Shown piece by piece: positions 1 through 64,000 of a stretch of DNA of 64,000 nt. Both the position numbers and the translations under genes were made by a program. This stretch comes from Desulfobacterium sp. (GTDB lineage Bacteria > Desulfobacterota > Desulfobacteria > Desulfobacterales > Desulfobacteraceae), in assembly GCA_030145245.1 (NCBI GenBank), contig JAQYWC010000001.1, positions 62,001 through 126,000 of the forward strand. The letters run 5' to 3'. The first letter of the stretch is position 1, and the number at the start of each line of letters is the position of its first letter. The notes under the pieces are model-generated. The model had not been told where the DNA came from, made no database searches, and saw only the letters and a program-made list of their open reading frames with translations.

Positions 1-2025
1 AAGGTCCTGGTGTTCAGGGCTTATGCCGATACCCGTATCCGCCACAAGAAATTTCATACGGACGGTGCCTGGTTCATTGTCACACGGGGCTGCGGATACG
101 CCAAGGGTAATTCTGCCCCCCTTATCCGTGAACTTGATGGCATTGCTGAGCAGGTTGGTGAGAATCTGCTGGATTCTGAATGAGTCTCCCATTAAATGGA
201 CAGGCGTGTTCGGCTCTATGTCTGCCACAAAGGTGATCTCTTTTTCAGTGAGTTTGTGTCTGAACAGGTTTGTCGCACGTGATATGAGTTGATTAATATG
301 GAATGAATGGATCTCAATATCCAGTTTTCCCGCCTCAATTTTCGAAAAATCAAGGATATCGTCAATTACCTCTAAAAGGGCATGTGCAGAGGTTCGGATG
401 ATATTGATATAGCGGGCAATTTTATGGGGCGGGGATTCGTTCATGACAAGTTCTGAGGCCGAAATCACACCACCCAGCGGGGTTCGGATCTCATGGCTCA
501 TATTGGCAAGGAAATTACTTTTAGCCAGGGTGGCTTTATCGGCAGCCTCTTTGGCCTTGTTCAGTTCTTTATTGGTGTTGCGTAATTCCGCTGTCCGCTC
601 CCGAACCCGTTCTTCCAGTTCACGATAGGCTTTTTTCAGTTGCTTTTGAGCCTTTACGTGGTCGCTGATATTTCGGATAGAGCCAACAATTTTAATTGGT
701 TTTCCCTGGGCGTTTCTGATCAGCATGGCATTCATGAAGCACGTGAGCGTCTTTCCGCCCGGACGGATCAACAATGTTTCATGATTTACCAACCGCTCTT
801 CCCGGATGGCTTTTGCCAACATCGCCTTAAATTCTTTGTGGTCCACAAAAATGCGGGATAATAAAGAGTGAAGCATCAATTTCCGGTGATACCCAATCAC
901 TTTCTCAATGGAGGGGCTGATTTCCAGGATCTTGCCCTGGCCTTGGGGCTGGATTTCAAAGTACACATCCTGAATATTTCCAAAAATACTCCTGTACTTT
1001 TCTTCACTTTCCCTGAGCGCCTGCTCCATCTGCTTCCGCTGGGCAAGTTCCTGGTTGAGCTTTTTCGTACGCTGGTTCACCTTTTTATGCAGGGAACGGT
1101 TCCAGATGACGATCCCGATGAGTATTGAAAGTCCCAGGCATATCCATGGCAACAAGACCCGTGAAACCCTTTTCAGGTCTGTTGGCTTATTTAGTTGAAG
1201 GCTTATCCATTTGCGAAGAATTGAATCCTTCTGTATCTGTGTTGTCTCTTCAAGTACCCGGTTAAGGATATTCTTGAGTTGGGGGTACTCCTTGGCTACG
1301 GCAAAGGAGATATCCATGACCGCTAATGTCTCTCCGGAAACTTTCAGGTTTGAAATTCCCAGCTGTTCGATGTAGTGGGAGGCTGTTGCCAAATATCCAA
1401 CCATGGCATCCGTCATGCCAAAGGATACCTTTTTTAAAGTTGTTTGAATATCTGGGGAGGGATTGATCTCCAATTGCGGGTGGGATGTCTCAAGGATGTC
1501 TCTCCAGATGTAATCTTGAACGACTGCCACGTTCATCCCGTTGAGTTTTTCAAGGGACATGGGCTCTGTAACAGACTTTTTGACAATAATCACACCTGAA
1601 AGGCTGGCATAGGATTGCGTAAAATCCATGTATCGTTTTCGTTGCTTGGAAGGAACTGCTGCGCCAAGCATGTGGATTTTCCCGGTCTTGATACGCGTCA
1701 TGCTCTCTTTCCAGGAATGATCCAGATCAATTTTAAACACAAGACCTGTTTTTTTTGCCACAAGGGCCAGGAAATCAGCTGTTACACCGGCATATTGGTT
1801 GTTTTTATCCAGGTATTCGATGGGGGCGAATTCCATGTCAACACCAACGGTTATGACGGGATTATTTTTAATCCAATCCCTTTCGTCACTGGGAAAACTT
1901 ATCTTGCCCGGAATATCGTCAGTTGATGCCTGATATCTTCCGGCGATAAGGTTGGGCGCAGTCAGTATCATGCATAGCAGGATAAGGGCGAAAATATAAC
2001 GGTACTTTGATCTTAAAATATTCAC
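1..2025 (-). CDS. Sensor histidine kinase with periplasmic solute-binding and PAS domains (partial)
   Basis: The frame is open from a GTG at 2025 (AAAGGA just upstream) to the window edge, so the C-terminus is missing. The product starts with a signal peptide or membrane anchor (about residues 5-28). A family-3 periplasmic solute-binding domain follows (roughly 45-270), then a membrane segment (about 300-320) and a PAS domain (about 350-460). A coiled linker leads to a HisKA dimerisation motif MSHEIRTPLGG near residue 509. The start of the ATPase domain is visible, with its N-box (NLLSNAIKFTD) and DTGIGI motif. The layout indicates a membrane kinase that senses a small solute in the periplasm and signals to a cytoplasmic regulator; the HD-GYP regulator encoded just upstream on the same strand is a likely partner. 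A receiver domain could lie beyond the window edge. Confidence 0.88.
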   Translation of the reverse strand, partial: MNILRSKYRYIFALILLCMILTAPNLIAGRYQASTDDIPGKISFPSDERDWIKNNPVITVGVDMEFAPIEYLDKNNQYAGVTADFLALVAKKTGLVFKIDLDHSWKESMTRIKTGKIHMLGAAVPSKQRKRYMDFTQSYASLSGVIIVKKSVTEPMSLEKLNGMNVAVVQDYIWRDILETSHPQLEINPSPDIQTTLKKVSFGMTDAMVGYLATASHYIEQLGISNLKVSGETLAVMDISFAVAKEYPQLKNILNRVLEETTQIQKDSILRKWISLQLNKPTDLKRVSRVLLPWICLGLSILIGIVIWNRSLHKKVNQRTKKLNQELAQRKQMEQALRESEEKYRSIFGNIQDVYFEIQPQGQGKILEISPSIEKVIGYHRKLMLHSLLSRIFVDHKEFKAMLAKAIREERLVNHETLLIRPGGKTLTCFMNAMLIRNAQGKPIKIVGSIRNISDHVKAQKQLKKAYRELEERVRERTAELRNTNKELNKAKEAADKATLAKSNFLANMSHEIRTPLGGVISASELVMNESPPHKIARYINIIRTSAHALLEVIDDILDFSKIEAGKLDIEIHSFHINQLISRATNLFRHKLTEKEITFVADIEPNTPVHLMGDSFRIQQILTNLLSNAIKFTDKGGRITLGVSAAPCDNEPGTVRMKFLVADTGIGISPEHQDL

Positions 2026-2040
2026 AAGGTCCTTTTATCC

Positions 2041-2122
2041 CAAAACTTTTCAATTTGCAATACGCAAGGTGAGCGGTTGCGATTATCGTAATCCCAAAAG
2101 AATCCTTCATTGGTTTGCCCAA
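2041..2122 (-). other. Relic copy of the LysR/kinase junction
   Basis: Read on the minus strand, this stretch starts GGGCAAACCAATG and encodes the residues SFGITIIATA before drifting into another frame. It closely matches the junction near 6180-6225, where the LysR gene ends and the second kinase starts (encoding [10 protein letters not shown]). The shared core covers about 18 bases around ATTATCGTAATC plus the flanking TTGGTTTGCC. It therefore looks like the degenerate 5' end of a second kinase-2-like gene, left upstream of the first kinase. It is too short to be functional. Confidence 0.55.
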
Positions 2123-2274
2123 AAAAACAGAACCAAATAAATGGTCATAAAATTATAGACCATGTTACCGGAGTGTTGTTGTATGGGATTTTAAAGTAAA
2201 AACAGATGCTTTTTTAAGCCCTGTATAACGTGTGCCGTGAGCTTTCGATCACCTTGCTGATTTTCCCGGCAAGT

Positions 2275-3396
2275 TCAAGGGGCAGTAATCCTAAGGGTTT
2301 CACGCTCTTCTTCAAAATCGGCAAAGGAGAGGGCTGTCTGCCTGAATTGTTCTTCAAGTTCCAGAAAGGCGTCTGAGACTGCCGGATCGAAATGTTTTCC
2401 CCTGCCTTCGGCAATGATCTCCAATGCCTTTGCATGGGTAAAGGGTGGTTTGTACACCCGTTTGCTGATCAAGGCGTCATAGACATCAGCCAGGGCCATG
2501 AGTCTTCCTGACAGGGGAATCTCTTCTCCCTGAAGCCCTTCGGGATAACCGGTGCCGTCCCACTTTTCATGGTGGCTGTATGCGATTTCCCGGGCAAGTT
2601 TTAAAAAAGAGTGGTCGCCGGGCATATGGGTTGAGCTCATGAGGGCGTCCCTGCCGTACACTGTGTGGCGCTTCATCTCTTCAAACTCCTCGTCTGTGAG
2701 GCGGCCGGGCTTGAGCAGGATGCTGTCATGGACGCCCACCTTGCCGATATCGTGGAGGGGGGCGGATTTGTACAGTAGCTCAATGGCTGAATCGTTGAGC
2801 TCATGGCTGAACCTTTTATGGTGTTTCAGGCGGGTTGCAAGCAGCCTCACATAAGTCTGGGTCCTCCTGATATGCCCTCCGGTTTCAGGGTCCCTGGTCT
2901 CTGCAAGGCTCGTGAGGCTGAAAATGGTCTGCTCCTGGGTAAGCGCAAGTTCCCGGGTGCGCTCCTTTACCCGTTCCTCCAGGGTTTCCTTCTGGTGCAG
3001 GAGCAGGTCTTTTGCACGTTTCAACCGCAGGTGGTTTGCAACCCGGGTCTTGACCCGTGGGGGGCTGATGGGTTTTGTGATATAGTCCACGGCCCCGAGT
3101 TCAAATCCCCGGATCTCCTCTTCGGTGTCACCCATTGCAGTCACGAAAATAACCGGAACCCCCTGGCTTTTTTCATTGGCCTTGATCCGCCCGCACACCT
3201 CATACCCGTCCATTCCGGGCATCATCACATCCAGGAGCACCAGGTCCGGAAGGTTGTGCTCCATGTCTTCCAGGGCGCTTTCTCCGCTTGTGGCAACACT
3301 GACTTTATAATCATCACCCAGGATATCCACCAGGATATCGATATTTGTTTCATTATCATCCACAACCATGACGTTGCATTGGGATAGATCATCCAT
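2275..3396 (-). CDS. Response regulator with HD-GYP cyclic-di-GMP phosphodiesterase domain
   Basis: The N-terminus is a CheY-like receiver domain (about residues 5-125) with acidic pair D13/D14, phospho-acceptor D56 in LLDVMMPGMDG, and K108. A coiled linker follows (about 128-155), then an HD-GYP domain (about 160-360). The domain shows HDIGKVG (HD at 215-216) and HHEKWDGTGYPEGL (GYP at 283-285), so the metal-binding residues are present. RpfG-type proteins of this architecture hydrolyse cyclic di-GMP when phosphorylated. The gene ends about 250 bases before kinase 1 begins and starts 12 bases after kinase 2 ends, on the same strand. It is probably the output component for one or both kinases. 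At 373 residues the length is normal for the family. Confidence 0.93.
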   Translation of the reverse strand: MDDLSQCNVMVVDDNETNIDILVDILGDDYKVSVATSGESALEDMEHNLPDLVLLDVMMPGMDGYEVCGRIKANEKSQGVPVIFVTAMGDTEEEIRGFELGAVDYITKPISPPRVKTRVANHLRLKRAKDLLLHQKETLEERVKERTRELALTQEQTIFSLTSLAETRDPETGGHIRRTQTYVRLLATRLKHHKRFSHELNDSAIELLYKSAPLHDIGKVGVHDSILLKPGRLTDEEFEEMKRHTVYGRDALMSSTHMPGDHSFLKLAREIAYSHHEKWDGTGYPEGLQGEEIPLSGRLMALADVYDALISKRVYKPPFTHAKALEIIAEGRGKHFDPAVSDAFLELEEQFRQTALSFADFEEERETLRITAP

Positions 3397-3408
3397 TGTT
3401 ATATACCT

Positions 3409-6210
3409 TTACAGCTTTAATTGGTTGATGAGAGATTCAAGAATCGTTTGACTCTCTTTGAATTTATAGCTTTTGATTAGTTTTTCCAGCCGGGTCAATT
3501 CTGTTGCCGTTTTGCCGTGACCGCAGAGTTGCCTTGCCTGTTCCAGGACTTTTCGGCAGGGTTTTGGCTGCCGTTTCGCGACATGAATACCCAAGTTCTC
3601 AAGGGATGTCAACAGCTCCTTTATGTTCGCGCCTGTCTGCCAGGCCGATCCCGGAGGGGGGGCAGGTGCCTTTGGATAGAATTTCGTTTCCGGCCCGGGC
3701 CCAGGGATTGTCAGCTGGTGGCTGGGGGCGTCCCGGTCCAATGATATCTCTTCCCCGGGCAGGCCGAACCGGGACGTAAAGCGGAACACGCTACCCTTGC
3801 CAGGGGTGCTCTCCACCGTGATTTTTCCACCCATGAGCTCCACCAGACGTTTGCTGATGGTCAGGCCCAGGCCTGTTCCCCCGTATTTGCGTGTGGTGGA
3901 GACATCGGCCTGGCTGAACGGCTTGAACAGTTTTTCCAGCTGCTCCCTGGTGATCCCTATGCCCGTGTCATGTATGCTGAACTTCAGGGTGATCCTGGCT
4001 GCTTCCGGTTCTTCCGGCTTTATGGATATGTCGATCCCCCCTGCTTCCGTGAACTTGATGGCGTTGTTGACAAGGTTGGTGAGCACCTGACCCAGGCGCA
4101 GGGGATCGCCCATGAGCACCGGCGGAACCGTTCCAATGGTTTTGATGTTCACAGCCAATCCTTTTTCCCGGGCCCCAAGGCAGACAATATCTGATATGGA
4201 TTCAATTACCGTATCGATTTTGAACGGCACGGATTCAAGTTCAATCTTCTGGGCCTTGATCTTCGAGATGTCCAGGATCTTGTTCAAGAGCCCCAGCAGC
4301 AGATGGGAGGATGATTTTATCTTGGTGATATATTCATGCTGTTTTTCGTTCAGTTCCGTTTGCAGGGCAAGGTGGGTGAGTCCGATGATGGCGTTCATGG
4401 GGGTTTTGATCTCATGGCTCATGCCCGCAAGAAGGAAACTCTTGGCCTTGCTTGCCTCCTCGGCCAGGCGCCTTGCCCTGTGAAGTTCCGATTCAATCTC
4501 TTTTCGCCTGGTAATATCGTCCACAATGCCAAAGGAGCCTTGTTTCTTGCCTGACTTGTCATAATAGGGGGATGCGGCCCAGCCTACCACAATTTTTTGT
4601 CCATCATCCTTGTTCATACACAACTCATAGGCGCTTTTTTGGCCGAGGTTTCGCAGTTCCAGCTGATCCTTGAAAATCGCGGCGTTCTTATGGTCCAGGA
4701 ATTTGTAGAGACTCATCCCCATGAGCGTTGATCTTTCCTGGTTGAAAATTTCGCACATGGCCGGGTTCAGGTCTTTGATAATGGCATCATTGTCGATGAA
4801 AACAAATCCCCGGCTGGAGCCATCGAGAATGCTCTTCAGGTAATCCTGATTTAGCTTCAATGCGGTTTCAACCTGCTTATGCCGGGTAATGTCTAAGATG
4901 ATCCCATCGATCCACTGGGTCTCTCCCTGGGAGTCTTTCACCGATATTCCCCGTTCATGGACCCAGCGGATCTCATTATCTGCCCGGACGATCCTGTATT
5001 CGATTTCAAAGGAACCCTCGTTTTTAAGGGCCCCGGACCGAATCGTGTCAACCCGGTGCACATCCTGGGGATGGATGATGGAGAGATAGGGTCGGCTGCC
5101 GTTTTTAAAATCCGAGCTTGGGTACCCGGATATCTCTCCAACCCTGTCGCTGATAAAATAACCGGTGTTTTCCGAATCCCATGGTATGGAGTAGACAATG
5201 CCCGGCAGGTTTGAAACCAGGGCGCGAAAGCTCTGCCGGCTTTTTTGCAAGGCGGTTTCCGTGCGCCTGCGTTCCGTTATCTCCAGAGAGAGCCGTTTTT
5301 TCCATTTGAGGAAGATGAATACCATGAAGACCGATACAGCCAGGAGGGTGGCAATGCTTGTTATTATCCGGGCAACCCAGTCGAATTCCGCCTCAAACTG
5401 ATCCTCGAACCACTTATCGTAGATCCTGTTTTTCTCTTTGTCCGACAGTTCCAGGAGTGCCTTGTCAAGGATTTGGACAAGTTCTGGCCAGTCCTTGCGA
5501 ACCCCGATGGATAGCTTGTATTCATAGGGGGTAAGGGCCGCTACCCTCAGATGGAGCAGCCCCATCTTGCGGGTTAAATAGCTGATCGGGGCAAGGTTTC
5601 CAACCATAGCATCTGCATCGCCATGGGCAACGGCTTTCAAGGCAGCTCCGATGTTGTCCGTCAGCAGCAGGCGAAGATTGGGGTAATCTTTCCTGATAAA
5701 TTCATGGGTATAGCTGTCTAGCTGTGTGGCAACGATCTGGCCCTCCAGATCCCTGAGCCCGCTGACCTTGGGTGAATTCACCCGGGTCATGATGACGATG
5801 GGAAAGTTCAGATAGGGCCGGGTAAACAGCATATGCCTGGACCGTCCAGGGGTCGCAACGGAAAAGGGAAGCAGATCCACCTCTTTTGAGACGGCTTTTT
5901 TTGTTACTTCGGCCCAGTCCTTGAATTTAAGCGGAATGATGGAGATGTTCAACAGCTGGGAAAAGATACGGGCATAATCCGATGCCATTCCCGAATAGGT
6001 ACCGTTTTCATCGAAAAATTCAAGGGGAGCCCAGTTGGGATCAACGCCGCTCCTTATCCTAGGGTGATCTTGAAGCCAGCTCTTCTCTTCTGGCGTAAGG
6101 GTTATTCCTTGCAGGTTTGCACTGGGTCGTACCTGCCCGGGTTCCGGGGCCGCCTGGGTGGCAAAGAGGGTGAGGGCTGTTGCTATTATCGTAATCGAAA
6201 AATAATTCAT
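3409..6210 (-). CDS. Sensor histidine kinase with periplasmic binding domain and two PAS domains
   Basis: The ATG at 6210 overlaps the LysR stop codon (TAATG), and the product then starts [12 protein letters not shown], a plausible signal peptide. An in-frame ATG at 6276 lies inside lysR and is less likely. Domains in order: family-3 solute-binding domain (about residues 30-265), membrane segment (about 280-305), two PAS domains (about 325-450 and 455-570), HisKA with [14 protein letters not shown] (His near 598), and HATPase with [16 protein letters not shown] and GGTGLGL. A C-terminal helical tail of about 80 residues has no obvious receiver or phosphotransfer histidine. The kinase is cotranscribed with the LysR gene and the HD-GYP gene. 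The overall plan parallels the kinase at the window edge, so the two are probably paralogues. Confidence 0.92.
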
Positions 6211-7085
6211 TATTGGTTTGCCATAAATTGTTTTTTTGTAAGCTTGATCAGTTCGTCCATTGCAGGGGAGATCCATTTGCCCTTGTGGTGAGCGATCTGG
6301 AGGAGAACAGGATCATCGGTTTTCCAGGGGATCGCCCGGAGAAGGTCCTGCTCGATCTCATGGTTGACCGCAATGGTCGGCAGAAACGAGATGCCAAGGC
6401 CGCACAGGACGTATCGTTTTATCACTTCCACGCTGGACGTCTCGATGATGTTCTCAGGTTCTATTTGCTTTTGGGCAAGCAGGTTTTTGAAAATTTTCCG
6501 ATAGCTGCATCCTTTTTCCGTGCAGAGAACGGCATGGTCCCGGGAGTGGGCAAGTTCATCTCCCGGGTAGTCCCTGGGCAGGACGATGCTCATGGGCTCC
6601 GCCATCAGCGGCTCGATGGAAAGGTCCCGATCCGTGCGCCCTTGTTCCAGGAGCAGGGCGATGTCCAGTTCTCCTGCCTTGAGTGCGGCCCTCATCTCCG
6701 GGCAGGTGGCGTTAACCATGATGATTTCAACCCTTGGATAGAGTTGTTTGTATTGTTTTAGCACCGGTGAAAACCGGTAGAGCATTGTGGATTCCGGAAC
6801 CCCGATACGGATCTTGCCCGAGGGGATGGTCCGATCCTGCCTGAGGTCACAGACCCGGGCCCAGGCGTCCAGCAGGGGCAGCGCCTGGTGGTAGACCTCT
6901 TTGCCAAAGGCGTTGATGACCACACGTTTTCCGATCCTGTCGAACAGGGGCTGTCCGTAAAAGGTCTCCATGGCCTGGATATGGGATGTGACCGAAGACT
7001 GGGCGTAGTTGAGCTCTCCGGCAGCCTTGATAAAGCTTCCAAGGTCCACAATGGCCTTGAATGTCTTGAAATGGCGAATGTCCAT
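6210..7085 (-). CDS. LysR-family transcriptional regulator
   Basis: The product has an N-terminal winged helix-turn-helix ([18 protein letters not shown], about residues 1-60, with [13 protein letters not shown] as recognition region). A type-2 periplasmic-binding-like effector domain follows (about 90-285). The start at 7085 is chosen because AAGGAG lies five bases upstream; an in-frame ATG at 7103 has no such site. The gene is divergent from the APC permease, with a gap of about 140 bases that should hold both promoters, the classical arrangement for a LysR regulator controlling its neighbour. Its stop codon shares one base with the start of the downstream kinase, so the two are likely coupled in translation. 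The effector is unknown, though the permease suggests an amino acid. Confidence 0.9.
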
Positions 7086-7224
7086 GACGTCTCCTTGTTG
7101 CAAGTCAGACCTCCTATATCAAAAACAGTGAACAAATCAATCGAAAAGTTCGGTTTTACAGATAACAGTCTCCCTGGTAGGGTCGCGAATCAATACTTAC
7201 ACATCAAGAAAAAGGAGTTGGCTG

Positions 7225-8484
7225 ATGCAACAGAAAAAACTGGGACCCCTGCTCTTGAGCGCATTGATGACAGGGCCCATCCTCGGGTCGGGGATCATCA
7301 TTCTGCCTCCCATTGCCCAGGAGCTCTTCAACAGGTTTGCCACCCTTGCCTGGGTGGTCATGATGTGCCTTGGCGGGCTCTTTGCCATGGTGTTTGCAAC
7401 CCTGGCACTGAAGTTTCCTGGGGCTGAAGGCGCCTCCATCGCTGTTCGAAAGGCCTTTGGGTCAAGGATTGGCTTGCTTGCTTCCACCTATGTGAGCCTG
7501 GCGGTCTGTGCAGGACCCGTGGTAATCCTGATCACGGCGGGAGAAACCGTGATGCGGGCTTTTTCCCTGCCCCCATCCTTTCTGCCCGGTGTTGTGGCGC
7601 TGCTGCTCCTTGTTTCCGTTTCCCTGCTGTTGGGGAAGGTGACGGCTGTGGGCAACATCGTATTGGTCGCAAGCTCCGCCATTGCTCTTGCCCTGGTGGG
7701 GGGAAGCGTTATGACCATGGCTTCATATGGAATCTCCTTTGCCGGGACCAGCGACCTTGACCCGGTCCTGTTTGTCCGGGATCTGCCTATCCTGTTCTGG
7801 GCGATCACGGGATGGGAAATCCTCGGAAACTACTCGTCGGAGGTGAAAGATCCGGAAACCACCATTCCCAGGGCCGCCATTTTCAGTGTGGCCGGCATCA
7901 GCCTTGTCTACATCCTTGTTGCCCTGGCCCTGAACGCCGTTAGCCTGTCCGGCTCCGGGGGGAACCCGGAACCAAATGTTGCCGAAGTGCTCGTACCCTT
8001 GCTGGGAAACAGTTCGGACCTGGCCCTGATGTTCATGACCCTGGCCCTGTGCCTCTGCACCTACCTGATGATTGTGGGCGGTGTGGCCCGGCTGATCCAG
8101 ACCCTGGCCAGGGACGGCAGACTTCATGGCTTGCTTGCCCGGGGTAATCACCAGGGGGCTCCCCTTGGCGCCATCCTTTTATTTGCTGCTCTCCACAGCC
8201 TGGTTATCCTGTTGCTTGTTTTTCAGATGGCATCCCTGGAGTCCATCATCTCCTTTGCCAATATCTTTTTCCTGGCCAATGCCCTGCTCGGTATCCTTGC
8301 CGCAGTAAAATTGTCAACCTCGGTTGTTTTCAGGCTGCTGGCGACGCTTTTGGGTGCAGGTTTTGTGATTTTAATCCTGCTTTCCTCCCCATGGCTGCTC
8401 TGCCTTTTAACGGGTGTGACCCTGATTTTTGATGGCGGCCATGCCCGGGGATTGGGGGGGCAATCCAGGTCTTCAAATCCATGA
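7225..8484 (+). CDS. APC-superfamily amino-acid transporter (YjeH-like)
   Basis: A 419-residue, very hydrophobic protein with about 11-12 predicted membrane helices. The first helix carries a glycine-rich GSGIIILP stretch typical of APC-superfamily carriers. A conserved-looking loop, WAITGWEILGNYSSEVKDPE, falls near residues 193-212. In length and pattern it resembles E. coli YjeH, an exporter of methionine and branched-chain amino acids, but substrate and direction cannot be read from sequence. AAGGAG precedes the ATG. It is divergent from the LysR gene, which probably regulates it, and sits about 140 bases upstream of the aspartate-family biosynthetic gene asd. That would fit an amino-acid transport role. 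Confidence 0.82.
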   Translation: MQQKKLGPLLLSALMTGPILGSGIIILPPIAQELFNRFATLAWVVMMCLGGLFAMVFATLALKFPGAEGASIAVRKAFGSRIGLLASTYVSLAVCAGPVVILITAGETVMRAFSLPPSFLPGVVALLLLVSVSLLLGKVTAVGNIVLVASSAIALALVGGSVMTMASYGISFAGTSDLDPVLFVRDLPILFWAITGWEILGNYSSEVKDPETTIPRAAIFSVAGISLVYILVALALNAVSLSGSGGNPEPNVAEVLVPLLGNSSDLALMFMTLALCLCTYLMIVGGVARLIQTLARDGRLHGLLARGNHQGAPLGAILLFAALHSLVILLLVFQMASLESIISFANIFFLANALLGILAAVKLSTSVVFRLLATLLGAGFVILILLSSPWLLCLLTGVTLIFDGGHARGLGGQSRSSNP

Positions 8485-8620
8485 ATCGGTTTTTTTGCGG
8501 TTTTACTGCTTTTCCATATAGCCAGATGGCATGAATTTGTGTTAGGAAGAACTCTTACACTTATTCAGAAAGCCGGTTTCCAGAACCGGTCACAAACATC
8601 TACAAGCAAAGGAGTGGACA

Positions 8621-9727
8621 ATGAAAAACGTTGGAATTGTTGGTTGGCGCGGAATGGTTGGTTCCGTACTGATGGAGAGAATGATCAAGGAAGATGATTT
8701 CAAGAAGTTCACCCCGCTTTTCTTCACCACCTCCCAGGCCGGCATGAAGGCACCCGATGTGGGTATTGACGTACCGCCCCTGGTGGATGCCCATGACATT
8801 GACGCATTGATGGCCATGGATATCATCGTTTCCTGCCAGGGCGGGTCCTATACCGAGGCGGTTCGTCCCAAGCTCGAGGAGGGCGGCTGGAAAGGCTATT
8901 GGATCGATGCCGCCTCTACCCTCAGAATGGACGACAAGAGCATCATTGTGCTCGATCCTGTCAACAGAAAGGTGATCGACCAGGCCCTGGAGCAGGGTGT
9001 CAAAAATTACATCGGCGGCAACTGCACGGTTTCCCTCATGCTCATGGCCCTTGGCGGGCTGTTTGAGAACGATCTTGTGGAGTGGGTCACCTCCATGACC
9101 TACCAGGCGGCATCAGGGGCCGGCGCCAAGAACATGCGGGAGCTTGTGGCCCAGATGGCAGCCATTGGAACCAATGCCTCAGCCCTGCTTGACAATCCCG
9201 CTTCCGCCGGCCTTGATATAGACCAGAACGTGATTGACACGGTAAGATCGGATGCCCTTCCAACGGAGAACTGGGGTGTTCCCCTTGCGGCAAGCCTCAT
9301 CCCCTGGATCGACCGGCCCATGGAGAACGGCCAGACCCGGGAGGAGTGGAAGGGCTTTGTGGAGACCAACAAGATCCTGGGCCGCTCCGGCAACCCCATC
9401 CCCATCGATGGGCAGTGCGTCAGGATCGGTTCCATGCGGTGCCACAGCCAGGCCTTTACCATCAAATTGAAAAAAGATGTGCCCGTGCCTGAGATCGAGG
9501 CCATGCTCGCATCCAATAACGACTGGGTCAAGGTGGTTCCCAACCTCAAGGAGAACAGCATCACCGATCTCACCCCTGCGGCTGTCACCGGCACCCTTAC
9601 CGTGCCCGTGGGCCGGGTCCGGAAGATGAACCTTGGTGATGATTATCTGACCGCCTTTTCCGTGGGTGATCAGCTCCTGTGGGGAGCAGCCGAGCCCCTC
9701 AGGCGAATATTGAACATCATCCTTTAA
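8621..9727 (+). CDS. asd: Aspartate-semialdehyde dehydrogenase
   Basis: This enzyme reduces aspartyl phosphate to aspartate semialdehyde with NADPH, the branch point to lysine/diaminopimelate, threonine and methionine. The N-terminus [20 protein letters not shown] is the Rossmann dinucleotide-binding loop. The catalytic cysteine lies in [16 protein letters not shown] near residue 136, and a conserved histidine-containing stretch ([12 protein letters not shown]) lies near 275. The 368-residue length and the motif spelling match the enterobacterial/gammaproteobacterial form rather than the shorter form of about 340 residues. An AAGGAG-like site (AAAGGAG) lies just before the ATG. A hairpin after the stop suggests that transcription ends there. 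Confidence 0.95.
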
Positions 9728-9737
9728 TAACATACAT

Positions 9738-9766
9738 GGGGTCAGGCTTTTGCCCGAGCCTGACCC
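9738..9766 (+). terminator. Terminator-like hairpin after asd
   Basis: A ten-base inverted repeat (GGGTCAGGCT / AGCCTGACCC) with a nine-base loop lies 11 bases past the asd stop and is followed by a pyrimidine-rich stretch. The arm sequence is the same core (GGGTCAGGCTT) that recurs in the repeat cluster at 22061-22430, so it may be a lone copy of that element recruited as a terminator. Confidence 0.6.
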
Positions 9767-9826
9767 TCTTCTTTGTTTGAGGTCCGAACCTGCCTTGATC
9801 CGTCAAGCTTTGTTTTTTTAAGATAG

Positions 9827-9857
9827 AAAGCCGTCGAATGGTTGACGGCTTTTTTTT
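9827..9857 (+). terminator. Rho-independent terminator
   Basis: The arms AAGCCGTC and GACGGCTT enclose an eight-base loop and are followed by a run of T. The signal points in the + direction. It may back up termination after asd or end an unrecognised short transcript. Confidence 0.7.
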
Positions 9858-9862
9858 GCTGG

Positions 9863-10330
9863 TCACAGTCCACAGCTTATTTGGTTTTGAATCTTTGAAT
9901 GGAACCTTTCATAGGGCTCTTTTTCAGAGCTTCCTATTCTCCCCTCCCTCCTCAATTTTTGATAATAGAGGTCGTAAACCCGGCACCAGTCCAGGATATG
10001 TTCCTCTGAGTCGATGTCATACTTCATGGTGACAATGAAAAAATTGTCGATCAGGTCCAGTCCTTAGATCACAGCCCGTTCTCCTATTCCTGTGGCGTCC
10101 TTAAGTTTCCCCCGCTGTCATTTTATATAGGACTGAGAACAATAGAATTCTGCCGCTACGATATTGAAATTCTGTGGATCTTTCAGTATCTGGCTGTGAG
10201 CCTCTGATAAGTTTTCGAAAAAGCTGTTCCTCATGCCATTTATCGAATCTTCAATCTCCTGTTGGATATTCTTTCTCCGATTGGCAAGCTCTTGCTCAAT
10301 TGAGTTTGCTTCTGTCCCGGTGACCGCCAT
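9863..10330 (-). pseudogene. Broken gene, unknown function
   Basis: On the minus strand an open stretch starts at 10330 (MAVTGTEANSIEQELANRRK) and runs 70 codons, rich in charged helical residues, to a stop near 10118. A second open stretch in a different frame then encodes LDLIDNFFIVTMKYDIDSEE and continues to a stop at 9863, interrupted upstream by a TAA. Both halves look like ordinary protein sequence, so the simplest reading is one former gene split by a frameshift and a nonsense change. I do not recognise the family. Two unrelated small ORFs remain possible. Confidence 0.4.
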
Positions 10331-10488
10331 TGGACAAGAAATAAACCAAAAAAGAAACGCTTGGATTAAAAAACGATTTCGTTTTCAACCCCATTTAATA
10401 GGGCCTGTTCTTTGAAACTTTTATATTGATTTAACTGCTCAAAGCTGATTAGTTGACTATAATAAAAACAATAGGGAGGATACAGATA

Positions 10489-11196
10489 TTGGAAGGCATA
10501 GTACTTATTATTGACGATGACGTAAAACTTCAAAAACTTCTGAAAGAATACTTGCAGGGATACGGTTTCAAAATCATCTCTTTATTAAGCGGTGCTGATG
10601 CCATGACAACCATTCAAAATAAATATCCAGATATCATCATTTTGGATATCGTAATGCCAGGACAAGATGGCCTTGAGGTCCTCAGAAATATCAGAAAATC
10701 ATACACCACACCTGTTATTATGCTGTCAGCCAAAGGCGAAGAGACAGACAGGATTATCGGGCTTGAGGTAGGTGCTGACGATTATCTTCCAAAACCTTTT
10801 AATCCCCGTGAATTGCTTGCGCGAATGAAAGCAGTCTTGCGAAGACCTAAACCGGGTCAGGCCTCGGTTGACGTTATAGAGAAGCAAGGGATGTCTGTCA
10901 AAGCCGGTGGTATGGAACTTGACCGTTTCATGCAATCCTTAATACGAAAAGATAAAGTGGTTGAATTGACCTCGACCGAATACGGCATACTCGAAGCATT
11001 GATGGTAAGGCCCAACACCGTTTTTAGCCGGGGGCAACTGATGAACCATGTACGTGGCAAGGACTTTAGCGCATTTGACCGGAGTATCGATATGCATATC
11101 AGTAAGATTCGGGCAAAAATTAAAACCGTTTCAAATGAGCGTAATCTTATTAAAACCGTATGGAGTACGGGCTATATGTTCGTTACAGATTCTTGA
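10489..11196 (+). CDS. OmpR-family response regulator
   Basis: A receiver domain (about residues 3-115) contains LIIDDD, phospho-acceptor Asp in IIILDIVMPGQDG and a conserved lysine in LPKPF. A winged-helix DNA-binding domain follows (about 140-232) with ELTSTEYGILEAL and DRSIDMHISKIRAKI. The start is taken as the TTG at 10489, which has GGGAGG nine bases upstream; an in-frame TTG at 10453 lacks one. The gene overlaps or abuts the histidine kinase that follows, so they form one operon. Base composition here and through 14.4 kb is more AT-rich than the flanking blocks, which could indicate a separate origin. The TTACA-type direct repeats upstream of the secreted protein downstream are a possible target. 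Confidence 0.92.
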   Translation: MEGIVLIIDDDVKLQKLLKEYLQGYGFKIISLLSGADAMTTIQNKYPDIIILDIVMPGQDGLEVLRNIRKSYTTPVIMLSAKGEETDRIIGLEVGADDYLPKPFNPRELLARMKAVLRRPKPGQASVDVIEKQGMSVKAGGMELDRFMQSLIRKDKVVELTSTEYGILEALMVRPNTVFSRGQLMNHVRGKDFSAFDRSIDMHISKIRAKIKTVSNERNLIKTVWSTGYMFVTDS

Positions 11197-12608
11197 AACC
11201 CAAAAAACTGCATATAAAAATATTCCTTATCTCGATCTTAATTCTTGTAATTTCGGAGCTTGTAGTCTTTTTTCTTTTCAGGGCAACCGCCATCAACTAC
11301 ATCCACACAACCTCACTAGATTATTTAAATTATCGTGCTGAAAGTTTTAAATCCCTGATCGAAGAAAAACTCGAAAAAAAACAATCAGACACAAACGATA
11401 ATAATCTTTACATTGAGTCGCTTTTCAATGATATGCACAGACTGTATAAAGCGCAAATCTGCCTTTTATCACCGGAAGGTGCCCTTTTAACCTGCTCGGA
11501 CAACCAACCCGTAAAAGTCATTGCTGTAAACAGGCTGACTCCGTATAACAATTTCTATTATAAAAACATTAGCGAACCAGACAGAGAGCTTTTTTATTCG
11601 CATCTTCCTATACAGTTTTCCAGCGGTAAAACCGGCGCCGTTATCATTCTATTTGACAGAAGCAAAATCCGCATCGTCAGTGCTGCTGAAGACCTGATCT
11701 TCTTTTTTTTATGTTTCTGCCTGGCGGGCATCGGTTTTGGCGTTGCTGTTCTCCTGTTTCCAGCCTCCCGTTTTATTACTCAGCCATTAAGGGAACTTCG
11801 CAAATCAGCCCTGCGTATCTCAGACGGCGATTTTGTTCACAGAACAGAAATCGAAACTGATGATGAAATCGGTGATCTGGGCAATGCTTTTAATCATCTG
11901 GCTGATACCATCAGCCAGATGATCAAAGGTACTAAAGAGCTAACGGCCAATATTTCACATGAACTCAGGTCTCCCCTTGCCCGAATACGAATCGCCGAAG
12001 AGATTATTCTGGATAAACTGAAAAATGCAGGCATGGATTCCCAGCTGCCTGTGACGGAACTGGACGCTATCCATTTGGAAATTGAAGAAATGGACAGTCT
12101 TATAGGACAAATCCTTATTCTGTCAAAACTCGATACGCAAAAACTCTCACAGAGTATGAAAATGGTGGATATGGTTCAGCTTCTAACAGATATACTGGAA
12201 CGGTTTGCCCCTGCTGCCCTTCGAAAATCTATTCACATAAAAATCGATATACCACATGAACTGATGCGCTTTTTTGCCAATACCGAAGATATTCGCACCA
12301 TTTATTCCAATCTTCTGGATAATGCCCTAAAGTATACCCCGGCCAGCGGCATCGTTGAAATTAGCCTGTCCGGAAACTCCGAACAACTTAATTTCTCCAT
12401 TTCGAATAGCTGCAATATAGAAAAAGACCTGAATCTCGACAAAATTTTTCAGCCATTTTACCGACCGGTTTCAAATATTGAGGCCGGGACGGGACTGGGG
12501 CTGGCAATCACAAAGAAAATTGTTGGAAATTACGACGGTAGTATTGAAGCAGTACAATCGGAAGACGGATTGATGTTAAGGGTTACTCTGAAACATCAAC
12601 CCGTATAA
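11160..12608 (+). CDS. Membrane sensor histidine kinase (HAMP-HisKA-HATPase)
   Basis: Two membrane helices (about residues 18-42 and 175-200) flank a periplasmic sensor of roughly 130 residues. A HAMP domain follows (about 200-255), then HisKA with NISHELRSPLARIRIAEE (His near 267) and HATPase with NLLDNALKYTPASG and GTGLGLAITKKI. The layout matches the CpxA/QseC class. The ATG at 11160 overlaps the regulator by 37 bases and has no clear ribosome site. An in-frame TTG at 11193, overlapping the regulator stop, would also give a good membrane-anchor start. It is the cognate kinase of the preceding regulator by position. The ligand is unknown. Confidence 0.9.
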   Translation: MEYGLYVRYRFLKPKKLHIKIFLISILILVISELVVFFLFRATAINYIHTTSLDYLNYRAESFKSLIEEKLEKKQSDTNDNNLYIESLFNDMHRLYKAQICLLSPEGALLTCSDNQPVKVIAVNRLTPYNNFYYKNISEPDRELFYSHLPIQFSSGKTGAVIILFDRSKIRIVSAAEDLIFFFLCFCLAGIGFGVAVLLFPASRFITQPLRELRKSALRISDGDFVHRTEIETDDEIGDLGNAFNHLADTISQMIKGTKELTANISHELRSPLARIRIAEEIILDKLKNAGMDSQLPVTELDAIHLEIEEMDSLIGQILILSKLDTQKLSQSMKMVDMVQLLTDILERFAPAALRKSIHIKIDIPHELMRFFANTEDIRTIYSNLLDNALKYTPASGIVEISLSGNSEQLNFSISNSCNIEKDLNLDKIFQPFYRPVSNIEAGTGLGLAITKKIVGNYDGSIEAVQSEDGLMLRVTLKHQPV

Positions 12609-12609
12609 A

Positions 12610-12738
12610 ATGTCACTTAAGGTTGCAGCAATAGAGCTTGATTACCTTATTGCCTGGTACGCCAATTTCTGTGCCGGAGGTTCGAACCTTCTCAGGCGTT
12701 TGCCAAACGATCATGCATTCCCTCCTTTAAACGCCTAG
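12610..12738 (+). CDS. Possible 42-residue protein after the kinase
   Basis: An ATG one base after the kinase stop opens a 42-codon frame that contains LIAWYANFCAGGSNLLRRLP. The composition looks protein-like, and the spacing suggests translational coupling. It could equally be the tail of a deleted gene fused there by chance. An inverted repeat (AGGCGTTT / AAACGCCT) overlaps its 3' end, and GAGGTTCGAACCTTC inside it mimics a tRNA T-arm without the rest of a tRNA. I do not recognise a family. Confidence 0.3.
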   Translation: MSLKVAAIELDYLIAWYANFCAGGSNLLRRLPNDHAFPPLNA

Positions 12739-12755
12739 GTGTATCTCACCATCGG

Positions 12756-12870
12756 TGCTCTTTCTTTACAATTTTTTACATTTGTAACAAACTTTACTTA
12801 CAATTCTTTGTTATTATTCAATCACGATCAAAAGTAACAAATCGTTTGTCATGGTAAACTCAAAGAGGGG
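12756..12870 (+). promoter_or_regulatory. Promoter region with TTACA-type repeats
   Basis: An AT-rich stretch carries several copies of TTTACA/TTACAA in the same orientation, some spaced about one helical turn apart, plus an inverted TAACAAA/TTTGTCA pair. OmpR-family regulators commonly bind tandem direct repeats. The regulator encoded just upstream could therefore act here on the secreted-protein gene at 13036. This is inference from position and pattern only. Confidence 0.35.
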
Positions 12871-12874
12871 AACT

Positions 12875-12907
12875 ATGAACATAAACACAACAGATCTTTC
12901 AAGATGA
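12875..12907 (+). CDS. Possible 10-residue leader peptide
   Basis: The ATG at 12875 follows AGAGGGG by four bases, one of the best ribosome sites in this block, yet encodes only MNINTTDLSR before TGA. Short leaders of this sort can couple translation to expression of a downstream gene. It could also be the damaged 5' end of an older gene, because further protein-like frames continue up to 13000. Confidence 0.25.
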   Translation: MNINTTDLSR

Positions 12908-13035
12908 TCCAGCAGTAAAACTATTTCCTGAAAGCCGTTCAAAAAGTGAGAGAAGATGGCCTTAACAGCGAAAGGAGGAATATTCGTCGTCAAAATTGTA
13001 GTAACCTAATTTTAACCTTAATATGGAGATCTAAC

Positions 13036-14427
13036 ATGAAAAATCTATTTTTTAAACGATTAACCATGAAATTGATGATCACGGTTCTCACTATCGCAGC
13101 ATTAGGTTTGCAAGTGGATCTTTACGCCGATACGTGTAAGGATAAGTTTCCAAACAACACACCCTTGTGGGCAGGGCCTTATGATATTTTTATCAACCCT
13201 GAACTCAACATTGCTTATCCTGATACCGGCGCTGCCTACTGGTCATTAAAGTGTACAATACCCAAGGGGGCCAAGCTGGAGTTGGTGGGCAAATATGCAC
13301 ACGCACGATATCTGTCCATCAATTCCTATGACGCAGTTTTAGGCGCTCCGACCGATTCTCTTAACGATGTTCAGATCGTTCCTGATCCAGGTTCGGAAAA
13401 CCCTTTCCTTCCTGGTGCCAACCGTAATAGTGGACACAACCGTAACTTCACCGTTACAATTCTGAATGAATTTTCTCCGGAAGATCCATCCCAGCGTGAG
13501 CCAAATACGCTGTATGCCAAAGCCGGTGACGAGGATGAACTCGTCCTGGCATGGCGTATCTATGTCACCGATAAAAAACGTGATATTACCGGCGGTGTTG
13601 GACTGCCGGAACCACGTGTAATACTGGCAAGCGGAGAGGTGTTGGATGCAGAAGCTTCATACGCGGTATTATCCATTGATCCAACAACTCTTCCTGTTAT
13701 GCTCATGGATCCGCAAACGTATTATGCGCTGAGAGAAGGACTCGTCCTTGCCCAATATGGTGTCATAGCACCGCCGAATTACCCGGCTACGAATCCCCCG
13801 GTTTTTAAAAAAGTCTTCAATGTCAATGAATCTGTCTCTTGCTCGTTCGTGGGTCAGTTCTTGGGGATGTGCAACCCAGCACCTGAATATTCTGTTGGGC
13901 AGTGGGCAAACCTTGATAATCAGTATATGTCTGTTACTGTGAACCGCGGCTATGGGGAGATTGTGGTGATTCGGGGAAAGGCGCCGGTTACGCCTGAGAC
14001 TTACCGGAGGGTGCCTTTCATGCAGGGCGACGTCGACATGCGCTATTGGTCCATAACCACAAACGAGTCAATTGCCACAACCAAAGTTGCGGACGGTATC
14101 TATGACGAGCAGGCCCCTATTGACGAAAACGGCTATTACACTATCGTAGTTAGCCTTCCCGCGGATCGTCCTCAAAATGCGCAGATTAGAAATGGCGTAA
14201 CATGGCTGGAATGGCCTGAAAATGGTGACGGTGCAGGGCATCTGGATGATGCAAATCTCATGATCCGCAACATGCTCCCATCATCTGATTTCGAGCACGC
14301 TGTCCAGAACGTGACACAACCGGGCGACGAGTCTGCAGTTCTCGGACCCTACATGCCCGTTTGTCAGTATATGAGCATCGAGGACTTTGAGGCACTCGGT
14401 CAAAGGCCTTGGAAATACCTGCCATAG
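13036..14427 (+). CDS. Secreted protein of unknown function
   Basis: The start is set at 13036, where GGAG lies eight bases upstream and the product begins with a signal peptide (MKNLFFKRLTMKLMITVLTI, cleavage likely near LYADTC). The mature protein of about 430 residues is rich in aromatic and acidic residues. It has repeated beta-strand-like segments and four to five cysteines (DTCKDKF, LKCTI, SCSFVGQFLGMCNP), suggesting disulfides in the periplasm or outside the cell. I do not recognise a catalytic motif. It lies downstream of the two-component system in the same AT-richer block and is followed by a strong terminator, so it may be the main target of that system. Confidence 0.75.
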   Translation: MKNLFFKRLTMKLMITVLTIAALGLQVDLYADTCKDKFPNNTPLWAGPYDIFINPELNIAYPDTGAAYWSLKCTIPKGAKLELVGKYAHARYLSINSYDAVLGAPTDSLNDVQIVPDPGSENPFLPGANRNSGHNRNFTVTILNEFSPEDPSQREPNTLYAKAGDEDELVLAWRIYVTDKKRDITGGVGLPEPRVILASGEVLDAEASYAVLSIDPTTLPVMLMDPQTYYALREGLVLAQYGVIAPPNYPATNPPVFKKVFNVNESVSCSFVGQFLGMCNPAPEYSVGQWANLDNQYMSVTVNRGYGEIVVIRGKAPVTPETYRRVPFMQGDVDMRYWSITTNESIATTKVADGIYDEQAPIDENGYYTIVVSLPADRPQNAQIRNGVTWLEWPENGDGAGHLDDANLMIRNMLPSSDFEHAVQNVTQPGDESAVLGPYMPVCQYMSIEDFEALGQRPWKYLP

Positions 14428-14442
14428 TCATGTATCAGAATT

Positions 14443-14739
14443 TTAATCCAAAAACTGATAATAAGTAAGAGTGTGAGCTGGGGAAAATCTCTTCCCCGGC
14501 TCACTTGTATTTTTGACTGCCACATTCCGGATTTTGTTTGCGCTGATAAATCCGTCAGAGGGAAGCCTGCAACCAATCCTTCCCGATATGGATGAGATAT
14601 CTGCGTCATTGTTCCTGAGAAAACCGTCGGTTGAGTCATATTGATAGGCAATGCCAAAATCACCGGTTCCGTCACTGATATTTACTTTTGTGTCAATGGT
14701 TTCGTAGAATTTGTAACCCACGGCAATCTCGTAGTCCAT
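14443..14739 (-). CDS. Possible outer-membrane protein fragment
   Basis: This 98-codon frame begins MDYEIAVGYKFYETIDTKVN and shows alternating hydrophobic/polar residues like the strands of an outer-membrane barrel. There is no ribosome site, and the frame is closed by a stop a few codons upstream, so it may be the 3' remnant of a larger gene. It overlaps the terminator of the convergent secreted-protein gene. It may also be spurious. Confidence 0.25.
   Translation of the reverse strand: MDYEIAVGYKFYETIDTKVNISDGTGDFGIAYQYDSTDGFLRNNDADISSISGRIGCRLPSDGFISANKIRNVAVKNTSEPGKRFSPAHTLTYYQFLD
14473..14514 (+). terminator. Rho-independent terminator after the secreted-protein gene
   Basis: A strong hairpin with arms GTGAGCTGGGGAA / TTCCCCGGCTCAC (one mismatch) and a six-base loop is followed by TTGTATTTTT. 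It begins 46 bases after the stop at 14427. Confidence 0.8.
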
Positions 14740-14783
14740 TTTCAGGGTGTCAAGGAGATTTTATAGCTGTACCCCTTTCCCTG

Positions 14784-16394
14784 TCAGGAAGGGGGGGCGG
14801 TTGGTTGTTTAAGGAAACAGAAGGGATCCCGGTCCCGGAATGGGTCCAGCCCGCAGCTATGGGTGATGGCAAGGCATCCCCGGCATGCAGGGACGAGGTC
14901 ACAGCTTTGGCAGGCTTCACTACCCCTGCGGTAGGCACGGGCAGCATCCGAGTGATAGATCTCTTGAAGGGAGGAGTGAAGGATGTTGCCAATGGGAGAG
15001 GGGAATTTTCGGCAGGCGTGGATCTCCCCCCCGGGAAGCAGGGAGACAAAGTTAAAGGCGGCGCCGCATCCGAACCCGGTGCATCCGCCGAACAGGGGCT
15101 CTTCCTTTTCCTTGCGGATGATGTTGATCAGATTGTCCTTGAGGCCCAGGATGGGGTTTTCCCGGGCCGTTTCTTCGTATTGCCTTAAAAAAGTTTCAAA
15201 CTCCTTTGGCTCGGGCATCTGGAGCCGGGCTCCCTCTCCCACCGTGGCAAGACGGTTGAAGGTGAAGTGGTCGGCACGTCCCTGGAGGAGTTGTGACAGG
15301 GGTAGCACCTGATTCAGGTTGTCCCGGGTCAGGGTGAGCATGACCATGGAATAGATTCCCAGCTGCCGGAGCCGGTCCAGAAAGGCAAGGGAGCGGTCAA
15401 AATGCCCTGGTCCCCGTATGTGGTCGTTGTGATGGGAAAGTCCCTCAAGGCTGATCTGGAAGAACTGGGGAGGGGAGATTGCAACCAGGCGCTCCATGGC
15501 CTCCATGGGGGTGGGATTTCCGAGCACGGCAAGTCCTAGGCCCCTGTCCCGGGCGCTTTGGTAGAGGTGGAAGAAACGGGGATGAAGAAAGGGATTGCCG
15601 CCGGTAAAGGTTACCTGGCCCCGCACATGCATGGCCTGGCAAAATTGGTCAAAATCGTCCAGGACCGCCAGGGCCCTGTCATGGGGCATGACCGCCCGGT
15701 CGCTGCGATCGTAACAGTGCTTGCAGTGAAGGTCGCATGCCTGGGTGATGTGCCACTGGAGGGTGAACACCCCGGCTTCCAGGAACCCGGAGACGGTGGC
15801 ATCGCCAGGGGCTGGCAGAAAATCCCGTTGAATCCGGGAGGGGGGCGCCCAAAGAAGGCCTTTGTCAACGGCCCGGTCCAGGACCGACCTGATCACCCCC
15901 TTTGTTACATTTCCCTGGGCTGCGGCCCCAGCAAGGGGGATCTCTTCCAGGACGATTTTCAGGGCCAGGAGATCCTCGCTTTCGGCCTGGGCCACGAGAA
16001 TCTTATGGCTTTTGGGATGACGCCAGACCAGGATATGGCCGGGGCAGGGGGCAGGGGATTCCTGGTTCCCGGCACCGGGCGCAAGAAGGGAAACCAGGCG
16101 GTTCCAGGCCACGGGAACCAGCGAGAGGGCAGGGTTCACGCTTATTTTACCGGGGGCGTTCCCGTGGGGCCGGGTGTTCCCGATTTCATGGCGGGCCCAT
16201 TCCATGCTGGCAAGATCGTCGATGTAGCCCGGCAGATTCAGCGGTTCCTTTAATTGGGAGAGCATGGAGGGAAAGCCCTGGGGGGATAAATTCCCATCCA
16301 GGGCCGCCAAAACCCTTCCCCAGGTCTTTGTACCAAGGGCATGGCGGCTGCTGGAAAAGATTGAAGAATGGTTATCCAGGTGTGGTTTGGTCAC
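14784..16394 (-). CDS. Radical SAM/SPASM peptide maturase (selenobiotic type)
   Basis: A 536-residue protein whose N-terminal 200 residues look like a peptide-recognition region. The radical SAM core starts with Cys220, Cys224 and Cys227 (QACDLHCKHCYD), the ligands of the SAM-binding 4Fe-4S cluster. The C-terminus has a SPASM-like cysteine set (GGCTGFGCG, HACRKFP, CQSCDLVPACRGC) for auxiliary clusters. Enzymes of this build modify ribosomal peptides by radical chemistry. The start is a GTG at 16394 with AGGTG upstream. Seventy-nine bases upstream on the same strand lies the short multi-UGA gene described in the next entry, the obvious substrate. From memory this pair resembles the 'selenobiotic' peptide systems predicted by genome mining. 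The exact crosslink or reaction is not known to me. Confidence 0.88.
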   Translation of the reverse strand: MTKPHLDNHSSIFSSSRHALGTKTWGRVLAALDGNLSPQGFPSMLSQLKEPLNLPGYIDDLASMEWARHEIGNTRPHGNAPGKISVNPALSLVPVAWNRLVSLLAPGAGNQESPAPCPGHILVWRHPKSHKILVAQAESEDLLALKIVLEEIPLAGAAAQGNVTKGVIRSVLDRAVDKGLLWAPPSRIQRDFLPAPGDATVSGFLEAGVFTLQWHITQACDLHCKHCYDRSDRAVMPHDRALAVLDDFDQFCQAMHVRGQVTFTGGNPFLHPRFFHLYQSARDRGLGLAVLGNPTPMEAMERLVAISPPQFFQISLEGLSHHNDHIRGPGHFDRSLAFLDRLRQLGIYSMVMLTLTRDNLNQVLPLSQLLQGRADHFTFNRLATVGEGARLQMPEPKEFETFLRQYEETARENPILGLKDNLINIIRKEKEEPLFGGCTGFGCGAAFNFVSLLPGGEIHACRKFPSPIGNILHSSLQEIYHSDAARAYRRGSEACQSCDLVPACRGCLAITHSCGLDPFRDRDPFCFLKQPTAPPS

Positions 16395-16449
16395 GTTTCA
16401 CCTGTAACATGAAGAAATGGATTGATGATAGGGGCTGGCTGTTAAATGT

Positions 16450-16466
16450 GCATGCATCCAGCATGC
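16450..16466 (-). promoter_or_regulatory. SECIS-like hairpin 3
   Basis: Stem GCATGC/GCATGC with loop TGGAT starts its loop 19 bases after the third UGA. It lies beyond the UGA-UAA stop pair, in untranslated sequence, so codon choice cannot explain it. This supports the third UGA being decoded as Sec72 and the fourth being the stop. Confidence 0.72.
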
Positions 16467-16473
16467 GGTGTTA

Positions 16474-16695
16474 TCAGCTTCAGCCACTCTTGCCGGGTTG
16501 TTTATGGTCCTGGTCGGTGCCGCCGGCACCGGAGCTTCCGCCACTTCACCCGCTGTGGGAGCTACCTGCTCCCTCCTTATCGCCGCTTCAGGCGCTTTTG
16601 CCTGGAGAACAGCCGGTAAAGGCTGCGGCGGACCCCGTGATCAGACCGGCGACGCAAAAGCCCGCCAGAATCTTTTTCAGGTCGTTTCCGTCCAT
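16474..16695 (-). CDS. Multi-selenocysteine peptide, substrate of the radical SAM enzyme
   Basis: The ATG at 16695 has AAGGAG six bases upstream. Reading UGA as selenocysteine gives 73 residues. A leader (MDGNDLKKILAGFCVAGLIT, then a small-residue stretch ending FTGC) is followed by a Gly/Ser-rich core with Sec at positions 36, 50 and 72. The contexts are SAUSGD, SGUSGG and SGUS. The three UGA codons are at 16590-16588, 16548-16546 and 16482-16480; a fourth UGA at 16476-16474, directly followed by UAA, is taken as the stop. Each of the first three is followed by its own SECIS-like hairpin. Conventional calling would end the gene at codon 36. Leader and core composition, plus the adjacent maturase, fit a ribosomally made, post-translationally modified peptide. 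The TGC at residue 29 could be a cleavage or lipid-attachment point, which is uncertain. No Sec-insertion genes lie in the window. Confidence 0.85.
16515..16531 (-). promoter_or_regulatory. SECIS-like hairpin 2
   Basis: Stem CGGTGC/GCACCG with loop CGGCG starts its loop 20 bases after the second UGA, the same register as hairpin 1. The GG at loop positions 2-3 is kept. It should serve Sec50. Confidence 0.72.
16557..16573 (-). promoter_or_regulatory. SECIS-like hairpin 1
   Basis: Stem GGGAGC/GCTCCC with loop AGGTA starts its loop 20 bases after the first UGA. The closing GC pairs and the AGGT loop resemble the E. coli fdhF SECIS, whose loop (AGGUCU) also sits between GC pairs. It should recruit SelB and decode Sec36. 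Confidence 0.8.
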
Positions 16696-16858
16696 GCTTG
16701 TCTCCTTGTTCAAGGTAGGTATGGTACACATTCCCCCTGGGGGCGGGAATTCGAAAATCAGAGGCATCTTGTCAATGGGGTGGAATATTGCTTTTGTGAA
16801 TCGCCTTGGAAAGAGAGTCAGCCTGATGGAATAAAACTACCAGAGCTCCTGTGGCCTG

Positions 16859-17140
16859 TCAATGGGCCGGTTTTTTTTCAGCAGCCCAATCATAAGAAGT
16901 ATAGCCTGATTGAACCCTTCGTCTGTCTGCTTTTTCCCGTCGGTCATTGTACTGGGAGAGGGTGACAATAACGCCATCCCTGACTTCTTCCCGGCGTTCT
17001 CTCTTTCTTTTGCGCAGTTTTCGTTTGATTCTCAGGTGTAAGTTTCGTCTTCTTTTATTGATTGCCAGTTCTCCACTTATCGGAACCGTCGGTTCAACCG
17101 ATTTTTTCAGAACGGGTAGTATTATTGGTCTGCTAGGCAT
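16859..17140 (-). CDS. Small basic protein of unknown function
   Basis: A 93-residue product with AGGAG eight bases before its ATG. The middle is strikingly basic (KRRRNLHLRIKRKLRKRKRE) and is followed by EEVRDGVIVTLSQYNDRREK. The pattern of a basic helix leading to a DGVIVTLS segment recalls short uncharacterised proteins I associate with Desulfobacterota, but I cannot name a family. It could bind nucleic acid or a partner protein. It lies upstream of the selenopeptide on the same strand with a gap of about 160 bases, so co-expression is possible but not shown. Confidence 0.6.
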   Translation of the reverse strand: MPSRPIILPVLKKSVEPTVPISGELAINKRRRNLHLRIKRKLRKRKRERREEVRDGVIVTLSQYNDRREKADRRRVQSGYTSYDWAAEKKPAH

Positions 17141-17346
17141 AATCGTATCTCCTGTACCTGATAGTGCGATAAACTATTCTAATGAAAAGGTATGCTCGGT
17201 ATTGTTGTTCGTCAACCCCTTTGCAGGGAGGATTTAAAACGAGCGTTCCCGGGCCCATCAGCCATGGTCTATCTTTTGTCGTTTGTTTGGGGTGCGCGGA
17301 AGTGTTTGTTGTGCCAAATAAAAAACGGCATGTTTGATTTTTGTGC

Positions 17347-17375
17347 TTGACATTATAAAAATTTAACGCTAAATC
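17347..17375 (+). promoter_or_regulatory. Sigma-70-like promoter
   Basis: TTGACA at 17347-17352 and TAAATC at 17370-17375 are separated by 17 bases. It lies about 260 bases before the NusG-like gene, leaving room for a long untranslated leader. Confidence 0.45.
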
Positions 17376-17636
17376 AGAGAACCATCAGCCCTTTGCTCAT
17401 TCAGAACTGAGTACATAAAGATCTGGTGGACCATGGAAGCGCTCGGCTGCTTTCAAACATAATACGGTTTTGTCTGTCCCAGTGCGATGAAACCGTTCAA
17501 GTCATACCCTGTTCCTGGTGTGTGGGATCTGTTTACTCCTGTGTCATGCCGGGGTATGATCACACCTCTTGTCCGGCTGATTTGGTATTCAGCTTTTTTT
17601 ACTCAATTCCCTTGTTCTGCCCATTGGAATCCTCCC

Positions 17637-18182
17637 ATGAATTCTTTTTCTCAAATCGATTGCAGTAACTGGTTTGTATTATCTACAGTGCCCGGTTCGG
17701 AATACAAACTTAAAAAGTCAATCCATGTTTTTGCTGGAGACCAGGTAACTCTCTACTTGCCATGCAGGGAGCTTTGTTATCGGATCAAGGGCGATTTTAA
17801 AAAAGTAACAAAACCCATTTTCCCAGGCTATCTCTTTGTCTACAAGAAACTTGAAACGCTCATGGTAAAGAGTCGTCATTCCCCCCTGGAGAGACAGCTC
17901 CATCCCATTTGTTATAACAACTCTTTTGCCATGGTGGAGGAACATGAAATGGCTTTTTTAATAGAGCTTGCAGGAGAGACCGGGCTTGTTGAAACCTCCC
18001 GGGCCCTGGTTACCGAAGATAAGGCCGTGACCATCATCGCCGGTCCTTTGAAAAATTTTACAGGCCGCATCCTTTATATCAATAGAAGAAAACAGAAGGC
18101 AAGAATCATGGTCGAGATGCTGAACAGACAGGTTCCCGTACCCCTGGGGCTTGAGATTCTGAAACCTGGCAGGAGGTCTTAA
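17637..18182 (+). CDS. NusG-like specialised antitermination factor
   Basis: The 181-residue protein opens, after a short N-terminus, with NWFVLSTVPGSEYKLKKSI, the N-terminal RNA-polymerase-binding (NGN) domain of NusG. KPIFPGYLFVY matches the conserved PGY motif. A C-terminal KOW domain follows (VTIIAGPLKNFTGRILYINR). Housekeeping NusG is normally next to secE and ribosomal genes; this copy is not, so it belongs to the RfaH/LoaP/UpxY class that helps polymerase read through long operons. The ATG at 17637 is the most likely start, although its ribosome site is weak. LoaP-class factors often sit at the head of polysaccharide or polyketide operons, which fits the acyl-carrier remnant directly downstream. 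Confidence 0.82.
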   Translation: MNSFSQIDCSNWFVLSTVPGSEYKLKKSIHVFAGDQVTLYLPCRELCYRIKGDFKKVTKPIFPGYLFVYKKLETLMVKSRHSPLERQLHPICYNNSFAMVEEHEMAFLIELAGETGLVETSRALVTEDKAVTIIAGPLKNFTGRILYINRRKQKARIMVEMLNRQVPVPLGLEILKPGRRS

Positions 18183-18185
18183 AAA

Positions 18186-18362
18186 ATGGAAAATACTGCT
18201 CCAGTGATGAGTCAATCCATAGCAGAATGGTTGGTCTAAGAGGTTTCCTTAAAAATTGATCGAGAAGCCGAAGCAATTGATGTTAACGCTCCCTTTTCAC
18301 GCATTGGTATAAAATCCATGGATCTGCCAGCCACCCTTGGACCGGAGAAAATAAACCCTTAG
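18186..18362 (+). pseudogene. Acyl carrier protein (phosphopantetheine-binding) remnant
   Basis: An ATG three bases after the NusG-like stop opens a frame that encodes SQSIAEWLV, then an in-frame TAA, then EVSLKIDREAEAID and PFSRIGIKSMDLPATLG. This is the pattern of an acyl-carrier domain: an amphipathic first helix, an ID...PF..LG stretch, and a serine in a G-x-x-S-M/L-D context where phosphopantetheine attaches. The nonsense codon in helix 1 and the short C-terminus make a working carrier unlikely. It is probably the trimmed start of a polyketide synthase or related gene. Confidence 0.6.
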
Positions 18363-18392
18363 ATAAAAAATAAGTAAAGGAGAGTAAATCTG

Positions 18393-20522
18393 ATGAATTC
18401 GTGTTTTAAATTTTGGATGCAATGGACCGGAGCGTTGGGTATTTCCCTGGTTATGTCGGCATCTGCGCTGGCTGAAACCCAGGAATATAAAATCGACACC
18501 CTGACTGTCACGGCCCAGAAACGAGAGGAAAATATCCAGGACGTGCCCATGTCCATGGAGGTGTTCTCCGGAGAGACGCTCGAGGGCTCAGGCATCACGG
18601 ACATGCAGGATCTGGTGCCCCTGGCATCCAATATTTTCATCAAGAGCAACAGTGCTGAAAACATTATCGTGATGCGGGGGGTCTCTTCCTTCAAAAGCGC
18701 AATCTATTCCCCGGCGGGCGTTTATATTGACGGCGTTCCCGCCGCCCTGGCCCACATGCACAACCCCGCCCTCTTCGATATTGAACGGGTGGAAATTCTC
18801 AAGGGCCCCCAAGGGACCCTCTACGGACGAAATACGGAGTCGGGCCTGATTAACCTCATAACCCGTCAGCCGGACGACACGGTCCAGGGAAAATTGTTTG
18901 CCGAGTACGGCATATATGATACCGCCCAGGACAACAGCCGGCTGTGGCGGGGGGGCGGATCGGTCAGCGGCCCCATCATAGAGGATACCCTGTTTCTCGG
19001 GCTCAGTTTTGTGGGGCTTGATTCCAACGGCTTTATGACCGACATCGTCACCGGTGACGACGAAGTCGCCGACAAGGAACATTTGAATGGCCGGAGCGTT
19101 CTCCGGTGGACCCCTTCGGACGCCACCGATGTTTCCCTCATAATGGGCGCGAACCGGGAATCCGACGGGTTCGGGGTGTACCGGCTGGCAACCGGTGCCA
19201 ATGCCCTTGGGCGGAACGAAATCCAAAGCGGAGACCCGGGCCTGGGAAAAGATGCCTCCGGCGATTATCAGACCCTGCGCGTCAAGCATCAGGGGCCGGG
19301 CTGGCAGCTGGTCTCGATCACCAGCCGTCAGGTGTATGATACGGATTTTACTTCGGATATGGATTTTAACGGCGGACCCATGTACGCGGATTTCGGGTAT
19401 GACGACGAGCAGTACAGCCAGGAGATCCGGCTCTCCTCGGACACCGAAGGCACCCTTACCTGGCTGGCCGGTATTTACGGGTATAAGGAAGAGGTCGGCA
19501 CGAAGCTCAAAGTCAAGGCGGATATGATGGGCAACACCATGGAATTCTGGAACCCGGTGGGGGACATCGATATGGAGGGCTATGCCTTTTTTGCCCAGGC
19601 CACCTGGAGCCCGGTCCCCCGGGTTCACCTGACCGCAGGACTTCGATACGATCACCAGGAGCTGGACGGCCGGGTGGTGAATACCAACACTTCCATGATG
19701 AAGGGCGCACTGCCGGGTATCCAGGTTTTTAAAGACAGCCTCTCCTATGACGAAGTGCTGCCCAAGGTGGCCGTTTCCGTGGATCTGACCGATGATATGA
19801 TCACTTACGTAAGCGTGGCCAAAGGGTATCAGATCGGCGGATTCAACTATTCCATGGTCATGTCCCCGGATACGTTTTCCTTTGATCCTGAATACACCTG
19901 GAACTACGAGGTCGGGGTCAAGAGCCAGTGGTTTGACCGGCGGCTCACGGTGAATGGCGCACTCTTCTACATCGACATCCGGGACAAACAGATAGATGTG
20001 AACAATCCCGACGCCAAGGACGTACCCATGGCGCCGGATATCAACAACGCCGGAGAGGCCCATACCTACGGCGCCGAACTTGATATCAACGCCCAGCCCA
20101 TGCGCGGCCTGGACCTCTTTGCCGGCCTGGGGCTGACCGAAACCAAAATTGACAACTGGATCGACCAGACCAAGACCGGCCAGGTTGACTATAAGGGCAA
20201 AAAGTTGGTCTACGCCCCGGATTATACTTATAACCTTGGTGCCCAGTACCGGCATCATACCGGGGTCTTTGCCCGGGCCGAACTCTCCGGGACAGGCAAG
20301 TTCTACGGTGATACGGCTAACACGGTCAGTCAGGACCCCTATGAGTTGGTAAATCTCCGGCTCGGGTATGAGGCCGAATCTTTTGATGTCGTCTTCTGGT
20401 GCAAGAATCTCCTGGATGAGGAGTATTTCACCGTGGTGGACAAAATTATGGCTACCGGCGATATGAATGTCGTGGAAGGCGATCCCCGGTTGATCGGGGT
20501 CACCCTGACCTACCGTTTCTAA
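18393..20522 (+). CDS. TonB-dependent outer-membrane receptor
   Basis: A signal peptide ending SASALAETQ is followed by a TonB-box-like IDTLTVTAQ. A plug domain covers about residues 50-155, with RVEILKGPQGTLYGRNTESG and LINLITRQP. The rest is a 22-strand-type barrel ending in the canonical TLTYRF with terminal Phe. AAAGGAG precedes the ATG. The family imports iron chelates, cobalamin or other large substrates with energy from TonB-ExbBD, and the ligand cannot be told here. It follows the antiterminator and acyl-carrier remnant and precedes a methyltransferase. Uptake of a siderophore-like or methylated natural product is one possibility. Length (709) is typical. Confidence 0.93.
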   Translation: MNSCFKFWMQWTGALGISLVMSASALAETQEYKIDTLTVTAQKREENIQDVPMSMEVFSGETLEGSGITDMQDLVPLASNIFIKSNSAENIIVMRGVSSFKSAIYSPAGVYIDGVPAALAHMHNPALFDIERVEILKGPQGTLYGRNTESGLINLITRQPDDTVQGKLFAEYGIYDTAQDNSRLWRGGGSVSGPIIEDTLFLGLSFVGLDSNGFMTDIVTGDDEVADKEHLNGRSVLRWTPSDATDVSLIMGANRESDGFGVYRLATGANALGRNEIQSGDPGLGKDASGDYQTLRVKHQGPGWQLVSITSRQVYDTDFTSDMDFNGGPMYADFGYDDEQYSQEIRLSSDTEGTLTWLAGIYGYKEEVGTKLKVKADMMGNTMEFWNPVGDIDMEGYAFFAQATWSPVPRVHLTAGLRYDHQELDGRVVNTNTSMMKGALPGIQVFKDSLSYDEVLPKVAVSVDLTDDMITYVSVAKGYQIGGFNYSMVMSPDTFSFDPEYTWNYEVGVKSQWFDRRLTVNGALFYIDIRDKQIDVNNPDAKDVPMAPDINNAGEAHTYGAELDINAQPMRGLDLFAGLGLTETKIDNWIDQTKTGQVDYKGKKLVYAPDYTYNLGAQYRHHTGVFARAELSGTGKFYGDTANTVSQDPYELVNLRLGYEAESFDVVFWCKNLLDEEYFTVVDKIMATGDMNVVEGDPRLIGVTLTYRF

Positions 20523-20740
20523 CTCTCCTGGGGCGTGGCCGGCCCCGGCAATGGCATTATCCTCTCCGTGGCTACAGGCGATATCCACAGATCCGGCTAA
20601 AACCGCCCGGCTGTTTTGTTTTCCTTTCGCCGCTGGCACAGGACTATTCCGCCCCTTTGATTCCAAGCCCATTCAACAGGAGACCGGTCATGGTGCGTCC
20701 GTCACCCATCTGCCCGGGTCCACATATTAAGGAGAAAACA

Positions 20741-21757
20741 ATGAAACCGTTCCCGAATACGAAACACCCTTTCAGTCGGCTTTTTGAAATGAACCAGGGC
20801 ATATTTTATTCCAAGTTGCTCCACGAGGCCATCACGCTTGGTGTCTTTAACCATCTGGAGCAGGAGACCCTCTCCTCAGAGGTGGCAGGTAAGCTCCAAA
20901 CCCATCCCGGCAACACCGGATATTTCCTGGACGGGCTGGTCACCATCGGCCTTGTGGAAAAAAAAGAAGGGAAATATCAAAATGCCGGTATCAGCCGGGA
21001 ATATCTGGTGAAAGGTTCCGAAACATACCTGGGAGACTATATTCTCTGCCATAACCAATGGAACACCCCCCTCCTTGAAAACATGGGGCAGGTCCTCCGG
21101 GACGGTCCGCCGAACCGGGAAAAAGAGGCGGATGACGAAGAAATCTGGGCCCGGGGTGCATCCGCCATGGCCAATTACCAGAGGGCCTGCTCCGGTCCGG
21201 TCCTTTCCGGAATTATTTCGGATCTGCCGGAATCTTTCTCTTTCCGGCGCATGCTGGACCTGGGTGGTGGCCCCGGCCTCAATACCCTGGCGATCCTATC
21301 GTCCCACCCCGGACTGCATGGGACTCTTTTTGACCGTCCCGCCGTGGTGGGGGTGGCCCTGGAGTATATTCAGGAATACAAGATGGAAGAAAGACTGGAG
21401 GTCATGGAAGGGGATTTTCGAACCGATCCCCTGGGGGACGGCTATGACCTGGTGCTGGCCAGTGCCTGCCTGAATTTTGTAAAGGAGGAAATGGTGCCCA
21501 TGGTGGAAAAAATCCATCACGCCCTCAATCCCGGCGGGGTCTTTGTCAGTCTCCATGACGGTCTTACCCATGGGCGGACCCGGCCGGAACCCATAGCGCT
21601 CAGCTGGCTGCCCGTGTCCATGATGTGGCAGGACCTCGGCCTTGACCGGGGCGTCATTGCAGGAGCCATGGTTAAAGCAGGTTTCAAGACGGTCTCTTCG
21701 GGGGCTGTCTCCTATTGCCCGGGGACCATGGACCTGGATATCGGCCGTAAGGAATAA
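20741..21757 (+). CDS. SAM-dependent O-methyltransferase (acetylserotonin/hydroxyneurosporene type)
   Basis: The start at 20741 has AAGGAG six bases upstream. A winged-helix dimerisation domain (about residues 15-90, LHEAITLGVFNHL) precedes a Rossmann methyltransferase domain with the SAM loop MLDLGGGPGLNTLAIL near 170 and NPGGVFVSLHDG near 260. This is the small-molecule O/C-methyltransferase family found in natural-product and pigment pathways. The acceptor is unknown. A gap of about 220 bases separates it from the TonB receptor, so they may share a transcript or not. An intact tail and normal length suggest that it is functional even though the upstream acyl-carrier gene is not. Confidence 0.85.
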   Translation: MKPFPNTKHPFSRLFEMNQGIFYSKLLHEAITLGVFNHLEQETLSSEVAGKLQTHPGNTGYFLDGLVTIGLVEKKEGKYQNAGISREYLVKGSETYLGDYILCHNQWNTPLLENMGQVLRDGPPNREKEADDEEIWARGASAMANYQRACSGPVLSGIISDLPESFSFRRMLDLGGGPGLNTLAILSSHPGLHGTLFDRPAVVGVALEYIQEYKMEERLEVMEGDFRTDPLGDGYDLVLASACLNFVKEEMVPMVEKIHHALNPGGVFVSLHDGLTHGRTRPEPIALSWLPVSMMWQDLGLDRGVIAGAMVKAGFKTVSSGAVSYCPGTMDLDIGRKE

Positions 21758-22015
21758 GTCCCAGGGAAATAGTCGTTTTGCTGCAGTTACGATTATTCAA
21801 ATATGACAATTCACAATCTTGCGGTCTTTGCATACTCAAATTCCGGCGATTTTGGGGGCGATGTGGAACATGCCCGCAGGATCAAGGATTCCCATGAAAG
21901 TGATCATATGTTCGGAAAAGATAAAAACTTTGTCACGCTGTTGCCGGACGGTGCGGAACGATATTTCAGCACGGGCCTGTTCAGGAAACACTGACAGCCA
22001 ATTATTAAAAAGATT
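21758..22015. other. Intergenic stretch with a possible small ORF
   Basis: A 63-codon frame (21803-21994, + strand, beginning MTIHNLAVFAYSNSGDFGGD) fills much of this gap and ends shortly before the terminator. It lacks a ribosome site and I do not recognise it. It may be the tail of a deleted gene. Confidence 0.25.
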
Positions 22016-22016
22016 T

Positions 22017-22054
22017 AAAAAGAGCCTCTGTCTGACAGGGGCTCTTTTTTTTTG
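22017..22054 (+). terminator. Rho-independent terminator
   Basis: AAAGAGCC and GGCTCTTT form the outer stem, CTGTC/GACAG the inner stem, and a T run follows. It closes the methyltransferase transcription unit just before the repeat cluster. Confidence 0.85.
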
Positions 22055-22060
22055 TCAAAA

Positions 22061-22430
22061 CGGGGTCAGGCTTAGCTTATTGTGATTTCTATCTGTGACT
22101 TTAAAGAATAACAGCAATAAGCTAAGCCTGACCCCATGTACAAGCGGTAACAAGCTAAGCCTGACCCCATGTGCTGTCAAAAAGAGCTTAACCTGGGGAC
22201 AAAAATCATGTATGTTGCACTGATTTGTTTTATAAAACGGGGTCATAACTCGGAGTCAGGCTTAGCGTATTGTGCCTTTTATGTTAAACGGGGTCAGGCT
22301 TAGCTTATTGTGTCATTTATGTAGAACGGGGTCAGGCTTAGTTTATTGTGTCATTTTTCTATATTCAAGAATAACGGCAATAAGCTAAGCCTGACCCCAT
22401 AGTTACGACAATAAGCTAAGCCTGACCCCA
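22061..22430. repeat. Cluster of eight short inverted repeats (GGGGTCAGGCTTAGCTTATT family)
   Basis: Four copies read forward (22061-22084, 22251-22274, 22289-22312, 22327-22350) and four read as the reverse complement (22115-22136, 22151-22169, 22378-22399, 22409-22430). Facing copies bracket similar spacers ending AATAACNGCAATA, so 22061-22136 and 22327-22399 are two versions of one hairpin-forming element of about 75 bases. One copy carries a TTA/TCA-type change and another an extra insertion. The core also occurs at 9738-9766. The arrangement resembles REP/BIME or a miniature element mobilised by a REP-associated transposase. No transposase lies in the window. The cluster ends 18 bases before the tcdA start. 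Confidence 0.85.
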
Positions 22431-22448
22431 TATTTTGGATCGTAGGGA

Positions 22449-23219
22449 ATGGGATTTAACAGGGAAAAATTTAAACGCACCGAACTGCTTCTTGGGGAAG
22501 CGGCCATGGAGCGTCTTGAGAATGCGTGTGTTACGGTAATCGGGCTTGGGGCCGTGGGGTCCCATGCCATCGAGGCCCTGGCAAGGAGCGGGGTCGGAAC
22601 CCTCAGGATTGTGGATTTCGACGAGATCGGTGAGAGCAACTTCAACCGCCAGCTTCTGGCCGTCGAGCCCAACCTCGGCCGGCTTAAGACCGATGCTGCC
22701 GAAGAGCGGCTCCGGCAGATCAACCCGGATATGAAGGTGGAAATTTTTAACACGCTCTGCCACAAGGACACCTTTGATGAGGTGTTTAAAGAGCGGACCG
22801 ATGTGGTGGTGGATGCCATTGACAGCCTCAACCCCAAGGTCAACGTGCTCTTTGAGCTGGTACGGCATAATATTGATGTGGTCTCCTGCATGGGGGCTGC
22901 AAGGAAAATAGATCCCACAAAGATCACCACCGGGGATCTTTCCGATACCCTTTATTGTCCCCTGGCACGGTCGGTGCGAAAACGGTTGCGGCGCATGGGG
23001 GTGGATGAAGGCGTTCATTGTGTCTACTCAACTGAGGTGGTTGCAAAAGATACGGTTTCCGACACCATGGAACCCAACTATTTTGACGCGGGCAGGCTCA
23101 GAAATCCCATGGGAAGCCTCTCCATGATCAGCGGAATCTTCGGATATGTGGCAGCCCTTGAAGCATTGAAACGGGTGGTGGACTCTCCGGTTTTTAATTG
23201 TAGCTCCTCGCAAGTGTAA
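22449..23219 (+). CDS. tcdA: tRNA threonylcarbamoyladenosine dehydratase
   Basis: A ThiF/E1-like enzyme that uses ATP to cyclise N6-threonylcarbamoyladenosine at tRNA position 37. Visible motifs are the nucleotide-binding GLGAVGSHAIEALARSGVG (about residues 33-51), the acidic VDFDEIGESNFNRQ (about 56-69), VVVDAIDSLNPKV, and a downstream SCMGAARKIDPTKI segment. The 256-residue length matches E. coli TcdA/CsdL. The start lies 18 bases after the repeat cluster, so expression may depend on, or be affected by, that hairpin region. cmoA and cmoB follow closely, making a tRNA-modification operon. Confidence 0.93.
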   Translation: MGFNREKFKRTELLLGEAAMERLENACVTVIGLGAVGSHAIEALARSGVGTLRIVDFDEIGESNFNRQLLAVEPNLGRLKTDAAEERLRQINPDMKVEIFNTLCHKDTFDEVFKERTDVVVDAIDSLNPKVNVLFELVRHNIDVVSCMGAARKIDPTKITTGDLSDTLYCPLARSVRKRLRRMGVDEGVHCVYSTEVVAKDTVSDTMEPNYFDAGRLRNPMGSLSMISGIFGYVAALEALKRVVDSPVFNCSSSQV

Positions 23220-23250
23220 ACGTCTATAGATGCTTAAATTTACAGGAAAA

Positions 23251-23976
23251 ATGGAAAAAGACAAAATATTTGCAGCAAAACGAGAAACTGTGTCGGCCTT
23301 TGAGTTCAATGAAGCCGTGGCATCCGTGTTCAGTGACATGCTGGAACGCTCGGTTCCCAACTATGTGGAGAGCATCAGCCGTCAGGCCCAGCTTGCCGTG
23401 GATTTTTACCAGGAGAACACCCGGATCTACGATCTTGGTTGCTCCCACGGAAACCTTGGCATCCTCATGGGCAAGGCCTTTGGCGACCAAAACTTCTCCA
23501 TGGTGGGTGTGGACAGCTCAAGACCCATGATCGACAAGTATGAAAAGCGGCTCCAGGGCGAGTCCTTTCAGGAGAAGGTCTCACTTGTGTGCGACCGGGC
23601 CGAGAAGGTCGCCATGTCCAATGCGTCGGTGGTGGTGGTGAACCTTACCCTTCAGTTCCTTGATACCGATCTGAGGGATGCCCTTGTGGCTGACGTCTAC
23701 AATGCCCTGGTGCCCGGTGGAATCCTGCTGCTCACGGAAAAGGTGGTGAGTGTCCATGACAGGGTTTCAGAACTTCAGCTGGACTATTACAAGCGGTTTA
23801 AGCGGGAGAACGGCTATTCAGAGCTTGAGATCAGCCAGAAGCGGGAAGCCCTGGAGGATGTGCTGGTGCCCGAGACCCTTGAGGCCCACCAGGACAGGCT
23901 TAAAAAGGGCGGTTTCAAGACCATGGATGTTTGGCTCAAGTGGTTTAATTTTGCTTCAATGATCGCTGTTAAATAG
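23251..23976 (+). CDS. cmoA: Carboxy-S-adenosyl-L-methionine synthase
   Basis: CmoA converts SAM and prephenate to carboxy-SAM, the donor for wobble-uridine modification. The methyltransferase fold shows IYDLGCSHGNLGILMGKAFG (SAM loop near residue 65), VGVDSSRPMIDKYEKR, and NLTLQFLD near 135. The C-terminal KRENGYSELEISQKREAL helix matches the family. The ATG at 23251 has AGGA upstream and is preferred over an ATG seven codons earlier. It lies 31 bases after tcdA and 8 bases before cmoB. Confidence 0.94.
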   Translation: MEKDKIFAAKRETVSAFEFNEAVASVFSDMLERSVPNYVESISRQAQLAVDFYQENTRIYDLGCSHGNLGILMGKAFGDQNFSMVGVDSSRPMIDKYEKRLQGESFQEKVSLVCDRAEKVAMSNASVVVVNLTLQFLDTDLRDALVADVYNALVPGGILLLTEKVVSVHDRVSELQLDYYKRFKRENGYSELEISQKREALEDVLVPETLEAHQDRLKKGGFKTMDVWLKWFNFASMIAVK

Positions 23977-23984
23977 GAAGAGTT

Positions 23985-24962
23985 GTGGAGAAAATCGATC
24001 TTTTTAAAGGATACCAGCGCCTGGAAAACGAGTATGAGCTTTCAGGCATCAATGACTTGCTCGCCGGGCTTGCCCCTGTTTTTGAAAATCCCAAGGGAAA
24101 CACCCTGAAATATACAAAGGCCATGGAAGCGCTTCCAAAGGCTGTTGCTTCAGCCATTGACCTTGACCGGGACATTCTCAGGATCGGCGTTGAATCCGAT
24201 CTCACGGCAGACGGGCAGGAGCAGCTGCGCCAGGCCCTGTTCCAGCTCTGCCCCTGGCGAAAGGGACCCTTTGATCTCTTTGGCATCGACCTTGATACCG
24301 AGTGGCAGTCCTACATCAAGTGGAACCGGTTTGCCGGCAAGATCAGCTCGTTGACGAACCGGCGGGTGCTGGACATCGGCTCCAGCAACGGTTACTACAT
24401 GTTCAGGATGGCGGCCCAGCAGCCGAAAATGGTGGTCGGCCTCGAGCCCCAGCACAGTTTTTATTACCAGTTCCATGCCCTGCAGCACTATATCGGGTTG
24501 GGCAACCTCTTCTCCCTTCCCATCCCCTTTGACGCCATGCCCGTCACCCGGGCCGGATTTGATACGGTCTTCTGCATGGGCGTGCTCTATCACAGGCGAT
24601 CTCCCCTGGACATGCTCAAGGGGATCCATGACTGCATGGCAAAGGGAGGGGAACTGGTGCTGGAGAATCTGGTCATTGACAGCCATGACGATCTCTGCCT
24701 TTTCCCCGAAGACAGGTATGCCAAGATGCGGAACGTGTTTTTTCTGCCAAGCCTTAAGGCCATGGAGTCCTGGCTGAAACGGACGGGGTTTGCAGATGTC
24801 CAATGCATCGACATCTCTTCAACAACCCTGGAGGAGCAGAGAAAGACCCCCTGGATCCAGACGGAATCTTTGGATGATTTTCTTGATCCCGATGACAGTA
24901 CAAGGACCGTGGAGGGCTATCCAGCCCCGGTCAGGGCTGTGTTTGTTGCCAAGGCGGTCTGA
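23985..24962 (+). CDS. cmoB: tRNA U34 carboxymethyltransferase
   Basis: CmoB moves the carboxymethyl group from carboxy-SAM to 5-hydroxyuridine at tRNA position 34, giving cmo5U and widening wobble decoding. An N-terminal region (about residues 1-110, with CPWRKGPFDLFGI) leads to WNRFAGKISSLTNRRVLDIG and SNGYYMFRMA (SAM site, about 130-150). GLEPQHSFYYQFHALQHY and FCMGVLYHRRSPLDML follow, all hallmarks of CmoB. The start is GTG with AGGAAG upstream. The 325-residue length agrees with E. coli CmoB (323). A convergent terminator follows. Confidence 0.95.
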   Translation: MEKIDLFKGYQRLENEYELSGINDLLAGLAPVFENPKGNTLKYTKAMEALPKAVASAIDLDRDILRIGVESDLTADGQEQLRQALFQLCPWRKGPFDLFGIDLDTEWQSYIKWNRFAGKISSLTNRRVLDIGSSNGYYMFRMAAQQPKMVVGLEPQHSFYYQFHALQHYIGLGNLFSLPIPFDAMPVTRAGFDTVFCMGVLYHRRSPLDMLKGIHDCMAKGGELVLENLVIDSHDDLCLFPEDRYAKMRNVFFLPSLKAMESWLKRTGFADVQCIDISSTTLEEQRKTPWIQTESLDDFLDPDDSTRTVEGYPAPVRAVFVAKAV

Positions 24963-24999
24963 CAGGTTTTAACCTGGACAAGACAGAACTAAAAAAAAT

Positions 25000-25028
25000 G
25001 ATTGTCGTGTCAAAATAACACGACAATC
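25000..25028 (-). terminator. Terminator for the MBL hydrolase gene
   Basis: A perfect 11-base inverted repeat (GATTGTCGTGT / ACACGACAATC) has a 7-base loop. On the minus strand it is followed by a run of eight T. It probably ends both converging units. Confidence 0.85.
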
Positions 25029-25040
25029 AGAGCTGCGAAG

Positions 25041-25892
25041 CTAAAACGTGACGCTCCAGCTTGCATTGGCAAAGGCGAATCTCTCCTTGAACCTGTTGTA
25101 GCAGATGGCCGCAGCTTCGTTGCCGGTGCAGTGGGACACGGCAATAAGATCCACCTGGAACTGGTCAAAGGCGTCCATGGTGCGGTCAAGCTGCTCGCCC
25201 AGGTCCGTGAAACCCAGGTGGGTGCCGCCGATGACGGCATGGAACCGGTCGTGGCCGCTCTGTTTCCGGAAATGGTTCATCACGTTGACAATGCCTGCGT
25301 GGGCGCATCCCGAGATGATCACCGGGCCTTTTGCCGTCTCGATGAGCAGGGAGGCGTCGTCCAGCACGGGATCCACCTTGAATTCATCCCCTTCCTTGAC
25401 CAGGAGCTCATTGTCCGGGTGCTCAAAATCAGTGATCCTTGGCACCTGGCCTGAAAAGAAGATTCCGGGCGCGATCTCCCTGTATTCGGTCTCAAACATG
25501 AAGCGCGCCCCAAGGCCGGATTCAAGAAACGCCTGTCGGTACTTGATGCCGATGAAGAACCGGTGTTTGCCCCGGGGGGTATCGATCTCGGCATACTTTT
25601 CGTCAAACACACGGGGGTGGGCAATGACCTTGACGCCCCTGGGGGGGGAGAGTACCTGGGGCAGTCCCGCTGTGTGATCAAAGTGGCCGTGGCTCAACAC
25701 AATGGTGTTGATCTCGGTCAGATCGATGCCCAGGGCATCGGCATTGGGCTTCAGGGTCATGCCCTGGCCCGTGTCCAGCAGGATCTTTGTGTCTCCCTTT
25801 TCGATGAGGGCTGCAAATCCGTGCTCCCCTGTGATTCCCCTTACCCCGGCTGCCGTGTTTTCGCAAAGAATCGTGATTCGTGTCTGGTCCAT
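25041..25892 (-). CDS. Metallo-beta-lactamase-fold hydrolase
   Basis: The family's metal-binding motif appears as SHGHFDHTAGLP (about residues 66-77), with further ligands suggested by SGCAHAGIVNV (about 194) and AVSHCTGNEAA near the C-terminus. The protein is close in layout to the archaeal/bacterial MBL proteins annotated as dihydropterin aminobenzene phosphate synthase-like, but that activity is not proven by sequence. It is cytoplasmic, with no signal peptide. GAGGAG lies upstream of the ATG. It is the last gene before the convergent terminator and sits downstream of the histidine-phosphatase gene on the same strand, separated by a hairpin. Confidence 0.85.
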   Translation of the reverse strand: MDQTRITILCENTAAGVRGITGEHGFAALIEKGDTKILLDTGQGMTLKPNADALGIDLTEINTIVLSHGHFDHTAGLPQVLSPPRGVKVIAHPRVFDEKYAEIDTPRGKHRFFIGIKYRQAFLESGLGARFMFETEYREIAPGIFFSGQVPRITDFEHPDNELLVKEGDEFKVDPVLDDASLLIETAKGPVIISGCAHAGIVNVMNHFRKQSGHDRFHAVIGGTHLGFTDLGEQLDRTMDAFDQFQVDLIAVSHCTGNEAAAICYNRFKERFAFANASWSVTF

Positions 25893-25917
25893 GTTCTCGC
25901 TCCTCGCATATGAGTTT

Positions 25918-25951
25918 AGCCTGTTTTATATTACAGCAGGTAAAACAGGCT
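25918..25951. other. Hairpin between the histidine phosphatase and MBL genes
   Basis: AGCCTGTTTTA and TAAAACAGGCT form a perfect 11-base inverted repeat with a 12-base loop. No clear T run follows on the minus strand, so it may be a partial terminator, an mRNA-processing structure or an operator for the hydrolase. Confidence 0.5.
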
Positions 25952-25985
25952 TCAATTAGAGTGCCGATACCTATAGTACCGTTGG

Positions 25986-26669
25986 TTAGATCTCCCTGGG
26001 GTCTCGCTGGTGGTTCATGATGAAGCTCTTTCCCCCCTGTTCAAACACCACAACGCTTTCAAGGAACTCGACCCTGCCGTGCTCCTCAAAGGGAAGATCG
26101 AGCTTATGCTCTCTCAGGGGATAGAGGTTCCAGTCGTGGGAGACACACAGGGCGATCTGACCGGGTTTGAGCTGGTCAAGCCTGTCCGTTAGAAATCCCG
26201 TGAGCACATCAGCGGTCTCTTCCGAGTCCTGCATCATCTCCCGGGAGAGCTCCTTGTTGAACCAGGCGCGCAAAAAGGTGTCGTTGCCCATCTGGTCAAA
26301 GGCGGTAAAGGCCTTGTTCATGTCGTTTATATAGAAGGGAGCAAGTTCCAGGGAAAGGGTGTTGTGGCCGTTGAACTTGCAGTGCTTTTTTGTGTATCCC
26401 TTGTCCATGAGATAGGCGGTCTCGATGCAGCGTCCAAAGTGGCTGGAGAAAAAGAGGGGGCAGGGATCCATGGGAAGGGTTGCTCCGAATTCCATGGCAA
26501 ATGCCTTGCCGATTTCAGTGAGCCCCATGAACGGCTCCATCTGGACTGTGTCGTGATAATGCCGGGCCGAGTGGCGCATGATCACGGAGATCTTTTCAAC
26601 CCCCTTGTTGAGAAGATCGTTGATCATGCTTAAAGTCTCTTTGCTTCGTGTTACAGGTTGGTCGGTCAT
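25986..26669 (-). CDS. Histidine-phosphatase superfamily protein
   Basis: The N-terminal catalytic signature appears as VIMRHSARH (RHS in place of the commoner RHG). A second arginine lies in SSHFGRCIETAYLM and a second histidine in LCVSHDWNLYPLREH, so all four core residues of the phosphoglycerate-mutase-like fold seem present. The ATG at 26669 has AAGGAG nine bases upstream and is preferred over one nine codons earlier. The substrate is unknown. The protein is intracellular, about 227 residues. It is divergent from the arginase gene, with about 125 bases between them. Confidence 0.8.
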   Translation of the reverse strand: MTDQPVTRSKETLSMINDLLNKGVEKISVIMRHSARHYHDTVQMEPFMGLTEIGKAFAMEFGATLPMDPCPLFFSSHFGRCIETAYLMDKGYTKKHCKFNGHNTLSLELAPFYINDMNKAFTAFDQMGNDTFLRAWFNKELSREMMQDSEETADVLTGFLTDRLDQLKPGQIALCVSHDWNLYPLREHKLDLPFEEHGRVEFLESVVVFEQGGKSFIMNHQRDPREI

Positions 26670-26795
26670 TCTGGTAAACTCCTTATATTTCACCAATTTT
26701 GTTTTTTATTGAACTCGCTTCATACTGTATGGTATAGGGGCTGTCAACACTCAATCATAAATCCGGTTTTATGACAACATATAAAGGGGCTGGGG

Positions 26796-27686
26796 ATGAA
26801 CAAACGGATCAATATTATCGGTGTGCCAATGGATTACGGTCAGCTCCGGAGGGGCCTTGACATGGGGCCTGCGGCGGCGCGGTATACGGGGCTTGTGTCG
26901 GCCCTTCGCACCCTGGGCCACAATGTAAAGGACCTGGGAGATGTCAGTGTGCCTGTGAGAAATCCCGTGGAAGAGGGTGAAAAGGCCGACTACTACGAGG
27001 AGATCCGGGAGATCTGCGACCAGGTGTATGCGGCCGGGAAAAAGGCGGTTGCAGACGATGTGTTTCCCCTTTTTATCGGGGGGGACCACTCCATTGCCAT
27101 GGGCACCGTGGGCGGCGTGTCCCACGACCGGCCAACCGGGCTGATCTGGATAGACGCCCACGGGGACTTTAACACCCCCGAGACTTCGCCCTCGGGAAAT
27201 ATCCACGGCATGCCCCTGTCCGTGCTCATCGGTGATGGGGACGATCGGCTGGTCAACATCGGCAGGCCCGGGGCAAAGATCGATCCGGACAACATCGTGC
27301 TGATCGGGATCCGGGATCTCGATCCCCTGGAACGGGAGCGGATCAGAAAGAGCGGGATCACCGCATATACCATGCGCGACATAGACGAGCAGGGCATCAG
27401 CACCGTTGCCAACAAGGCCCTCATGAAGTTCATCCATCTGAAGCGTGTCCACGTAAGCCTTGACATCGATGCCCTGGATCCGGTGGAAGCCCCGGGTGTG
27501 GGAACTCCGGTTCCCGGGGGCCTCACCTACAGGGAGGCCCACCTCTTCATGGAGATCATGGCCGACTCGGGCAAGCTGACCTCCATGGATCTTGTGGAGC
27601 TCAACCCCATCCTGGACCAGGCCAACAAGACAGCCAGGCTTGCCGTGGAACTTATCGTTTCTGCCCTGGGAAAGAGCATCTTGTGA
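26796..27686 (+). CDS. rocF: Arginase (ureohydrolase family)
   Basis: The binuclear-manganese site is intact: [21 protein letters not shown] and [14 protein letters not shown] carry the metal-binding His and Asp residues. The spelling DAHGDFN and [12 protein letters not shown] points to arginase rather than agmatinase, though ureohydrolase substrates are easily mis-assigned. It hydrolyses arginine (or a close relative) to urea and ornithine in the cytoplasm. The 296-residue length is typical. The stop overlaps the GTG start of the helicase gene (GTGA), so the two are translationally coupled, although no metabolic link is obvious. Confidence 0.85.
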
Positions 27687-30550
27687 GCCTTGACGAGTAT
27701 CTTCAGTCCCTGAAGGGGTTTAAGGGACTTGCCCCGGACCTTGTCTGCCACAGGACCATTGCCGAGAAAAAAGCCCGGTACGAAGAAAATTTTAACCGTG
27801 ATCTGGTCTGGAGCGTGTTTGAACGCCAGGGCATAGCGAGGCCCTACCAGCACCAGGCCGAGGCCGTGAACCTGATTGAGCAGGGCATTCACACCGTGGT
27901 GGCAACCCCCACGGCAAGCGGCAAGAGCCTGATTTACAACCTGCCCGTGCTTCGATCCCTGGTGGAGGACCCCACCTCCCGGGCCCTCTATCTCTTTCCG
28001 TTAAAGGCCCTTGCCCGGGATCAGCTGGACACCCTTGAAACCCTCCTTGCCGGGGTGGGCATGGAGACGGGGCAGAATCTCACGGCTGCTGTGTACGACG
28101 GAGACCTGAGCCCCTATAAAAAGGGCAAGGTCCGCCAGAATCCACCCAATGCGCTCCTCACCAACCCGGAGATGCTCCATCTGGCCATGCTGCCCCACCA
28201 TCATTTATGGGCGGATTTTTTCGCCAACCTGAAATTCGTGGTCGTTGACGAGGTGCACACCTACCGGGGGGTCATGGGCTCCCACATGGCATGGGTGTTC
28301 AGGCGGCTTTTGCGCATTTGCAGCCACTATGGTTCAGCCCCTGTGTTTGTATTCTGTTCGGCAACCATTGCCAATCCCCGGTTGCTTTCAGCTGAGCTGA
28401 CCGGCCTTGATGTCCGGGTGGTGGACGGAAATACCGCCCCTGCCGGGAAAAAGGAGGTTCTGCTCATGAACGGCAGTGCAGGGGCGGCCCAGACAGCCAT
28501 CCTGCTCATGCATGCCGCCATCCACCGGGGGCTTCGCACCATTGTCTACACCCAGTCCCGGAAGATCACGGAACTCATCGCCATGTGGGCCTCCCAGCGG
28601 GCAGGGGAGCTTGGTAATAAGATCAGCGCCTACCGGGCCGGGTTCCTACCGGAGGAGCGGCGCAAGATCGAGCATCAGCTGGCAGACGGAGAGCTCCTGG
28701 CCGTGGTTTCCACAAGCGCCCTTGAGCTTGGCATCGACATCGGCACCCTGGATCTGTGCATCCTTGTGGGATATCCCGGTACCATCATGTCCACCTGGCA
28801 GCGGGCGGGCAGGGTGGGCAGGAACGGTTCCGATTCCGCCATGGTGCTGGTGGCCCATGAGGACGCCCTGGACCACTATTTCATGAACCATCCGGAGATG
28901 CTCTTTGACATGCCGCCGGAGCAGGCGGTGATCAACCCTGCAAACCCGGTGATCATGGAGCGGCACCTTGAGTGTGCGGCCGCCGACCTTAGGCTGGCGG
29001 CCACAGAAACCTTCATGGCAGACCCCGGGGTAAAACAGGCAGTCATTCGCCTTGAAGCCGACGCCCGGCTGCTAAAGACCCGGAAGGGAGATATGTGGTA
29101 CGCCTCCAGGCGGGATCCCCACAGAAAGGTGAGCCTCAGGGGAACAGGCCGGAGTATCCCCATCTTCCTTGAAAACCAGAAAAAGAGCCTGGGGGATGTG
29201 GACTGGTTCAGGGCCTTTTATGAAACCCATAAAGGCGCCGTCTACCTCCACCACGGCAAAACCTATGTGGTGGAGGAGTTTGACCATGAAAACGGAAGTG
29301 TGGAGGTGGTCAGGGAAGAGGTGCGCTACTTTACCCGGGCACGGTCAGACAAATCCACCGAGATCCTTTCGGTGATCGATACCAAAACCGTGTGGAACAC
29401 CCGGATCGGTTTTGGAAAACTGAAGGTCACGGACCAGGTCACGGGATATGAGAAAAAGCTTGTGGCCAACCAGCGCTCCCTGGGCATCTTTCCCCTGGAC
29501 CTTCCCCCTGTCACCTTTGAGACCGAAGGGCTCTGGATCGAGATCCCGGAAACGGTGAGGGAGGTGATCGAGGAGCAAAAGATGCATTTTATGGGAGGGA
29601 TCCATGCCATGGAGCATGCGGCCATCGGGATCTTGCCTTTGCTTGTCATGACCGACAGGAACGATCTCGGCGGCATCTCCATTCCATTCCACCCCCAGGT
29701 TGAAAAGGCGGCCGTGTTTGTCTATGACGGCACCCCCGGGGGGATCGGCCTTGCCCGGCAGGCGTTTGACCAGGCCACGACCATGCTTGAACGAACGTTG
29801 GCCACCATCAAAAACTGCCATTGCGACAATGGCTGTCCCGCCTGTGTGCACTCTCCCAAGTGCGGGTCCGGCAACCGGCCCATTGACAAGGGAACGGCCC
29901 TCTGTCTCCTTGATATGCTGCAAAAGAACCCGCATTCGGAACCCGTTGTCCCCATTCGGATAGACGTCCCGGAACAAGGGGCAACAGATGAGGCGATGGC
30001 TGATGCGTTGGTCAATGTGAAGCGGTTCGGGGTTCTGGATATCGAGACCCGGCGGTCGGCCCAGGAGGTCGGGGGCTGGGGACGGGCCGATCGCATGGGG
30101 GTCAGCTGCGCCGTGCTCTATGATTCAGGGATTGACGATTACCGGGTTTATCTCCAGGAGGATGTGGACGCCCTGGTGCAGGACCTGCAAGAGTTCGACC
30201 TTGTGATCGGCTTCAATATTGAACGGTTTGACTACAAGGTGCTCTCCGGTCTTTCCTCCTTTGACTTTTCCTCCCTTCCGACCCTGGATCTTCTCCTTAA
30301 GGTTCACCAGCGGCTCGGCTATAGGCTTACCCTGGATTCCCTTGCCCGGCATACCCTGGGGGCAGCCAAGAGCGCAGACGGTCTCCTTGCCCTCAAGTGG
30401 TGGAAGGAGGGAAAACTGGATGAGATCATCAAATACTGCAAGCAGGATGTCAGGGTTACAAAGGATCTCTACCTCTTCGGCCGGGAGCACGGTTTCCTTG
30501 TTTTTCAGAACAAGGCAGAAAAAGAGGTTCGCATTCCTCTCATCTGGTGA
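27683..30550 (+). CDS. Helicase-exonuclease fusion (MrfA-like helicase plus MrfB-like DEDD nuclease)
   Basis: Residues 1-770 form a superfamily-2 helicase: Walker A ATPTASGKS (74-82), DEVH at 189-192, the SAT-like FCSATIANP, and motif VI near YPGTIMSTWQRAGRVGRNG. A DUF1998-type domain ends in a four-cysteine cluster (CHCDNGCPACVHSPKC, about 713-728). The last 180 residues are an RNase-H-like DEDD exonuclease: VLDIETRR (about 782), GFNIERFDYKVL (about 845) and YCKQDVRVTKDLY (about 916). In Bacillus subtilis the two activities are separate proteins, MrfA (YprA) and MrfB (YprB), which act in mitomycin-lesion repair. Here they are one 955-residue chain. The start is the GTG overlapping the arginase stop. 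Confidence 0.9.
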   Translation: MSLDEYLQSLKGFKGLAPDLVCHRTIAEKKARYEENFNRDLVWSVFERQGIARPYQHQAEAVNLIEQGIHTVVATPTASGKSLIYNLPVLRSLVEDPTSRALYLFPLKALARDQLDTLETLLAGVGMETGQNLTAAVYDGDLSPYKKGKVRQNPPNALLTNPEMLHLAMLPHHHLWADFFANLKFVVVDEVHTYRGVMGSHMAWVFRRLLRICSHYGSAPVFVFCSATIANPRLLSAELTGLDVRVVDGNTAPAGKKEVLLMNGSAGAAQTAILLMHAAIHRGLRTIVYTQSRKITELIAMWASQRAGELGNKISAYRAGFLPEERRKIEHQLADGELLAVVSTSALELGIDIGTLDLCILVGYPGTIMSTWQRAGRVGRNGSDSAMVLVAHEDALDHYFMNHPEMLFDMPPEQAVINPANPVIMERHLECAAADLRLAATETFMADPGVKQAVIRLEADARLLKTRKGDMWYASRRDPHRKVSLRGTGRSIPIFLENQKKSLGDVDWFRAFYETHKGAVYLHHGKTYVVEEFDHENGSVEVVREEVRYFTRARSDKSTEILSVIDTKTVWNTRIGFGKLKVTDQVTGYEKKLVANQRSLGIFPLDLPPVTFETEGLWIEIPETVREVIEEQKMHFMGGIHAMEHAAIGILPLLVMTDRNDLGGISIPFHPQVEKAAVFVYDGTPGGIGLARQAFDQATTMLERTLATIKNCHCDNGCPACVHSPKCGSGNRPIDKGTALCLLDMLQKNPHSEPVVPIRIDVPEQGATDEAMADALVNVKRFGVLDIETRRSAQEVGGWGRADRMGVSCAVLYDSGIDDYRVYLQEDVDALVQDLQEFDLVIGFNIERFDYKVLSGLSSFDFSSLPTLDLLLKVHQRLGYRLTLDSLARHTLGAAKSADGLLALKWWKEGKLDEIIKYCKQDVRVTKDLYLFGREHGFLVFQNKAEKEVRIPLIW

Positions 30551-30676
30551 GCGTCGGGTTTTGGGTGAAAATGTCAACTTTTAGGTTGACACCATGGCGA
30601 TATCCTTATAGGGAATACGCTTGTATTTTAGGGGGAGAACCGAACATAATCATATCACGGAGGATCTTATAAGAAG

Positions 30677-31135
30677 ATGAAGCAGTCCATGGTTTGCGCT
30701 TTTGTGTGTTGTGTCTGGCTGATGTGTGCAGGGGTTACCCTTGCAGAAGAACGGGTCTATGTGGGTTCAAAGACCTGCCAGGAATGCCACGAAAAGGAGT
30801 ATGCAAACTATGTGACGTTTTCCAAGAAAGCCTCCTCCTTTGAGAGTATCCGGGTAATGCGGCCAAAGCTCACCGATGCCGAGTACAAAGAATGCCTTGA
30901 GTGCCACACCACGGGCTATGGCAAACCCGGCGGCTTTGTCTCTGAATCCCAGACCCCTGACCTCAAGGATGCCGGGTGCGAGGTGTGCCACGGTCCCGGA
31001 AGTCTCCATGGGGAATCCGGGGATCCCGATGATATCGACCACGACCTCACCATTGAATCATGCAACACCTGCCACAACTCCGACCGGGTCAAGGCCTTTG
31101 ACTACAAGCCCCTTATGTTTGGCGGGGCCCATTAA
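30677..31135 (+). CDS. Tetraheme c-type cytochrome
   Basis: A signal peptide (cleavage near LAEE, residues 22-25) is followed by four CxxCH heme sites: CQECH (34-38), CLECH (73-77), CEVCH (101-105) and CNTCH (129-133). The pattern and the GPGSLHGE segment after heme 3 resemble the cytochrome c-554 family. It would be a periplasmic electron carrier. The chemoreceptor gene 39 bases downstream carries its own periplasmic heme motif, so the two probably work in the same redox-sensing or respiratory pathway. GGAGG and AAGAAG lie upstream of the ATG. Confidence 0.9.
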   Translation: MKQSMVCAFVCCVWLMCAGVTLAEERVYVGSKTCQECHEKEYANYVTFSKKASSFESIRVMRPKLTDAEYKECLECHTTGYGKPGGFVSESQTPDLKDAGCEVCHGPGSLHGESGDPDDIDHDLTIESCNTCHNSDRVKAFDYKPLMFGGAH

Positions 31136-31174
31136 TATTTCTTTTATCGAATTTTAAATCAGAAAGAGTTGCCC

Positions 31175-32842
31175 ATGCTTTCATTTATTAAGAGTCGTCT
31201 TTGGCTTCACCTCATGGTATGGATCTCCGGGGTGGTCATGGCTGTGCTTGCCGCGGTCATCTTTTCGGACATCCTGTCACAAAAAAATCTTTCCTCCCAA
31301 CAGATGGTGTCCCAGAACACCATGCTGGCCGGTGCCGTGGAGGGGGGGATGTTCGATGCCCTTGCAACAGGGGATAACGATGTTGTCAGGGCCCAGTTCC
31401 AAAGGCTCCACGACACCCTGCCCAAGCTCAAGGTCTTTGTGTATGATTTTAACGGGAAGATCTCCTTCAGCACGGAAAAAGGTGCCGTGGGAGATCCCGT
31501 CCGCTCGGTCCTGGGGGATGGGGTCTCAGGGGCCGTTGAGACCATGATGGCCGGGAACCGGGATGACGATAAGATCGTTCATGCCCGGTTCAACAATGAG
31601 CGGTTCGGCGTTGCAAACCGGGTGATTCCCAATGAAGAACGGTGCTTTCACTGCCACGGCCGGTCAAGGGCGGTTCTGGGCGGCATCTCTGTCTGCTCTT
31701 CGGAAGAGGAGATCCTGGCGTCCATGGATTCCAGCCGGAACCGGAGCATGTTGATCGGCCTTGCCGGGATCGTGGGAACCATCGCTCTGATCTGGTTTCT
31801 GTTCAACACCCTGGTGAACCGGAAGATCTCCCTCATGTTCAAGGCTACAAAAAAGCTGAGGGAAGGCGATTTTACCAATAAAATTGATGTGGACGGACAG
31901 GATGAGATCAGCCGGATCCTTTCAAGGATCAACCTTGTGAACCAGGAGCTGAGCACCATCATCAGTCATGTGATCGACGAGAGTTCAAGCCTTTCCAACG
32001 CCTCCACCGGATTGAACGCGGTTTCCCGGGAGCTCCTGGAAACCAGCGGCAATACCTCGGCAAAATCCCATGCCGTGGCATCCGCGGCCGAGGAACTCTC
32101 CTCCACCCTCAACTCCATTGCAGCCTACGTGGAGCAGGCTGCCTCCAATGTCACCCTCGTGGCCTCGGCATCCGAGGAGATGACCTCCACGGTAAACGAA
32201 ATTTCGAAAAATGCAGGGGTTGCCAAATCAATCATTGCCAAGACCGTAACTGGGTTCAATCAGGTGGGCGAAGTGGTGGATGAGCTTGGCTCCGCCGCAA
32301 GTGAAGTGGATATGGTCACCGACGAGATCCGGTCCATTGCAGACCAGGTGGCCCTCCTGGCCCTGAACGCAAAGATAGAGGCGGCAAGGGCGGGTGAAGC
32401 AGGAAAAGGGTTTGCCGTGGTTGCCCAGGAGATCACAGATCTTGCCGCTGCAGCCGGAAACTCAACCCTTGCGGTGGATGAAAAACTCCGATGGATGCAG
32501 GACAAGGCTGTTAACACGGCCGAGGGGATCAAGACCCTGACAAACACGGTGAACGATTCGGAAGAGGCGATTACAGCCATTGCGGCAGCCGTTGAGGAGC
32601 AGGCCATCACCACCCATGAGATTGCGGACAACATTGCCCAGGTGGCAGAAGGGTTTGCCAATGTGAACGATAACGTCTCCCAGGGAGCTGTCGCCGCAGA
32701 AGGGGTCGCAAAAGAGGTCGTTGCCATTGATGAATCCGCAGGAACCATGGATGCCAACAGCCGGGAGGTGAACGCCAGCGCTTCCTCCTTGAGCCGGATG
32801 GCTGACGAACTCCAGGAGATGATGAAAAAGTTTACCGTCTGA
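31175..32842 (+). CDS. Methyl-accepting chemotaxis protein with periplasmic c-heme motif
   Basis: A first membrane helix (about residues 10-30) and a second (about 188-210) bracket a periplasmic domain. That domain contains ERCFHCHGRSRAVLGGIS, a CxxCH heme-attachment site near residue 157. A HAMP domain (about 212-265) leads to a long MCP signalling coiled coil whose tip reads ALLALNAKIEAARAGEAGKG. The ATG at 31175 has AGAAAGAG six bases upstream and is preferred over the TTG two codons earlier. It probably reports redox state, oxygen or another heme ligand to CheA/CheW. Heme-containing chemoreceptors such as DcrA of Desulfovibrio are precedents. The tetraheme cytochrome gene is immediately upstream. 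Confidence 0.9.
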   Translation: MLSFIKSRLWLHLMVWISGVVMAVLAAVIFSDILSQKNLSSQQMVSQNTMLAGAVEGGMFDALATGDNDVVRAQFQRLHDTLPKLKVFVYDFNGKISFSTEKGAVGDPVRSVLGDGVSGAVETMMAGNRDDDKIVHARFNNERFGVANRVIPNEERCFHCHGRSRAVLGGISVCSSEEEILASMDSSRNRSMLIGLAGIVGTIALIWFLFNTLVNRKISLMFKATKKLREGDFTNKIDVDGQDEISRILSRINLVNQELSTIISHVIDESSSLSNASTGLNAVSRELLETSGNTSAKSHAVASAAEELSSTLNSIAAYVEQAASNVTLVASASEEMTSTVNEISKNAGVAKSIIAKTVTGFNQVGEVVDELGSAASEVDMVTDEIRSIADQVALLALNAKIEAARAGEAGKGFAVVAQEITDLAAAAGNSTLAVDEKLRWMQDKAVNTAEGIKTLTNTVNDSEEAITAIAAAVEEQAITTHEIADNIAQVAEGFANVNDNVSQGAVAAEGVAKEVVAIDESAGTMDANSREVNASASSLSRMADELQEMMKKFTV

Positions 32843-32944
32843 TCTGGTTTACCGTTTCTTTTGGGTATCTCATCACTTGGAAGCACCCCGGTTGATCCGA
32901 GAATCCCTTTACAGGCCTCATTCTTGTTGATATACACTCTTTGC

Positions 32945-32984
32945 CAGTGCTTTTATCGTTCCGGCCGGAACGATAAAAGCACTG
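32945..32984. repeat. Perfect 40-bp palindrome
   Basis: The left half CAGTGCTTTTATCGTTCCGG is the exact reverse complement of the right half, with no spacer. As RNA it would fold into an 18-bp stem with a GGCC loop. A TTTTGTT stretch follows on the + strand, so it may terminate the chemoreceptor transcript. Perfect symmetry and length are unusual for a simple terminator. Confidence 0.9.
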
Positions 32985-33072
32985 TTTTGTTATTGGGGTT
33001 CCTTGGTATTCGCCTTTTTCAGGCGTATCAGGGAAGAAGGCCACGGAATTAAATTGGTATGGGAGTAGACGT

Positions 33073-33402
33073 ATGGAGTGGGTTTGTCTGGTTGTAGCTG
33101 GTTTGTTTGAATGCGGGTGGGCAATTGGACTCAAATATACCGAGGGATTCTCAAAAATTGCTCCGCTGGTTCTGACAATCATATCCATGGTCATGAGCGT
33201 CTGGTTGCTGTCGGTTGCGATGAAGACAATTCCCGTTGGTACTGCCTATGCAGTATGGACAGGAATCGGAGCCGTCGGGGTTGCGATAATGGGCATGGTT
33301 CTGTTTGGTGAATCACGGGATATCATGAGAGTGCTCTGTTTGCTTTTGATCCTGTCAGGAATTGTGGGGCTTAAACTGGTCTCTTCATCTCAAGGGGCCT
33401 GA
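33073..33402 (+). CDS. SugE/Gdx-type small multidrug-resistance exporter
   Basis: A 109-residue protein with four membrane helices. The first carries AGLFECGWAIGLKYT, in which the glutamate is the central proton/substrate residue of SMR proteins. IPVGTAYAVWTGIGAVG is the signature of the SugE/Gdx subgroup, whose members export guanidinium. GGGAG lies upstream of the ATG. Guanidine exporters are often under ykkC-type riboswitches, but I could not recognise one in the 88 bases between the palindrome and the start. The protein functions as an antiparallel dimer in the inner membrane. Confidence 0.9.
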   Translation: MEWVCLVVAGLFECGWAIGLKYTEGFSKIAPLVLTIISMVMSVWLLSVAMKTIPVGTAYAVWTGIGAVGVAIMGMVLFGESRDIMRVLCLLLILSGIVGLKLVSSSQGA

Positions 33403-33459
33403 TAATCAGTCAACGGCTGGTTCGCAGAGTTAAGTGTTGAATCAAGTAAAGGGAATAAA

Positions 33460-34287
33460 ATGGATTGTCTGGTAAGGGATATAAATATTCATTACAAAGT
33501 TTTCGGAGAGGGGAAACCCATTATTTTTATACACGGTTATGGTATCGATCATCATGCCATTACCGGGTGCATGGAACCGGTCTTTGAAAATCTGAATGGA
33601 TGGAAACGAATTTATTTTGACTTGCCGGGCATGGGAAAGAGTGAATCAAAGCCGTGTATCTCCAATTGCGACATCATGCTGGATCTTATCTCTCAATTCA
33701 TAGACAAGGTCATACCCGATGAAAATTTTGTGCTTTTCGGACAATCCTATGGGGGGTATTTGGCAAGGGGACTCGTCCGGGACAGACCGGACGCCATAGA
33801 CGGTCTTTTTTTACTTTGTCCTGTCATTATTCCTGAGCATGGGAAAAGAACCGTGCCGGATCATACACCCCTGGTCAGGGAGGAATCTTTCCTGTCGACC
33901 CTGGAAAAGGATGAAAGAGAAGTCTTTGAGTCCACATCAGTGGTTCTGACCCGGCATGCATGGGAACGGACACAGAATGAAATCCAGGTGGGCTGTGACC
34001 TTGCCGACCAGGCATTTCTGACAAAATTTGTGGATGAGGGGTATACTTTTTCCTTTGATGTTGACTCTCTGCCGACAGCGTTTGAAGCGCCGACATTAAT
34101 CATGACAGGCCGGCAGGATGCTGTTGTGGGCAGTCAGGATGCATTGGGTGTTCTCAAAAACTACCCCCGGGCGACCTTTGCCATGTTGGATCTCGCGGGG
34201 CATAACCTGCAGATTGAGCAGGAAACTCTGTTCGGCCAACTCGTTACCGAATGGCTTGACCGGGTAGAGGAACGTTCTGTCCGATAG
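33460..34287 (+). CDS. Alpha/beta-hydrolase
   Basis: A 275-residue cytoplasmic protein with the hydrolase fold: oxyanion-loop HGYGIDHHA (about residue 25), nucleophile serine in LFGQSYGGYLARG (about 93-99), acid in IMTGRQDAVVG (about 223) and catalytic histidine in LAGHNLQIEQ (about 250). DLPGMGKSE matches the strand after the oxyanion loop. The substrate is unknown. It follows the SMR exporter by 57 bases on the same strand and may be cotranscribed. A hairpin (AAGCGTCGG/CCGACGCTT, 34321-34343) lies downstream as a likely terminator. Confidence 0.85.
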   Translation: MDCLVRDINIHYKVFGEGKPIIFIHGYGIDHHAITGCMEPVFENLNGWKRIYFDLPGMGKSESKPCISNCDIMLDLISQFIDKVIPDENFVLFGQSYGGYLARGLVRDRPDAIDGLFLLCPVIIPEHGKRTVPDHTPLVREESFLSTLEKDEREVFESTSVVLTRHAWERTQNEIQVGCDLADQAFLTKFVDEGYTFSFDVDSLPTAFEAPTLIMTGRQDAVVGSQDALGVLKNYPRATFAMLDLAGHNLQIEQETLFGQLVTEWLDRVEERSVR

Positions 34288-34320
34288 GTTGGCACAGCAA
34301 CATCATGCACCTAAGGGGGA

Positions 34321-34343
34321 AAGCGTCGGGGGTACCGACGCTT
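34321..34343 (+). terminator. Hairpin after the hydrolase gene
   Basis: Nine-base arms AAGCGTCGG / CCGACGCTT enclose a five-base loop. The following sequence is not T-rich, so termination efficiency is uncertain. Confidence 0.5.
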
Positions 34344-34368
34344 CTGCCCGGGCACTCTAAAAATCCTG

Positions 34369-34833
34369 TTATTGTTTTTTCTTAAAAGATAAATGCATGG
34401 TAATTACAGCGCAGAACACCTCTGTTCCATTCTTATCCGTTAAATGAACCGTCATGGGGAGTTCTCCGGGTTGGTTCAGGTCTGCCAACGGGATTTCGCA
34501 AACAGCTTTTAAATCGGTTTTGGCCATCTTTAAGTACGAAACTTCCATGCCTTTGGGAATCCACCGTATGGTTCTGGGAATACTGGCCTCAAGCATGCAC
34601 CCTGCAGCGAGTTCGCTGACATTGCACATGGCAATGGCATGGACGGAGTTGAGATGATTTGTCACAGCCCGTCTTTTTTTCAGCAGAATCTCGCAATATC
34701 CTGGTCTCAATTCTAAAAAACGGGGTTTGATACTCCCAAAATAAGGCGCTTTAAAGCAAATTAGTTGTGAAAAAAGAGCCTTGCCCAATGGCAGCTTTGC
34801 GCATGTCTGATAAACTTTCATCACCTGATTCAT
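34369..34833 (-). CDS. Hotdog-fold protein (DUF4442/acyl-CoA thioesterase-like)
   Basis: About 154 residues, matching the single-domain hotdog proteins related to PaaI and YiiD C-terminal thioesterases. It contains VTNHLNSVHAIAMCNVSELAAG, split here as NHLNSVHA and AMCNVSELAAG, the central helix region that forms the acyl-CoA pocket. The start at 34833 is supported by GGAGGGAG just upstream; an earlier in-frame ATG has none. It lies 41 bases downstream of the marR gene on the same strand, and so is probably its regulatory target. The function is likely thioesterase activity or lipid-intermediate binding. Confidence 0.72.
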   Translation of the reverse strand: MNQVMKVYQTCAKLPLGKALFSQLICFKAPYFGSIKPRFLELRPGYCEILLKKRRAVTNHLNSVHAIAMCNVSELAAGCMLEASIPRTIRWIPKGMEVSYLKMAKTDLKAVCEIPLADLNQPGELPMTVHLTDKNGTEVFCAVITMHLSFKKKQ

Positions 34834-34874
34834 ACAAATCTCCCTCCCACTGCAGGTTAAGTACAATATTTACT

Positions 34875-35294
34875 TCATTTGAATTTTTCAATAATTGCCA
34901 GGCCCACCTGTCTGTAAATGGAGATCTCCCTTTCGGTGAACCCCTCTTTGATTTTTGCGTTGGCAGCCTTTGCGATGTTTTTAACGATTTTAGCTTTATT
35001 TAATCCCTCTTCGGTTATGGCAATAATCACCTGGCGCCTGTCACCGGGGTTGATATAGCGTTCAACAAAGTTTCGTTGTTCGAGCTTATCCACAAGTCTG
35101 GATGCTGCGGCATTATCCACCTCAACTGCCTGACTTAATTTTCCCATGGTGGTTTGCTTATCTTTTTCAAGGGCAAGAAGAATCCCCATCTGCCCGGGAG
35201 ACAATACAATTTCTTCTTTTTTTAATTCTTTTTTCATATGTGTTGTCACAGCATGCTGTATCTTTGACAACATAAATAGTAATTTGTCCGGCAT
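34875..35294 (-). CDS. MarR-family transcriptional regulator
   Basis: About 139 residues with the MarR winged helix: LSPGQMGILLALEKD (about residues 40-54), the recognition region KLSQAVEVDNAAASRLVDKLEQ, and the wing NPGDRRQVIIAIT. AAGGAG six bases before the ATG at 35294 fixes the start. A promoter (TTGACA, 17 bases, CAATAT on the minus strand at 35349-35321) lies directly upstream and contains an AT-rich dyad that may be the autoregulatory site. The downstream hotdog gene is the likely controlled function. The inducer is unknown. Confidence 0.88.
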   Translation of the reverse strand: MPDKLLFMLSKIQHAVTTHMKKELKKEEIVLSPGQMGILLALEKDKQTTMGKLSQAVEVDNAAASRLVDKLEQRNFVERYINPGDRRQVIIAITEEGLNKAKIVKNIAKAANAKIKEGFTEREISIYRQVGLAIIEKFK

Positions 35295-35320
35295 TTCAGA
35301 CTCCTTATTTGTTTTGATCA

Positions 35321-35349
35321 ATATTGGACACTATCAAATAAATTGTCAA
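35321..35349 (-). promoter_or_regulatory. Promoter of the marR operon
   Basis: On the minus strand TTGACA (35349-35344) and CAATAT (35326-35321) are 17 bases apart, close to the sigma-70 consensus. Confidence 0.65.
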
Positions 35350-35355
35350 GAAAAA

Positions 35356-35393
35356 GTTTCCATCTGCAGGCTTTGAGCTTTGCAGATGGAAAC
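35356..35393 (-). terminator. Terminator of the C_GCAxxG_C_C gene
   Basis: A perfect 13-base inverted repeat (GTTTCCATCTGCA / TGCAGATGGAAAC) has a 12-base loop. On the minus strand it is followed by TTTTTC. It separates this unit from the marR promoter. Confidence 0.8.
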
Positions 35394-35399
35394 ACTCGT

Positions 35400-35840
35400 T
35401 CAGAACTCCCCATCACAGACGTCGTCTAAAATCCGGACCGCCTCCTTCACCATTTCAACACAAGGGCCGGTCTGTCGAAGGTTTTTCATCTGCCCGGGAT
35501 TGTTTATGTCAATGCCGTTGGTGGCAAGCAGGTCCCTGCAACGGGTCGTCCCCCAACGCTTTGTGAAACGATGGGAAAATTCCTGGACAAGCATATACAC
35601 CCTGTCCCTGGAATAGGCGTCCCCTGGACCCCCTGAACCTGCCGTAAGGCCCAGGACCATGTATGCTGCGGTGACGGCGCCGCAGGTCTTGCCCTGGGCC
35701 ATGCCTCCGGCAAATCCCGTGGCTATCTTGACAGCGGTTTGCCGGTCAAGGCCAAGCTTTGGGGCATAGGCGGCGGCAATCGCCTCTGAGCATGAGTATC
35801 CTTTGGTAAAATAGTCCAGGGCAGGGTGGTTGTTTTCCAT
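35400..35840 (-). CDS. C_GCAxxG_C_C family protein (putative redox protein)
   Basis: A 146-residue protein with the family's cysteine pattern: GYSCSEAIAAAYA, then GGMAQGKTCGAVTAAYMVLG (the GC-A-x-x-G-like core), then TRCRDLL and GPCVEMVKEAVRIL. The family is named for this pattern and is presumed to carry a redox-active or metal-binding cysteine set. No reaction is established to my knowledge. AAAGGA lies upstream of the ATG. A 15-base operator identical to one upstream of the neighbouring tetR gene sits at 35878-35892, before this start, which implies TetR control. Confidence 0.88.
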   Translation of the reverse strand: MENNHPALDYFTKGYSCSEAIAAAYAPKLGLDRQTAVKIATGFAGGMAQGKTCGAVTAAYMVLGLTAGSGGPGDAYSRDRVYMLVQEFSHRFTKRWGTTRCRDLLATNGIDINNPGQMKNLRQTGPCVEMVKEAVRILDDVCDGEF

Positions 35841-35877
35841 GGCCGTAAAAATCCTTTTACTTATGATATTTGTTTAA

Positions 35878-35892
35878 GTCACCAGTGGTGAC
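35878..35892. promoter_or_regulatory. TetR operator copy 1
   Basis: GTCACCAGTGGTGAC has perfect seven-base arms around one central base and is identical to the copy at 36554-36568. It lies 38 bases upstream of the C_GCAxxG_C_C start. Confidence 0.75.
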
Positions 35893-35909
35893 ATTTTGGG
35901 TAAAAAAAA

Positions 35910-36527
35910 TCAGTCGTCAAAAATGCCTTTTAAAAGAAGGTCGATCCCCGTTTCCATCCGTTCCCATCCCTGGTTCGACGTGAGGTCGATTCCTCCCACC
36001 GTGGTATGAATTCGCGACTTGATGATAAGATAGTTGACCGCCCCCGACATGAGAACCACGATGGCGGAGAGATCAATGGTGTCCGGCAGGTTATCAAAGC
36101 TTTCAAAATACTCAAGAATGGTTCTGATACGGACCTGTTCAAGTTGTTTTGTCAGTTCGTTTCGTTCCAGCATCTCCCAGGCAAGGATCTCCTGGGTGTG
36201 GGGGCGTTTTCGAATGGCCCGGAGAAACCGCTTGAAAAATTCAGCCATCTGCCGGTCAAAGGGCATCTGTTTTAAGAGGTCAAGGTCTTGCCCGATCAGC
36301 TCCTCTTTGGTGGGCCAGAAATCACTGGTCTGGCTGTAGGCCAGGACAAGCTCTGCCAATCCTCCGAAATATCGGTAGACAAGTACCTTGTCCACGCCTG
36401 CTTCCCGGGCAACCTTGTTAACGCCAAGCCCCTTGAACCCCTCTTGGGCTAAAATCCGGCCCACAGAGTCGACCAATTTCTGTTTTGTGCTCTCTTTTTT
36501 GTCCGCAGCTGGCAAGGTTTTGTTCAT
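35910..36527 (-). CDS. TetR-family transcriptional regulator
   Basis: A 205-residue protein with an N-terminal TetR helix-turn-helix: SVGRILAQEGFKGLGVNKVA and REAGVDKVLVYRYFGGLAEL (about residues 21-62). A helical ligand-binding domain follows. GGGAGG lies four bases before the ATG. Identical palindromic operators flank the gene: one at 36554-36568 upstream of its own start, and one at 35878-35892 upstream of the next gene. This indicates autorepression plus control of the C_GCAxxG_C_C protein. The inducer is unknown. Confidence 0.9.
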   Translation of the reverse strand: MNKTLPAADKKESTKQKLVDSVGRILAQEGFKGLGVNKVAREAGVDKVLVYRYFGGLAELVLAYSQTSDFWPTKEELIGQDLDLLKQMPFDRQMAEFFKRFLRAIRKRPHTQEILAWEMLERNELTKQLEQVRIRTILEYFESFDNLPDTIDLSAIVVLMSGAVNYLIIKSRIHTTVGGIDLTSNQGWERMETGIDLLLKGIFDD

Positions 36528-36553
36528 GGGGCCTCCCGGGTTGATTTATGTTT

Positions 36554-36568
36554 GTCACCAGTGGTGAC
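36554..36568. promoter_or_regulatory. TetR operator copy 2
   Basis: This copy of GTCACCAGTGGTGAC lies 27 bases upstream of the tetR start. On the minus strand a TTGACA (36598-36593) sits about 25 bases before it, so a bound repressor would cover the promoter start region. Confidence 0.75.
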
Positions 36569-36662
36569 ACTGTTGCGGATTCTCAACCCCAATGTCAAGT
36601 TTTTTTTCAATTCTGTAACGGTTGACTTTAGACAGGGCAAGGCCATGAAAGGCGTGGAAGAG

Positions 36663-36689
36663 GCCTGGCCGAACACCAGGCTTTTTTTT
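36663..36689 (+). terminator. Orphan + strand terminator
   Basis: GCCTGG / CCAGGC with a seven-base loop and an eight-T run is a good terminator, but no clear + strand gene precedes it. It may end a small RNA or read-through from the tetR promoter region. Confidence 0.55.
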
Positions 36690-36831
36690 GAAAAGATCAG
36701 ATTGTTATGGGGGGCATACAAGTCTGGGCTGTCAGACCGGTAACAGCAAAATGGTCGTGGCAGCCCAGGGGTGAATGGGGCAGCTTCCTCTCGGAAGCGT
36801 TTTATGTGGTTAAAGTTAAATGCGTTTTCTG

Positions 36832-37500
36832 CTAATTTTTCCGGCGTTTGAGGTTAATGAGCCAAAAGAGTCCGCCACCCAGTAAAAACAAGCTGGAAGG
36901 AATTGGCGTTGGCGTGCAATCGGTTCCCACCTCCAGGTAATCCACATTGTAGAAAGTCATGCCATTAAGCTCACCGTGCACCTGTATTGTAATGTCTTCC
37001 CTGGCCGGTTGAGGAAAAAGGCTTGCCTCAGCATAGACCCAACCATCGTCGATTCTAAAAGAATCAAATGCGGTCACCGGAGAGATAGAACCGTCTTCGT
37101 AGTGTCCGAGAATATTGACTGATGAAGGTTCCGGATCATAACTCGATCCGTAGTGGAAGGCCACCCAGAACTGCTTGGTATGGTCCGGTTTTTCTTCGTT
37201 ATCCAAATGGATAGTTAAAGAGGTCAATTCAATGTCGAAAGTAGGGGTGGAAGCGGACAATACAGAAAGAGAGGCTGTATAATCATAGCCCTTGGTTCCT
37301 TCAGATTGTGTTGGCGTCAATATGTCGGCAGTTGGCAATAAATCAAAAAATACCTTGGCATCTGCATCAGCCCACCAGTCCGGTCGCTGATCAGGATCAA
37401 TGACGGCAGCATTGACAATTGAGGAAAAAAGAAGAACGCCTATCAGGACACCAATCCCGAGAAAAGAGGGCTTGAGGTTTTTTAGAATAGTACCTTTCAT
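36832..37500 (-). CDS. PEP-CTERM-type surface protein A
   Basis: A signal peptide (cleavage near SIVNAAV) leads to a beta-rich domain of about 165 residues. The C-terminus is a sorting tripartite signal: TPIPSSLFLLGGGLFWLI followed by a basic NLKRRKN tail. This is the PEP-CTERM layout (Pro-containing motif, membrane helix, Arg/Lys tail) recognised by exosortase, with PIPSS in place of canonical PEP. The protein would be processed at the inner membrane and exported to the cell surface or matrix. No exosortase is in the window. It lies 3 bases after protein B and belongs to its operon. Confidence 0.82.
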   Translation of the reverse strand: MKGTILKNLKPSFLGIGVLIGVLLFSSIVNAAVIDPDQRPDWWADADAKVFFDLLPTADILTPTQSEGTKGYDYTASLSVLSASTPTFDIELTSLTIHLDNEEKPDHTKQFWVAFHYGSSYDPEPSSVNILGHYEDGSISPVTAFDSFRIDDGWVYAEASLFPQPAREDITIQVHGELNGMTFYNVDYLEVGTDCTPTPIPSSLFLLGGGLFWLINLKRRKN

Positions 37501-37503
37501 GAG

Positions 37504-38127
37504 CTATTTTCCTCCGTTTTTTCTTCTGTTCCCACTGATAAGAGCTAAAATGCCTCCTCCAAGGAGCAGAAGCGTCGACGGAATCGGAACAGGATTAAAA
37601 TCAACAGTTACATTTATGATATCATTTAAGATTTCCGTTTTAACTTGGAAGTCAAAAACGTCTTCATAGACGGTGATATCGGTGGTTCCATATGACCAGA
37701 AAAGGAAAGAAGGAGGGTCTATCGAAAAAATGGTGTTAGAGGACCCCATGGTCATAAATAGCCCATCTACAAGGGTGTTTCCTAAATCATCGTAATCAGA
37801 AAAGCCAAAGAAACCTCTTGCTAAAGTTTTCTTTGGGGTAACCTCTCTGGTTAATGATTGCCTATCCCAGAAATTTGGATACACCATACCTGGGCCAAAA
37901 AGAACTGAAAAGTCATTTTTTTCTGTTGGAGGGAAAACGGCATCATCTATTTCCTTTTCTACAGGCCAACCATAATCGTTGTCGTCTATAAATTTAAATT
38001 GAAACCCACTTAATGTAATACCGGATGTGGCTAATCCTTCAAGGTAGATATTGGTTGTGTTTGCGTTTGCACTTAGTGTAAAGAAAATGGTTACTGAAAG
38101 GGCAATTAAAAAAGTTTTTATTTTCAT
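37504..38127 (-). CDS. PEP-CTERM-type surface protein B
   Basis: The start at 38127 (MKIKTFLIALSVTIFFTLSA, a signal peptide) has GTGGAG six bases upstream and follows the dockerin gene by 11 bases. The mature region of about 165 residues is beta-rich without recognised motifs. The C-terminus VPIPSTLLLLGGGILALI plus SGNRRKNGGK is again a PEP-CTERM-like sorting signal, nearly the same as that of protein A. The two are probably paralogous exosortase substrates secreted together. Confidence 0.82.
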   Translation of the reverse strand: MKIKTFLIALSVTIFFTLSANANTTNIYLEGLATSGITLSGFQFKFIDDNDYGWPVEKEIDDAVFPPTEKNDFSVLFGPGMVYPNFWDRQSLTREVTPKKTLARGFFGFSDYDDLGNTLVDGLFMTMGSSNTIFSIDPPSFLFWSYGTTDITVYEDVFDFQVKTEILNDIINVTVDFNPVPIPSTLLLLGGGILALISGNRRKNGGK

Positions 38128-38138
38128 CCTTATCTCCA

Positions 38139-38840
38139 CTAAATATTTTGTTTGAGCCATCTGTAATCTAAGGCGTCTAAATCGCCATCTCCATTACCAT
38201 CAGCATAAACCGGCCATCCCTCTGTCCCGATTAGTTGCTTAAGAATTCGATAATCAAGAGCGTCGAGATTACCGTCACCATTTGCATCCCCACGCGCGAA
38301 AATGGATACTGATCCTATGCGGTCGGTTTTACCCGCGCCTGCAAGGATATCATCCAGTTCGTCGCCGTTTACCTGGACAAAGTTGGAGTAGTTGCCGTCT
38401 TTGCCAAGATAGAGTTCCGCTCTGGGAACATTGGCGGTCAATCTGGAAAAGGTGACCTTCGCAAGCAGGACCCTGTCTCCTGCAACACCCGCCTGGGGAG
38501 CTGCTGAATCCAGCTTTCCGCCTACGATGACAACTTCTCCCGGCGTGGAGGTGTCCGGTTCAGCATTGGGCGTTGCAAGTGGAGATGCCTGCTCTCCGAA
38601 ATACCAGTCTTCAGAATTTTTCTGAACAACGGGTGAGCCAAGATTAGAAGGGTCGTAGGTCAGTTTTACACCGTAACTGACAATCGGATCGGTTGCCACA
38701 TCCACATAGAGGTAGACAACTAAATCGTTATCCGTGTATGCCCCCTCGGCGTATACGTTGACGCTTGCCCATGACACTGTTGCCCACAATCCGATACAGG
38801 CAAGTGCCGGAATGAGGAATTTTGCCATTCTTCTCAACAT
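38139..38840 (-). CDS. Secreted cohesin-like protein with dockerin repeats
   Basis: A signal peptide (cleavage near VSWASV) is followed by a domain of about 140 residues resembling cohesin (VNVYAEGAYTDNDLVVYLYV; VSYGVKLTYDPSNLGS). Two dockerin-type calcium-binding repeats follow: GDANGDGNLDALDYRILKQL and DGNGDGDLDALDYRWLKQ. Dockerins bind cohesins in cellulosomes, but in non-cellulolytic bacteria the pair occurs in surface proteins of unknown role. AAGGAGG lies six bases before the ATG. It heads an operon with the two PEP-CTERM proteins, which suggests assembly of a surface structure. Confidence 0.85.
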   Translation of the reverse strand: MLRRMAKFLIPALACIGLWATVSWASVNVYAEGAYTDNDLVVYLYVDVATDPIVSYGVKLTYDPSNLGSPVVQKNSEDWYFGEQASPLATPNAEPDTSTPGEVVIVGGKLDSAAPQAGVAGDRVLLAKVTFSRLTANVPRAELYLGKDGNYSNFVQVNGDELDDILAGAGKTDRIGSVSIFARGDANGDGNLDALDYRILKQLIGTEGWPVYADGNGDGDLDALDYRWLKQNI

Positions 38841-39718
38841 TTTTTACCTCCTTATTCTAGTGACGTTGGATAAACTCACATTTGTTCTCGCGGTTTAAAC
38901 ATTGCGATCTTCAGGCTTCCGGAACAAAGTAACTATGTAAGTCCAGTGGGAGCACCGGATGGGAACATCTCGTCGTAAAGAGTTTTAGATATCATCCCAT
39001 GGCACAGTTGACCGGATGAACATCGTTGTACAATTGGTATTTGAAACTTGGTTCGTCACAGAGCGGTGTCGAGCTGAAAAAAACGATCCTCACCTTCGCA
39101 AAGTACGAACCGGGTGATTCCTGAATCAAATTTTCTGGGGGTGTAGATTGGTGTCTGCTATTGCAGATCCGACCGGTTAAAGTTTGTATTGGTACCGCCA
39201 TTTGCCCTGCCTTGAAGGGAGGATGGAGGTCTTTTGTCTATAAACTCCTATATAATGAACCATTTGAATTTGTCAACTAACATGCTTGTCGTTTTCTGTA
39301 AAGTTATTTTTTCAGGATCTCCGCAAAATTCTTTATTACTGTTTTATTGTCTTTCACTAAAGGCGATAAACTGTGAAAAACATTAGATACTATAACACCT
39401 AAGTTAAATCGCATTAAAGCAAGATAGTTACAAATAATGTACAGTATAACAACAATATCGTAACCATGTTAAAGTGTGAAATAAAAAGCCTTGTTTTGCG
39501 AAAAATGTTCATAATTGTAACCCTTTTTACCTATTGTTTAGTTTGGCGAATCGCAAATCGTTTAAAATTTTCTTAAAGAATTTCGAGGGGGGCATAGCGT
39601 ATTCTGTACCTTTGGCGGGGAGAGTCTCCAAGCAGCGCGTCCGTTTCTTCCTTTGATGGAATCAGCATAAAAAAGACTCCCTGGAAATACCAGGTATGAA
39701 ATTTCCAATTATTGCTTC
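38841..39718. other. Long AT-rich intergenic region
   Basis: No convincing gene lies here. The part next to 38840 should hold the promoter of the dockerin/PEP-CTERM operon. The stretch 39240-39600 is strongly AT-rich. A small hairpin CCTGG-AAATA-CCAGG lies near 39680. One 69-codon minus-strand frame (38992-39201) has no ribosome site and is not supported. Confidence 0.5.
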
Positions 39719-40105
39719 GTGAATGTTAATTTAATATGGGGGGATTATGGCTTTCGCTATCCGCATTATATGTTATCTGTTTTTTTATGTCAGCAGGGGG
39801 GGCGAATCCATGTACTAACCCTCAGTGGGGCGATCACATGCGAAGACTGGAATCCATCGGAGGGAAAAAATTACATTTCTGTCCGGGGTGCTGAAACCGG
39901 GGAAGATGTTGTCCGGGCAGAGTTAGCAAACCACGATGACTTCCCACTGGACCTTCGGGACCAGTTTACGGCATCGGTTCATCTCGTGGCCTTTCATGAT
40001 TTTAATAATTCGGTAGGCGGCATGCCTGATCTGGGTGATTCCCTGGCATGGTGCCCTGGGAATCCCATTTCTCTGTCCGGTTCCGATGTGGCATGCAGCC
40101 TGTAA
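39719..40105 (+). CDS. Doubtful hypothetical protein
   Basis: A 128-codon frame without a ribosome site. Its second half (GAETGEDVVRAELANHDDF) has fairly normal codon use, but its last third overlaps the minus-strand pseudogene. It may be an antisense artefact or a remnant. Confidence 0.2.
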   Translation: MNVNLIWGDYGFRYPHYMLSVFLCQQGGRIHVLTLSGAITCEDWNPSEGKNYISVRGAETGEDVVRAELANHDDFPLDLRDQFTASVHLVAFHDFNNSVGGMPDLGDSLAWCPGNPISLSGSDVACSL

Positions 40106-41365
40106 TAGGTTTCACAATAGGCGGGGATGTGATGGTTACCGTTCTGGATAAATCTTGCAGTAAAGGGCGTACCGTAACACGATCCCAATCTGTTGATAAA
40201 TAATTAAACCAGGCATTGTAAACCGCTAGGTCATAGGTGCCGTATGCCCCTTCAATGGGCGTCACCTGGGCGTAAAAGGTTCCGGCCCAGATTGAGATGG
40301 GGGGCCAGGGTCAGGGTGACCCCTTGTCCGGCCGGAAGATCGAAACGGTACCATGTGGAATCGGTTCCGCATACATCTGTTCTGAAAGGAGCATCAAAAA
40401 ATGGCAGGTATAGGCCATGGGGAGTGAAGTGCAGGTACCCACATCAGTGCTACAGGACAGCTCCGTGGCATGGGTCGGGGCTGTGCCCGATAGAAGTTCA
40501 TTGTAATCCGGAATGGAATCTCCATCGGTATCTTCGGTATACAGATTGGTTCCTTGGTAGTACTCGGCAGCGTCATATAGCCCGTCACCGTCAGAATCCA
40601 CGTTTGAATCGGCCCCTGCGACTGATAATTCATATGTGCCAACAGCATTTTCCCAGCCATAGCTCTGGTATTCCCAGACCCGAACGTAATACAGACCTTC
40701 ATGATAAACCCGGGGAGACAAACTGCCGGTATCTTCCCCCGGGATATTGGAAATCAATGGGCCTATTTGCCGGCCGCTGGCATTATAAACGCCAAAACCA
40801 AGCCCGCCTGTTTCAAGATGGGTGGATAAAAAACCTGGATCAGGGTGTCCCTTTGAACCGTAAAACGATAGACATGATAGCGATAAGGCGATATTCCAAG
40901 ATTGTCCGCCGGTAATGATCCATTTGTTATGTGTTTTGCAGTTGCAAAAGATCCATGCTAGCTCCGATGGGAATCAATGGTACCGGGATTGGCCCATCCA
41001 TTATGCAGGACCAGATTATAATCCCCTGAAGTTCCGGATGCTCCCCAGACTTTTATAGCATAGGTTCCGGTCCGGTATGCTGTTGCCTCCATAATACTCG
41101 ATTCTCCATTGACAAGGGTGGAATCCTGGGATGCTTTTATCAGCACATCCGCATCATTGAATAATCCGAAGTATAAAGAACCGGTCTCCACATGGGAATC
41201 AATAAGGATAGAGACCACTTGCCCGGCGACAAGATTAGCGGTGTATATCTGGGGTAAGCCGTTGTATGTCGCGCTGACAGGCTCATCAGGTGATATTGTT
41301 TCTGCTGAAGCAAATTGATTGATTGTAAGTACTCTAAAAAGCGTTTAAAAAAATAATCGTTTCAC
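39990..41365 (-). pseudogene. Degraded secreted protein with PPC-like and thrombospondin type-3 repeats
   Basis: Translation would start at a GTG (41365) behind GGTGGAG, giving MKRLFF, but a TAA follows immediately. The rest of a signal peptide (TLFRVLTINQFASAETIS) lies beyond it in the same frame. Next come a PPC-type beta domain (GSLYFGLFNDADVLIKASQD ... GTYAIKVWG), a second copy in another frame (EGLYYVRVWEYQSYGWENAV), and calcium-binding type-3 repeats (DSDGDGLYDAAEYYQGTN, DTDGDSIPDYNELLSG). A third beta domain then appears in yet another frame (EGAYGTYDLAVYNAWFN). At least one nonsense change and two or more frameshifts separate the parts, so the gene is dead. It was once a large secreted protein. 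Confidence 0.75.
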
Positions 41366-41964
41366 ATCTCCACCTCACCCATTATAAAGTTTAGATTCAA
41401 TTGTTTTTAACAATTGATGGTCGTTTAAAACCCATGTTGATTGAGAAGAGAGCAGGCTTTGCAAGTAAGGGCTTTTACTTGTGGGTACGGATCGTTCCCA
41501 GGCAATGCCTGTAACGTGTAATAAGAACAAAAGGCGGCAATACCAATAAACATGCGAATATGCGTCGCAGCGTTTGGAAAAATACAACCGCCCACCACAA
41601 ATTTCGTATTGCTCCTCCATACGCCCGGCATAGAGTAAACTATTTCCGTTGGTTTTGAAGGGTTCCCCAGGACAGGGTTCCCGATAGTTCGGAGAATGCT
41701 CCCCATGGGGAGACGTATGATTAGTAGAGATTTGACGGTGACGGTTTGGGTAATCCTCTGTGAGGACTGCTCTGAAAATATAAAGCGCTATCAAACCCAT
41801 TTGAATAGGGACGGATTGGTAGATCGCCTCCCTGCTGTATCGGGTCCTCCTCTTTCCCTGTGTTTACAGAACGATTTTATTCAGAGCATTAATATGGCAT
41901 TGGGTAAATATTGTTGAAAAAAGCGGGTCAGGGCACAGGATGTGCCGGCGCCCTGACGCCTGTT
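41366..41964. other. Intergenic region with weak open frames
   Basis: Two overlapping minus-strand frames (41425-41706 and 41375-41800) have no ribosome site, no recognisable motif and unusual composition. They are probably debris from the decaying region. No RNA gene or repeat was recognised. Confidence 0.4.
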
Positions 41965-43401
41965 CTATTCTGTTCTTCCGTAATTTCCGGAAAATATCGC
42001 TAAATCAACAGCATCGATATCTCCGTCCCCATCCAGGTCTCCTAAGAGACGGTCTGAGCAACAACCCTCGCCATAGGCGCACCAGCCGCAGGCACCCGGT
42101 CCGCCATGGGCTCCGATGTCGTTCAATTCCGTTCCAAAAGAGGGGCCGCATGGGCTGATACAGAGATCCTCCATTTTATATGAATCGCCCGCGTCAACAC
42201 AGCATGAATCAGGCCTGATTCTTAAGTTGAGAATACTTTCAAAGCGTGGATTGTCGTCTATATTTCCTTCTCCAGTTGACCATCCGCCCTTTACAAGAGA
42301 GTAATCGATCCATGCGGTGCCGGTGATTTCACTGCCTGAATTGTCGCAAAAAACTGAATTTTTCGCAGTCACTATTCCGTTTCCGTTATTGATCCCTTCT
42401 TTTATGTTATAAGCAACAGTGCAGTTTTCAAGTGATACGGTTCCTGATGATGTATAAATACCGCCGCCGTACGCACCTTTAGTTGCTGTGGATGAATTCT
42501 TCGAGACAATTGTGTTGACAAGTTCCACTCCTCCCTGGTTCATGAATATGCCACCGCCATATGAATAGCTATTATACCCACCGCTACTGCTGGCTGATGC
42601 GCGATTAGAATTAATCATACAGTTATTGCACGACACACTTCCTTTACTAATATAGATCCCTCCCCCACGGCCATATGTAGTTCTATACTCGATTGAACAG
42701 GAAAGATTGTCAGAGATTGTGCAATGGGTGAGAGTCAACCCCTGGGCTGCTGATTCGACAAATATTCCGCCTCCGTAATAAGTACCGGAATCGTTGCTAT
42801 TGTTTTTGTTTCCGGTGATTTTACAGTTTTCCAGGGTCAGGGATGCGGCCGAATCGATATATACCCCTCCGCCATGCTGCAGGGCGGTATTACTGCTGAT
42901 TGTGCAGTCTTTTATCTTCATTTCATTTGAGGAGGAGGTCAGTGAGATAACTATTCCGCCGCCGCTTTCGACTGAATGGTTGTTGGACAGGGTGCAGTCT
43001 TCAATTGTTTGAACGCTGTCCAGGATTCTGATGCCGCTGTTAAGGGAATATTCTATCCGGCAGTATTTCAGCTGGGAACCGCTGGGGGTGTGATCAAATA
43101 GAATTCCCTGCCACCCGGTTGCACCTTCCGTTTTTGTAAAAATAATAGGTGATCCGCCTGTTCCCACAGCCGTCAGCACGCCGGTTACTTTCAGGACGTA
43201 ATTGCCTGAAAACTCAACCCTGACACCCGGTTCGATTACCAGATCTATTGCGGTAATATCCCCTTCCACACAGTATGGGGAGCCCTCCATGGTCCAGGTC
43301 GCTCCATTGACCGGCCCGGCCACCGTAGTGGTGCATTCGGCAAAGACATTTGGTGTGCATAACAAGGTGATGAGAATAACGGTTGAAAAAAAGTTTTTCA
43401 T
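41965..43401 (-). CDS. Secreted parallel beta-helix protein with dockerin-like tail
   Basis: A signal peptide (MKNFFSTVILITLLCTPNVF, cleavage after FAE region) precedes a right-handed beta-helix. Repeated coils of the type NCKITGN, HCTISDN and NCTVAYN alternate with GGGIYI/GGGVYI/GGGIF segments across about residues 90-360. This is the pattern of polymorphic outer-membrane-like or pectate-lyase-like repeats. The C-terminal tail GDLDGDGDIDAVDLAIFSGN is one calcium-binding dockerin-type repeat. Cysteine pairs near the end (CISPCGPS, CGWCAYGEGCC) suggest disulfides. The protein is exported; binding to polysaccharide or a surface partner is plausible but unproven. Confidence 0.85.
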   Translation of the reverse strand: MKNFFSTVILITLLCTPNVFAECTTTVAGPVNGATWTMEGSPYCVEGDITAIDLVIEPGVRVEFSGNYVLKVTGVLTAVGTGGSPIIFTKTEGATGWQGILFDHTPSGSQLKYCRIEYSLNSGIRILDSVQTIEDCTLSNNHSVESGGGIVISLTSSSNEMKIKDCTISSNTALQHGGGVYIDSAASLTLENCKITGNKNNSNDSGTYYGGGIFVESAAQGLTLTHCTISDNLSCSIEYRTTYGRGGGIYISKGSVSCNNCMINSNRASASSSGGYNSYSYGGGIFMNQGGVELVNTIVSKNSSTATKGAYGGGIYTSSGTVSLENCTVAYNIKEGINNGNGIVTAKNSVFCDNSGSEITGTAWIDYSLVKGGWSTGEGNIDDNPRFESILNLRIRPDSCCVDAGDSYKMEDLCISPCGPSFGTELNDIGAHGGPGACGWCAYGEGCCSDRLLGDLDGDGDIDAVDLAIFSGNYGRTE

Positions 43402-43727
43402 TTTGCGTGTTCCCTCCTTTGTTAAATGTGAAAGAAATGGTTCCCACTCTCCCGGTTTTACCTGTGGTTGTCGTTGTGCTGATTTTCTGGGCCATTGCTC
43501 TGTCGTCGGCCATGTGGGTGGATTCTCTCTTTGCCCTGTGAATTATATGGCGATCCGGGTCTGTTGTTTTAAGACTGAATTTTGGTCGTTGATTCTTCAA
43601 GCCGTGAGTTGATTTTCGTTCAGGCAGGTAATTGTTGGTCTCATCTGGAGGCTGAGGAGTTATATAAAAAATATCGTTCGTTTGGCTTGTTTTACATTGA
43701 TGTAATCTATGGACGAATTATGGTTTT
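43402..43727. other. Intergenic region between divergent surface-protein genes
   Basis: The first 60 bases should hold the beta-helix gene's ribosome site and promoter on the minus strand. No supported gene or clear structured RNA was found in the rest. Confidence 0.4.
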
Positions 43728-45006
43728 TTGTCAATACGTTTATCAACCCCAATTTCACTGAACAGTCTCACGGCACTGGCACGGCTCTCCTCAGCAAAAA
43801 AGGTCTACATCGAAGGCAACCTTTCCCTGTCAAACCTCGAAGGACTGGAGGGCCTGACGTCCATCAGCCGCCTGGGAATCAAGGAGAACAAGGCCCTGAA
43901 GAGCCTCCGGGGCCTGGACCATATCGAATCCGTCGACCGCGATCTCTCCTTTGACAGCAATCCATCGCTGGCAAGCCTTGAAAAGGCTGGGCTCCCTGAC
44001 ATCCATCGCCGAATTCATTATCGAGTACAACGATTCCCTGGAAAGGATGGAGGCTCTCACCTCGGTGACCGCTGGCATATTCGTTACTGGTAACAGCGCC
44101 CTGACGGATTTTCGCGGGCTGGAGCATATCGCATCCATCGGCGGAATTCTGAAGGTCGTAGATAACGAATCGCTGATCAGCTTTGAGGGATTGAACGCCC
44201 TGACATCCGTCGACCAGGTCATCCTCTATAGCAACCCCTCCATCGAGGGTCTGGAGGGGCTCGACAACGTAACCTCGCTCGGGGAACTCACGCTCAGAGA
44301 CATGGACAGCTTTGACTGGTTCGGCAGCCTCTCCTCCCTCAGAAGTCTCAGTATTCATGATGTGCCGGATGTGTCGGGGCTCGATAATATTGTCATCGAG
44401 AACCTCTACCTTGACGGCGTGAGGCGCCTGGACGGACTGGATGCCATAACCTCCCTGGGCGTGCTTTCCGTCACGGCCATGGACGACCTCACCTTCCTGG
44501 ATCATATCACCGCCATCGACTCCCTTTCGCTCAACCAAATGAACGGGTTTGAAGGACTCGACCAGATTACATCGCTCCAGACGCTGCGCGTCAACTTTTC
44601 CTCCAGCCTCCGGGGACTGGAAAACATCACCTCCATCGGCGACTCTCTCTATATCATGGGTTGCGAAGGGCTTGAGAGCTTCGAGGGGCTGGAGAACATA
44701 ACGTCCCTCGGGAGACTTTACGTCAGTCGCTGCCGATGCCTCACAAGTCTCACTGGCCTGGAAAATCTTGCCAGCCTCGAAGAGGATCTTATGATCGAAA
44801 ACAACAACGCCCTGGAAAGCCTCGGCCTTCACCGGCTCACAACCGTGGGAAGCCATCCGCCGGAGGAGGGTGACTATTTTTCCTTCAGGGTCACGGACAA
44901 CGCGTCCCTCTGTACCGATCGCGCGGAAGCGCTGATGCAGCAGGTGTTGACCGGGGGCACCCTCAACGCAGCGGTGACCATCTCCGGTAATAAAATCTGT
45001 CCCTGA
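43728..45006 (+). pseudogene. Leucine-rich-repeat (receptor-L-type) protein, 5'-truncated and frameshifted
   Basis: Repeats of the form L.GLE.ITSI....I..N..L.SF run from about 43740 to 44850 (examples SLSNLEGLEGLTSI, ALKSLRGLDHIESV, GLESFEGLENITSL). The reading frame changes near 43980 in the stretch CCTTGAAAAGG. Upstream frame gives NPSLASLEKAG, whereas repeat logic continues as LKRLGSLTSIAEF in the other frame, as if one T were inserted. No signal peptide or ribosome site is visible at the 5' end, so the N-terminus also seems lost. The C-terminus ends ICP after a segment of conserved look. An assembly error at the homopolymer is an alternative for the frameshift. Confidence 0.7.
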
Positions 45007-45115
45007 TCCAACCGGTGACATCACGTTTTGGACATGTTGCCGGCGCGAAACGGCGGTGTATGTCAAGCAAGTTGTCTTTTTAACCGCCGGGGTACGGTTG
45101 TTTGTAAAAAAAAGG

Positions 45116-45144
45116 TTGACACAAACGTCATAAGAAAATATCAT
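45116..45144 (+). promoter_or_regulatory. Promoter of the Hsp70-like gene
   Basis: TTGACA (45116-45121) and TATCAT (45139-45144) are 17 bases apart. The start codon is about 30 bases further on. Confidence 0.7.
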
Positions 45145-45174
45145 CTTCGCTTTTTTCAATTAAGGGAAGATTAT

Positions 45175-46473
45175 ATGACAACAGCCTGCGGTCTTGATTT
45201 TGGGACGTCCAACTCCGCGCTTGCCATTAGCAACCATGGGCAGGTGAATATGGTGGATGTGGATCCGAAAAACAGTAACACCAAGTATTTGAAATCGGTT
45301 CTCTACTTTTACCGGGACGAGGAGGGGGAGAGCATCCACACGGGTGAGGAGGCTGTCCAGGAGTATGTCCTGAACGGTTCCGACGGCCGTTACATGCAGT
45401 CCATCAAGTCATTTCTCCCGGATGCCACCTTTACGGAAACCACCATCAACCGGAAGAGCTTTTCCATTGACGAGCTGGTCTCCATCATCCTGAAGGACCT
45501 GAAGACAAAGGGCGAGAATACAGGCAACCCTGAGCTTGACTCTGTGGTGCTGGGCCGTCCGGTGGTTTTTTCAGAAAATCCCAAAAAGGACAAGATGGCC
45601 GAGGAGCGGCTTCGGTCCGCGGCTAAGATGGCCGGGTTCAAAAACATCGAGTTCCAGCTTGAACCCATTGCTGCGGCCCTTTCCTACGAACAGACCCTGG
45701 AAAAGGACGAGGAACAGCTGATCTTTGTCGGGGATTTTGGCGGCGGTACCTCGGATTTCACCATTATCAGGCTGAAGGGCGGTAACGCTAACGACTACGA
45801 CAGGAACAAGGATATTCTCTCCCTCGGGGGTATCTACATCGGCGGCAACACCTTTGATTCCGATCTCATGTGGGAAAAGGCTGCGCCATACCTTGGCAAA
45901 GAGGTGAGGGTGAGCCTGCCCATGAGTTCCAACCGTCTTGGTCTTTCATCCACCATCACCAGTAAGCTCCGGCTGTGGAACTGGATTCCCCAGCTCAAGG
46001 ATCCCAAGTTTGTCCGCTCGGTCAAGGAGTTTCACCAGTTTGCTTCGTTTTGTGACAAGCGCCTGATCGAAAATCTCCAGACTCTGGTGGAGCACAACTT
46101 AGGCCTCAACCTCTACCGCTCGGTTGAGAAAACCAAGTGCGCGCTTTCCGACCTTGACTGCGCCACCCTTGATTTCAATGAGCAGGGCATCGTTATCAAT
46201 GAAGCGGTTCAGAAAGAGGCGTTTGAAGGGATGATTGCCGCCAATGTCGCCAAGATCCAGGGCTCCATCGAGGAGACCCTGAACCGGGCGGGGTTGACCG
46301 AAGATAGCATCGACAAGGTGTTTTTAACGGGCGGATCATCCTACATCCCCATGCTGCGCCGGGTGTTCAGGGAGAAGTTCGGCCAGGAAAAAATAAAGCA
46401 TGCCGATGCCTTTTTGAGTGTTGCCTACGGTCTTGGGCTTTCTGCCGGCTATATGTTCGGTCGGAACAATTAG
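45175..46473 (+). CDS. Hsp70-family ATPase (YegD-like)
   Basis: About 432 residues, so only the actin-like ATPase half of Hsp70 is present, with no substrate-binding domain. Phosphate-1 loop GLDFGTSNSALAI, phosphate-2 VGDFGGGTSDFTII and adenosine motif FLTGGSSYIPMLRRV are intact. The start at 45175 has AAGGGAAG five bases upstream. E. coli YegD is the closest relative known to me, and its role is unclear. The gene ends by overlapping stop codons with the convergent CBS-ACT gene, so there is no room for a separate terminator. Confidence 0.9.
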   Translation: MTTACGLDFGTSNSALAISNHGQVNMVDVDPKNSNTKYLKSVLYFYRDEEGESIHTGEEAVQEYVLNGSDGRYMQSIKSFLPDATFTETTINRKSFSIDELVSIILKDLKTKGENTGNPELDSVVLGRPVVFSENPKKDKMAEERLRSAAKMAGFKNIEFQLEPIAAALSYEQTLEKDEEQLIFVGDFGGGTSDFTIIRLKGGNANDYDRNKDILSLGGIYIGGNTFDSDLMWEKAAPYLGKEVRVSLPMSSNRLGLSSTITSKLRLWNWIPQLKDPKFVRSVKEFHQFASFCDKRLIENLQTLVEHNLGLNLYRSVEKTKCALSDLDCATLDFNEQGIVINEAVQKEAFEGMIAANVAKIQGSIEETLNRAGLTEDSIDKVFLTGGSSYIPMLRRVFREKFGQEKIKHADAFLSVAYGLGLSAGYMFGRNN

Positions 46474-47165
46474 GCCGGGTCTGTCGATCCCGGGCCTTCG
46501 GGCAACTGGTCCAGGTACCACTCCATGGGGTCGAGCAGGGTAAAGCCCATGTCCCTGAGCTTGGCCTTCACCCGGACCACGTTGTTGGTCAGAAGATAGA
46601 CAAACACGGCCCGCTTGCCCTCGTCCCAGTAGCGGGCCACAAGGACGCTGCCAAAGGAGATGTTCTCCTGGGTGATGACATCAACGATTCTCTTGAGCTG
46701 ACCGACTTTTTCCTCCACGATGATGCCGATCAGTGTGCCGGGCTCTCCAATGCCCATGACGTTGATGAATGCCCGCAGCAGATCCCGGACAGACAGGATG
46801 CCCTTGAGTATCCCCTGGTCATCCACAACGGGAAAGGCGCCCACCTTTGCCCGTTGTATGAGCAGGAGGGCGTCCTGGATGGTGTCCATGGGGGAGATGG
46901 TTTTGGGGTTTTTGCTCATGATCTCGCCCACGGTCAACGTTTGCAGCTTCTCCCGCTCTTCCTGCCGGTCCGGTTCCTTCAGCAGCCTGTAGGGCATGGC
47001 ACTTCTGATATCCCTGTCCGTGATGATGCCCTGGACCCGGTTCTCCGGGTCGATGACGGGAAGGTGGCGGATATTGTGGGCGGCCATGGTCTCCTGGGCT
47101 TCGAATACAGACCTGTCCTTGTCAATGGTGACTACCTTTTTTACCATGGAGCTGCTGACAAACAT
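46470..47165 (-). CDS. CBS-pair and ACT domain protein (AcuB-like)
   Basis: Two CBS motifs cover about residues 1-65 (HNIRHLPVIDPENRVQGIIT) and 78-140 (KVGAFPVVDDQGILKGILSV), and an ACT-like ligand-binding fold covers about 150-215. CBS pairs bind adenine nucleotides and ACT domains bind amino acids or similar ligands, so this is probably a regulatory sensor. GGAGG five bases before ATG fixes the start. The gene lies 54 bases downstream of an AcuC-like deacetylase. In Bacillus subtilis acuB and acuC lie in the acetoin-utilisation/acetyl-CoA-synthetase control operon, so the pairing supports a role in acylation control. Confidence 0.85.
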   Translation of the reverse strand: MFVSSSMVKKVVTIDKDRSVFEAQETMAAHNIRHLPVIDPENRVQGIITDRDIRSAMPYRLLKEPDRQEEREKLQTLTVGEIMSKNPKTISPMDTIQDALLLIQRAKVGAFPVVDDQGILKGILSVRDLLRAFINVMGIGEPGTLIGIIVEEKVGQLKRIVDVITQENISFGSVLVARYWDEGKRAVFVYLLTNNVVRVKAKLRDMGFTLLDPMEWYLDQLPEGPGSTDPA

Positions 47166-47219
47166 AAAATCCTCCGAAATCGTTGGTGTCGTTGATGGAA
47201 CCTTCGCTCTTGCCGCTGT

Positions 47220-48170
47220 TTATCCCTTGAGCAGGATGGAGACATGGTTGGCGGCAAGCTCGGGTAGTCTCTTGAGGGAGTATCCCCCCTCCAGGATCGA
47301 AACGATCCTGCCTTGTGCATGGTCGTTTGCAAGGGCCATGATGGTCTCCATGATCCAGGAAAATCCTTCGGTGGTGAGAATGATGTCTGACATCTCATCG
47401 TCAAAATGGGCATCAAACCCGGTGGATACCAGGATCACCTCCGGCCTGAACTGCTCAAAGGCCGGCAGCATCTCCTTGTTGATCAGGCTCTTGTAGTTGT
47501 CATCCCCCCGGCCCGGCAGCACGGGGGAGTTCTTTGTAAAGCCCTTTCCCTCGTAGACTCCCTCGTCAAAGGCCCTGCCGGTTCCAGGATAGGCAAAGGA
47601 GGGGTGCTGGTGGATGGAGTAGTAGAAGACGTCGGGGTCCTTATCAAAGATGTGCTCGGTGCCGTTGCCGTGGTGGACATCGAAATCGATGATCCCCACC
47701 CGTTTGATTTCCCATTCTGCCTGGAGGTAGCGGGCGGCAATGGCGATGTTGTTGAAGTAGCAGAACCCCATGGCCTTGTCCCGTTCGGCATGGTGGCCGG
47801 GGGGCCTTACGGCGCAAAAGGCGTTGTCGATCTTTTTTTCCATCATCATCCTGACGGCATCAAGGACGCCGCCTGCGGCCAGAAAGGCGGTTTCATAACT
47901 CTCCACGCAGATCTGGTTGTCGGGATCGTCAAAGAACCGGTTGCCCGACAGGCACACCTCTTCGAACCGCCTGACATAGGCATGGTCATGGACCGCAAGG
48001 ATCTGTTTCAGGTCGGCCCTGGATGCCGGGATAATGGTTAACCGGTCCAGGAGGTCTGCCTGGCGGATGCCGTCGTGGATGGCGACAAGCCGGTCGGACG
48101 TCTCCGGGTGATAGGGTCCTGTGTCATGGAGAAGGTATCTCAGGTCGTATACATAGCCGGTCTTTTTCAT
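47220..48170 (-). CDS. Histone-deacetylase family protein (AcuC-like)
   Basis: The 316-residue protein has the zinc-hydrolase signature of the arginase/deacetylase fold: RPPGHHAERDKAMGFCYFNN (catalytic His pair), IIDFDVHHGNGTEHIF (metal ligands Asp and His) and STGFDAHFDDEMSD (third ligand). Such bacterial enzymes deacetylate lysines (AcuC on acetyl-CoA synthetase), polyamines or other acetylated substrates. GGGGAGG lies just before the ATG. It is cotranscribed with the CBS-ACT gene downstream. Confidence 0.9.
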   Translation of the reverse strand: MKKTGYVYDLRYLLHDTGPYHPETSDRLVAIHDGIRQADLLDRLTIIPASRADLKQILAVHDHAYVRRFEEVCLSGNRFFDDPDNQICVESYETAFLAAGGVLDAVRMMMEKKIDNAFCAVRPPGHHAERDKAMGFCYFNNIAIAARYLQAEWEIKRVGIIDFDVHHGNGTEHIFDKDPDVFYYSIHQHPSFAYPGTGRAFDEGVYEGKGFTKNSPVLPGRGDDNYKSLINKEMLPAFEQFRPEVILVSTGFDAHFDDEMSDIILTTEGFSWIMETIMALANDHAQGRIVSILEGGYSLKRLPELAANHVSILLKG

Positions 48171-48377
48171 GGGCCTCCCCTGCGGATCTCTCCGGGCTGA
48201 AGGTTAGCAAACTGAGGCCATTTTCTTGCTCCGGAACCGGGCGCCACCAATAGGAAAAATTTGCGTTTTCTTTTTTTATTCCTAATACCGGGAGAGGACG
48301 TGTGTCAAGGAAAAAGAGTCCCTGAGGGATTATCGTCGCTATTTTTGATGGGACGTCTCTTCCAAAAAGAGATTGTG

Positions 48378-48425
48378 ATCTTTCTATTTGACGAATCACA
48401 TTTTCGCAGATACAAATAGAAAGAT
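48378..48425. promoter_or_regulatory. Large dyad upstream of the catalase gene
   Basis: ATCTTTCTATTTG and CAAATAGAAAGAT are perfect 13-base inverted repeats separated by 22 bases. A smaller GTGAT/ATCAC pair overlaps the left arm and spacer. It lies about 105-155 bases before the catalase start and about 210 bases upstream of the divergent deacetylase gene, so it could be an operator for either. Confidence 0.6.
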
Positions 48426-48531
48426 TCTAAAAAAAATCTGCTCCGGTCAGGTGCAGTGATTGCCATAAAAAATAGTCGGTTATTTTCCAGGGAAGGTTAC
48501 TCTTTTAAACACTTAGTAAAAGGAGAACACC

Positions 48532-49989
48532 ATGGCGGAAAAGAAAAAACTAACCAATAATGCTGGCGCACCGGTTAGCGACAATCAGAATGTTTTAACC
48601 GCAGGACCCCGGGGGCCCCAACTGCTTCAGGATGTTTGGTTTCTGGAGAAACTGGCCCATTTCGACCGGGAGGTTATCCCGGAAAGACGCATGCATGCCA
48701 AAGGTTCGGGCGCCTACGGCCAGTTCACCGTTACCCACGATATCACCCGGTATACCCGGGCAAAAATATTTTCTGAAGTCGGTAAGCGGACAGACTGTTT
48801 CCAACGGTTCTCAACGGTTGCAGGGGAGCGGGGGGCCGCAGACGCAGAGCGAGATATCCGGGGATTTGCCATTAAATTTTATACTGAAGAGGGGAATTGG
48901 GACATGGTGGGGAACAACACCCCGGTATTTTTCCTGAGGGATCCCTTGAAGTTCCCGGACCTCAACCATGCCGTTAAGCGCGATCCCCGGACCAATCTCC
49001 GGTCGGCCCTGAACAACTGGGATTTCTGGACATCCTTGCCCGAAGCTTTGCATCAGGTGACCATTGTGATGAGCGACCGGGGAATTCCTGCTTCCTATCG
49101 GCACATGCATGGGTTCGGCAGTCACACCTTCAGCATGATCAACAAGGATAACGAACGTTTCTGGGTTAAGTTTCATTTTAAAACCCAGCAGGGCATTAAA
49201 AACCTGACAGATGCGGAATCAGAAATGGCCATCGGCCGGTGTCGGGAAACCCACCAGCGGGATTTGTACGAGGCCATTGAAGGCGGTAATTTCCCCAAAT
49301 GGACCCTGTATATCCAGGTCATGCCGGAAAAAGAGGCGGCCGCCTGTCCCTATCATCCCTTTGATCTGACCAAGGTCTGGTTCAAAAAGGATTATCCCCT
49401 CATTGAGGTGGGGGAGCTGGAATTGAATAAAAATCCGGAAAACTATTTCGCTGAAGTGGAGCAGGCCGCGTTTAATCCGGCCAGTATTGTTCCGGGTATC
49501 GGGTTCTCCCCGGACAAGATGCTCCAGGGGCGGCTGTTTTCCTATGCCGATGCCCAGCGGTACCGTTTGGGTGTCAACCACCACTTGATTCCGGTTAACA
49601 AAGCCCGGTGCCCCTTTCATTCCTACCACCGGGACGGGGCCATGCGGGTGGACGGGAATCACGGCTCCACCCTGGGATATGAGCCCAACAGCTATGGCGA
49701 ATGGACGGAGCAGCCTGATTTCTCAGAACCGCCCCTGGCATTGGAAGGGGCGGCTGATCACTGGGATCACCGGGAGGATCAGGATTACTATTCCCAGCCG
49801 GGAAAACTTTTCCGGCTCATGGACGATGGTCAGAAACAGGCCCTTTTCAACAATACCGCCGCTTCCATCAAGGATGCATCCAAAGAGGTCAGGCTGCGAC
49901 ACATCGGCAATTGTATGAAGGCTGACCCTGACTATGGTAAGGGGGTGGCAATGGCCCTTGACATCGATCCGGAAGAGATTCCGGAATAG
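48532..49989 (+). CDS. Monofunctional heme catalase
   Basis: The enzyme disproportionates hydrogen peroxide. The distal histidine lies in [14 protein letters not shown] (about residues 52-65), the distal Asn in the [10 protein letters not shown] region, and the proximal tyrosine in [18 protein letters not shown] (about 330-347). The 485-residue length is that of the small-subunit clade-3 catalases. AAAGGAG lies upstream of the ATG. In an anaerobe it would guard against oxygen exposure. The large dyad upstream suggests specific regulation. Convergent with murJ. Confidence 0.95.
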
Positions 49990-50016
49990 GCTGTTTTCAG
50001 GGGATCAATCCGGGGA

Positions 50017-51588
50017 TTAGCGTCCTAATTTTCGGAGAATCTTCTGGTTGAACCGGTTGATCTCCTCGATCTTGAAGAGGGTGCCGGCCAGGGTGAACAT
50101 CAACACAAAGAGAAGGCCTGTTACAATGCAGACCAGCAACGCGCCGGGCAGGGTGGATGCGTCGATGACGCCCTTCAGGATGGCGGCGAATTTCCAGAGT
50201 AAAAACCCGATTCCGGCGCTGAGCATCACCATGGAGAGTAAAAACCGGTAGACCGATCTTCCGGCACGGTTGTGGCTCTTCCTGTTCCACAATTCGAACA
50301 GGATCAGGGTCTGGGCTGTTGCGGCCAGGGACAGGGCAAGGGCAACCCCCCTTGCATCCATGACGGTCATGAGCACGTAGAACAGCGGCAGGGTGAGTAC
50401 CACGGAAAGGGTGCCCACCAGGGCCGGGAACCAGGTGTTCTGGGTCGCATAATAGCCCCTCACCACAACGGTCTGGGCGGCAAAGGCAAAGGTGCCGCAC
50501 AAAAGAAACGGCAGAACCTGGGCGGTGACCCGGGTGGCCTCAAGGTCGAAGCGTCCCCTTTGGAAGAGGATGAGGACGATTTCATGCCTGAGCACCATGA
50601 AGAGCACGGAGACCGGGATCACCAGCAGCAAAAACTTCATGGTGGTGTTCAGCAGATTGTTGAGTTCATCGATTTTTCCCTGGGCGGCAAGCTTGGCCAT
50701 GAAGGGATAGGATGCGACCCCCACTGCCTGGCCGAACAGCCCCACAAGGATGAACATGATCCTTAACCCGTAGTTGAGGGCGGCAATGCTGCCTTCGGCA
50801 AGATAGGAGCCAAAGTATTTGAGCAGGATCTCCGTGGAAAAGGTCATGGTCAGGCCCACCATCAGGGGCAGGGTCAGCAGCACATAGCGGATGAATTCCG
50901 GGTGGGTGACCCCAAAGATGAACTTAAGGTCCATGCCGACTTTCTTTGCCCCGTAATACTGGAGCAGGAAATTCCCCGCAAAAGCCCCGCCAAGGACACC
51001 CCAGGCAAAGCCTTGCATGCCGAGCCAGGGACCCAGGGCAACACCTCCGATGATGATGCCGAGATTGTACAGAAGGGGTGCCAGGGCCGGAATCATGAAG
51101 CGTTGCTTTGTGAACTGCACCGCCATGAAGAGCCCGCCTGAAAAAAAGAAGAGCTGGGCCGGGATGATGATCCGGGTCATGGTCACGGCCTGCTGAAAAA
51201 GAGCGGGATCCTCAAATCCCGGGGCCAGCAGGGCCACAAGCTGTGGGGCAAAGCAGAGTGCTATAATGGTCACCGTGAGCAGCAATGCGCCAAAGGTGTT
51301 GTACACGATGGAGAAGATTCGCCAACCTTCGGCCTCCTCGTTCTTTGCAAGGTAGGCTGAAAATATGGGGATGAAGGTGACCGAGAGAAACCCGCTTGCC
51401 ACGATGTGGTTGAGGATCTCCGGGATGATAAAGGCCACCTGGTAAGCGTCCACCTCTCCGCCGGCTCCCCCTGAATAGGCAATGGCCATCTCCCGGGCAA
51501 GGCCGATGATCCGGCTTGCAAAGACAGACGCCATCATGATGATCGAGGCAAATCCCACCTGTTTGAATGTTGAATTTTTTTTTGTCAT
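50017..51588 (-). CDS. murJ: Lipid II flippase MurJ
   Basis: About 523 residues with roughly 14 membrane helices. The N-terminus GFASIIMMASVFASRIIGLA followed by REMAIAYSGGAGGEVDAYQV is the MurJ signature, and the family's essential arginines and central cavity region follow. It flips lipid-linked peptidoglycan precursor across the inner membrane. The ATG at 51588 is preferred to a TTG five codons earlier, though neither has a clear ribosome site. The C-terminus is basic (NRFNQKILRKLGR). It is convergent with the catalase gene with only 27 bases between stops. Confidence 0.93.
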   Translation of the reverse strand: MTKKNSTFKQVGFASIIMMASVFASRIIGLAREMAIAYSGGAGGEVDAYQVAFIIPEILNHIVASGFLSVTFIPIFSAYLAKNEEAEGWRIFSIVYNTFGALLLTVTIIALCFAPQLVALLAPGFEDPALFQQAVTMTRIIIPAQLFFFSGGLFMAVQFTKQRFMIPALAPLLYNLGIIIGGVALGPWLGMQGFAWGVLGGAFAGNFLLQYYGAKKVGMDLKFIFGVTHPEFIRYVLLTLPLMVGLTMTFSTEILLKYFGSYLAEGSIAALNYGLRIMFILVGLFGQAVGVASYPFMAKLAAQGKIDELNNLLNTTMKFLLLVIPVSVLFMVLRHEIVLILFQRGRFDLEATRVTAQVLPFLLCGTFAFAAQTVVVRGYYATQNTWFPALVGTLSVVLTLPLFYVLMTVMDARGVALALSLAATAQTLILFELWNRKSHNRAGRSVYRFLLSMVMLSAGIGFLLWKFAAILKGVIDASTLPGALLVCIVTGLLFVLMFTLAGTLFKIEEINRFNQKILRKLGR

Positions 51589-51689
51589 AATTTGGTGGGG
51601 CAAGGCTTACCACAAAGAAGAGGCAAAGAAAAGCAAAAAGCCCGTGAAAGGGTTTGACTTGGGGGCCGTGGGCAGAATATAAAGGGGGG

Positions 51690-52025
51690 ATGAAATCAAT
51701 TTTTAGTTTGCTTGTAAAACCGATGCTGATGGTGATGGTCTTTGCATGGATAGTTCCCCTGTCAGCGGCCTGGGCCAATGCCCCCCATAATGATACCCGG
51801 GACGATTCCGTTGAACAGGTGGTGATGTATCACCTGGAGAGCGAGGCAAAGCCCCGCTCGATTCACTATCTGTCATGGACCCCGGTGCGGCGTCTTGACA
51901 ACGGTCGTTACAAAGTGACGGTTCGGTACCGGGTGATGAACCGGTATCAGCGGAGCGTGCTTAAGAAACAGATCGTGATCATGGACGAGGCGGGGGCAAT
52001 ACTTAAAGTCATGGATTGCAGGTAA
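51690..52025 (+). CDS. Small exported protein of unknown function
   Basis: The product has a signal peptide (MKSIFSLLVKPMLMVMVFAW, cleavage near AAWANA) and a mature part of about 80 residues. The mature part contains SIHYLSWTPVRRLDNGRYKV and TVRYRVMNRYQRSVLKKQIV. It looks like a small beta-rich periplasmic domain. I do not recognise a family. It is divergent from murJ and its end overlaps the region of the next small gene's upstream sequence, so they are probably one operon with the M48 protease. Confidence 0.65.
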   Translation: MKSIFSLLVKPMLMVMVFAWIVPLSAAWANAPHNDTRDDSVEQVVMYHLESEAKPRSIHYLSWTPVRRLDNGRYKVTVRYRVMNRYQRSVLKKQIVIMDEAGAILKVMDCR

Positions 52026-52030
52026 AAAAT

Positions 52031-52309
52031 ATGAATACGTTTACTTTGACAGGATGTGCCCTGGGGGCAGGCGGCGTCGGTGTTTTAGGATATCAGGCGC
52101 TGTCATCGCTCATGAACACTAATAATGTCTGGCATGATTTCACCCTTGCCTCGGTCACAAACGACCGTGTTGCAGGTATTGTCGAAGCCATGCCCGCTGA
52201 GTTCCTGGAACGGGGACTACATTACCTGGCTTATGATCTTCCCCTCTATCAACTGCTTCTGGCCGCAGGTGTGGCATTCTTTCTGTTTGGCGCTATTTTC
52301 AGAAAGTAG
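52031..52309 (+). CDS. Small two-helix membrane protein of unknown function
   Basis: About 92 residues with an N-terminal hydrophobic helix (FTLTGCALGAGGVGVLGYQA) and a C-terminal one (LPLYQLLLAAGVAFFLFGAI). A polar loop of about 45 residues between them probably faces the periplasm. The ribosome site is weak, so translation may be coupled to the preceding gene, whose stop lies 5 bases upstream. I do not recognise a family. It sits 61 bases before the M48 protease gene. Confidence 0.6.
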   Translation: MNTFTLTGCALGAGGVGVLGYQALSSLMNTNNVWHDFTLASVTNDRVAGIVEAMPAEFLERGLHYLAYDLPLYQLLLAAGVAFFLFGAIFRK

Positions 52310-52370
52310 CCTGGAGCTGGAAGGAGATAGGCTGGTCCTGAAAGAGGCATTAAATCCATAAGGAAATCCT

Positions 52371-53687
52371 ATGAAACCCGATACTAAGATGACCCGCCGG
52401 CAGTTTGTCCACGGTTCCGTGCTTGCGGGAGCAGGCCTTGCCCTGGCCGGATGCGCCGTCAACCCGGTAACAGGTGAGAAACAGCTGATGATGGTCTCCG
52501 AAGAACAGGAGATCTCCATGGACAAGTCCCAGTCCCCCCACCAGTTTTCCACGGATTACGGAGCGGTCCGGGATTCAGGGCTCAACAGCTATGTGACTGA
52601 AGTCGGCAGGAAGCTTGCCGCCCGAACCCACAGGCCCCACATGCCCTACTCGTTCCGGTGCGTTAATGCAACCTATATCAATGCCTACGCCTTTCCCGGG
52701 GGCAGCATTGCCGTTACCCGGGGGATTATGTTGAAAATGTCCAACGAGGCCGAGCTTGCGGCCCTGCTGGGGCATGAGCTGGGCCATGTCAATGCCCGTC
52801 ATTCGGCCCAGCAGATCTCCAAGTCGACCCTGTCGTCGATTTTTGTGAGCGGGGTGGCCGCAGCCATCGGCACCCAGAGCCAGGGGCTCGGTGAGGCTGC
52901 CTCAAAGCTTGGCATGCTGGGCCAGGGCGTCCTGCTTGCCCGCTACAGCCGGGACAACGAGCGGGAGGCCGATGCCCTGGGCAACCGCTACTTGGTCCAG
53001 GCCGGGTATTCGTCAAAGGGCTTTGTCGGGCTCATGTCGATCCTGAATGACCTGAACAAAACAAAGGCCTCGGCCGCTGATATGTTGTTTGCCACCCATC
53101 CCATGAGCGATGAGCGGTATGACACCGCCGTTGCAAAGAGCCGTGATCCCTATGGCCATTCAGCGAAGTTTCCATTGCACCGGGAGCGCTACATGGACCG
53201 GACCGCATCCCTCCGGGCCATAAAAAACGCCATCGAGGCCCTCCAGGAGGGCGACCGTTACATGGCAAAGAAAGATTATGGAGCGGCCGAGGCAAACTTT
53301 GCAAAGGCCATTAAGCTTGCAAAGGAGGATTACGCAGCCCATGTGATGATGGCCAAATGCCTGCTTGCAAGTGATCAGTTCAAACGGGCAGCCACCTATG
53401 CGGACCTTGCCGTAAGCCTCTATCCCAGGGAGGCCCAGGGCCATCATGTTGCAGGCTTTGCCCATCTCAAGGTCAAACAGTTCAACCGGGCCTATGAACG
53501 GTTTAACACCTACGGCCAGTTGCTTCCCGGAAATCCCGGCACCCTCTTTTTCAAGGGGTATTGCCAGGAGGGCATGAACAGGACCGAGACAGCCGCCCAA
53601 TTGTACAAACAGTACCTGAACCAGGTGCAACAGGGCGATTATGCCAGCCATGCCTACAAACGTCTGAAGGAGTGGGGCTATCTCTGA
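52371..53687 (+). CDS. M48-family metalloprotease lipoprotein with TPR repeats (BepA-like)
   Basis: The N-terminus MTRRQFVHGSVLAGAGLALA followed by GC is an export signal with a twin-arginine-like RRQF and a lipobox (ALAGC), predicting an exported lipoprotein. The zinc protease motif HELGHVNARH (about residue 137) and the third-ligand glutamate in EREADALGNRY (about 200) are intact. TPR-like repeats fill the C-terminal 170 residues. E. coli BepA/LoiP are relatives that degrade or help assemble outer-membrane proteins such as LptD. Membrane quality control is therefore likely. Confidence 0.9.
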   Translation: MKPDTKMTRRQFVHGSVLAGAGLALAGCAVNPVTGEKQLMMVSEEQEISMDKSQSPHQFSTDYGAVRDSGLNSYVTEVGRKLAARTHRPHMPYSFRCVNATYINAYAFPGGSIAVTRGIMLKMSNEAELAALLGHELGHVNARHSAQQISKSTLSSIFVSGVAAAIGTQSQGLGEAASKLGMLGQGVLLARYSRDNEREADALGNRYLVQAGYSSKGFVGLMSILNDLNKTKASAADMLFATHPMSDERYDTAVAKSRDPYGHSAKFPLHRERYMDRTASLRAIKNAIEALQEGDRYMAKKDYGAAEANFAKAIKLAKEDYAAHVMMAKCLLASDQFKRAATYADLAVSLYPREAQGHHVAGFAHLKVKQFNRAYERFNTYGQLLPGNPGTLFFKGYCQEGMNRTETAAQLYKQYLNQVQQGDYASHAYKRLKEWGYL

Positions 53688-53754
53688 TCAACACCTTGAT
53701 CAACCGGCCACGGAGTTTGCTCCGGAAGCAAGAAAGCTCGCAATAGATGCCAGG

Positions 53755-54165
53755 GTGATGACCCTGTCAACAGGCGGCTCCCAGGGGTGCTGGGCCGCGC
53801 CGGTCTATTATCTCTACACAAATGGTGGGTTCTATTTTTTTTCATCTTCCGGCTCCCGTCACATCCGGGATGGGGAAGCCCTGGAAAGCGGGTGCGCAGC
53901 GTCCCTGTTCCATGACTCAGATGAGATAAAGGAGCTCCGGGGATTGCAGATGCACGGCCATATAGAGCCTGTTACCATGAATGTCAAAGCCCTTGCCGCG
54001 GCAGGGGCCTATGTAAAAAAATTTAATATCAGGATCAATGCTGGAAATGCCCTGGCTGCGCTTACAAAGCAGTTCAGGGCAAGTTTTTACCGGTTTGTTC
54101 CCAAAGAGGTTTACTATATGGACAACCGTCTCGGGTTTGGTTCCAGGAAGAGAGTGGAAATATGA
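53755..54165 (+). CDS. Pyridoxamine-phosphate-oxidase-fold protein
   Basis: The product resembles FMN/heme-binding split-barrel proteins: MTLSTGGSQGCWAAPVYYLY, then GFYFFSSSGSRHIRDGEALE, then LQMHGHIEPV. The GTG at 53755 and ATG at 53758 are the first usual start codons. The same frame is open back to 53668, inside the protease gene, and encodes the family-like EARKLAIDARV just before them, so the true N-terminus may be longer with an unusual start. The end overlaps the ubiD-family start by four bases (ATGA), indicating translational coupling. A flavin-binding partner for the UbiD enzyme is possible. Confidence 0.72.
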   Translation: MMTLSTGGSQGCWAAPVYYLYTNGGFYFFSSSGSRHIRDGEALESGCAASLFHDSDEIKELRGLQMHGHIEPVTMNVKALAAAGAYVKKFNIRINAGNALAALTKQFRASFYRFVPKEVYYMDNRLGFGSRKRVEI

Positions 54166-55991
54166 GTTTTTCAAGTCTTGCCCAGTGTGTGGATTTTCTT
54201 TCCAGAGAGAATGAACTCGTCAGGATCAAACAGGAGGTGGATCCCGATCTTGAGATGGCCGAGATCCATCGCAGGGTGTTTGAGGCCAATGGGCCTGCAA
54301 TCCTGTTCGAACGGGTCAAGGGATCAAAGTTTCCCGCAGTGTCCAACCTCTTTGGCACCCATGAACGGGCCACAAAGATCCTGGGCAGGGAGCTTGAGAC
54401 GGTCAAGACCCTTGTGAAGCTTCAATCCGAGCCGGGCAAGGCCCTCAAGTCGCCCTGGCAGGCGCTCAAGGCCCTTCCCGGCCTTGTCCATGCCTTGCCC
54501 CAAAACAGAACAAAGGGATCGGTGCTGGACAACAGGGCAGGGATAGAGGATCTGCCCATGGTCCGGTGCTGGCCAAAGGACGGCGGCGCCTTTATCCTGC
54601 TTCCCCAGGTCTGCTCCCAGGATCCGGCAAGGCCGGGTATTTTTCACTCCAATGTGGGCATGTACCGGGTGCAGCTGTCCGGCAACGAGTATAATCCGGG
54701 CCGGGAGATCGGACTGCACTACCAGATCCACCGGGGCATTGCCAATCACCATGCAACGGCCCTTGAACAGGGAAAAAAGCTAAAAGTGAGCATCTTTGTG
54801 GGGGGACCTCCTGCCCACACCCTTGCCGCTGTCATGCCCCTGCCCGAACATCTTCCCGAGCCCTGTTTTGCAGGTGCCCTTGCCGGCAGGCGGTTTCGCT
54901 ACACCATCAAGGACGGGTACGTGATCTCCCTGGACGCTGATTTCTGCATCACCGGCACCATTGCCATGGGCACAAAACCCGAGGGACCCTTTGGGGATCA
55001 CCTGGGATACTATTCCCTCCAGCATGGGTTCCCCTATCTTGAGGTGGACACAGTCTTCCACCGGAACGATGCCATATGGCCCTTTACCGTGGTCGGTCGG
55101 CCGCCCCAGGAGGACTCGGTCTTCGGACAGCTCATCCACGAGATGACCGAACCCGCCGTTCCCGTAAACATTCCCGGAGTTACGGCGGTCCACGCCGTTG
55201 ATGTCGCCGGGGTCCATCCCCTTCTCTTTGCCAAGGCCCGGGAGCGGTATACCCCCTATGAGCCCAAACAGCCCCGGGAGCTTCTCACCCATGCCTGCGC
55301 CATACTTGGGTTTGGGCAGCTGTCCCTTGCCAAGTATCTTTTTATTGCCGCCCACGAGGACAACCCCGGTCTCGACATCTCCGACGAGACGGCCTTTTTT
55401 GTCCACTGCCTGGAGCGGGTGGATTTCACCCGGGACCTCCATTTTCACACCTCAACCACCATGGACACCCTGGACTACTCGTCCGAGGGGCTGAACACGG
55501 GATCCAAGGTGGTGATTGCGGCGGCAGGGGAGAAGCGGCGAACCCTTCTGACTGAGTATCCAGCCGGGGCAGATCTTCCCTCTCCCTTCTCCAATCCAAG
55601 GCTTGCCGCTCCCGGCATGGTGGTTGTCAAGGGACCCGCCTTCACGGATTACGACCAGGCCCATGAAGAGATCTCACAGCTTGCCGAAACCCTTGCCGCA
55701 ACAGAGTCCATGGAGGGCCTTCCCCTGTTTGTGATCGCAGACGACTCAGAGTTCGCAGCCAGTGATTTTGCCACCTTTTTGTGGACCACCTTTTCAAGGT
55801 CCAACCCCTCCCACGATATCCACGGCGCCGGAAGTTTTATCCGCCACAAACACTGGGGCTGCCGCGGCCCATTGATCATTGATGCCAGGACTAAGCCCTT
55901 TCATGCGCCACCCCTTGTGGGCGACAGTGAAGTTGAAAAGCGGGTGGATCTCCTTGGAGAAAAGGTGCAGGAACTTTACGGGATTATTTGA
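54162..55991 (+). CDS. UbiD-family prenyl-FMN-dependent decarboxylase
   Basis: The 609-residue protein shows UbiD landmarks: IRKQ-like N-terminus (NELVRIKQEVDPDLEMAEIH), a central NVGMYRVQLSGNEYNPGREIGLHYQI stretch recognisable in parts, then GTIAMGTKPEGPFGDHLGYY and RPPQEDSVFGQLIHEM. These enzymes (de)carboxylate aromatic or unsaturated acids using prenylated FMN made by UbiX. Sulfate reducers use relatives both in quinone synthesis and in aromatic degradation, and the sequence alone does not decide. It is longer than E. coli UbiD (about 490). Overlaps the split-barrel gene. Confidence 0.88.
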   Translation: MSFSSLAQCVDFLSRENELVRIKQEVDPDLEMAEIHRRVFEANGPAILFERVKGSKFPAVSNLFGTHERATKILGRELETVKTLVKLQSEPGKALKSPWQALKALPGLVHALPQNRTKGSVLDNRAGIEDLPMVRCWPKDGGAFILLPQVCSQDPARPGIFHSNVGMYRVQLSGNEYNPGREIGLHYQIHRGIANHHATALEQGKKLKVSIFVGGPPAHTLAAVMPLPEHLPEPCFAGALAGRRFRYTIKDGYVISLDADFCITGTIAMGTKPEGPFGDHLGYYSLQHGFPYLEVDTVFHRNDAIWPFTVVGRPPQEDSVFGQLIHEMTEPAVPVNIPGVTAVHAVDVAGVHPLLFAKARERYTPYEPKQPRELLTHACAILGFGQLSLAKYLFIAAHEDNPGLDISDETAFFVHCLERVDFTRDLHFHTSTTMDTLDYSSEGLNTGSKVVIAAAGEKRRTLLTEYPAGADLPSPFSNPRLAAPGMVVVKGPAFTDYDQAHEEISQLAETLAATESMEGLPLFVIADDSEFAASDFATFLWTTFSRSNPSHDIHGAGSFIRHKHWGCRGPLIIDARTKPFHAPPLVGDSEVEKRVDLLGEKVQELYGII

Positions 55992-55993
55992 TA

Positions 55994-57292
55994 TTAAAAA
56001 TACCAGGTGGCGATGACATAGCCTTTTAAAGGGGCACCCACCTGCTTTCCGGTGGGTGCGTGGGTGGGACCTCCGTATTCTGTTCCACCTGCACCGACAG
56101 GGATATCCACACCTGCTAAAATCCGGGTTGAAGACAGAACATCCCATGTGATCCTTGGCTGAAGTAACATGGATGGGTCATTTAAATTAACAATGGTTGA
56201 TAGGAAAATGTTGACCAGGGGGTGGGCTTCAAACTGAATCTGGCCTGTGGCATACCACCTGCCCAGGGTGAAAAGGTCACCGCGTGTTATACGCGTTTGC
56301 AGGTCCTTATCCCGGAGAGCATCCATGGGGTTGGCTTTTCCAAGGCCGTTATAATATACCTCGCCTAATCCATAAAAATTGTGTCCCCCCCAAACCCAGG
56401 AGTAATCAATATTTGTGACAACGGAGAAATATCCGTCTGAGATATCGCTGTCCATGGCGGTGTAGGTAAGATCGGTTCGCCAGGCGGCATCTTTGATATA
56501 GCGAACCATGCCGATACCCAATACCGTGTCTTCATAATGGCTGGAAAAAAGCAGATCCCAGTCAGATTCCATGGCCGTCCATTGTGCTTTCCCGGCAAAG
56601 GATGAGGCGCTGTTGGAAACATTGCCGGTTTCGGGATTCCGCCGGGGCACATAAGCAAGCTGAATATCTGAAAATGGCCCATAATCCCCCTGCATCACCA
56701 GCATGTCGTCACCGGTTTTATAGTCCCTGATCACATCCGACGGCGCAAAGGGGTTTAATAAATCCATGGGATTGAATACCAGGCCGTTCCCCCAGGTAAG
56801 TGCCTGACGTCCGGCACGAACTGTTATTTTGTCATTTGTGTAGGTGGCGGAAAGACGATCCAGGCGGTGATACATAAGCCTGTTTTCATTATCTGAAATA
56901 ACATGGGTCAGCGAAAACAGTCTGCGGTCATCCGACGGCGGGCCGTTTATAAGGGGGGCACCCCCCGGAAGTAATCGTGCGAGTTCTCCCTGGGCCTCCC
57001 GGGACTGTCCCCCTGAAAGAACCGCTTCATAATGGGCTTCAAAGGTGAGCCTGTCCCCCACAAAGAGCGTTCCGTTCAGCCGGGCGTCAAGGGCCCCGTC
57101 AAGGAACGGCCCGGTATCGCCGGTAAGATCGAGGATGTGGGACTTTTCATACCCGGCAACAGACCCCTGGGCCCGGATCTGTCCGTTCCATTTCCCCTCA
57201 ATCCCGGAGGCACCTGCCATTTGATGCATTCGGAGGAAAACGATCACAATTGACAGACAAAAAGTGAGCCGTTTGTCATACGCCTGTATCAT
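55994..57292 (-). CDS. Outer-membrane beta-barrel protein of an envelope transport operon
   Basis: An N-terminal hydrophobic segment is followed by about 400 residues of alternating beta-strand pattern rich in Trp/Tyr, ending in KGYVIATWYF with a terminal Phe typical of BamA substrates. Internal segments such as RAGRQALTWGNGLVFNPMDL resemble DUF1302-like and alginate-export-like porins. The start ATG overlaps the ATPase stop (ATGA), so the barrel is the last gene of a five-gene unit with a LolA-like protein, two FtsX permeases and an ATPase. It is probably the outer-membrane receptor or outlet of that system. Confidence 0.8.
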   Translation of the reverse strand: MIQAYDKRLTFCLSIVIVFLRMHQMAGASGIEGKWNGQIRAQGSVAGYEKSHILDLTGDTGPFLDGALDARLNGTLFVGDRLTFEAHYEAVLSGGQSREAQGELARLLPGGAPLINGPPSDDRRLFSLTHVISDNENRLMYHRLDRLSATYTNDKITVRAGRQALTWGNGLVFNPMDLLNPFAPSDVIRDYKTGDDMLVMQGDYGPFSDIQLAYVPRRNPETGNVSNSASSFAGKAQWTAMESDWDLLFSSHYEDTVLGIGMVRYIKDAAWRTDLTYTAMDSDISDGYFSVVTNIDYSWVWGGHNFYGLGEVYYNGLGKANPMDALRDKDLQTRITRGDLFTLGRWYATGQIQFEAHPLVNIFLSTIVNLNDPSMLLQPRITWDVLSSTRILAGVDIPVGAGGTEYGGPTHAPTGKQVGAPLKGYVIATWYF

Positions 57293-57972
57293 TTGGTTTT
57301 GTCTTCTGCGATCTTACCGTCTTTCATGGAGACGATGCGTTTGGCAGCTTCCATGACCATGGCGTCGTGGGTGGAAAAAATAAATGTTACCTTATGCTTT
57401 TCGTTCATCTCCCGCATCATCTGAAGCAGGCTGTCACCGGTTTTGGAATCCAGGTTTGCCGTGGGTTCATCCGCCAGAATAATAGTCGGGTTGGACACCA
57501 GGGCCCTTGCAACCGCCACACGCTGTTGCTGTCCCCCGGAGAGCTGGGAGGGCTTCCGGTCATATTTATCTTCAAGCCCCACATCGTCCAGTATTGCCCG
57601 GGCGCGATCTTTTCGTTCTTTTTTGCCCACACCCTGGAGCCTTAAAATGTACTCTACATTCTCTTCAGCGGTCAGCACCGGAATCAGGTTGTAGGATTGA
57701 AATACAAATCCTATCTGGGAGAGCCTCAACTCCGCAAGATCACTGCTGGACATGGTTTTAAATGCCATGCCGTTGACTGTAACCTCTCCGCCGTCCGGGG
57801 TGTCCAGGCCGCCAATCAGGTTAAGCAGTGTTGTTTTTCCGGATCCAGACGGCCCGGCCAATGCCACAAACTCTCCGGTTTCAACGGTAAGGCTGACCTT
57901 GTCCAATGCCGTTACTTTAACATCTCCCTGGGTATAGATTCTGGAGACATCCCTTGCGGTTACAGCGCTCAT
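57289..57972 (-). CDS. ABC transporter ATPase (LolD/MacB type)
   Basis: A 227-residue ATPase: Walker [17 protein letters not shown] (about residue 40), Q-loop [13 protein letters not shown], signature [15 protein letters not shown] and Walker [12 protein letters not shown], then H-loop FSTHDAMV. The ATG at 57972 has GAGAGGA six bases upstream; longer upstream frames overlap the permease gene and are unlikely. This subclass partners with FtsX-type permeases and drives mechanotransmission rather than classical transport, as in LolCDE and MacB. Operon position confirms the partners. Confidence 0.94.
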
Positions 57973-58006
57973 AATTGTTCCTCTCTCCACCTTGGTATTT
58001 TTTGGA

Positions 58007-59239
58007 TCAGTTTTGCCGCATGGTTTCAACGGGTGTGAACCGTGCCGCTTTGACTGCCGGGTAGATGGAAACCAGAAGCCCCAACAGCAGAACCACGGCG
58101 TTTGCAAATAAGATGTCACTGGCATTTATAACCGGTAGAATGATACGGGACATGCCCCACATCTCCGTGCCCTTGGAAAAGGCACCCAGATCGATCCCTG
58201 TTTCAGCAAAATAACAGGTCACCCCCAAACCGAAAAAGGTTCCCCCAGTGCACCCGAGTATAAGGAGGAATAAGCTTTCCCCCATCACCATGCGGATGAT
58301 CCGGGCAGGCCGCATACCGATCGCCTTTAGCAGGCCGAACTCCCGCATGCGCTCATAAACAGCCATGAGGACAGTGTTCACAATGCCGAATCCCATGGCA
58401 ATGAATATCACCACGAACCAGATCAGGAGAAAAACATCGAACATGGCAAGATATGCAGTAATCGCCGGAAGGAGATCTTTCCATCCATACACAGATACGT
58501 TAAACGGTTCAAGCGCTGTACGGCATTGCATGACTAGTTTCTCCAGTTCCTTACCGCTGGTTTCCCGGGCAAGGGTGACAGCAATTTCAGTGGCACTGTC
58601 TTCTTCGTGTACAAGCCTTTGGGCAGCCGGAAGGGAGATAAACAGATACGCTTTTTCTGTCGCTTCCATATCCCCATGGAAAATACCCCGGATACGAAAT
58701 GCCCTGGACCCGGATTCACCGTCCCCACGCTGGGTCGCCACGACAAGTTTTTTGCCGATGCCGGTCTGGAATTTTTTTGCCAGGGCAGCTCCGATTAAAA
58801 CGCCGTTTTTATCGGAAGCTGTGATGGGGCTTCCTTCCACGGGAGCGGTTCCTATGAACGAAATTCCTATCTCTGATTCCGGATGAATGCCAACGATTTC
58901 GATACCCGCAGTTTCCCTGGCATTACTGACCACTCCGTCAATACGAATCCGTTGGGTTATCCTGGCACTTTCCGGTAAGACAATTTTCAAGGCTTTTGAA
59001 ATGCCGTCAACTTCAGATAATCTATGGGAGATATCCGGGTCTGACCGATAGTCCGGATGCTGGATCTTTATATGACCGACCATATTGTCGATGGCATTTT
59101 CCACCATACCGCCCACCATGCCGCGCATCAGGGCTGCCAGAATAATCATGGCGGCAACGCCTATAAGGATTGCGGTGAGAATAATGGCGGTGCGCCTTGG
59201 GTTTCGCCATATATTACGCCAGGCAAGTTGAGTATACAT
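58007..59239 (-). CDS. FtsX-like ABC permease 1
   Basis: About 410 residues with one N-terminal helix (TAIILTAILIGVAAMIILAA), a large periplasmic MacB-like domain (about residues 50-250), and three C-terminal helices around LLIWFVVIFIAMGFGIVNTV, ending VKAARFTPVETMRQN. This is the four-helix FtsX/LolC-E topology. The start follows permease 2 by 13 bases. Paired with a second, divergent permease, it would form a heterodimer like LolC/LolE. Confidence 0.9.
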   Translation of the reverse strand: MYTQLAWRNIWRNPRRTAIILTAILIGVAAMIILAALMRGMVGGMVENAIDNMVGHIKIQHPDYRSDPDISHRLSEVDGISKALKIVLPESARITQRIRIDGVVSNARETAGIEIVGIHPESEIGISFIGTAPVEGSPITASDKNGVLIGAALAKKFQTGIGKKLVVATQRGDGESGSRAFRIRGIFHGDMEATEKAYLFISLPAAQRLVHEEDSATEIAVTLARETSGKELEKLVMQCRTALEPFNVSVYGWKDLLPAITAYLAMFDVFLLIWFVVIFIAMGFGIVNTVLMAVYERMREFGLLKAIGMRPARIIRMVMGESLFLLILGCTGGTFFGLGVTCYFAETGIDLGAFSKGTEMWGMSRIILPVINASDILFANAVVLLLGLLVSIYPAVKAARFTPVETMRQN

Positions 59240-59252
59240 AATCTCTCCTTTT

Positions 59253-60476
59253 CTATACCGCTTTCATTGCATCCACGGGTTTCAGGCGAGGAATTTTAAG
59301 GGCCGGAACCAGGGCTGTAATAAATGTCACCACTCCTATGATGGTTGGGCCGACCAGCAGGGATAAAAGTGAAAGCCGTGGAAAAAGCCTTCCGGACATA
59401 CCGTACTGGGCCATAAGATCCGCAGCGCCCCCCATGGGGATACCCGCATGGGAAAAATACACGGTTAAGAGAGCCCCTGTAACCATTCCGGCTAATAGCC
59501 CCACACCCGTCATAAACATGGACTCCATGAGCATGACTTTTACCAGGCGCCTGGGGGTGGTGCCGATGGCCATCATCACCCCAAACTCCCTGGTGCGCTC
59601 AAAAACAGCCATAAGGAATGTGTTTAAAATACTGAAAGCAACCACAATGATCAAGATCACATACATGATGATTCCTCCTACAAGATCCAGCTGGATAGAT
59701 TGCTTCAGACCCGGTGTCAGGTCGATCCAGTCTAAAACCGCCAGTGGTTTCAAGAGGGGGGCATTTTTAAGAACGGCTTTTAAAGGTTCTGTCTGCCTTA
59801 ATTCATGAACGGTTGCCACAACGCTGTGAACCGCACCGTTCATCACGAACAGATCATCAAAATCCGTTAAAAGCATCTGGATGGTGGCGCGATCCACAGC
59901 ATCTATGCCGGATCTGAAAATGCCACGAACAGTCACCACCGTGGCGGCAATGGAACCATCAAAGGATTGCCCCAGAAGCGTTAGCTCCTGGCCAACCCCT
60001 GTATTCAGCCTTTTCGCCAGAAGCGCACCTATAATAATGGAATTTCCGGCTTCGTTGGACAGGTAATCCCCTTTGCGGATCAAAGAGGGGATGGTGAACA
60101 CCTCTTTTTCCCTTTCAGGATCTACACCCGTGACCAGCACGCCACGGATTCTTGTGTCGCTGGATGCAAGCACAAAGGCATGGGATCTTGGCGTTACGGA
60201 ATCAACCCCTTGGGTTTTGGAGAGTTTATCCATTATCGCTTCGGGGTTTGGAACCACGTTTCGCATTTCAGGCTTCTTATTATACCCTTTCCCTTGTACC
60301 TGCAGGTGACCTGTGGCGAGTTTAACCGAAGCATTTATCATGCTCTCATATGAACCAAACTGAAACGACAGCATAAACACCAGCAACATGGCGGCAAACC
60401 CTATGGCCATCATGGTGAGAACGGATCGTCTCGGGTGGCGCCAGATATTCCGCCATGCAAGTGTCAAATCATTCAT
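59253..60476 (-). CDS. FtsX-like ABC permease 2
   Basis: About 407 residues with the same plan as its neighbour: N-terminal helix (SVLTMMAIGFAAMLLVFMLS), periplasmic domain, and C-terminal helices including IMYVILIIVVAFSILNTFLM, ending LKIPRLKPVDAMKAV. The WRNIWRHPRR start is shared in type with permease 1 (WRNIWRNPRR), so the two arose by duplication. It begins two bases after the LolA-like gene stops, implying tight coupling. Confidence 0.9.
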   Translation of the reverse strand: MNDLTLAWRNIWRHPRRSVLTMMAIGFAAMLLVFMLSFQFGSYESMINASVKLATGHLQVQGKGYNKKPEMRNVVPNPEAIMDKLSKTQGVDSVTPRSHAFVLASSDTRIRGVLVTGVDPEREKEVFTIPSLIRKGDYLSNEAGNSIIIGALLAKRLNTGVGQELTLLGQSFDGSIAATVVTVRGIFRSGIDAVDRATIQMLLTDFDDLFVMNGAVHSVVATVHELRQTEPLKAVLKNAPLLKPLAVLDWIDLTPGLKQSIQLDLVGGIIMYVILIIVVAFSILNTFLMAVFERTREFGVMMAIGTTPRRLVKVMLMESMFMTGVGLLAGMVTGALLTVYFSHAGIPMGGAADLMAQYGMSGRLFPRLSLLSLLVGPTIIGVVTFITALVPALKIPRLKPVDAMKAV

Positions 60477-60478
60477 GG

Positions 60479-61237
60479 TTATCTCCGTTTGGTCTTTAAG
60501 CTGGACAGGGAAAACAGATTCTTTGGCAGGTTTACATCAAACCCAAGTTCTTTGTAGGTCAGTTTTGTGAATTTTTCCGTTTCGCCTGCTTTTCTCATGA
60601 TCCAGACCCTGGGGAAAAGCCGCCCGCCCATGGAGGAGATCTCCAGGGTGGTCATCTCTTTAACCAGCAGATTGTCCTCATCGAAAAAAGCCTCCCGTAA
60701 AAGGACGCCGTCTTCACGGATGGTAAGCTCTAACTTTCCCCATACCACGGCAGCCTCTTCATGGGGAACGGATGTCACCTCATAAATCGTAATCCCATTT
60801 TCCGACCGTGTATCCGTAATTGTGTGGGTGTAATCTTCCACCATGGAGTCGGTTTTGGAAAGATCGTTGTTGGAGAAATCAGATCCCATCCAGGACTGAC
60901 TCATCATGGAGGGCGGCAGTTTGATGGTACGGTTGACCTTGGGGTTATAAGTCCACATGTTCCGCCCTTTTTTCAAGGTACCGTTACCGGCATCTTTTGG
61001 GGGGGACTCGATGAAAAACAGGCCTTCTGACTTTCCCATGGTCCAGGCCTTCATCACCATGGTGCGGGAAAAATCCGGGCGCTGGATGGTCATCTCAATA
61101 ACCGCAGCCGATGTTTTTCCACGCATATGCTTGAATGCTTTGTCCACGACACTTGCTCCATCCTCTGCAAAAGCGGAAAGCGGCAGAAGCAGAAACAAGC
61201 AAAATAAACCGGATCGGAAAAGGTGCCTGGGTATCAT
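60479..61237 (-). CDS. LolA-like outer-membrane lipoprotein-sorting protein
   Basis: A signal peptide (FCLFLLLPLSAFA) precedes a domain of about 225 residues. Its features are FFIESPPKDAGNGTLKKGRN, MWTYNPKVNRTIKLPPSM and VWGKLELTIREDGVLLREAF. These are hallmarks of the COG2834-type periplasmic carriers with an open hydrophobic beta-cup. AAAGGA lies upstream of the ATG. As first gene of the operon with two FtsX permeases, an ATPase and an outer-membrane barrel, it is likely a periplasmic shuttle for a lipid or lipoprotein between the membranes. Confidence 0.87.
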   Translation of the reverse strand: MIPRHLFRSGLFCLFLLLPLSAFAEDGASVVDKAFKHMRGKTSAAVIEMTIQRPDFSRTMVMKAWTMGKSEGLFFIESPPKDAGNGTLKKGRNMWTYNPKVNRTIKLPPSMMSQSWMGSDFSNNDLSKTDSMVEDYTHTITDTRSENGITIYEVTSVPHEEAAVVWGKLELTIREDGVLLREAFFDEDNLLVKEMTTLEISSMGGRLFPRVWIMRKAGETEKFTKLTYKELGFDVNLPKNLFSLSSLKTKRR

Positions 61238-61303
61238 CCTATAATCCTTTGGCTAAGGGTTCAGGTGATAGTTATAGTATGGGGGTAGTTCGGGGTCAAA
61301 TCT

Positions 61304-61765
61304 TTAATATGGAAGATGCTGTTGTAGAAAACTGCACAATGGTTCAATACTGTCAATTCCTCCATCACGTTCCGCTTCAACGAAAGCAAGCAGCGCTTCC
61401 TCGTGATCGGCAACCATATGCCAGATGGCATGGTGATCTGTTGCGCCGTTTGCCGACCGTCGATACATCTCGGCATACTCCCTGATCCAGGGGGCCAATT
61501 CCTCCATTAATGGTTTCCACGCAAGATCAATCCATTTATGAGCCTGTTCCATGCCCTGTTTTGTCATCTCCGCATCAGAGGGCGGACATATAATATCCAG
61601 GGGTTCTAAATAGGCTTTAAGCAACCCTGCGGTTCGGATTTCAACATCTATCAGATGTTGCCATTTCCTTTGTTCCGACAGCTCTGTCGATTTCGCTTTA
61701 AAAACCTTAAAAAAAGCGATCCCGAACAACTCTCCCATATATGCTTGATGTAATTTTGTAATCAC
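61304..61765 (-). CDS. Helical protein of unknown function
   Basis: The GTG at 61765 has GGAG eight bases upstream and starts VITKLHQAYMGELFGIAFFK. The product of about 153 residues is mostly helical with many charged residues. Histidines and glutamates near the end (NGATDHHAIWHMVADHEEAL, then FVEAERDG) hint at a metal-binding four-helix fold, as in ferritin-like or DinB-like proteins, but this is not certain. An earlier start at 61804 lies inside a 42-base dyad. The gene sits just upstream of the LolA-like operon on the same strand with 66 bases between, so it could belong to that transcript. Confidence 0.55.
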   Translation of the reverse strand: MITKLHQAYMGELFGIAFFKVFKAKSTELSEQRKWQHLIDVEIRTAGLLKAYLEPLDIICPPSDAEMTKQGMEQAHKWIDLAWKPLMEELAPWIREYAEMYRRSANGATDHHAIWHMVADHEEALLAFVEAERDGGIDSIEPLCSFLQQHLPY

Positions 61766-61782
61766 TTCAAATCTCCATTTTA

Positions 61783-61824
61783 CCCCCCTGTATTGGCACA
61801 ACATGTTGTGTTCGTATAGGGGGG
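61783..61824. promoter_or_regulatory. Concentric 42-bp dyad
   Basis: A perfect 14-base palindrome (CACAACATGTTGTG, 61797-61810) is flanked at equal distance by outer arms CCCCCCT and AGGGGGG centred on the same point. It lies just upstream of the helical-protein gene and could be an operator for it and the envelope operon. Confidence 0.5.
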
Positions 61825-62244
61825 CATATTCAGCTTCGGCGTATTTGTGCCGTTCTGCATTTAGTACCTGAAAAATACACCAAGGGCAAAGATGTAGAAC
61901 AGGTCCTTCGTTCTATATTTCAAAGCGGCCTGTAATAATTTATTACAGCAGGAAAGTCAACCATTAAGGGGTCCTGAAGTAAAAAAGCATAATTTAAAAC
62001 GTCTTGTTCAGAGATCTTTTTACCGCTTCATTTCATGAACAGGCCATGGATGAAAACAAAGGGCAAAATCCATTGTTATCGTCCTTTACGATTTTGATAA
62101 ATTATCAGGTTTTTTTTAAAAAAAACTATTTTAAAACCCGGAACAATGGGATAGGATAAGCCGATCATTGGTCTTGCACTGTAAGGTTCCGTAACCATAA
62201 ACAACCATGACTGGGTTGTCTTGAACACCCTTGGTTGAAAAGAG
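61825..62244. other. Intergenic region before the RND operon
   Basis: No supported gene. The region is AT-rich from 61980 and should contain the RND operon promoter. A 104-codon minus-strand frame at 62076-62390 overlaps the adaptor gene start and is not supported. Confidence 0.45.
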
Positions 62245-62250
62245 ATGAAA

Positions 62251-63408
62251 ATGAGAAAAGAGTGTATTGTTTTCCTTATGTCGGCAGTCTTTCTGATGCT
62301 CTCTGCCTGCCAGAAACCGGAAGAGGCTCCCAAGGCACCACCGCCTCCTGAGGTAAGTGTTTTCACTACCCGGGCAGAAGATGTTCCCATTTATAAGACC
62401 TTTGTGGGCCAGGCCTACGGGGCTAAGGATATTGCCATCCGCGCCCGGGTGGAAGGGTTTCTAAAGGGGATTCATTTTAAAGAGGGCTCCCGGGTCAAAG
62501 CAGGTGACCTGCTCTATATCATTGACAGTCAATCCTTTGAAGCCCAGGTGGCTTCTAAAATGGGGAATCTGGCAGAAGCCAATACCATGCTGGTCAAGGC
62601 CAAACGGGATCTGGACCGATACCGGCCCCTGGCCGAGAAAAATGCCGTCTCCCAAAGCGACCTGGACGGGGTTGAGGCTGCCCATGAGGCGGCCCAGGCC
62701 ACTGTGGAAGCGGCCCAGGCCAATGTCCGGTCTGCAGAAATTCAATTGGGATATACCAAAATTTATTCTCCCATCAGTGGAATAATCGGCAAAACACAGG
62801 CCAAGGTGGGGGATTTTGTGGGAAGGGAACCCAACCCGGTCATCCTGAACATGGTCTCCAATACCGACAGTGTACTCGTGGAGTTCTTTCTCACGGAAAG
62901 CCAGTATCTCGGAATTGCCCGTCATCTGGCCGAGGTGGGAAAACTTGAGGCCAGGAAAGAGTATGATCCGGATCTCCGGCTCATTCTGTCAGATGGATAT
63001 CTCTATCCCCATAAAGGGACGCCCAATTTTCTGGACCGGGAGATAGATCCCACCACCGGGGCCATCCTGGTCCAGGTTTCCTTTCCCAATCCGGACAATA
63101 TGATCCGGCCCGGCCAGTTCGCCAGGGTCAAACTCAAGGCAGAGGATGTGAAAGACGGAATTTTGATACCCCAGCGCTCCGTAAGCGAACTCCAGGGCAG
63201 AAACCGGGTTTTTGTGGTGGATGATCAGAACAAGGTGGCTGAGCGCCAGGTGAAGTTGGGGCCCACCGTGGATAATTTCTGGCTGGTACTCGAGGGCCTG
63301 AAGCCCGGTGAAAAAGTGATCTATGAGGGGCTGCAGAAGGTGCGTGACGGCGCAACCGTGGTGCCTGAGGATACTGATGTGAAACGCATTTCCCAGGACG
63401 GCCAATAA
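62251..63408 (+). CDS. RND efflux periplasmic adaptor lipoprotein
   Basis: The product has a lipoprotein signal (MRKECIVFLMSAVFLMLSAC with the acylated Cys at the end), a proline-rich linker (PKAPPPPEV), and the AcrA/MexA order of domains. A lipoyl half-motif (FLKGIHFKEGSRVKAGDLLY), an alpha-helical hairpin (about residues 100-170), the second lipoyl half (YTKIYSPISGIIGKTQAKVG), and a beta-barrel and membrane-proximal domain follow. Two in-frame ATGs (62245, 62251) are close; AAGAG favours the second. Its stop overlaps the start of the pump gene (TAATG). The substrate is unknown. Confidence 0.92.
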   Translation: MRKECIVFLMSAVFLMLSACQKPEEAPKAPPPPEVSVFTTRAEDVPIYKTFVGQAYGAKDIAIRARVEGFLKGIHFKEGSRVKAGDLLYIIDSQSFEAQVASKMGNLAEANTMLVKAKRDLDRYRPLAEKNAVSQSDLDGVEAAHEAAQATVEAAQANVRSAEIQLGYTKIYSPISGIIGKTQAKVGDFVGREPNPVILNMVSNTDSVLVEFFLTESQYLGIARHLAEVGKLEARKEYDPDLRLILSDGYLYPHKGTPNFLDREIDPTTGAILVQVSFPNPDNMIRPGQFARVKLKAEDVKDGILIPQRSVSELQGRNRVFVVDDQNKVAERQVKLGPTVDNFWLVLEGLKPGEKVIYEGLQKVRDGATVVPEDTDVKRISQDGQ

Positions 63409-64000
63409 TGGGTGCTTTTTTTGTCAGGCGGCCCATTGTCGCCATGGTTATGGCTATTATCATGGTTATCGTGGGAATACTGTCCCTGTTGGGTCTTCCC
63501 ATGGAGCAATACCCCAATATCACCCCTCCCATTGTTGAGGTAAGGGCGTCATACGTCGGCGCCAATGCCACCAATGTGGAGCAGTCCGTTGCCACCCCCC
63601 TGGAGCAGCAGATCAACGGGGTGGACAATATGATCTATATGAAGTCGGTCAATGCCAATGACGGCACCATGACCATTCAGACCTCTTTTGAGGTGGGATC
63701 GGATCCGGATATGAATACCGTTTTCACCCAGAACCGGGTCTCGGCTGCCACGGCCAAACTTCCTGAAGAGGTCAAGCGCATGGGGGTGACCACTGAAAAA
63801 TCCCTGCCCAATATTCTCATGCTGGTGGCCCTCACGGATGAGAACAAACAGTATGACCAGACCTTTTTAAATAATTATGCCCTGATTAACATCAAGGATA
63901 CCCTGTCCCGGATCAAAGGCATCGGCCGGGTAAATGTGCTGGGGGCATCCGACTATTCCATGCGCATCTGGATCAAGCCCGACCGCCTGGCCCAGCTGGG
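63408..64000 (+). CDS. RND efflux pump inner-membrane subunit (partial)
   Basis: The first 197 codons are present before the window ends. They begin MGAFFVRRPIVAMVMAIIMV and include GLPMEQYPNITPPIVEVRAS, then GVDNMIYMKSVNAND and FEVGSDPDMNTVFTQNRV. These are standard for the AcrB/MexB (HAE1) family: a first membrane helix and the start of the porter domain. It forms a proton-driven trimer with the adaptor encoded just upstream. The remaining 800 or so residues and any outer-membrane channel gene lie beyond the edge. Confidence 0.95.
   Translation, partial: MGAFFVRRPIVAMVMAIIMVIVGILSLLGLPMEQYPNITPPIVEVRASYVGANATNVEQSVATPLEQQINGVDNMIYMKSVNANDGTMTIQTSFEVGSDPDMNTVFTQNRVSAATAKLPEEVKRMGVTTEKSLPNILMLVALTDENKQYDQTFLNNYALINIKDTLSRIKGIGRVNVLGASDYSMRIWIKPDRLAQL

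Follow-up and report, generated by a model that had tools for sequence, protein, structure and literature searches.

The closest described relative of the locus reported here is the SbtA/SbtM system for thio(seleno)oxazole-containing RiPPs, credited to Lewis et al. 2021 in the sections of PMC11002830 and PMC13188914 that deal with it. According to the section of PMC11002830 on the enzyme, both Cys and Sec substrates lose four hydrogens when treated with one SbtM in vitro, and the Cys product contains a thiooxazole. A table in PMC13188914 lists the system under SGUG, together with a 2 that we read as the Sec count. Bufferins and other MNIO-modified RiPPs provide a second comparison, as the relevant part of PMC12452194 describes them with Cys-derived thiooxazoles, N-terminal signal peptides and periplasmic copper binding.

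We analysed a window of 64,000 nucleotides from a Desulfobacterium sp. genome (contig JAQYWC010000001.1, positions 62,001 to 126,000), in which sbtA lies upstream of sbtM on the same strand (Table 1). The pair shares with known SbtA/SbtM the leader profile, the radical SAM/SPASM enzyme, the gene order and Sec or Cys at S-(G/A/S)-U-(S/G). The pair typifies a family that is already known but little studied, and its differences amount to variation inside that family. Unlike the entry in PMC13188914, this SbtA has the contexts SAUS/SGUS/SGUS and three Sec residues, the last beside the stop. Less familiar in the family are UGA-x-UGA read as Sec then stop, signal-like leaders, the lack of a third conserved gene among those found, and a relative with ten UGA codons. 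We consider it highly probable that sbtA and sbtM form a two-gene operon for a selenium-containing RiPP, with hairpin-guided Sec insertion and ring formation by SbtM; export and, more tentatively, a soft-metal or redox role would follow.

Table 1. Positions of the sbtA-sbtM features in the window, in the order of transcription.
Feature	Position	Strand	Description
Ribosome-binding site AAGGAG	16702..16707	(-)	6 nt 5' of ATG 16695; read from sequence
sbtA	16474..16695	(-)	Precursor peptide, 73 residues, Sec 36/50/72; TIGR04081 profile and TGA=U translation
Leader, residues 1-29	16609..16695	(-)	Charged N-terminus, then hydrophobic; residues 26-29 are FTGC
UGA Sec36	16588..16590	(-)	Context SAU-S; TGA=U translation; relatives mostly UGA or Cys there
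SECIS-type hairpin for Sec36	16557..16573	(-)	GGGAGC-AGGTA-GCTCCC; 14 nt 3' of UGA; fold z -1.01
UGA Sec50	16546..16548	(-)	Context SGU-S; TGA=U translation
SECIS-type hairpin for Sec50	16515..16531	(-)	CGGTGC-CGGCG-GCACCG; 14 nt 3' of UGA; fold z 0.02
UGA Sec72	16480..16482	(-)	Context SGU-S-stop; TGA=U translation
Tandem stop UGA (codon 74) and UAA	16471..16476	(-)	UGA one codon after Sec72
SECIS-type hairpin for Sec72	16450..16466	(-)	GCATGC-TGGAT-GCATGC; past stop, between genes; fold z -2.59; covariation
sbtM	14784..16394	(-)	Radical SAM/SPASM maturase, 536 residues, GTG start; TIGR04082 708.8 bits, cut-off 350

The sbtA frame is open for only 35 residues up to its first UGA, and has in-frame UGA at codons 36, 50, 72 and 74, the last directly before UAA and preceded by 73 residues. 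A first-pass annotation, made from the letters alone, had described the start at 16695, the AAGGAG site, the three Sec contexts, the length, the tandem stop and the gap of 79 bases between UGA 74 and the sbtM start codon; all of these match the sequence, which confirms the observation. It had also taken the frame for a selenobiotic-type precursor beside a radical SAM maturase, and the profiles agree: over residues 1-26 the read-through product scores 46.7 bits with TIGR04081 against a cut-off of 30.5 (E 1.8e-12), while the neighbouring gene is matched by TIGR04082. Since the adjoining frames exceed both cut-offs, a chance frame at 16695-16474 is excluded. Several relatives have Lys-Glu in frame directly 5' of the sbtA start codon. 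Standard gene finders are prone to truncate such genes at the first UGA or to overlook them. For comparison we gathered 92 SbtA, with peptide ends at U-x-UGA set by a rule of our own; 71 of the 80 loci L065-L144 yielded an SbtA and nine did not, and L063 and L064 were removed ahead of all counts as weak sub-cut-off leader matches within long unrelated frames. Three Sec in 73 residues, as inferred in the annotation, is nothing exceptional, being the most frequent count (41 of 92).

Protein-level conservation of SbtA in relatives runs on beyond all three UGA codons. The annotation had expected conserved UGA positions, and the matching sites are indeed mostly UGA or Cys; the second site departs from this in L042, L069 and L108, where it is neither. 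Sec and Cys exchange at matching sites, and some SbtA are all-Cys. In the close relative L065 all four UGA are kept in frame, with 11 codon differences over 75 codons, seven of them silent. Gly, Ser or Ala stands directly ahead of 221 of the 223 Sec in the set. The distribution is patchy, with SbtA above the TIGR04081 cut-off in 24 of 193 relatives and neither sbtA nor sbtM above cut-off in a genome of the same genus (G002). The window's own genome encodes selA (601.4 bits), selB (363 bits), selD (372.8 bits, itself with an in-frame TGA) and tRNA-Sec (75.7 bits), all of which the annotation had named as genes to look for. As neither the Sec genes nor the UGA conservation, the two testable points on which it could have failed, spoke against it, its reading of the locus as a Sec-containing precursor is supported. 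Among relatives with a UGA-rich SbtA, selB was not found in G184 at E 1e-60 and tRNA-Sec not above cut-off in G118, both fragmented assemblies. Loss of the Sec machinery is not needed to explain an all-Cys SbtA, because G057 retains all four pieces; in the fragmented assembly of G069, selB, tRNA-Sec and selA are present and selD is not above cut-off.

The bacterial SECIS of the formate dehydrogenase gene fdhF is a short stem-loop past the UGA whose apical loop carries G and G/U. SbtA hairpins resemble it in all of these respects; unlike it, their usual distance from the UGA is 14 nt, and the hairpin of the last Sec is past the stop. Each of the three Sec UGA of the window is followed, 13-14 nt downstream, by a hairpin of six pairs whose loop fits NGKNN. 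Folding energy alone is not significant for the Sec36 and Sec50 hairpins, which counts against the model. We defined a strict hairpin by six pairs, an NGKNN loop and a spacer of 12-16 nt. In the 92 SbtA it follows 142 of 222 UGA read as Sec, a total that includes probable ordinary stops (e.g. L057 codons 118/149, L079 codon 73, L125 codon 92, L141 codon 102), compared to 1 of 58 Cys codons, none of the 17 UGA stops that come one codon past a Sec and 114 of 4672 other codons. Matches pile up at the codons adjoining Sec (53/222 just before, 31/220 just after), as the permitted spacer implies. We first recognised the pattern in the window together with 24 relatives, before L065-L144 were gathered. 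The count in L065 and later loci (112/178) is no clean test, because the exact limits were fixed after all 92 SbtA had been seen; the only clean test is a set of 16 further SbtA, where the strict hairpin occurs at 11 of 41 UGA (again including probable stops, in L153, L154, L169 and L170), 1 of 27 Cys codons and 22 of 1165 others. It is absent at 80/222 and 30/41 UGA in the two sets, and several Nitrospirota loci lack it at their earlier UGA, which also counts against the model. When the rule is relaxed to spacers of 8-18 and loops of 3-7, it covers 193/223 Sec UGA, 14/114 Cys codons and 1016/5029 other codons. Since it then also matches 13 of 17 UGA stops, it is by spacing that Sec and stop are told apart in these counts. 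Rfam gave no SECIS match over 16380-16700 at E up to 5, its single match being far under its gathering score, and RF00031 found none in the genome, which is uninformative since the controls equally lacked a match.

The third hairpin lies outside the coding sequence, 13 nt 3' of UGA 72 and 7 nt 3' of UGA 74. Sec is one residue ahead of the end in 30 SbtA, 17 of which end in UGA-x-UGA, Sec then stop. Among the window's hairpins, covariation was computed for this one. Across the 30 sequences, 94.4% of cells were paired compared to 67.1% in shuffles, double changes occurred at all six pairs, and the covariation score was 0.779 compared to 0.246, a value reached by 0 of 500 shuffles; one of the five measures, further pair types, was unremarkable (13 compared to 11.9, with 174 of 500 shuffles as high). 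Choosing the hairpins by best pairing biases them toward structure, so hairpins picked in the same way from shuffled DNA served as the control: 95.6% of cells were paired compared to 48.3% (maximum 58.3%), and all six pairs formed in 27 of 30 real hairpins compared to a mean of 0.2 of 30 (maximum 2). We propose that, in a frame starting at 16695, SelB with Sec-tRNA would bind the hairpins 13-14 nt past UGA 36, 50 and 72, so that Sec is inserted there, and that UGA 74 would terminate translation because it is too near its hairpin, spacing being the presumed cause. The locus offers a clear natural test of Sec decoding, with UGA-x-UGA read as Sec then stop and the signal past the stop, and the sbtA RNA clearly illustrates how a cell might distinguish a Sec codon from a stop codon. 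A limited literature search for SECIS elements, UGA stops and C-terminal Sec found no report of this layout. The annotation was silent on the post-Sec hairpins, on the one past the stop and on the secretion-signal-like leader.

The leader of this sbtA resembles a lipoprotein signal peptide, and other SbtA leaders look lipoprotein- or Sec-pathway-like, as judged from sequence patterns. A Cys falls within residues 26-29 in 57 of 92 SbtA. A strict lipobox pattern fits 36 of 92 leaders, compared to a shuffled mean of 6.3 and maximum of 13; the window's own leader is outside these 36 and fits a loose pattern that we defined. The leader may export the modified peptide via the general secretion pathway. 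In 80 loci, SbtM is a neighbour in 76 and the next largest neighbour clusters number 17 and 14 and are scattered, so that neither a third operon gene nor a dedicated exporter, a protease or a gene for metal handling was found to be conserved next to sbtAM. The search used ATG frames of at least 70 residues, BLAST at E 1e-8 and flanks up to 6 kb, many ended by contig ends, and because of these limits a small or fast-changing partner may escape it. A few groups of close relatives have neighbour genes in common.

SbtM matches both Pfam Radical_SAM and SPASM, and the cysteines of its CxxxCxxC motif (C220/C224/C227) are invariant across 38 sequences. A scan of IMG/VR for SbtM found 0 of 51 candidate stretches related. 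In Foldseek searches with its predicted structure (pLDDT 91.2), the best nine chains, all at E 1.4e-13 or better, were exclusively SuiB, 5why/5wgg and SkfB; 5wgg/5why is CteB, a sactipeptide-type maturase. SbtM shares with these an N-terminal part, a radical SAM barrel and a SPASM domain. Since identity is 15-19% and TM-scores are only 0.43-0.60 with large rmsd, its domains may be arranged differently from theirs. SbtM would bind the SbtA leader, probably via its N-terminal domain, and oxidise each Sec and the preceding peptide bond to a (seleno)thiooxazole, as reported for another SbtM in vitro. By this analogy, SbtM probably turns the Sec residues of this SbtA into ring-shaped groups. The annotation had called the chemistry open, which appears too cautious in view of the four-hydrogen loss and thiooxazole product given in the enzyme section of PMC11002830.

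These data bear on three other readings of the locus. If the UGA codons were real stops, sbtA would be either a decayed gene or one for a short peptide, and the radical SAM enzyme encoded after it would have no connection with it, as the 35 residues before the first UGA and the unexceptional energy of two of the three hairpins might suggest; such a reading is very improbable given that relatives are conserved past all three UGA with UGA or Cys recurring at the same sites, that strict hairpins follow Sec codons and almost never Cys codons, and that the genome has the full Sec machinery. Sec might instead be inserted and the product be thioether- or selenoether-linked, of the sactipeptide or ranthipeptide type. 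The nearest solved folds of SbtM point that way; the profiles of such enzymes are far from reached (AlbA 55 vs 850, SkfB 39 vs 300, PapB 54.2 vs 340), whereas SbtM is far over the cut-off of TIGR04082, a profile named for thio(seleno)oxazole, and the thiooxazole described in that section of PMC11002830 came from an SbtM. Ether links are accordingly improbable, though less so than real stops.

It is also unlikely, to a lesser degree, that the product is a secreted bacteriocin against competitors and not an envelope peptide for metal or redox functions. The label 'Selenobacteriocin' in Table 1 of PMC13188914 and the patchy distribution among relatives favour a bacteriocin, but the search of the 80 loci revealed neither an immunity gene nor an ABC exporter or a leader peptidase that is conserved beside sbtAM, and many SbtA leaders end with a lipobox-like Cys, which would hold the product at a membrane. 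For the envelope peptide, we infer the export and metal or redox steps from pattern features and analogy; in the weakest of them, soft Se/S ring groups outside the inner membrane would bind a soft metal or serve in redox protection. If the leader is truly a secretion signal, deleting the genes in cultured relatives and exposing the mutants to metal stress could test the family's function.

SbtA would resemble bufferins in joining thio(seleno)oxazole chemistry to a leader that looks like a signal peptide; it differs in its unrelated enzyme (bufferins use MNIO, PF05114), in that bufferins use Cys, and in that metal binding by Sbt peptides is conjecture. A broad extension of the comparison is tentative and, taken whole, doubtful: Sbt peptides might be metallopeptides with selenothiooxazole groups that are exported and in many cases anchored in a membrane, and thus be for anaerobes what copper-binding bufferins are elsewhere, with selenium in the rings. 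An unrelated enzyme would then make the same ring chemistry, some species would have extended the peptide to ten-Sec repeats that could bind or store a soft metal or selenium, and at UGA two positions apart Sec and stop would be set purely by distance to one hairpin. PF05114 had no match in the window's genome at E 1e-10 and was found in 1 of 193 relatives. The idea that MNIO and Sbt replace and exclude each other was rejected, because MNIO is so rare in all relatives searched that its absence from Sbt genomes carries little information. Within a limited search, no literature joined a Sec/thiooxazole RiPP, metal binding, anaerobes and a signal peptide. The ten-UGA SbtA belongs to genome G176, whose own array was the only one of ten Sec found in its family (two genomes covered).

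The reading frame that the first-pass annotation had proposed for the precursor gene sbtA, with three in-frame UGA codons and a tandem UGA-UAA end, agrees with the sequence (see table). In a profile search, the read-through peptide matched TIGR04081, the 'SbtA family thio(seleno)oxazole RiPP natural product precursor' (46.7 bits, cut-off 30.5). The radical SAM/SPASM gene described 79 bases past the frame matched TIGR04082, the 'thio(seleno)oxazole modification radical SAM maturase SbtM', over the full profile (708.8 bits, cut-off 350). The first-pass annotation had read the pair as a selenocysteine (Sec)-containing RiPP precursor with its maturase, and this family assignment was right because the two profiles are curated. 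Within the already known SbtA/SbtM family, the locus is a good and ordinary representative. Newly added for this family are the anatomy of decoding (spacing, untranslated hairpin and UGA-x-UGA), the contrast between Sec and Cys, the signal-like leader with its two-gene operon, and a relative with ten UGA codons.

Sequence features of the precursor gene sbtA
Feature	Position	Strand	Basis
ATG of sbtA	16695	-	sequence
AAGGAG (ribosome-binding site)	16707-16702	-	sequence
In-frame UGA of sbtA	codons 36, 50, 72, 74	-	sequence
UAA of sbtA	codon 75	-	sequence

Pfam domains on SbtM were Radical_SAM and SPASM. The SbtM structure model (38 aligned sequences; pLDDT 91.2, pTM 0.89) has three strands and three helices in the N-terminal part ahead of the barrel, at about 91-178, the same order as in RiPP recognition elements. 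At 15-19% identity and TM-scores of 0.43-0.60, the closest solved folds were those of SuiB (including its precursor-bound form), SkfB and a sactipeptide-type maturase (5wgg/5why). PMC11002830 reports that Cys and Sec substrates lose four hydrogens with SbtM in vitro, and that the Cys product is a thiooxazole by NMR. A table in PMC13188914 lists TIGR04081 as 'Selenobacteriocin', with the motif SGUG and the number 2, which we took as the Sec count.

The source genome, 99.6% complete and spread over 83 contigs (6.4 Mb), contains the Sec machinery for which a check had been proposed: selA (601.4 bits, cut-off 267.9), selB (363 bits, cut-off 242), tRNA-Sec (75.7 bits, gathering score 47) and selD (372.8 bits, cut-off 125), whose own gene has one in-frame TGA. 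In all, 26 genomes were examined: 25 in which SbtA or SbtM matched above cut-off, and G002, a member of the same genus. selB at E <= 1e-60 and tRNA-Sec above cut-off were each found in 25 of the 26; genome G184 gave no selB at E 1e-60, though tRNA-Sec, selA and selD were present, and G118 had selB and weak tRNA-Sec matches, none above cut-off. Among the seven of these genomes searched for them, selA was above cut-off in all seven and selD in six, the exception being G069.

SbtM and the SbtA leader were each above cut-off in 24 of 193 related genomes, and SbtA was found in 49 of 389 genomes sampled from the class. A scan of named genomes returned 349 SbtM relatives, of which the best 80 were retained. 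The genome titles point, among others, to Desulfobacterota and Nitrospirota, with a single MAG each from Acidobacteria and KSB1; 71 of the 80 yielded an SbtA. With TGA read as Sec and duplicates judged on the first 60 residues, the related genomes and the scan together gave 92 distinct SbtA, 76 from locus L065 on and 16 from L039-L062. Seven of them had no Sec, six had one, 33 had two, 41 had three and three had four; a single SbtA, L057, had six, although two of these probably lie beyond the true stop, and another had ten. The window's SbtA, with three Sec, is therefore typical. Of 223 Sec, 221 were preceded by Gly, Ser or Ala, and 194 were followed by Ser or Gly. In relatives the UGA positions mostly carry UGA or Cys: all-Cys SbtA exist (for example L058, L061 and L122) and Sec and Cys exchange at single matching sites (the first in L041/L078, the second in L040), but the second site is neither in L042, L069 and L108. 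At six loci (L094, L099, L100, L105, L127 and L139) a tandem pair of sbtA lies upstream of a single sbtM, one leader being lipobox-like and the other not.

Inspection pointed to a hairpin ~14 nt past each UGA, its stem of 6 bp capped by a loop of 5 nt, NG(G/T)NN. The window's UGA 36, 50 and 72 have complete six-pair hairpins at 14, 14 and 13 nt; their folding energy z values were -1.01, 0.02 and -2.59, and the first two would go undetected by folding energy alone. A strict rule required a spacer of 12-16, five or more of the six pairs including both that close the loop, and no more than one G-U. In the 92 SbtA, such a hairpin followed 142 of 222 UGA read as Sec, compared to 1 of 58 Cys codons, 114 of 4672 codons of other kinds, and none of the 17 UGA stops following U-x. 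Matches at the codon immediately before (53/222) or after Sec (31/220) are in keeping with the allowed spacer range; among the 142, 94 had a spacer of exactly 14 nt. The sole Cys codon with a strict hairpin, L078 codon 35, is one where relatives carry UGA, and at L040 codon 49, also Cys for UGA, the stem is retained and the loop is not. The rate was 112/178 UGA in L065 on and 30/44 in L039-L062, the limits having been chosen with both sets already in view. In 16 previously unseen SbtA from the class search, the hairpin was still enriched at UGA, but less general (11/41 UGA, 1/27 Cys, 22/1165 others). In the Nitrospirota loci inspected, the last-Sec hairpin was clear, often with a 4-nt loop outside the strict rule, and hairpins of earlier Sec codons were not made out.

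A hairpin in untranslated RNA provides the strongest evidence that a UGA next to the final residue is decoded. In 30 of the 92 SbtA, the C-terminus is Sec, one residue and stop, so the last-Sec hairpin is not translated; because the sequence is noncoding, its conservation is not explicable by protein conservation. A gap-free alignment of these 30 hairpins (24 distinct) had 94.4% of cells paired and double changes at all six pairs. Compared with shuffles, there were 47 vs 14.8 double-change cells and a covariation score of 0.779 vs 0.246; sliding the pairing partner abolished the signal. Further pair types (13 vs 11.9 in shuffles) were not unusual. As the hairpins were selected by best pairing, which is biased toward structure, identical picking was applied to 300 sets of dinucleotide shuffles. 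This gave 48.3% of positions paired on average (maximum 58.3%) vs 95.6% in the real hairpins, and 0.2 fully paired hairpins per 30 (maximum 2) vs 27; L121, without a hairpin under the picking rule, was retained in the counts. The stop was itself UGA in 17 of the 30, followed directly by UAA in four (the window's own gene, L065, L066 and L073). This UGA lies 6 nt closer to the same hairpin, and the shorter spacing would make the second UGA of UGA-x-UGA a stop.

L062 (G176:C174:22534 on), also listed as L175, is an SbtA of 216 residues with ten in-frame UGA. In the G176 gene, most UGA sit in tandem 20-residue repeats (SGUGGDKDSAGGADKKDSGK), 8 of 10 satisfy the strict rule, and one repeat has a compensated stem change. 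The only other genome of that family searched, G122, carries an SbtM near a contig edge and gave no SbtA match.

A Cys occurs at residue 26-29 in 57 of the 92 leaders, and 36 match a strict lipobox pattern (mean 6.3, maximum 13 in 500 shuffles); the window's leader (FTGC) matches a looser pattern only. Many others, such as L051 and L054, finish with Ala-x-Ala right before the first Sec site. No conserved third gene, whether exporter, protease or other, was found in 80 loci (ATG frames of at least 70 residues, BLAST E 1e-8, flanks up to 6 kb). The leader sequences, together with the lack of a conserved exporter or protease, suggest that the SbtA leader may double as a general secretion signal. 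Sbt peptides could conceivably be exported selenium counterparts of the copper-binding bufferins, a tentative and rather unlikely reading; passages on bufferins in PMC12452194 draw no connection to Sbt. In L080/L050, from an Olavius endosymbiont MAG, a UGA with a weak 4-bp hairpin occupies the position of the lipobox Cys (codon 29); either the gene is broken, or this is an error, or Sec stands at a lipidation site.

Immediately past sbtM, on the opposite strand, a 493-residue protein (12946-14427) matched nothing in Pfam (E 0.01) or NCBIfam (E 0.001). The product of a NusG-family gene (17487-18182) is closest to the antiterminator LoaP, although its 114.2 bits fall short of the cut-off (125). 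Genes for a TonB-dependent receptor and an O-methyltransferase lie downstream of it, and this is possibly a separate biosynthetic operon. At 22047-22431, about eight copies of a repeat around GGGGTCAGGCTTAGCTTATTG are clustered in both orientations, resembling REP-like elements of Y1-type transposases.
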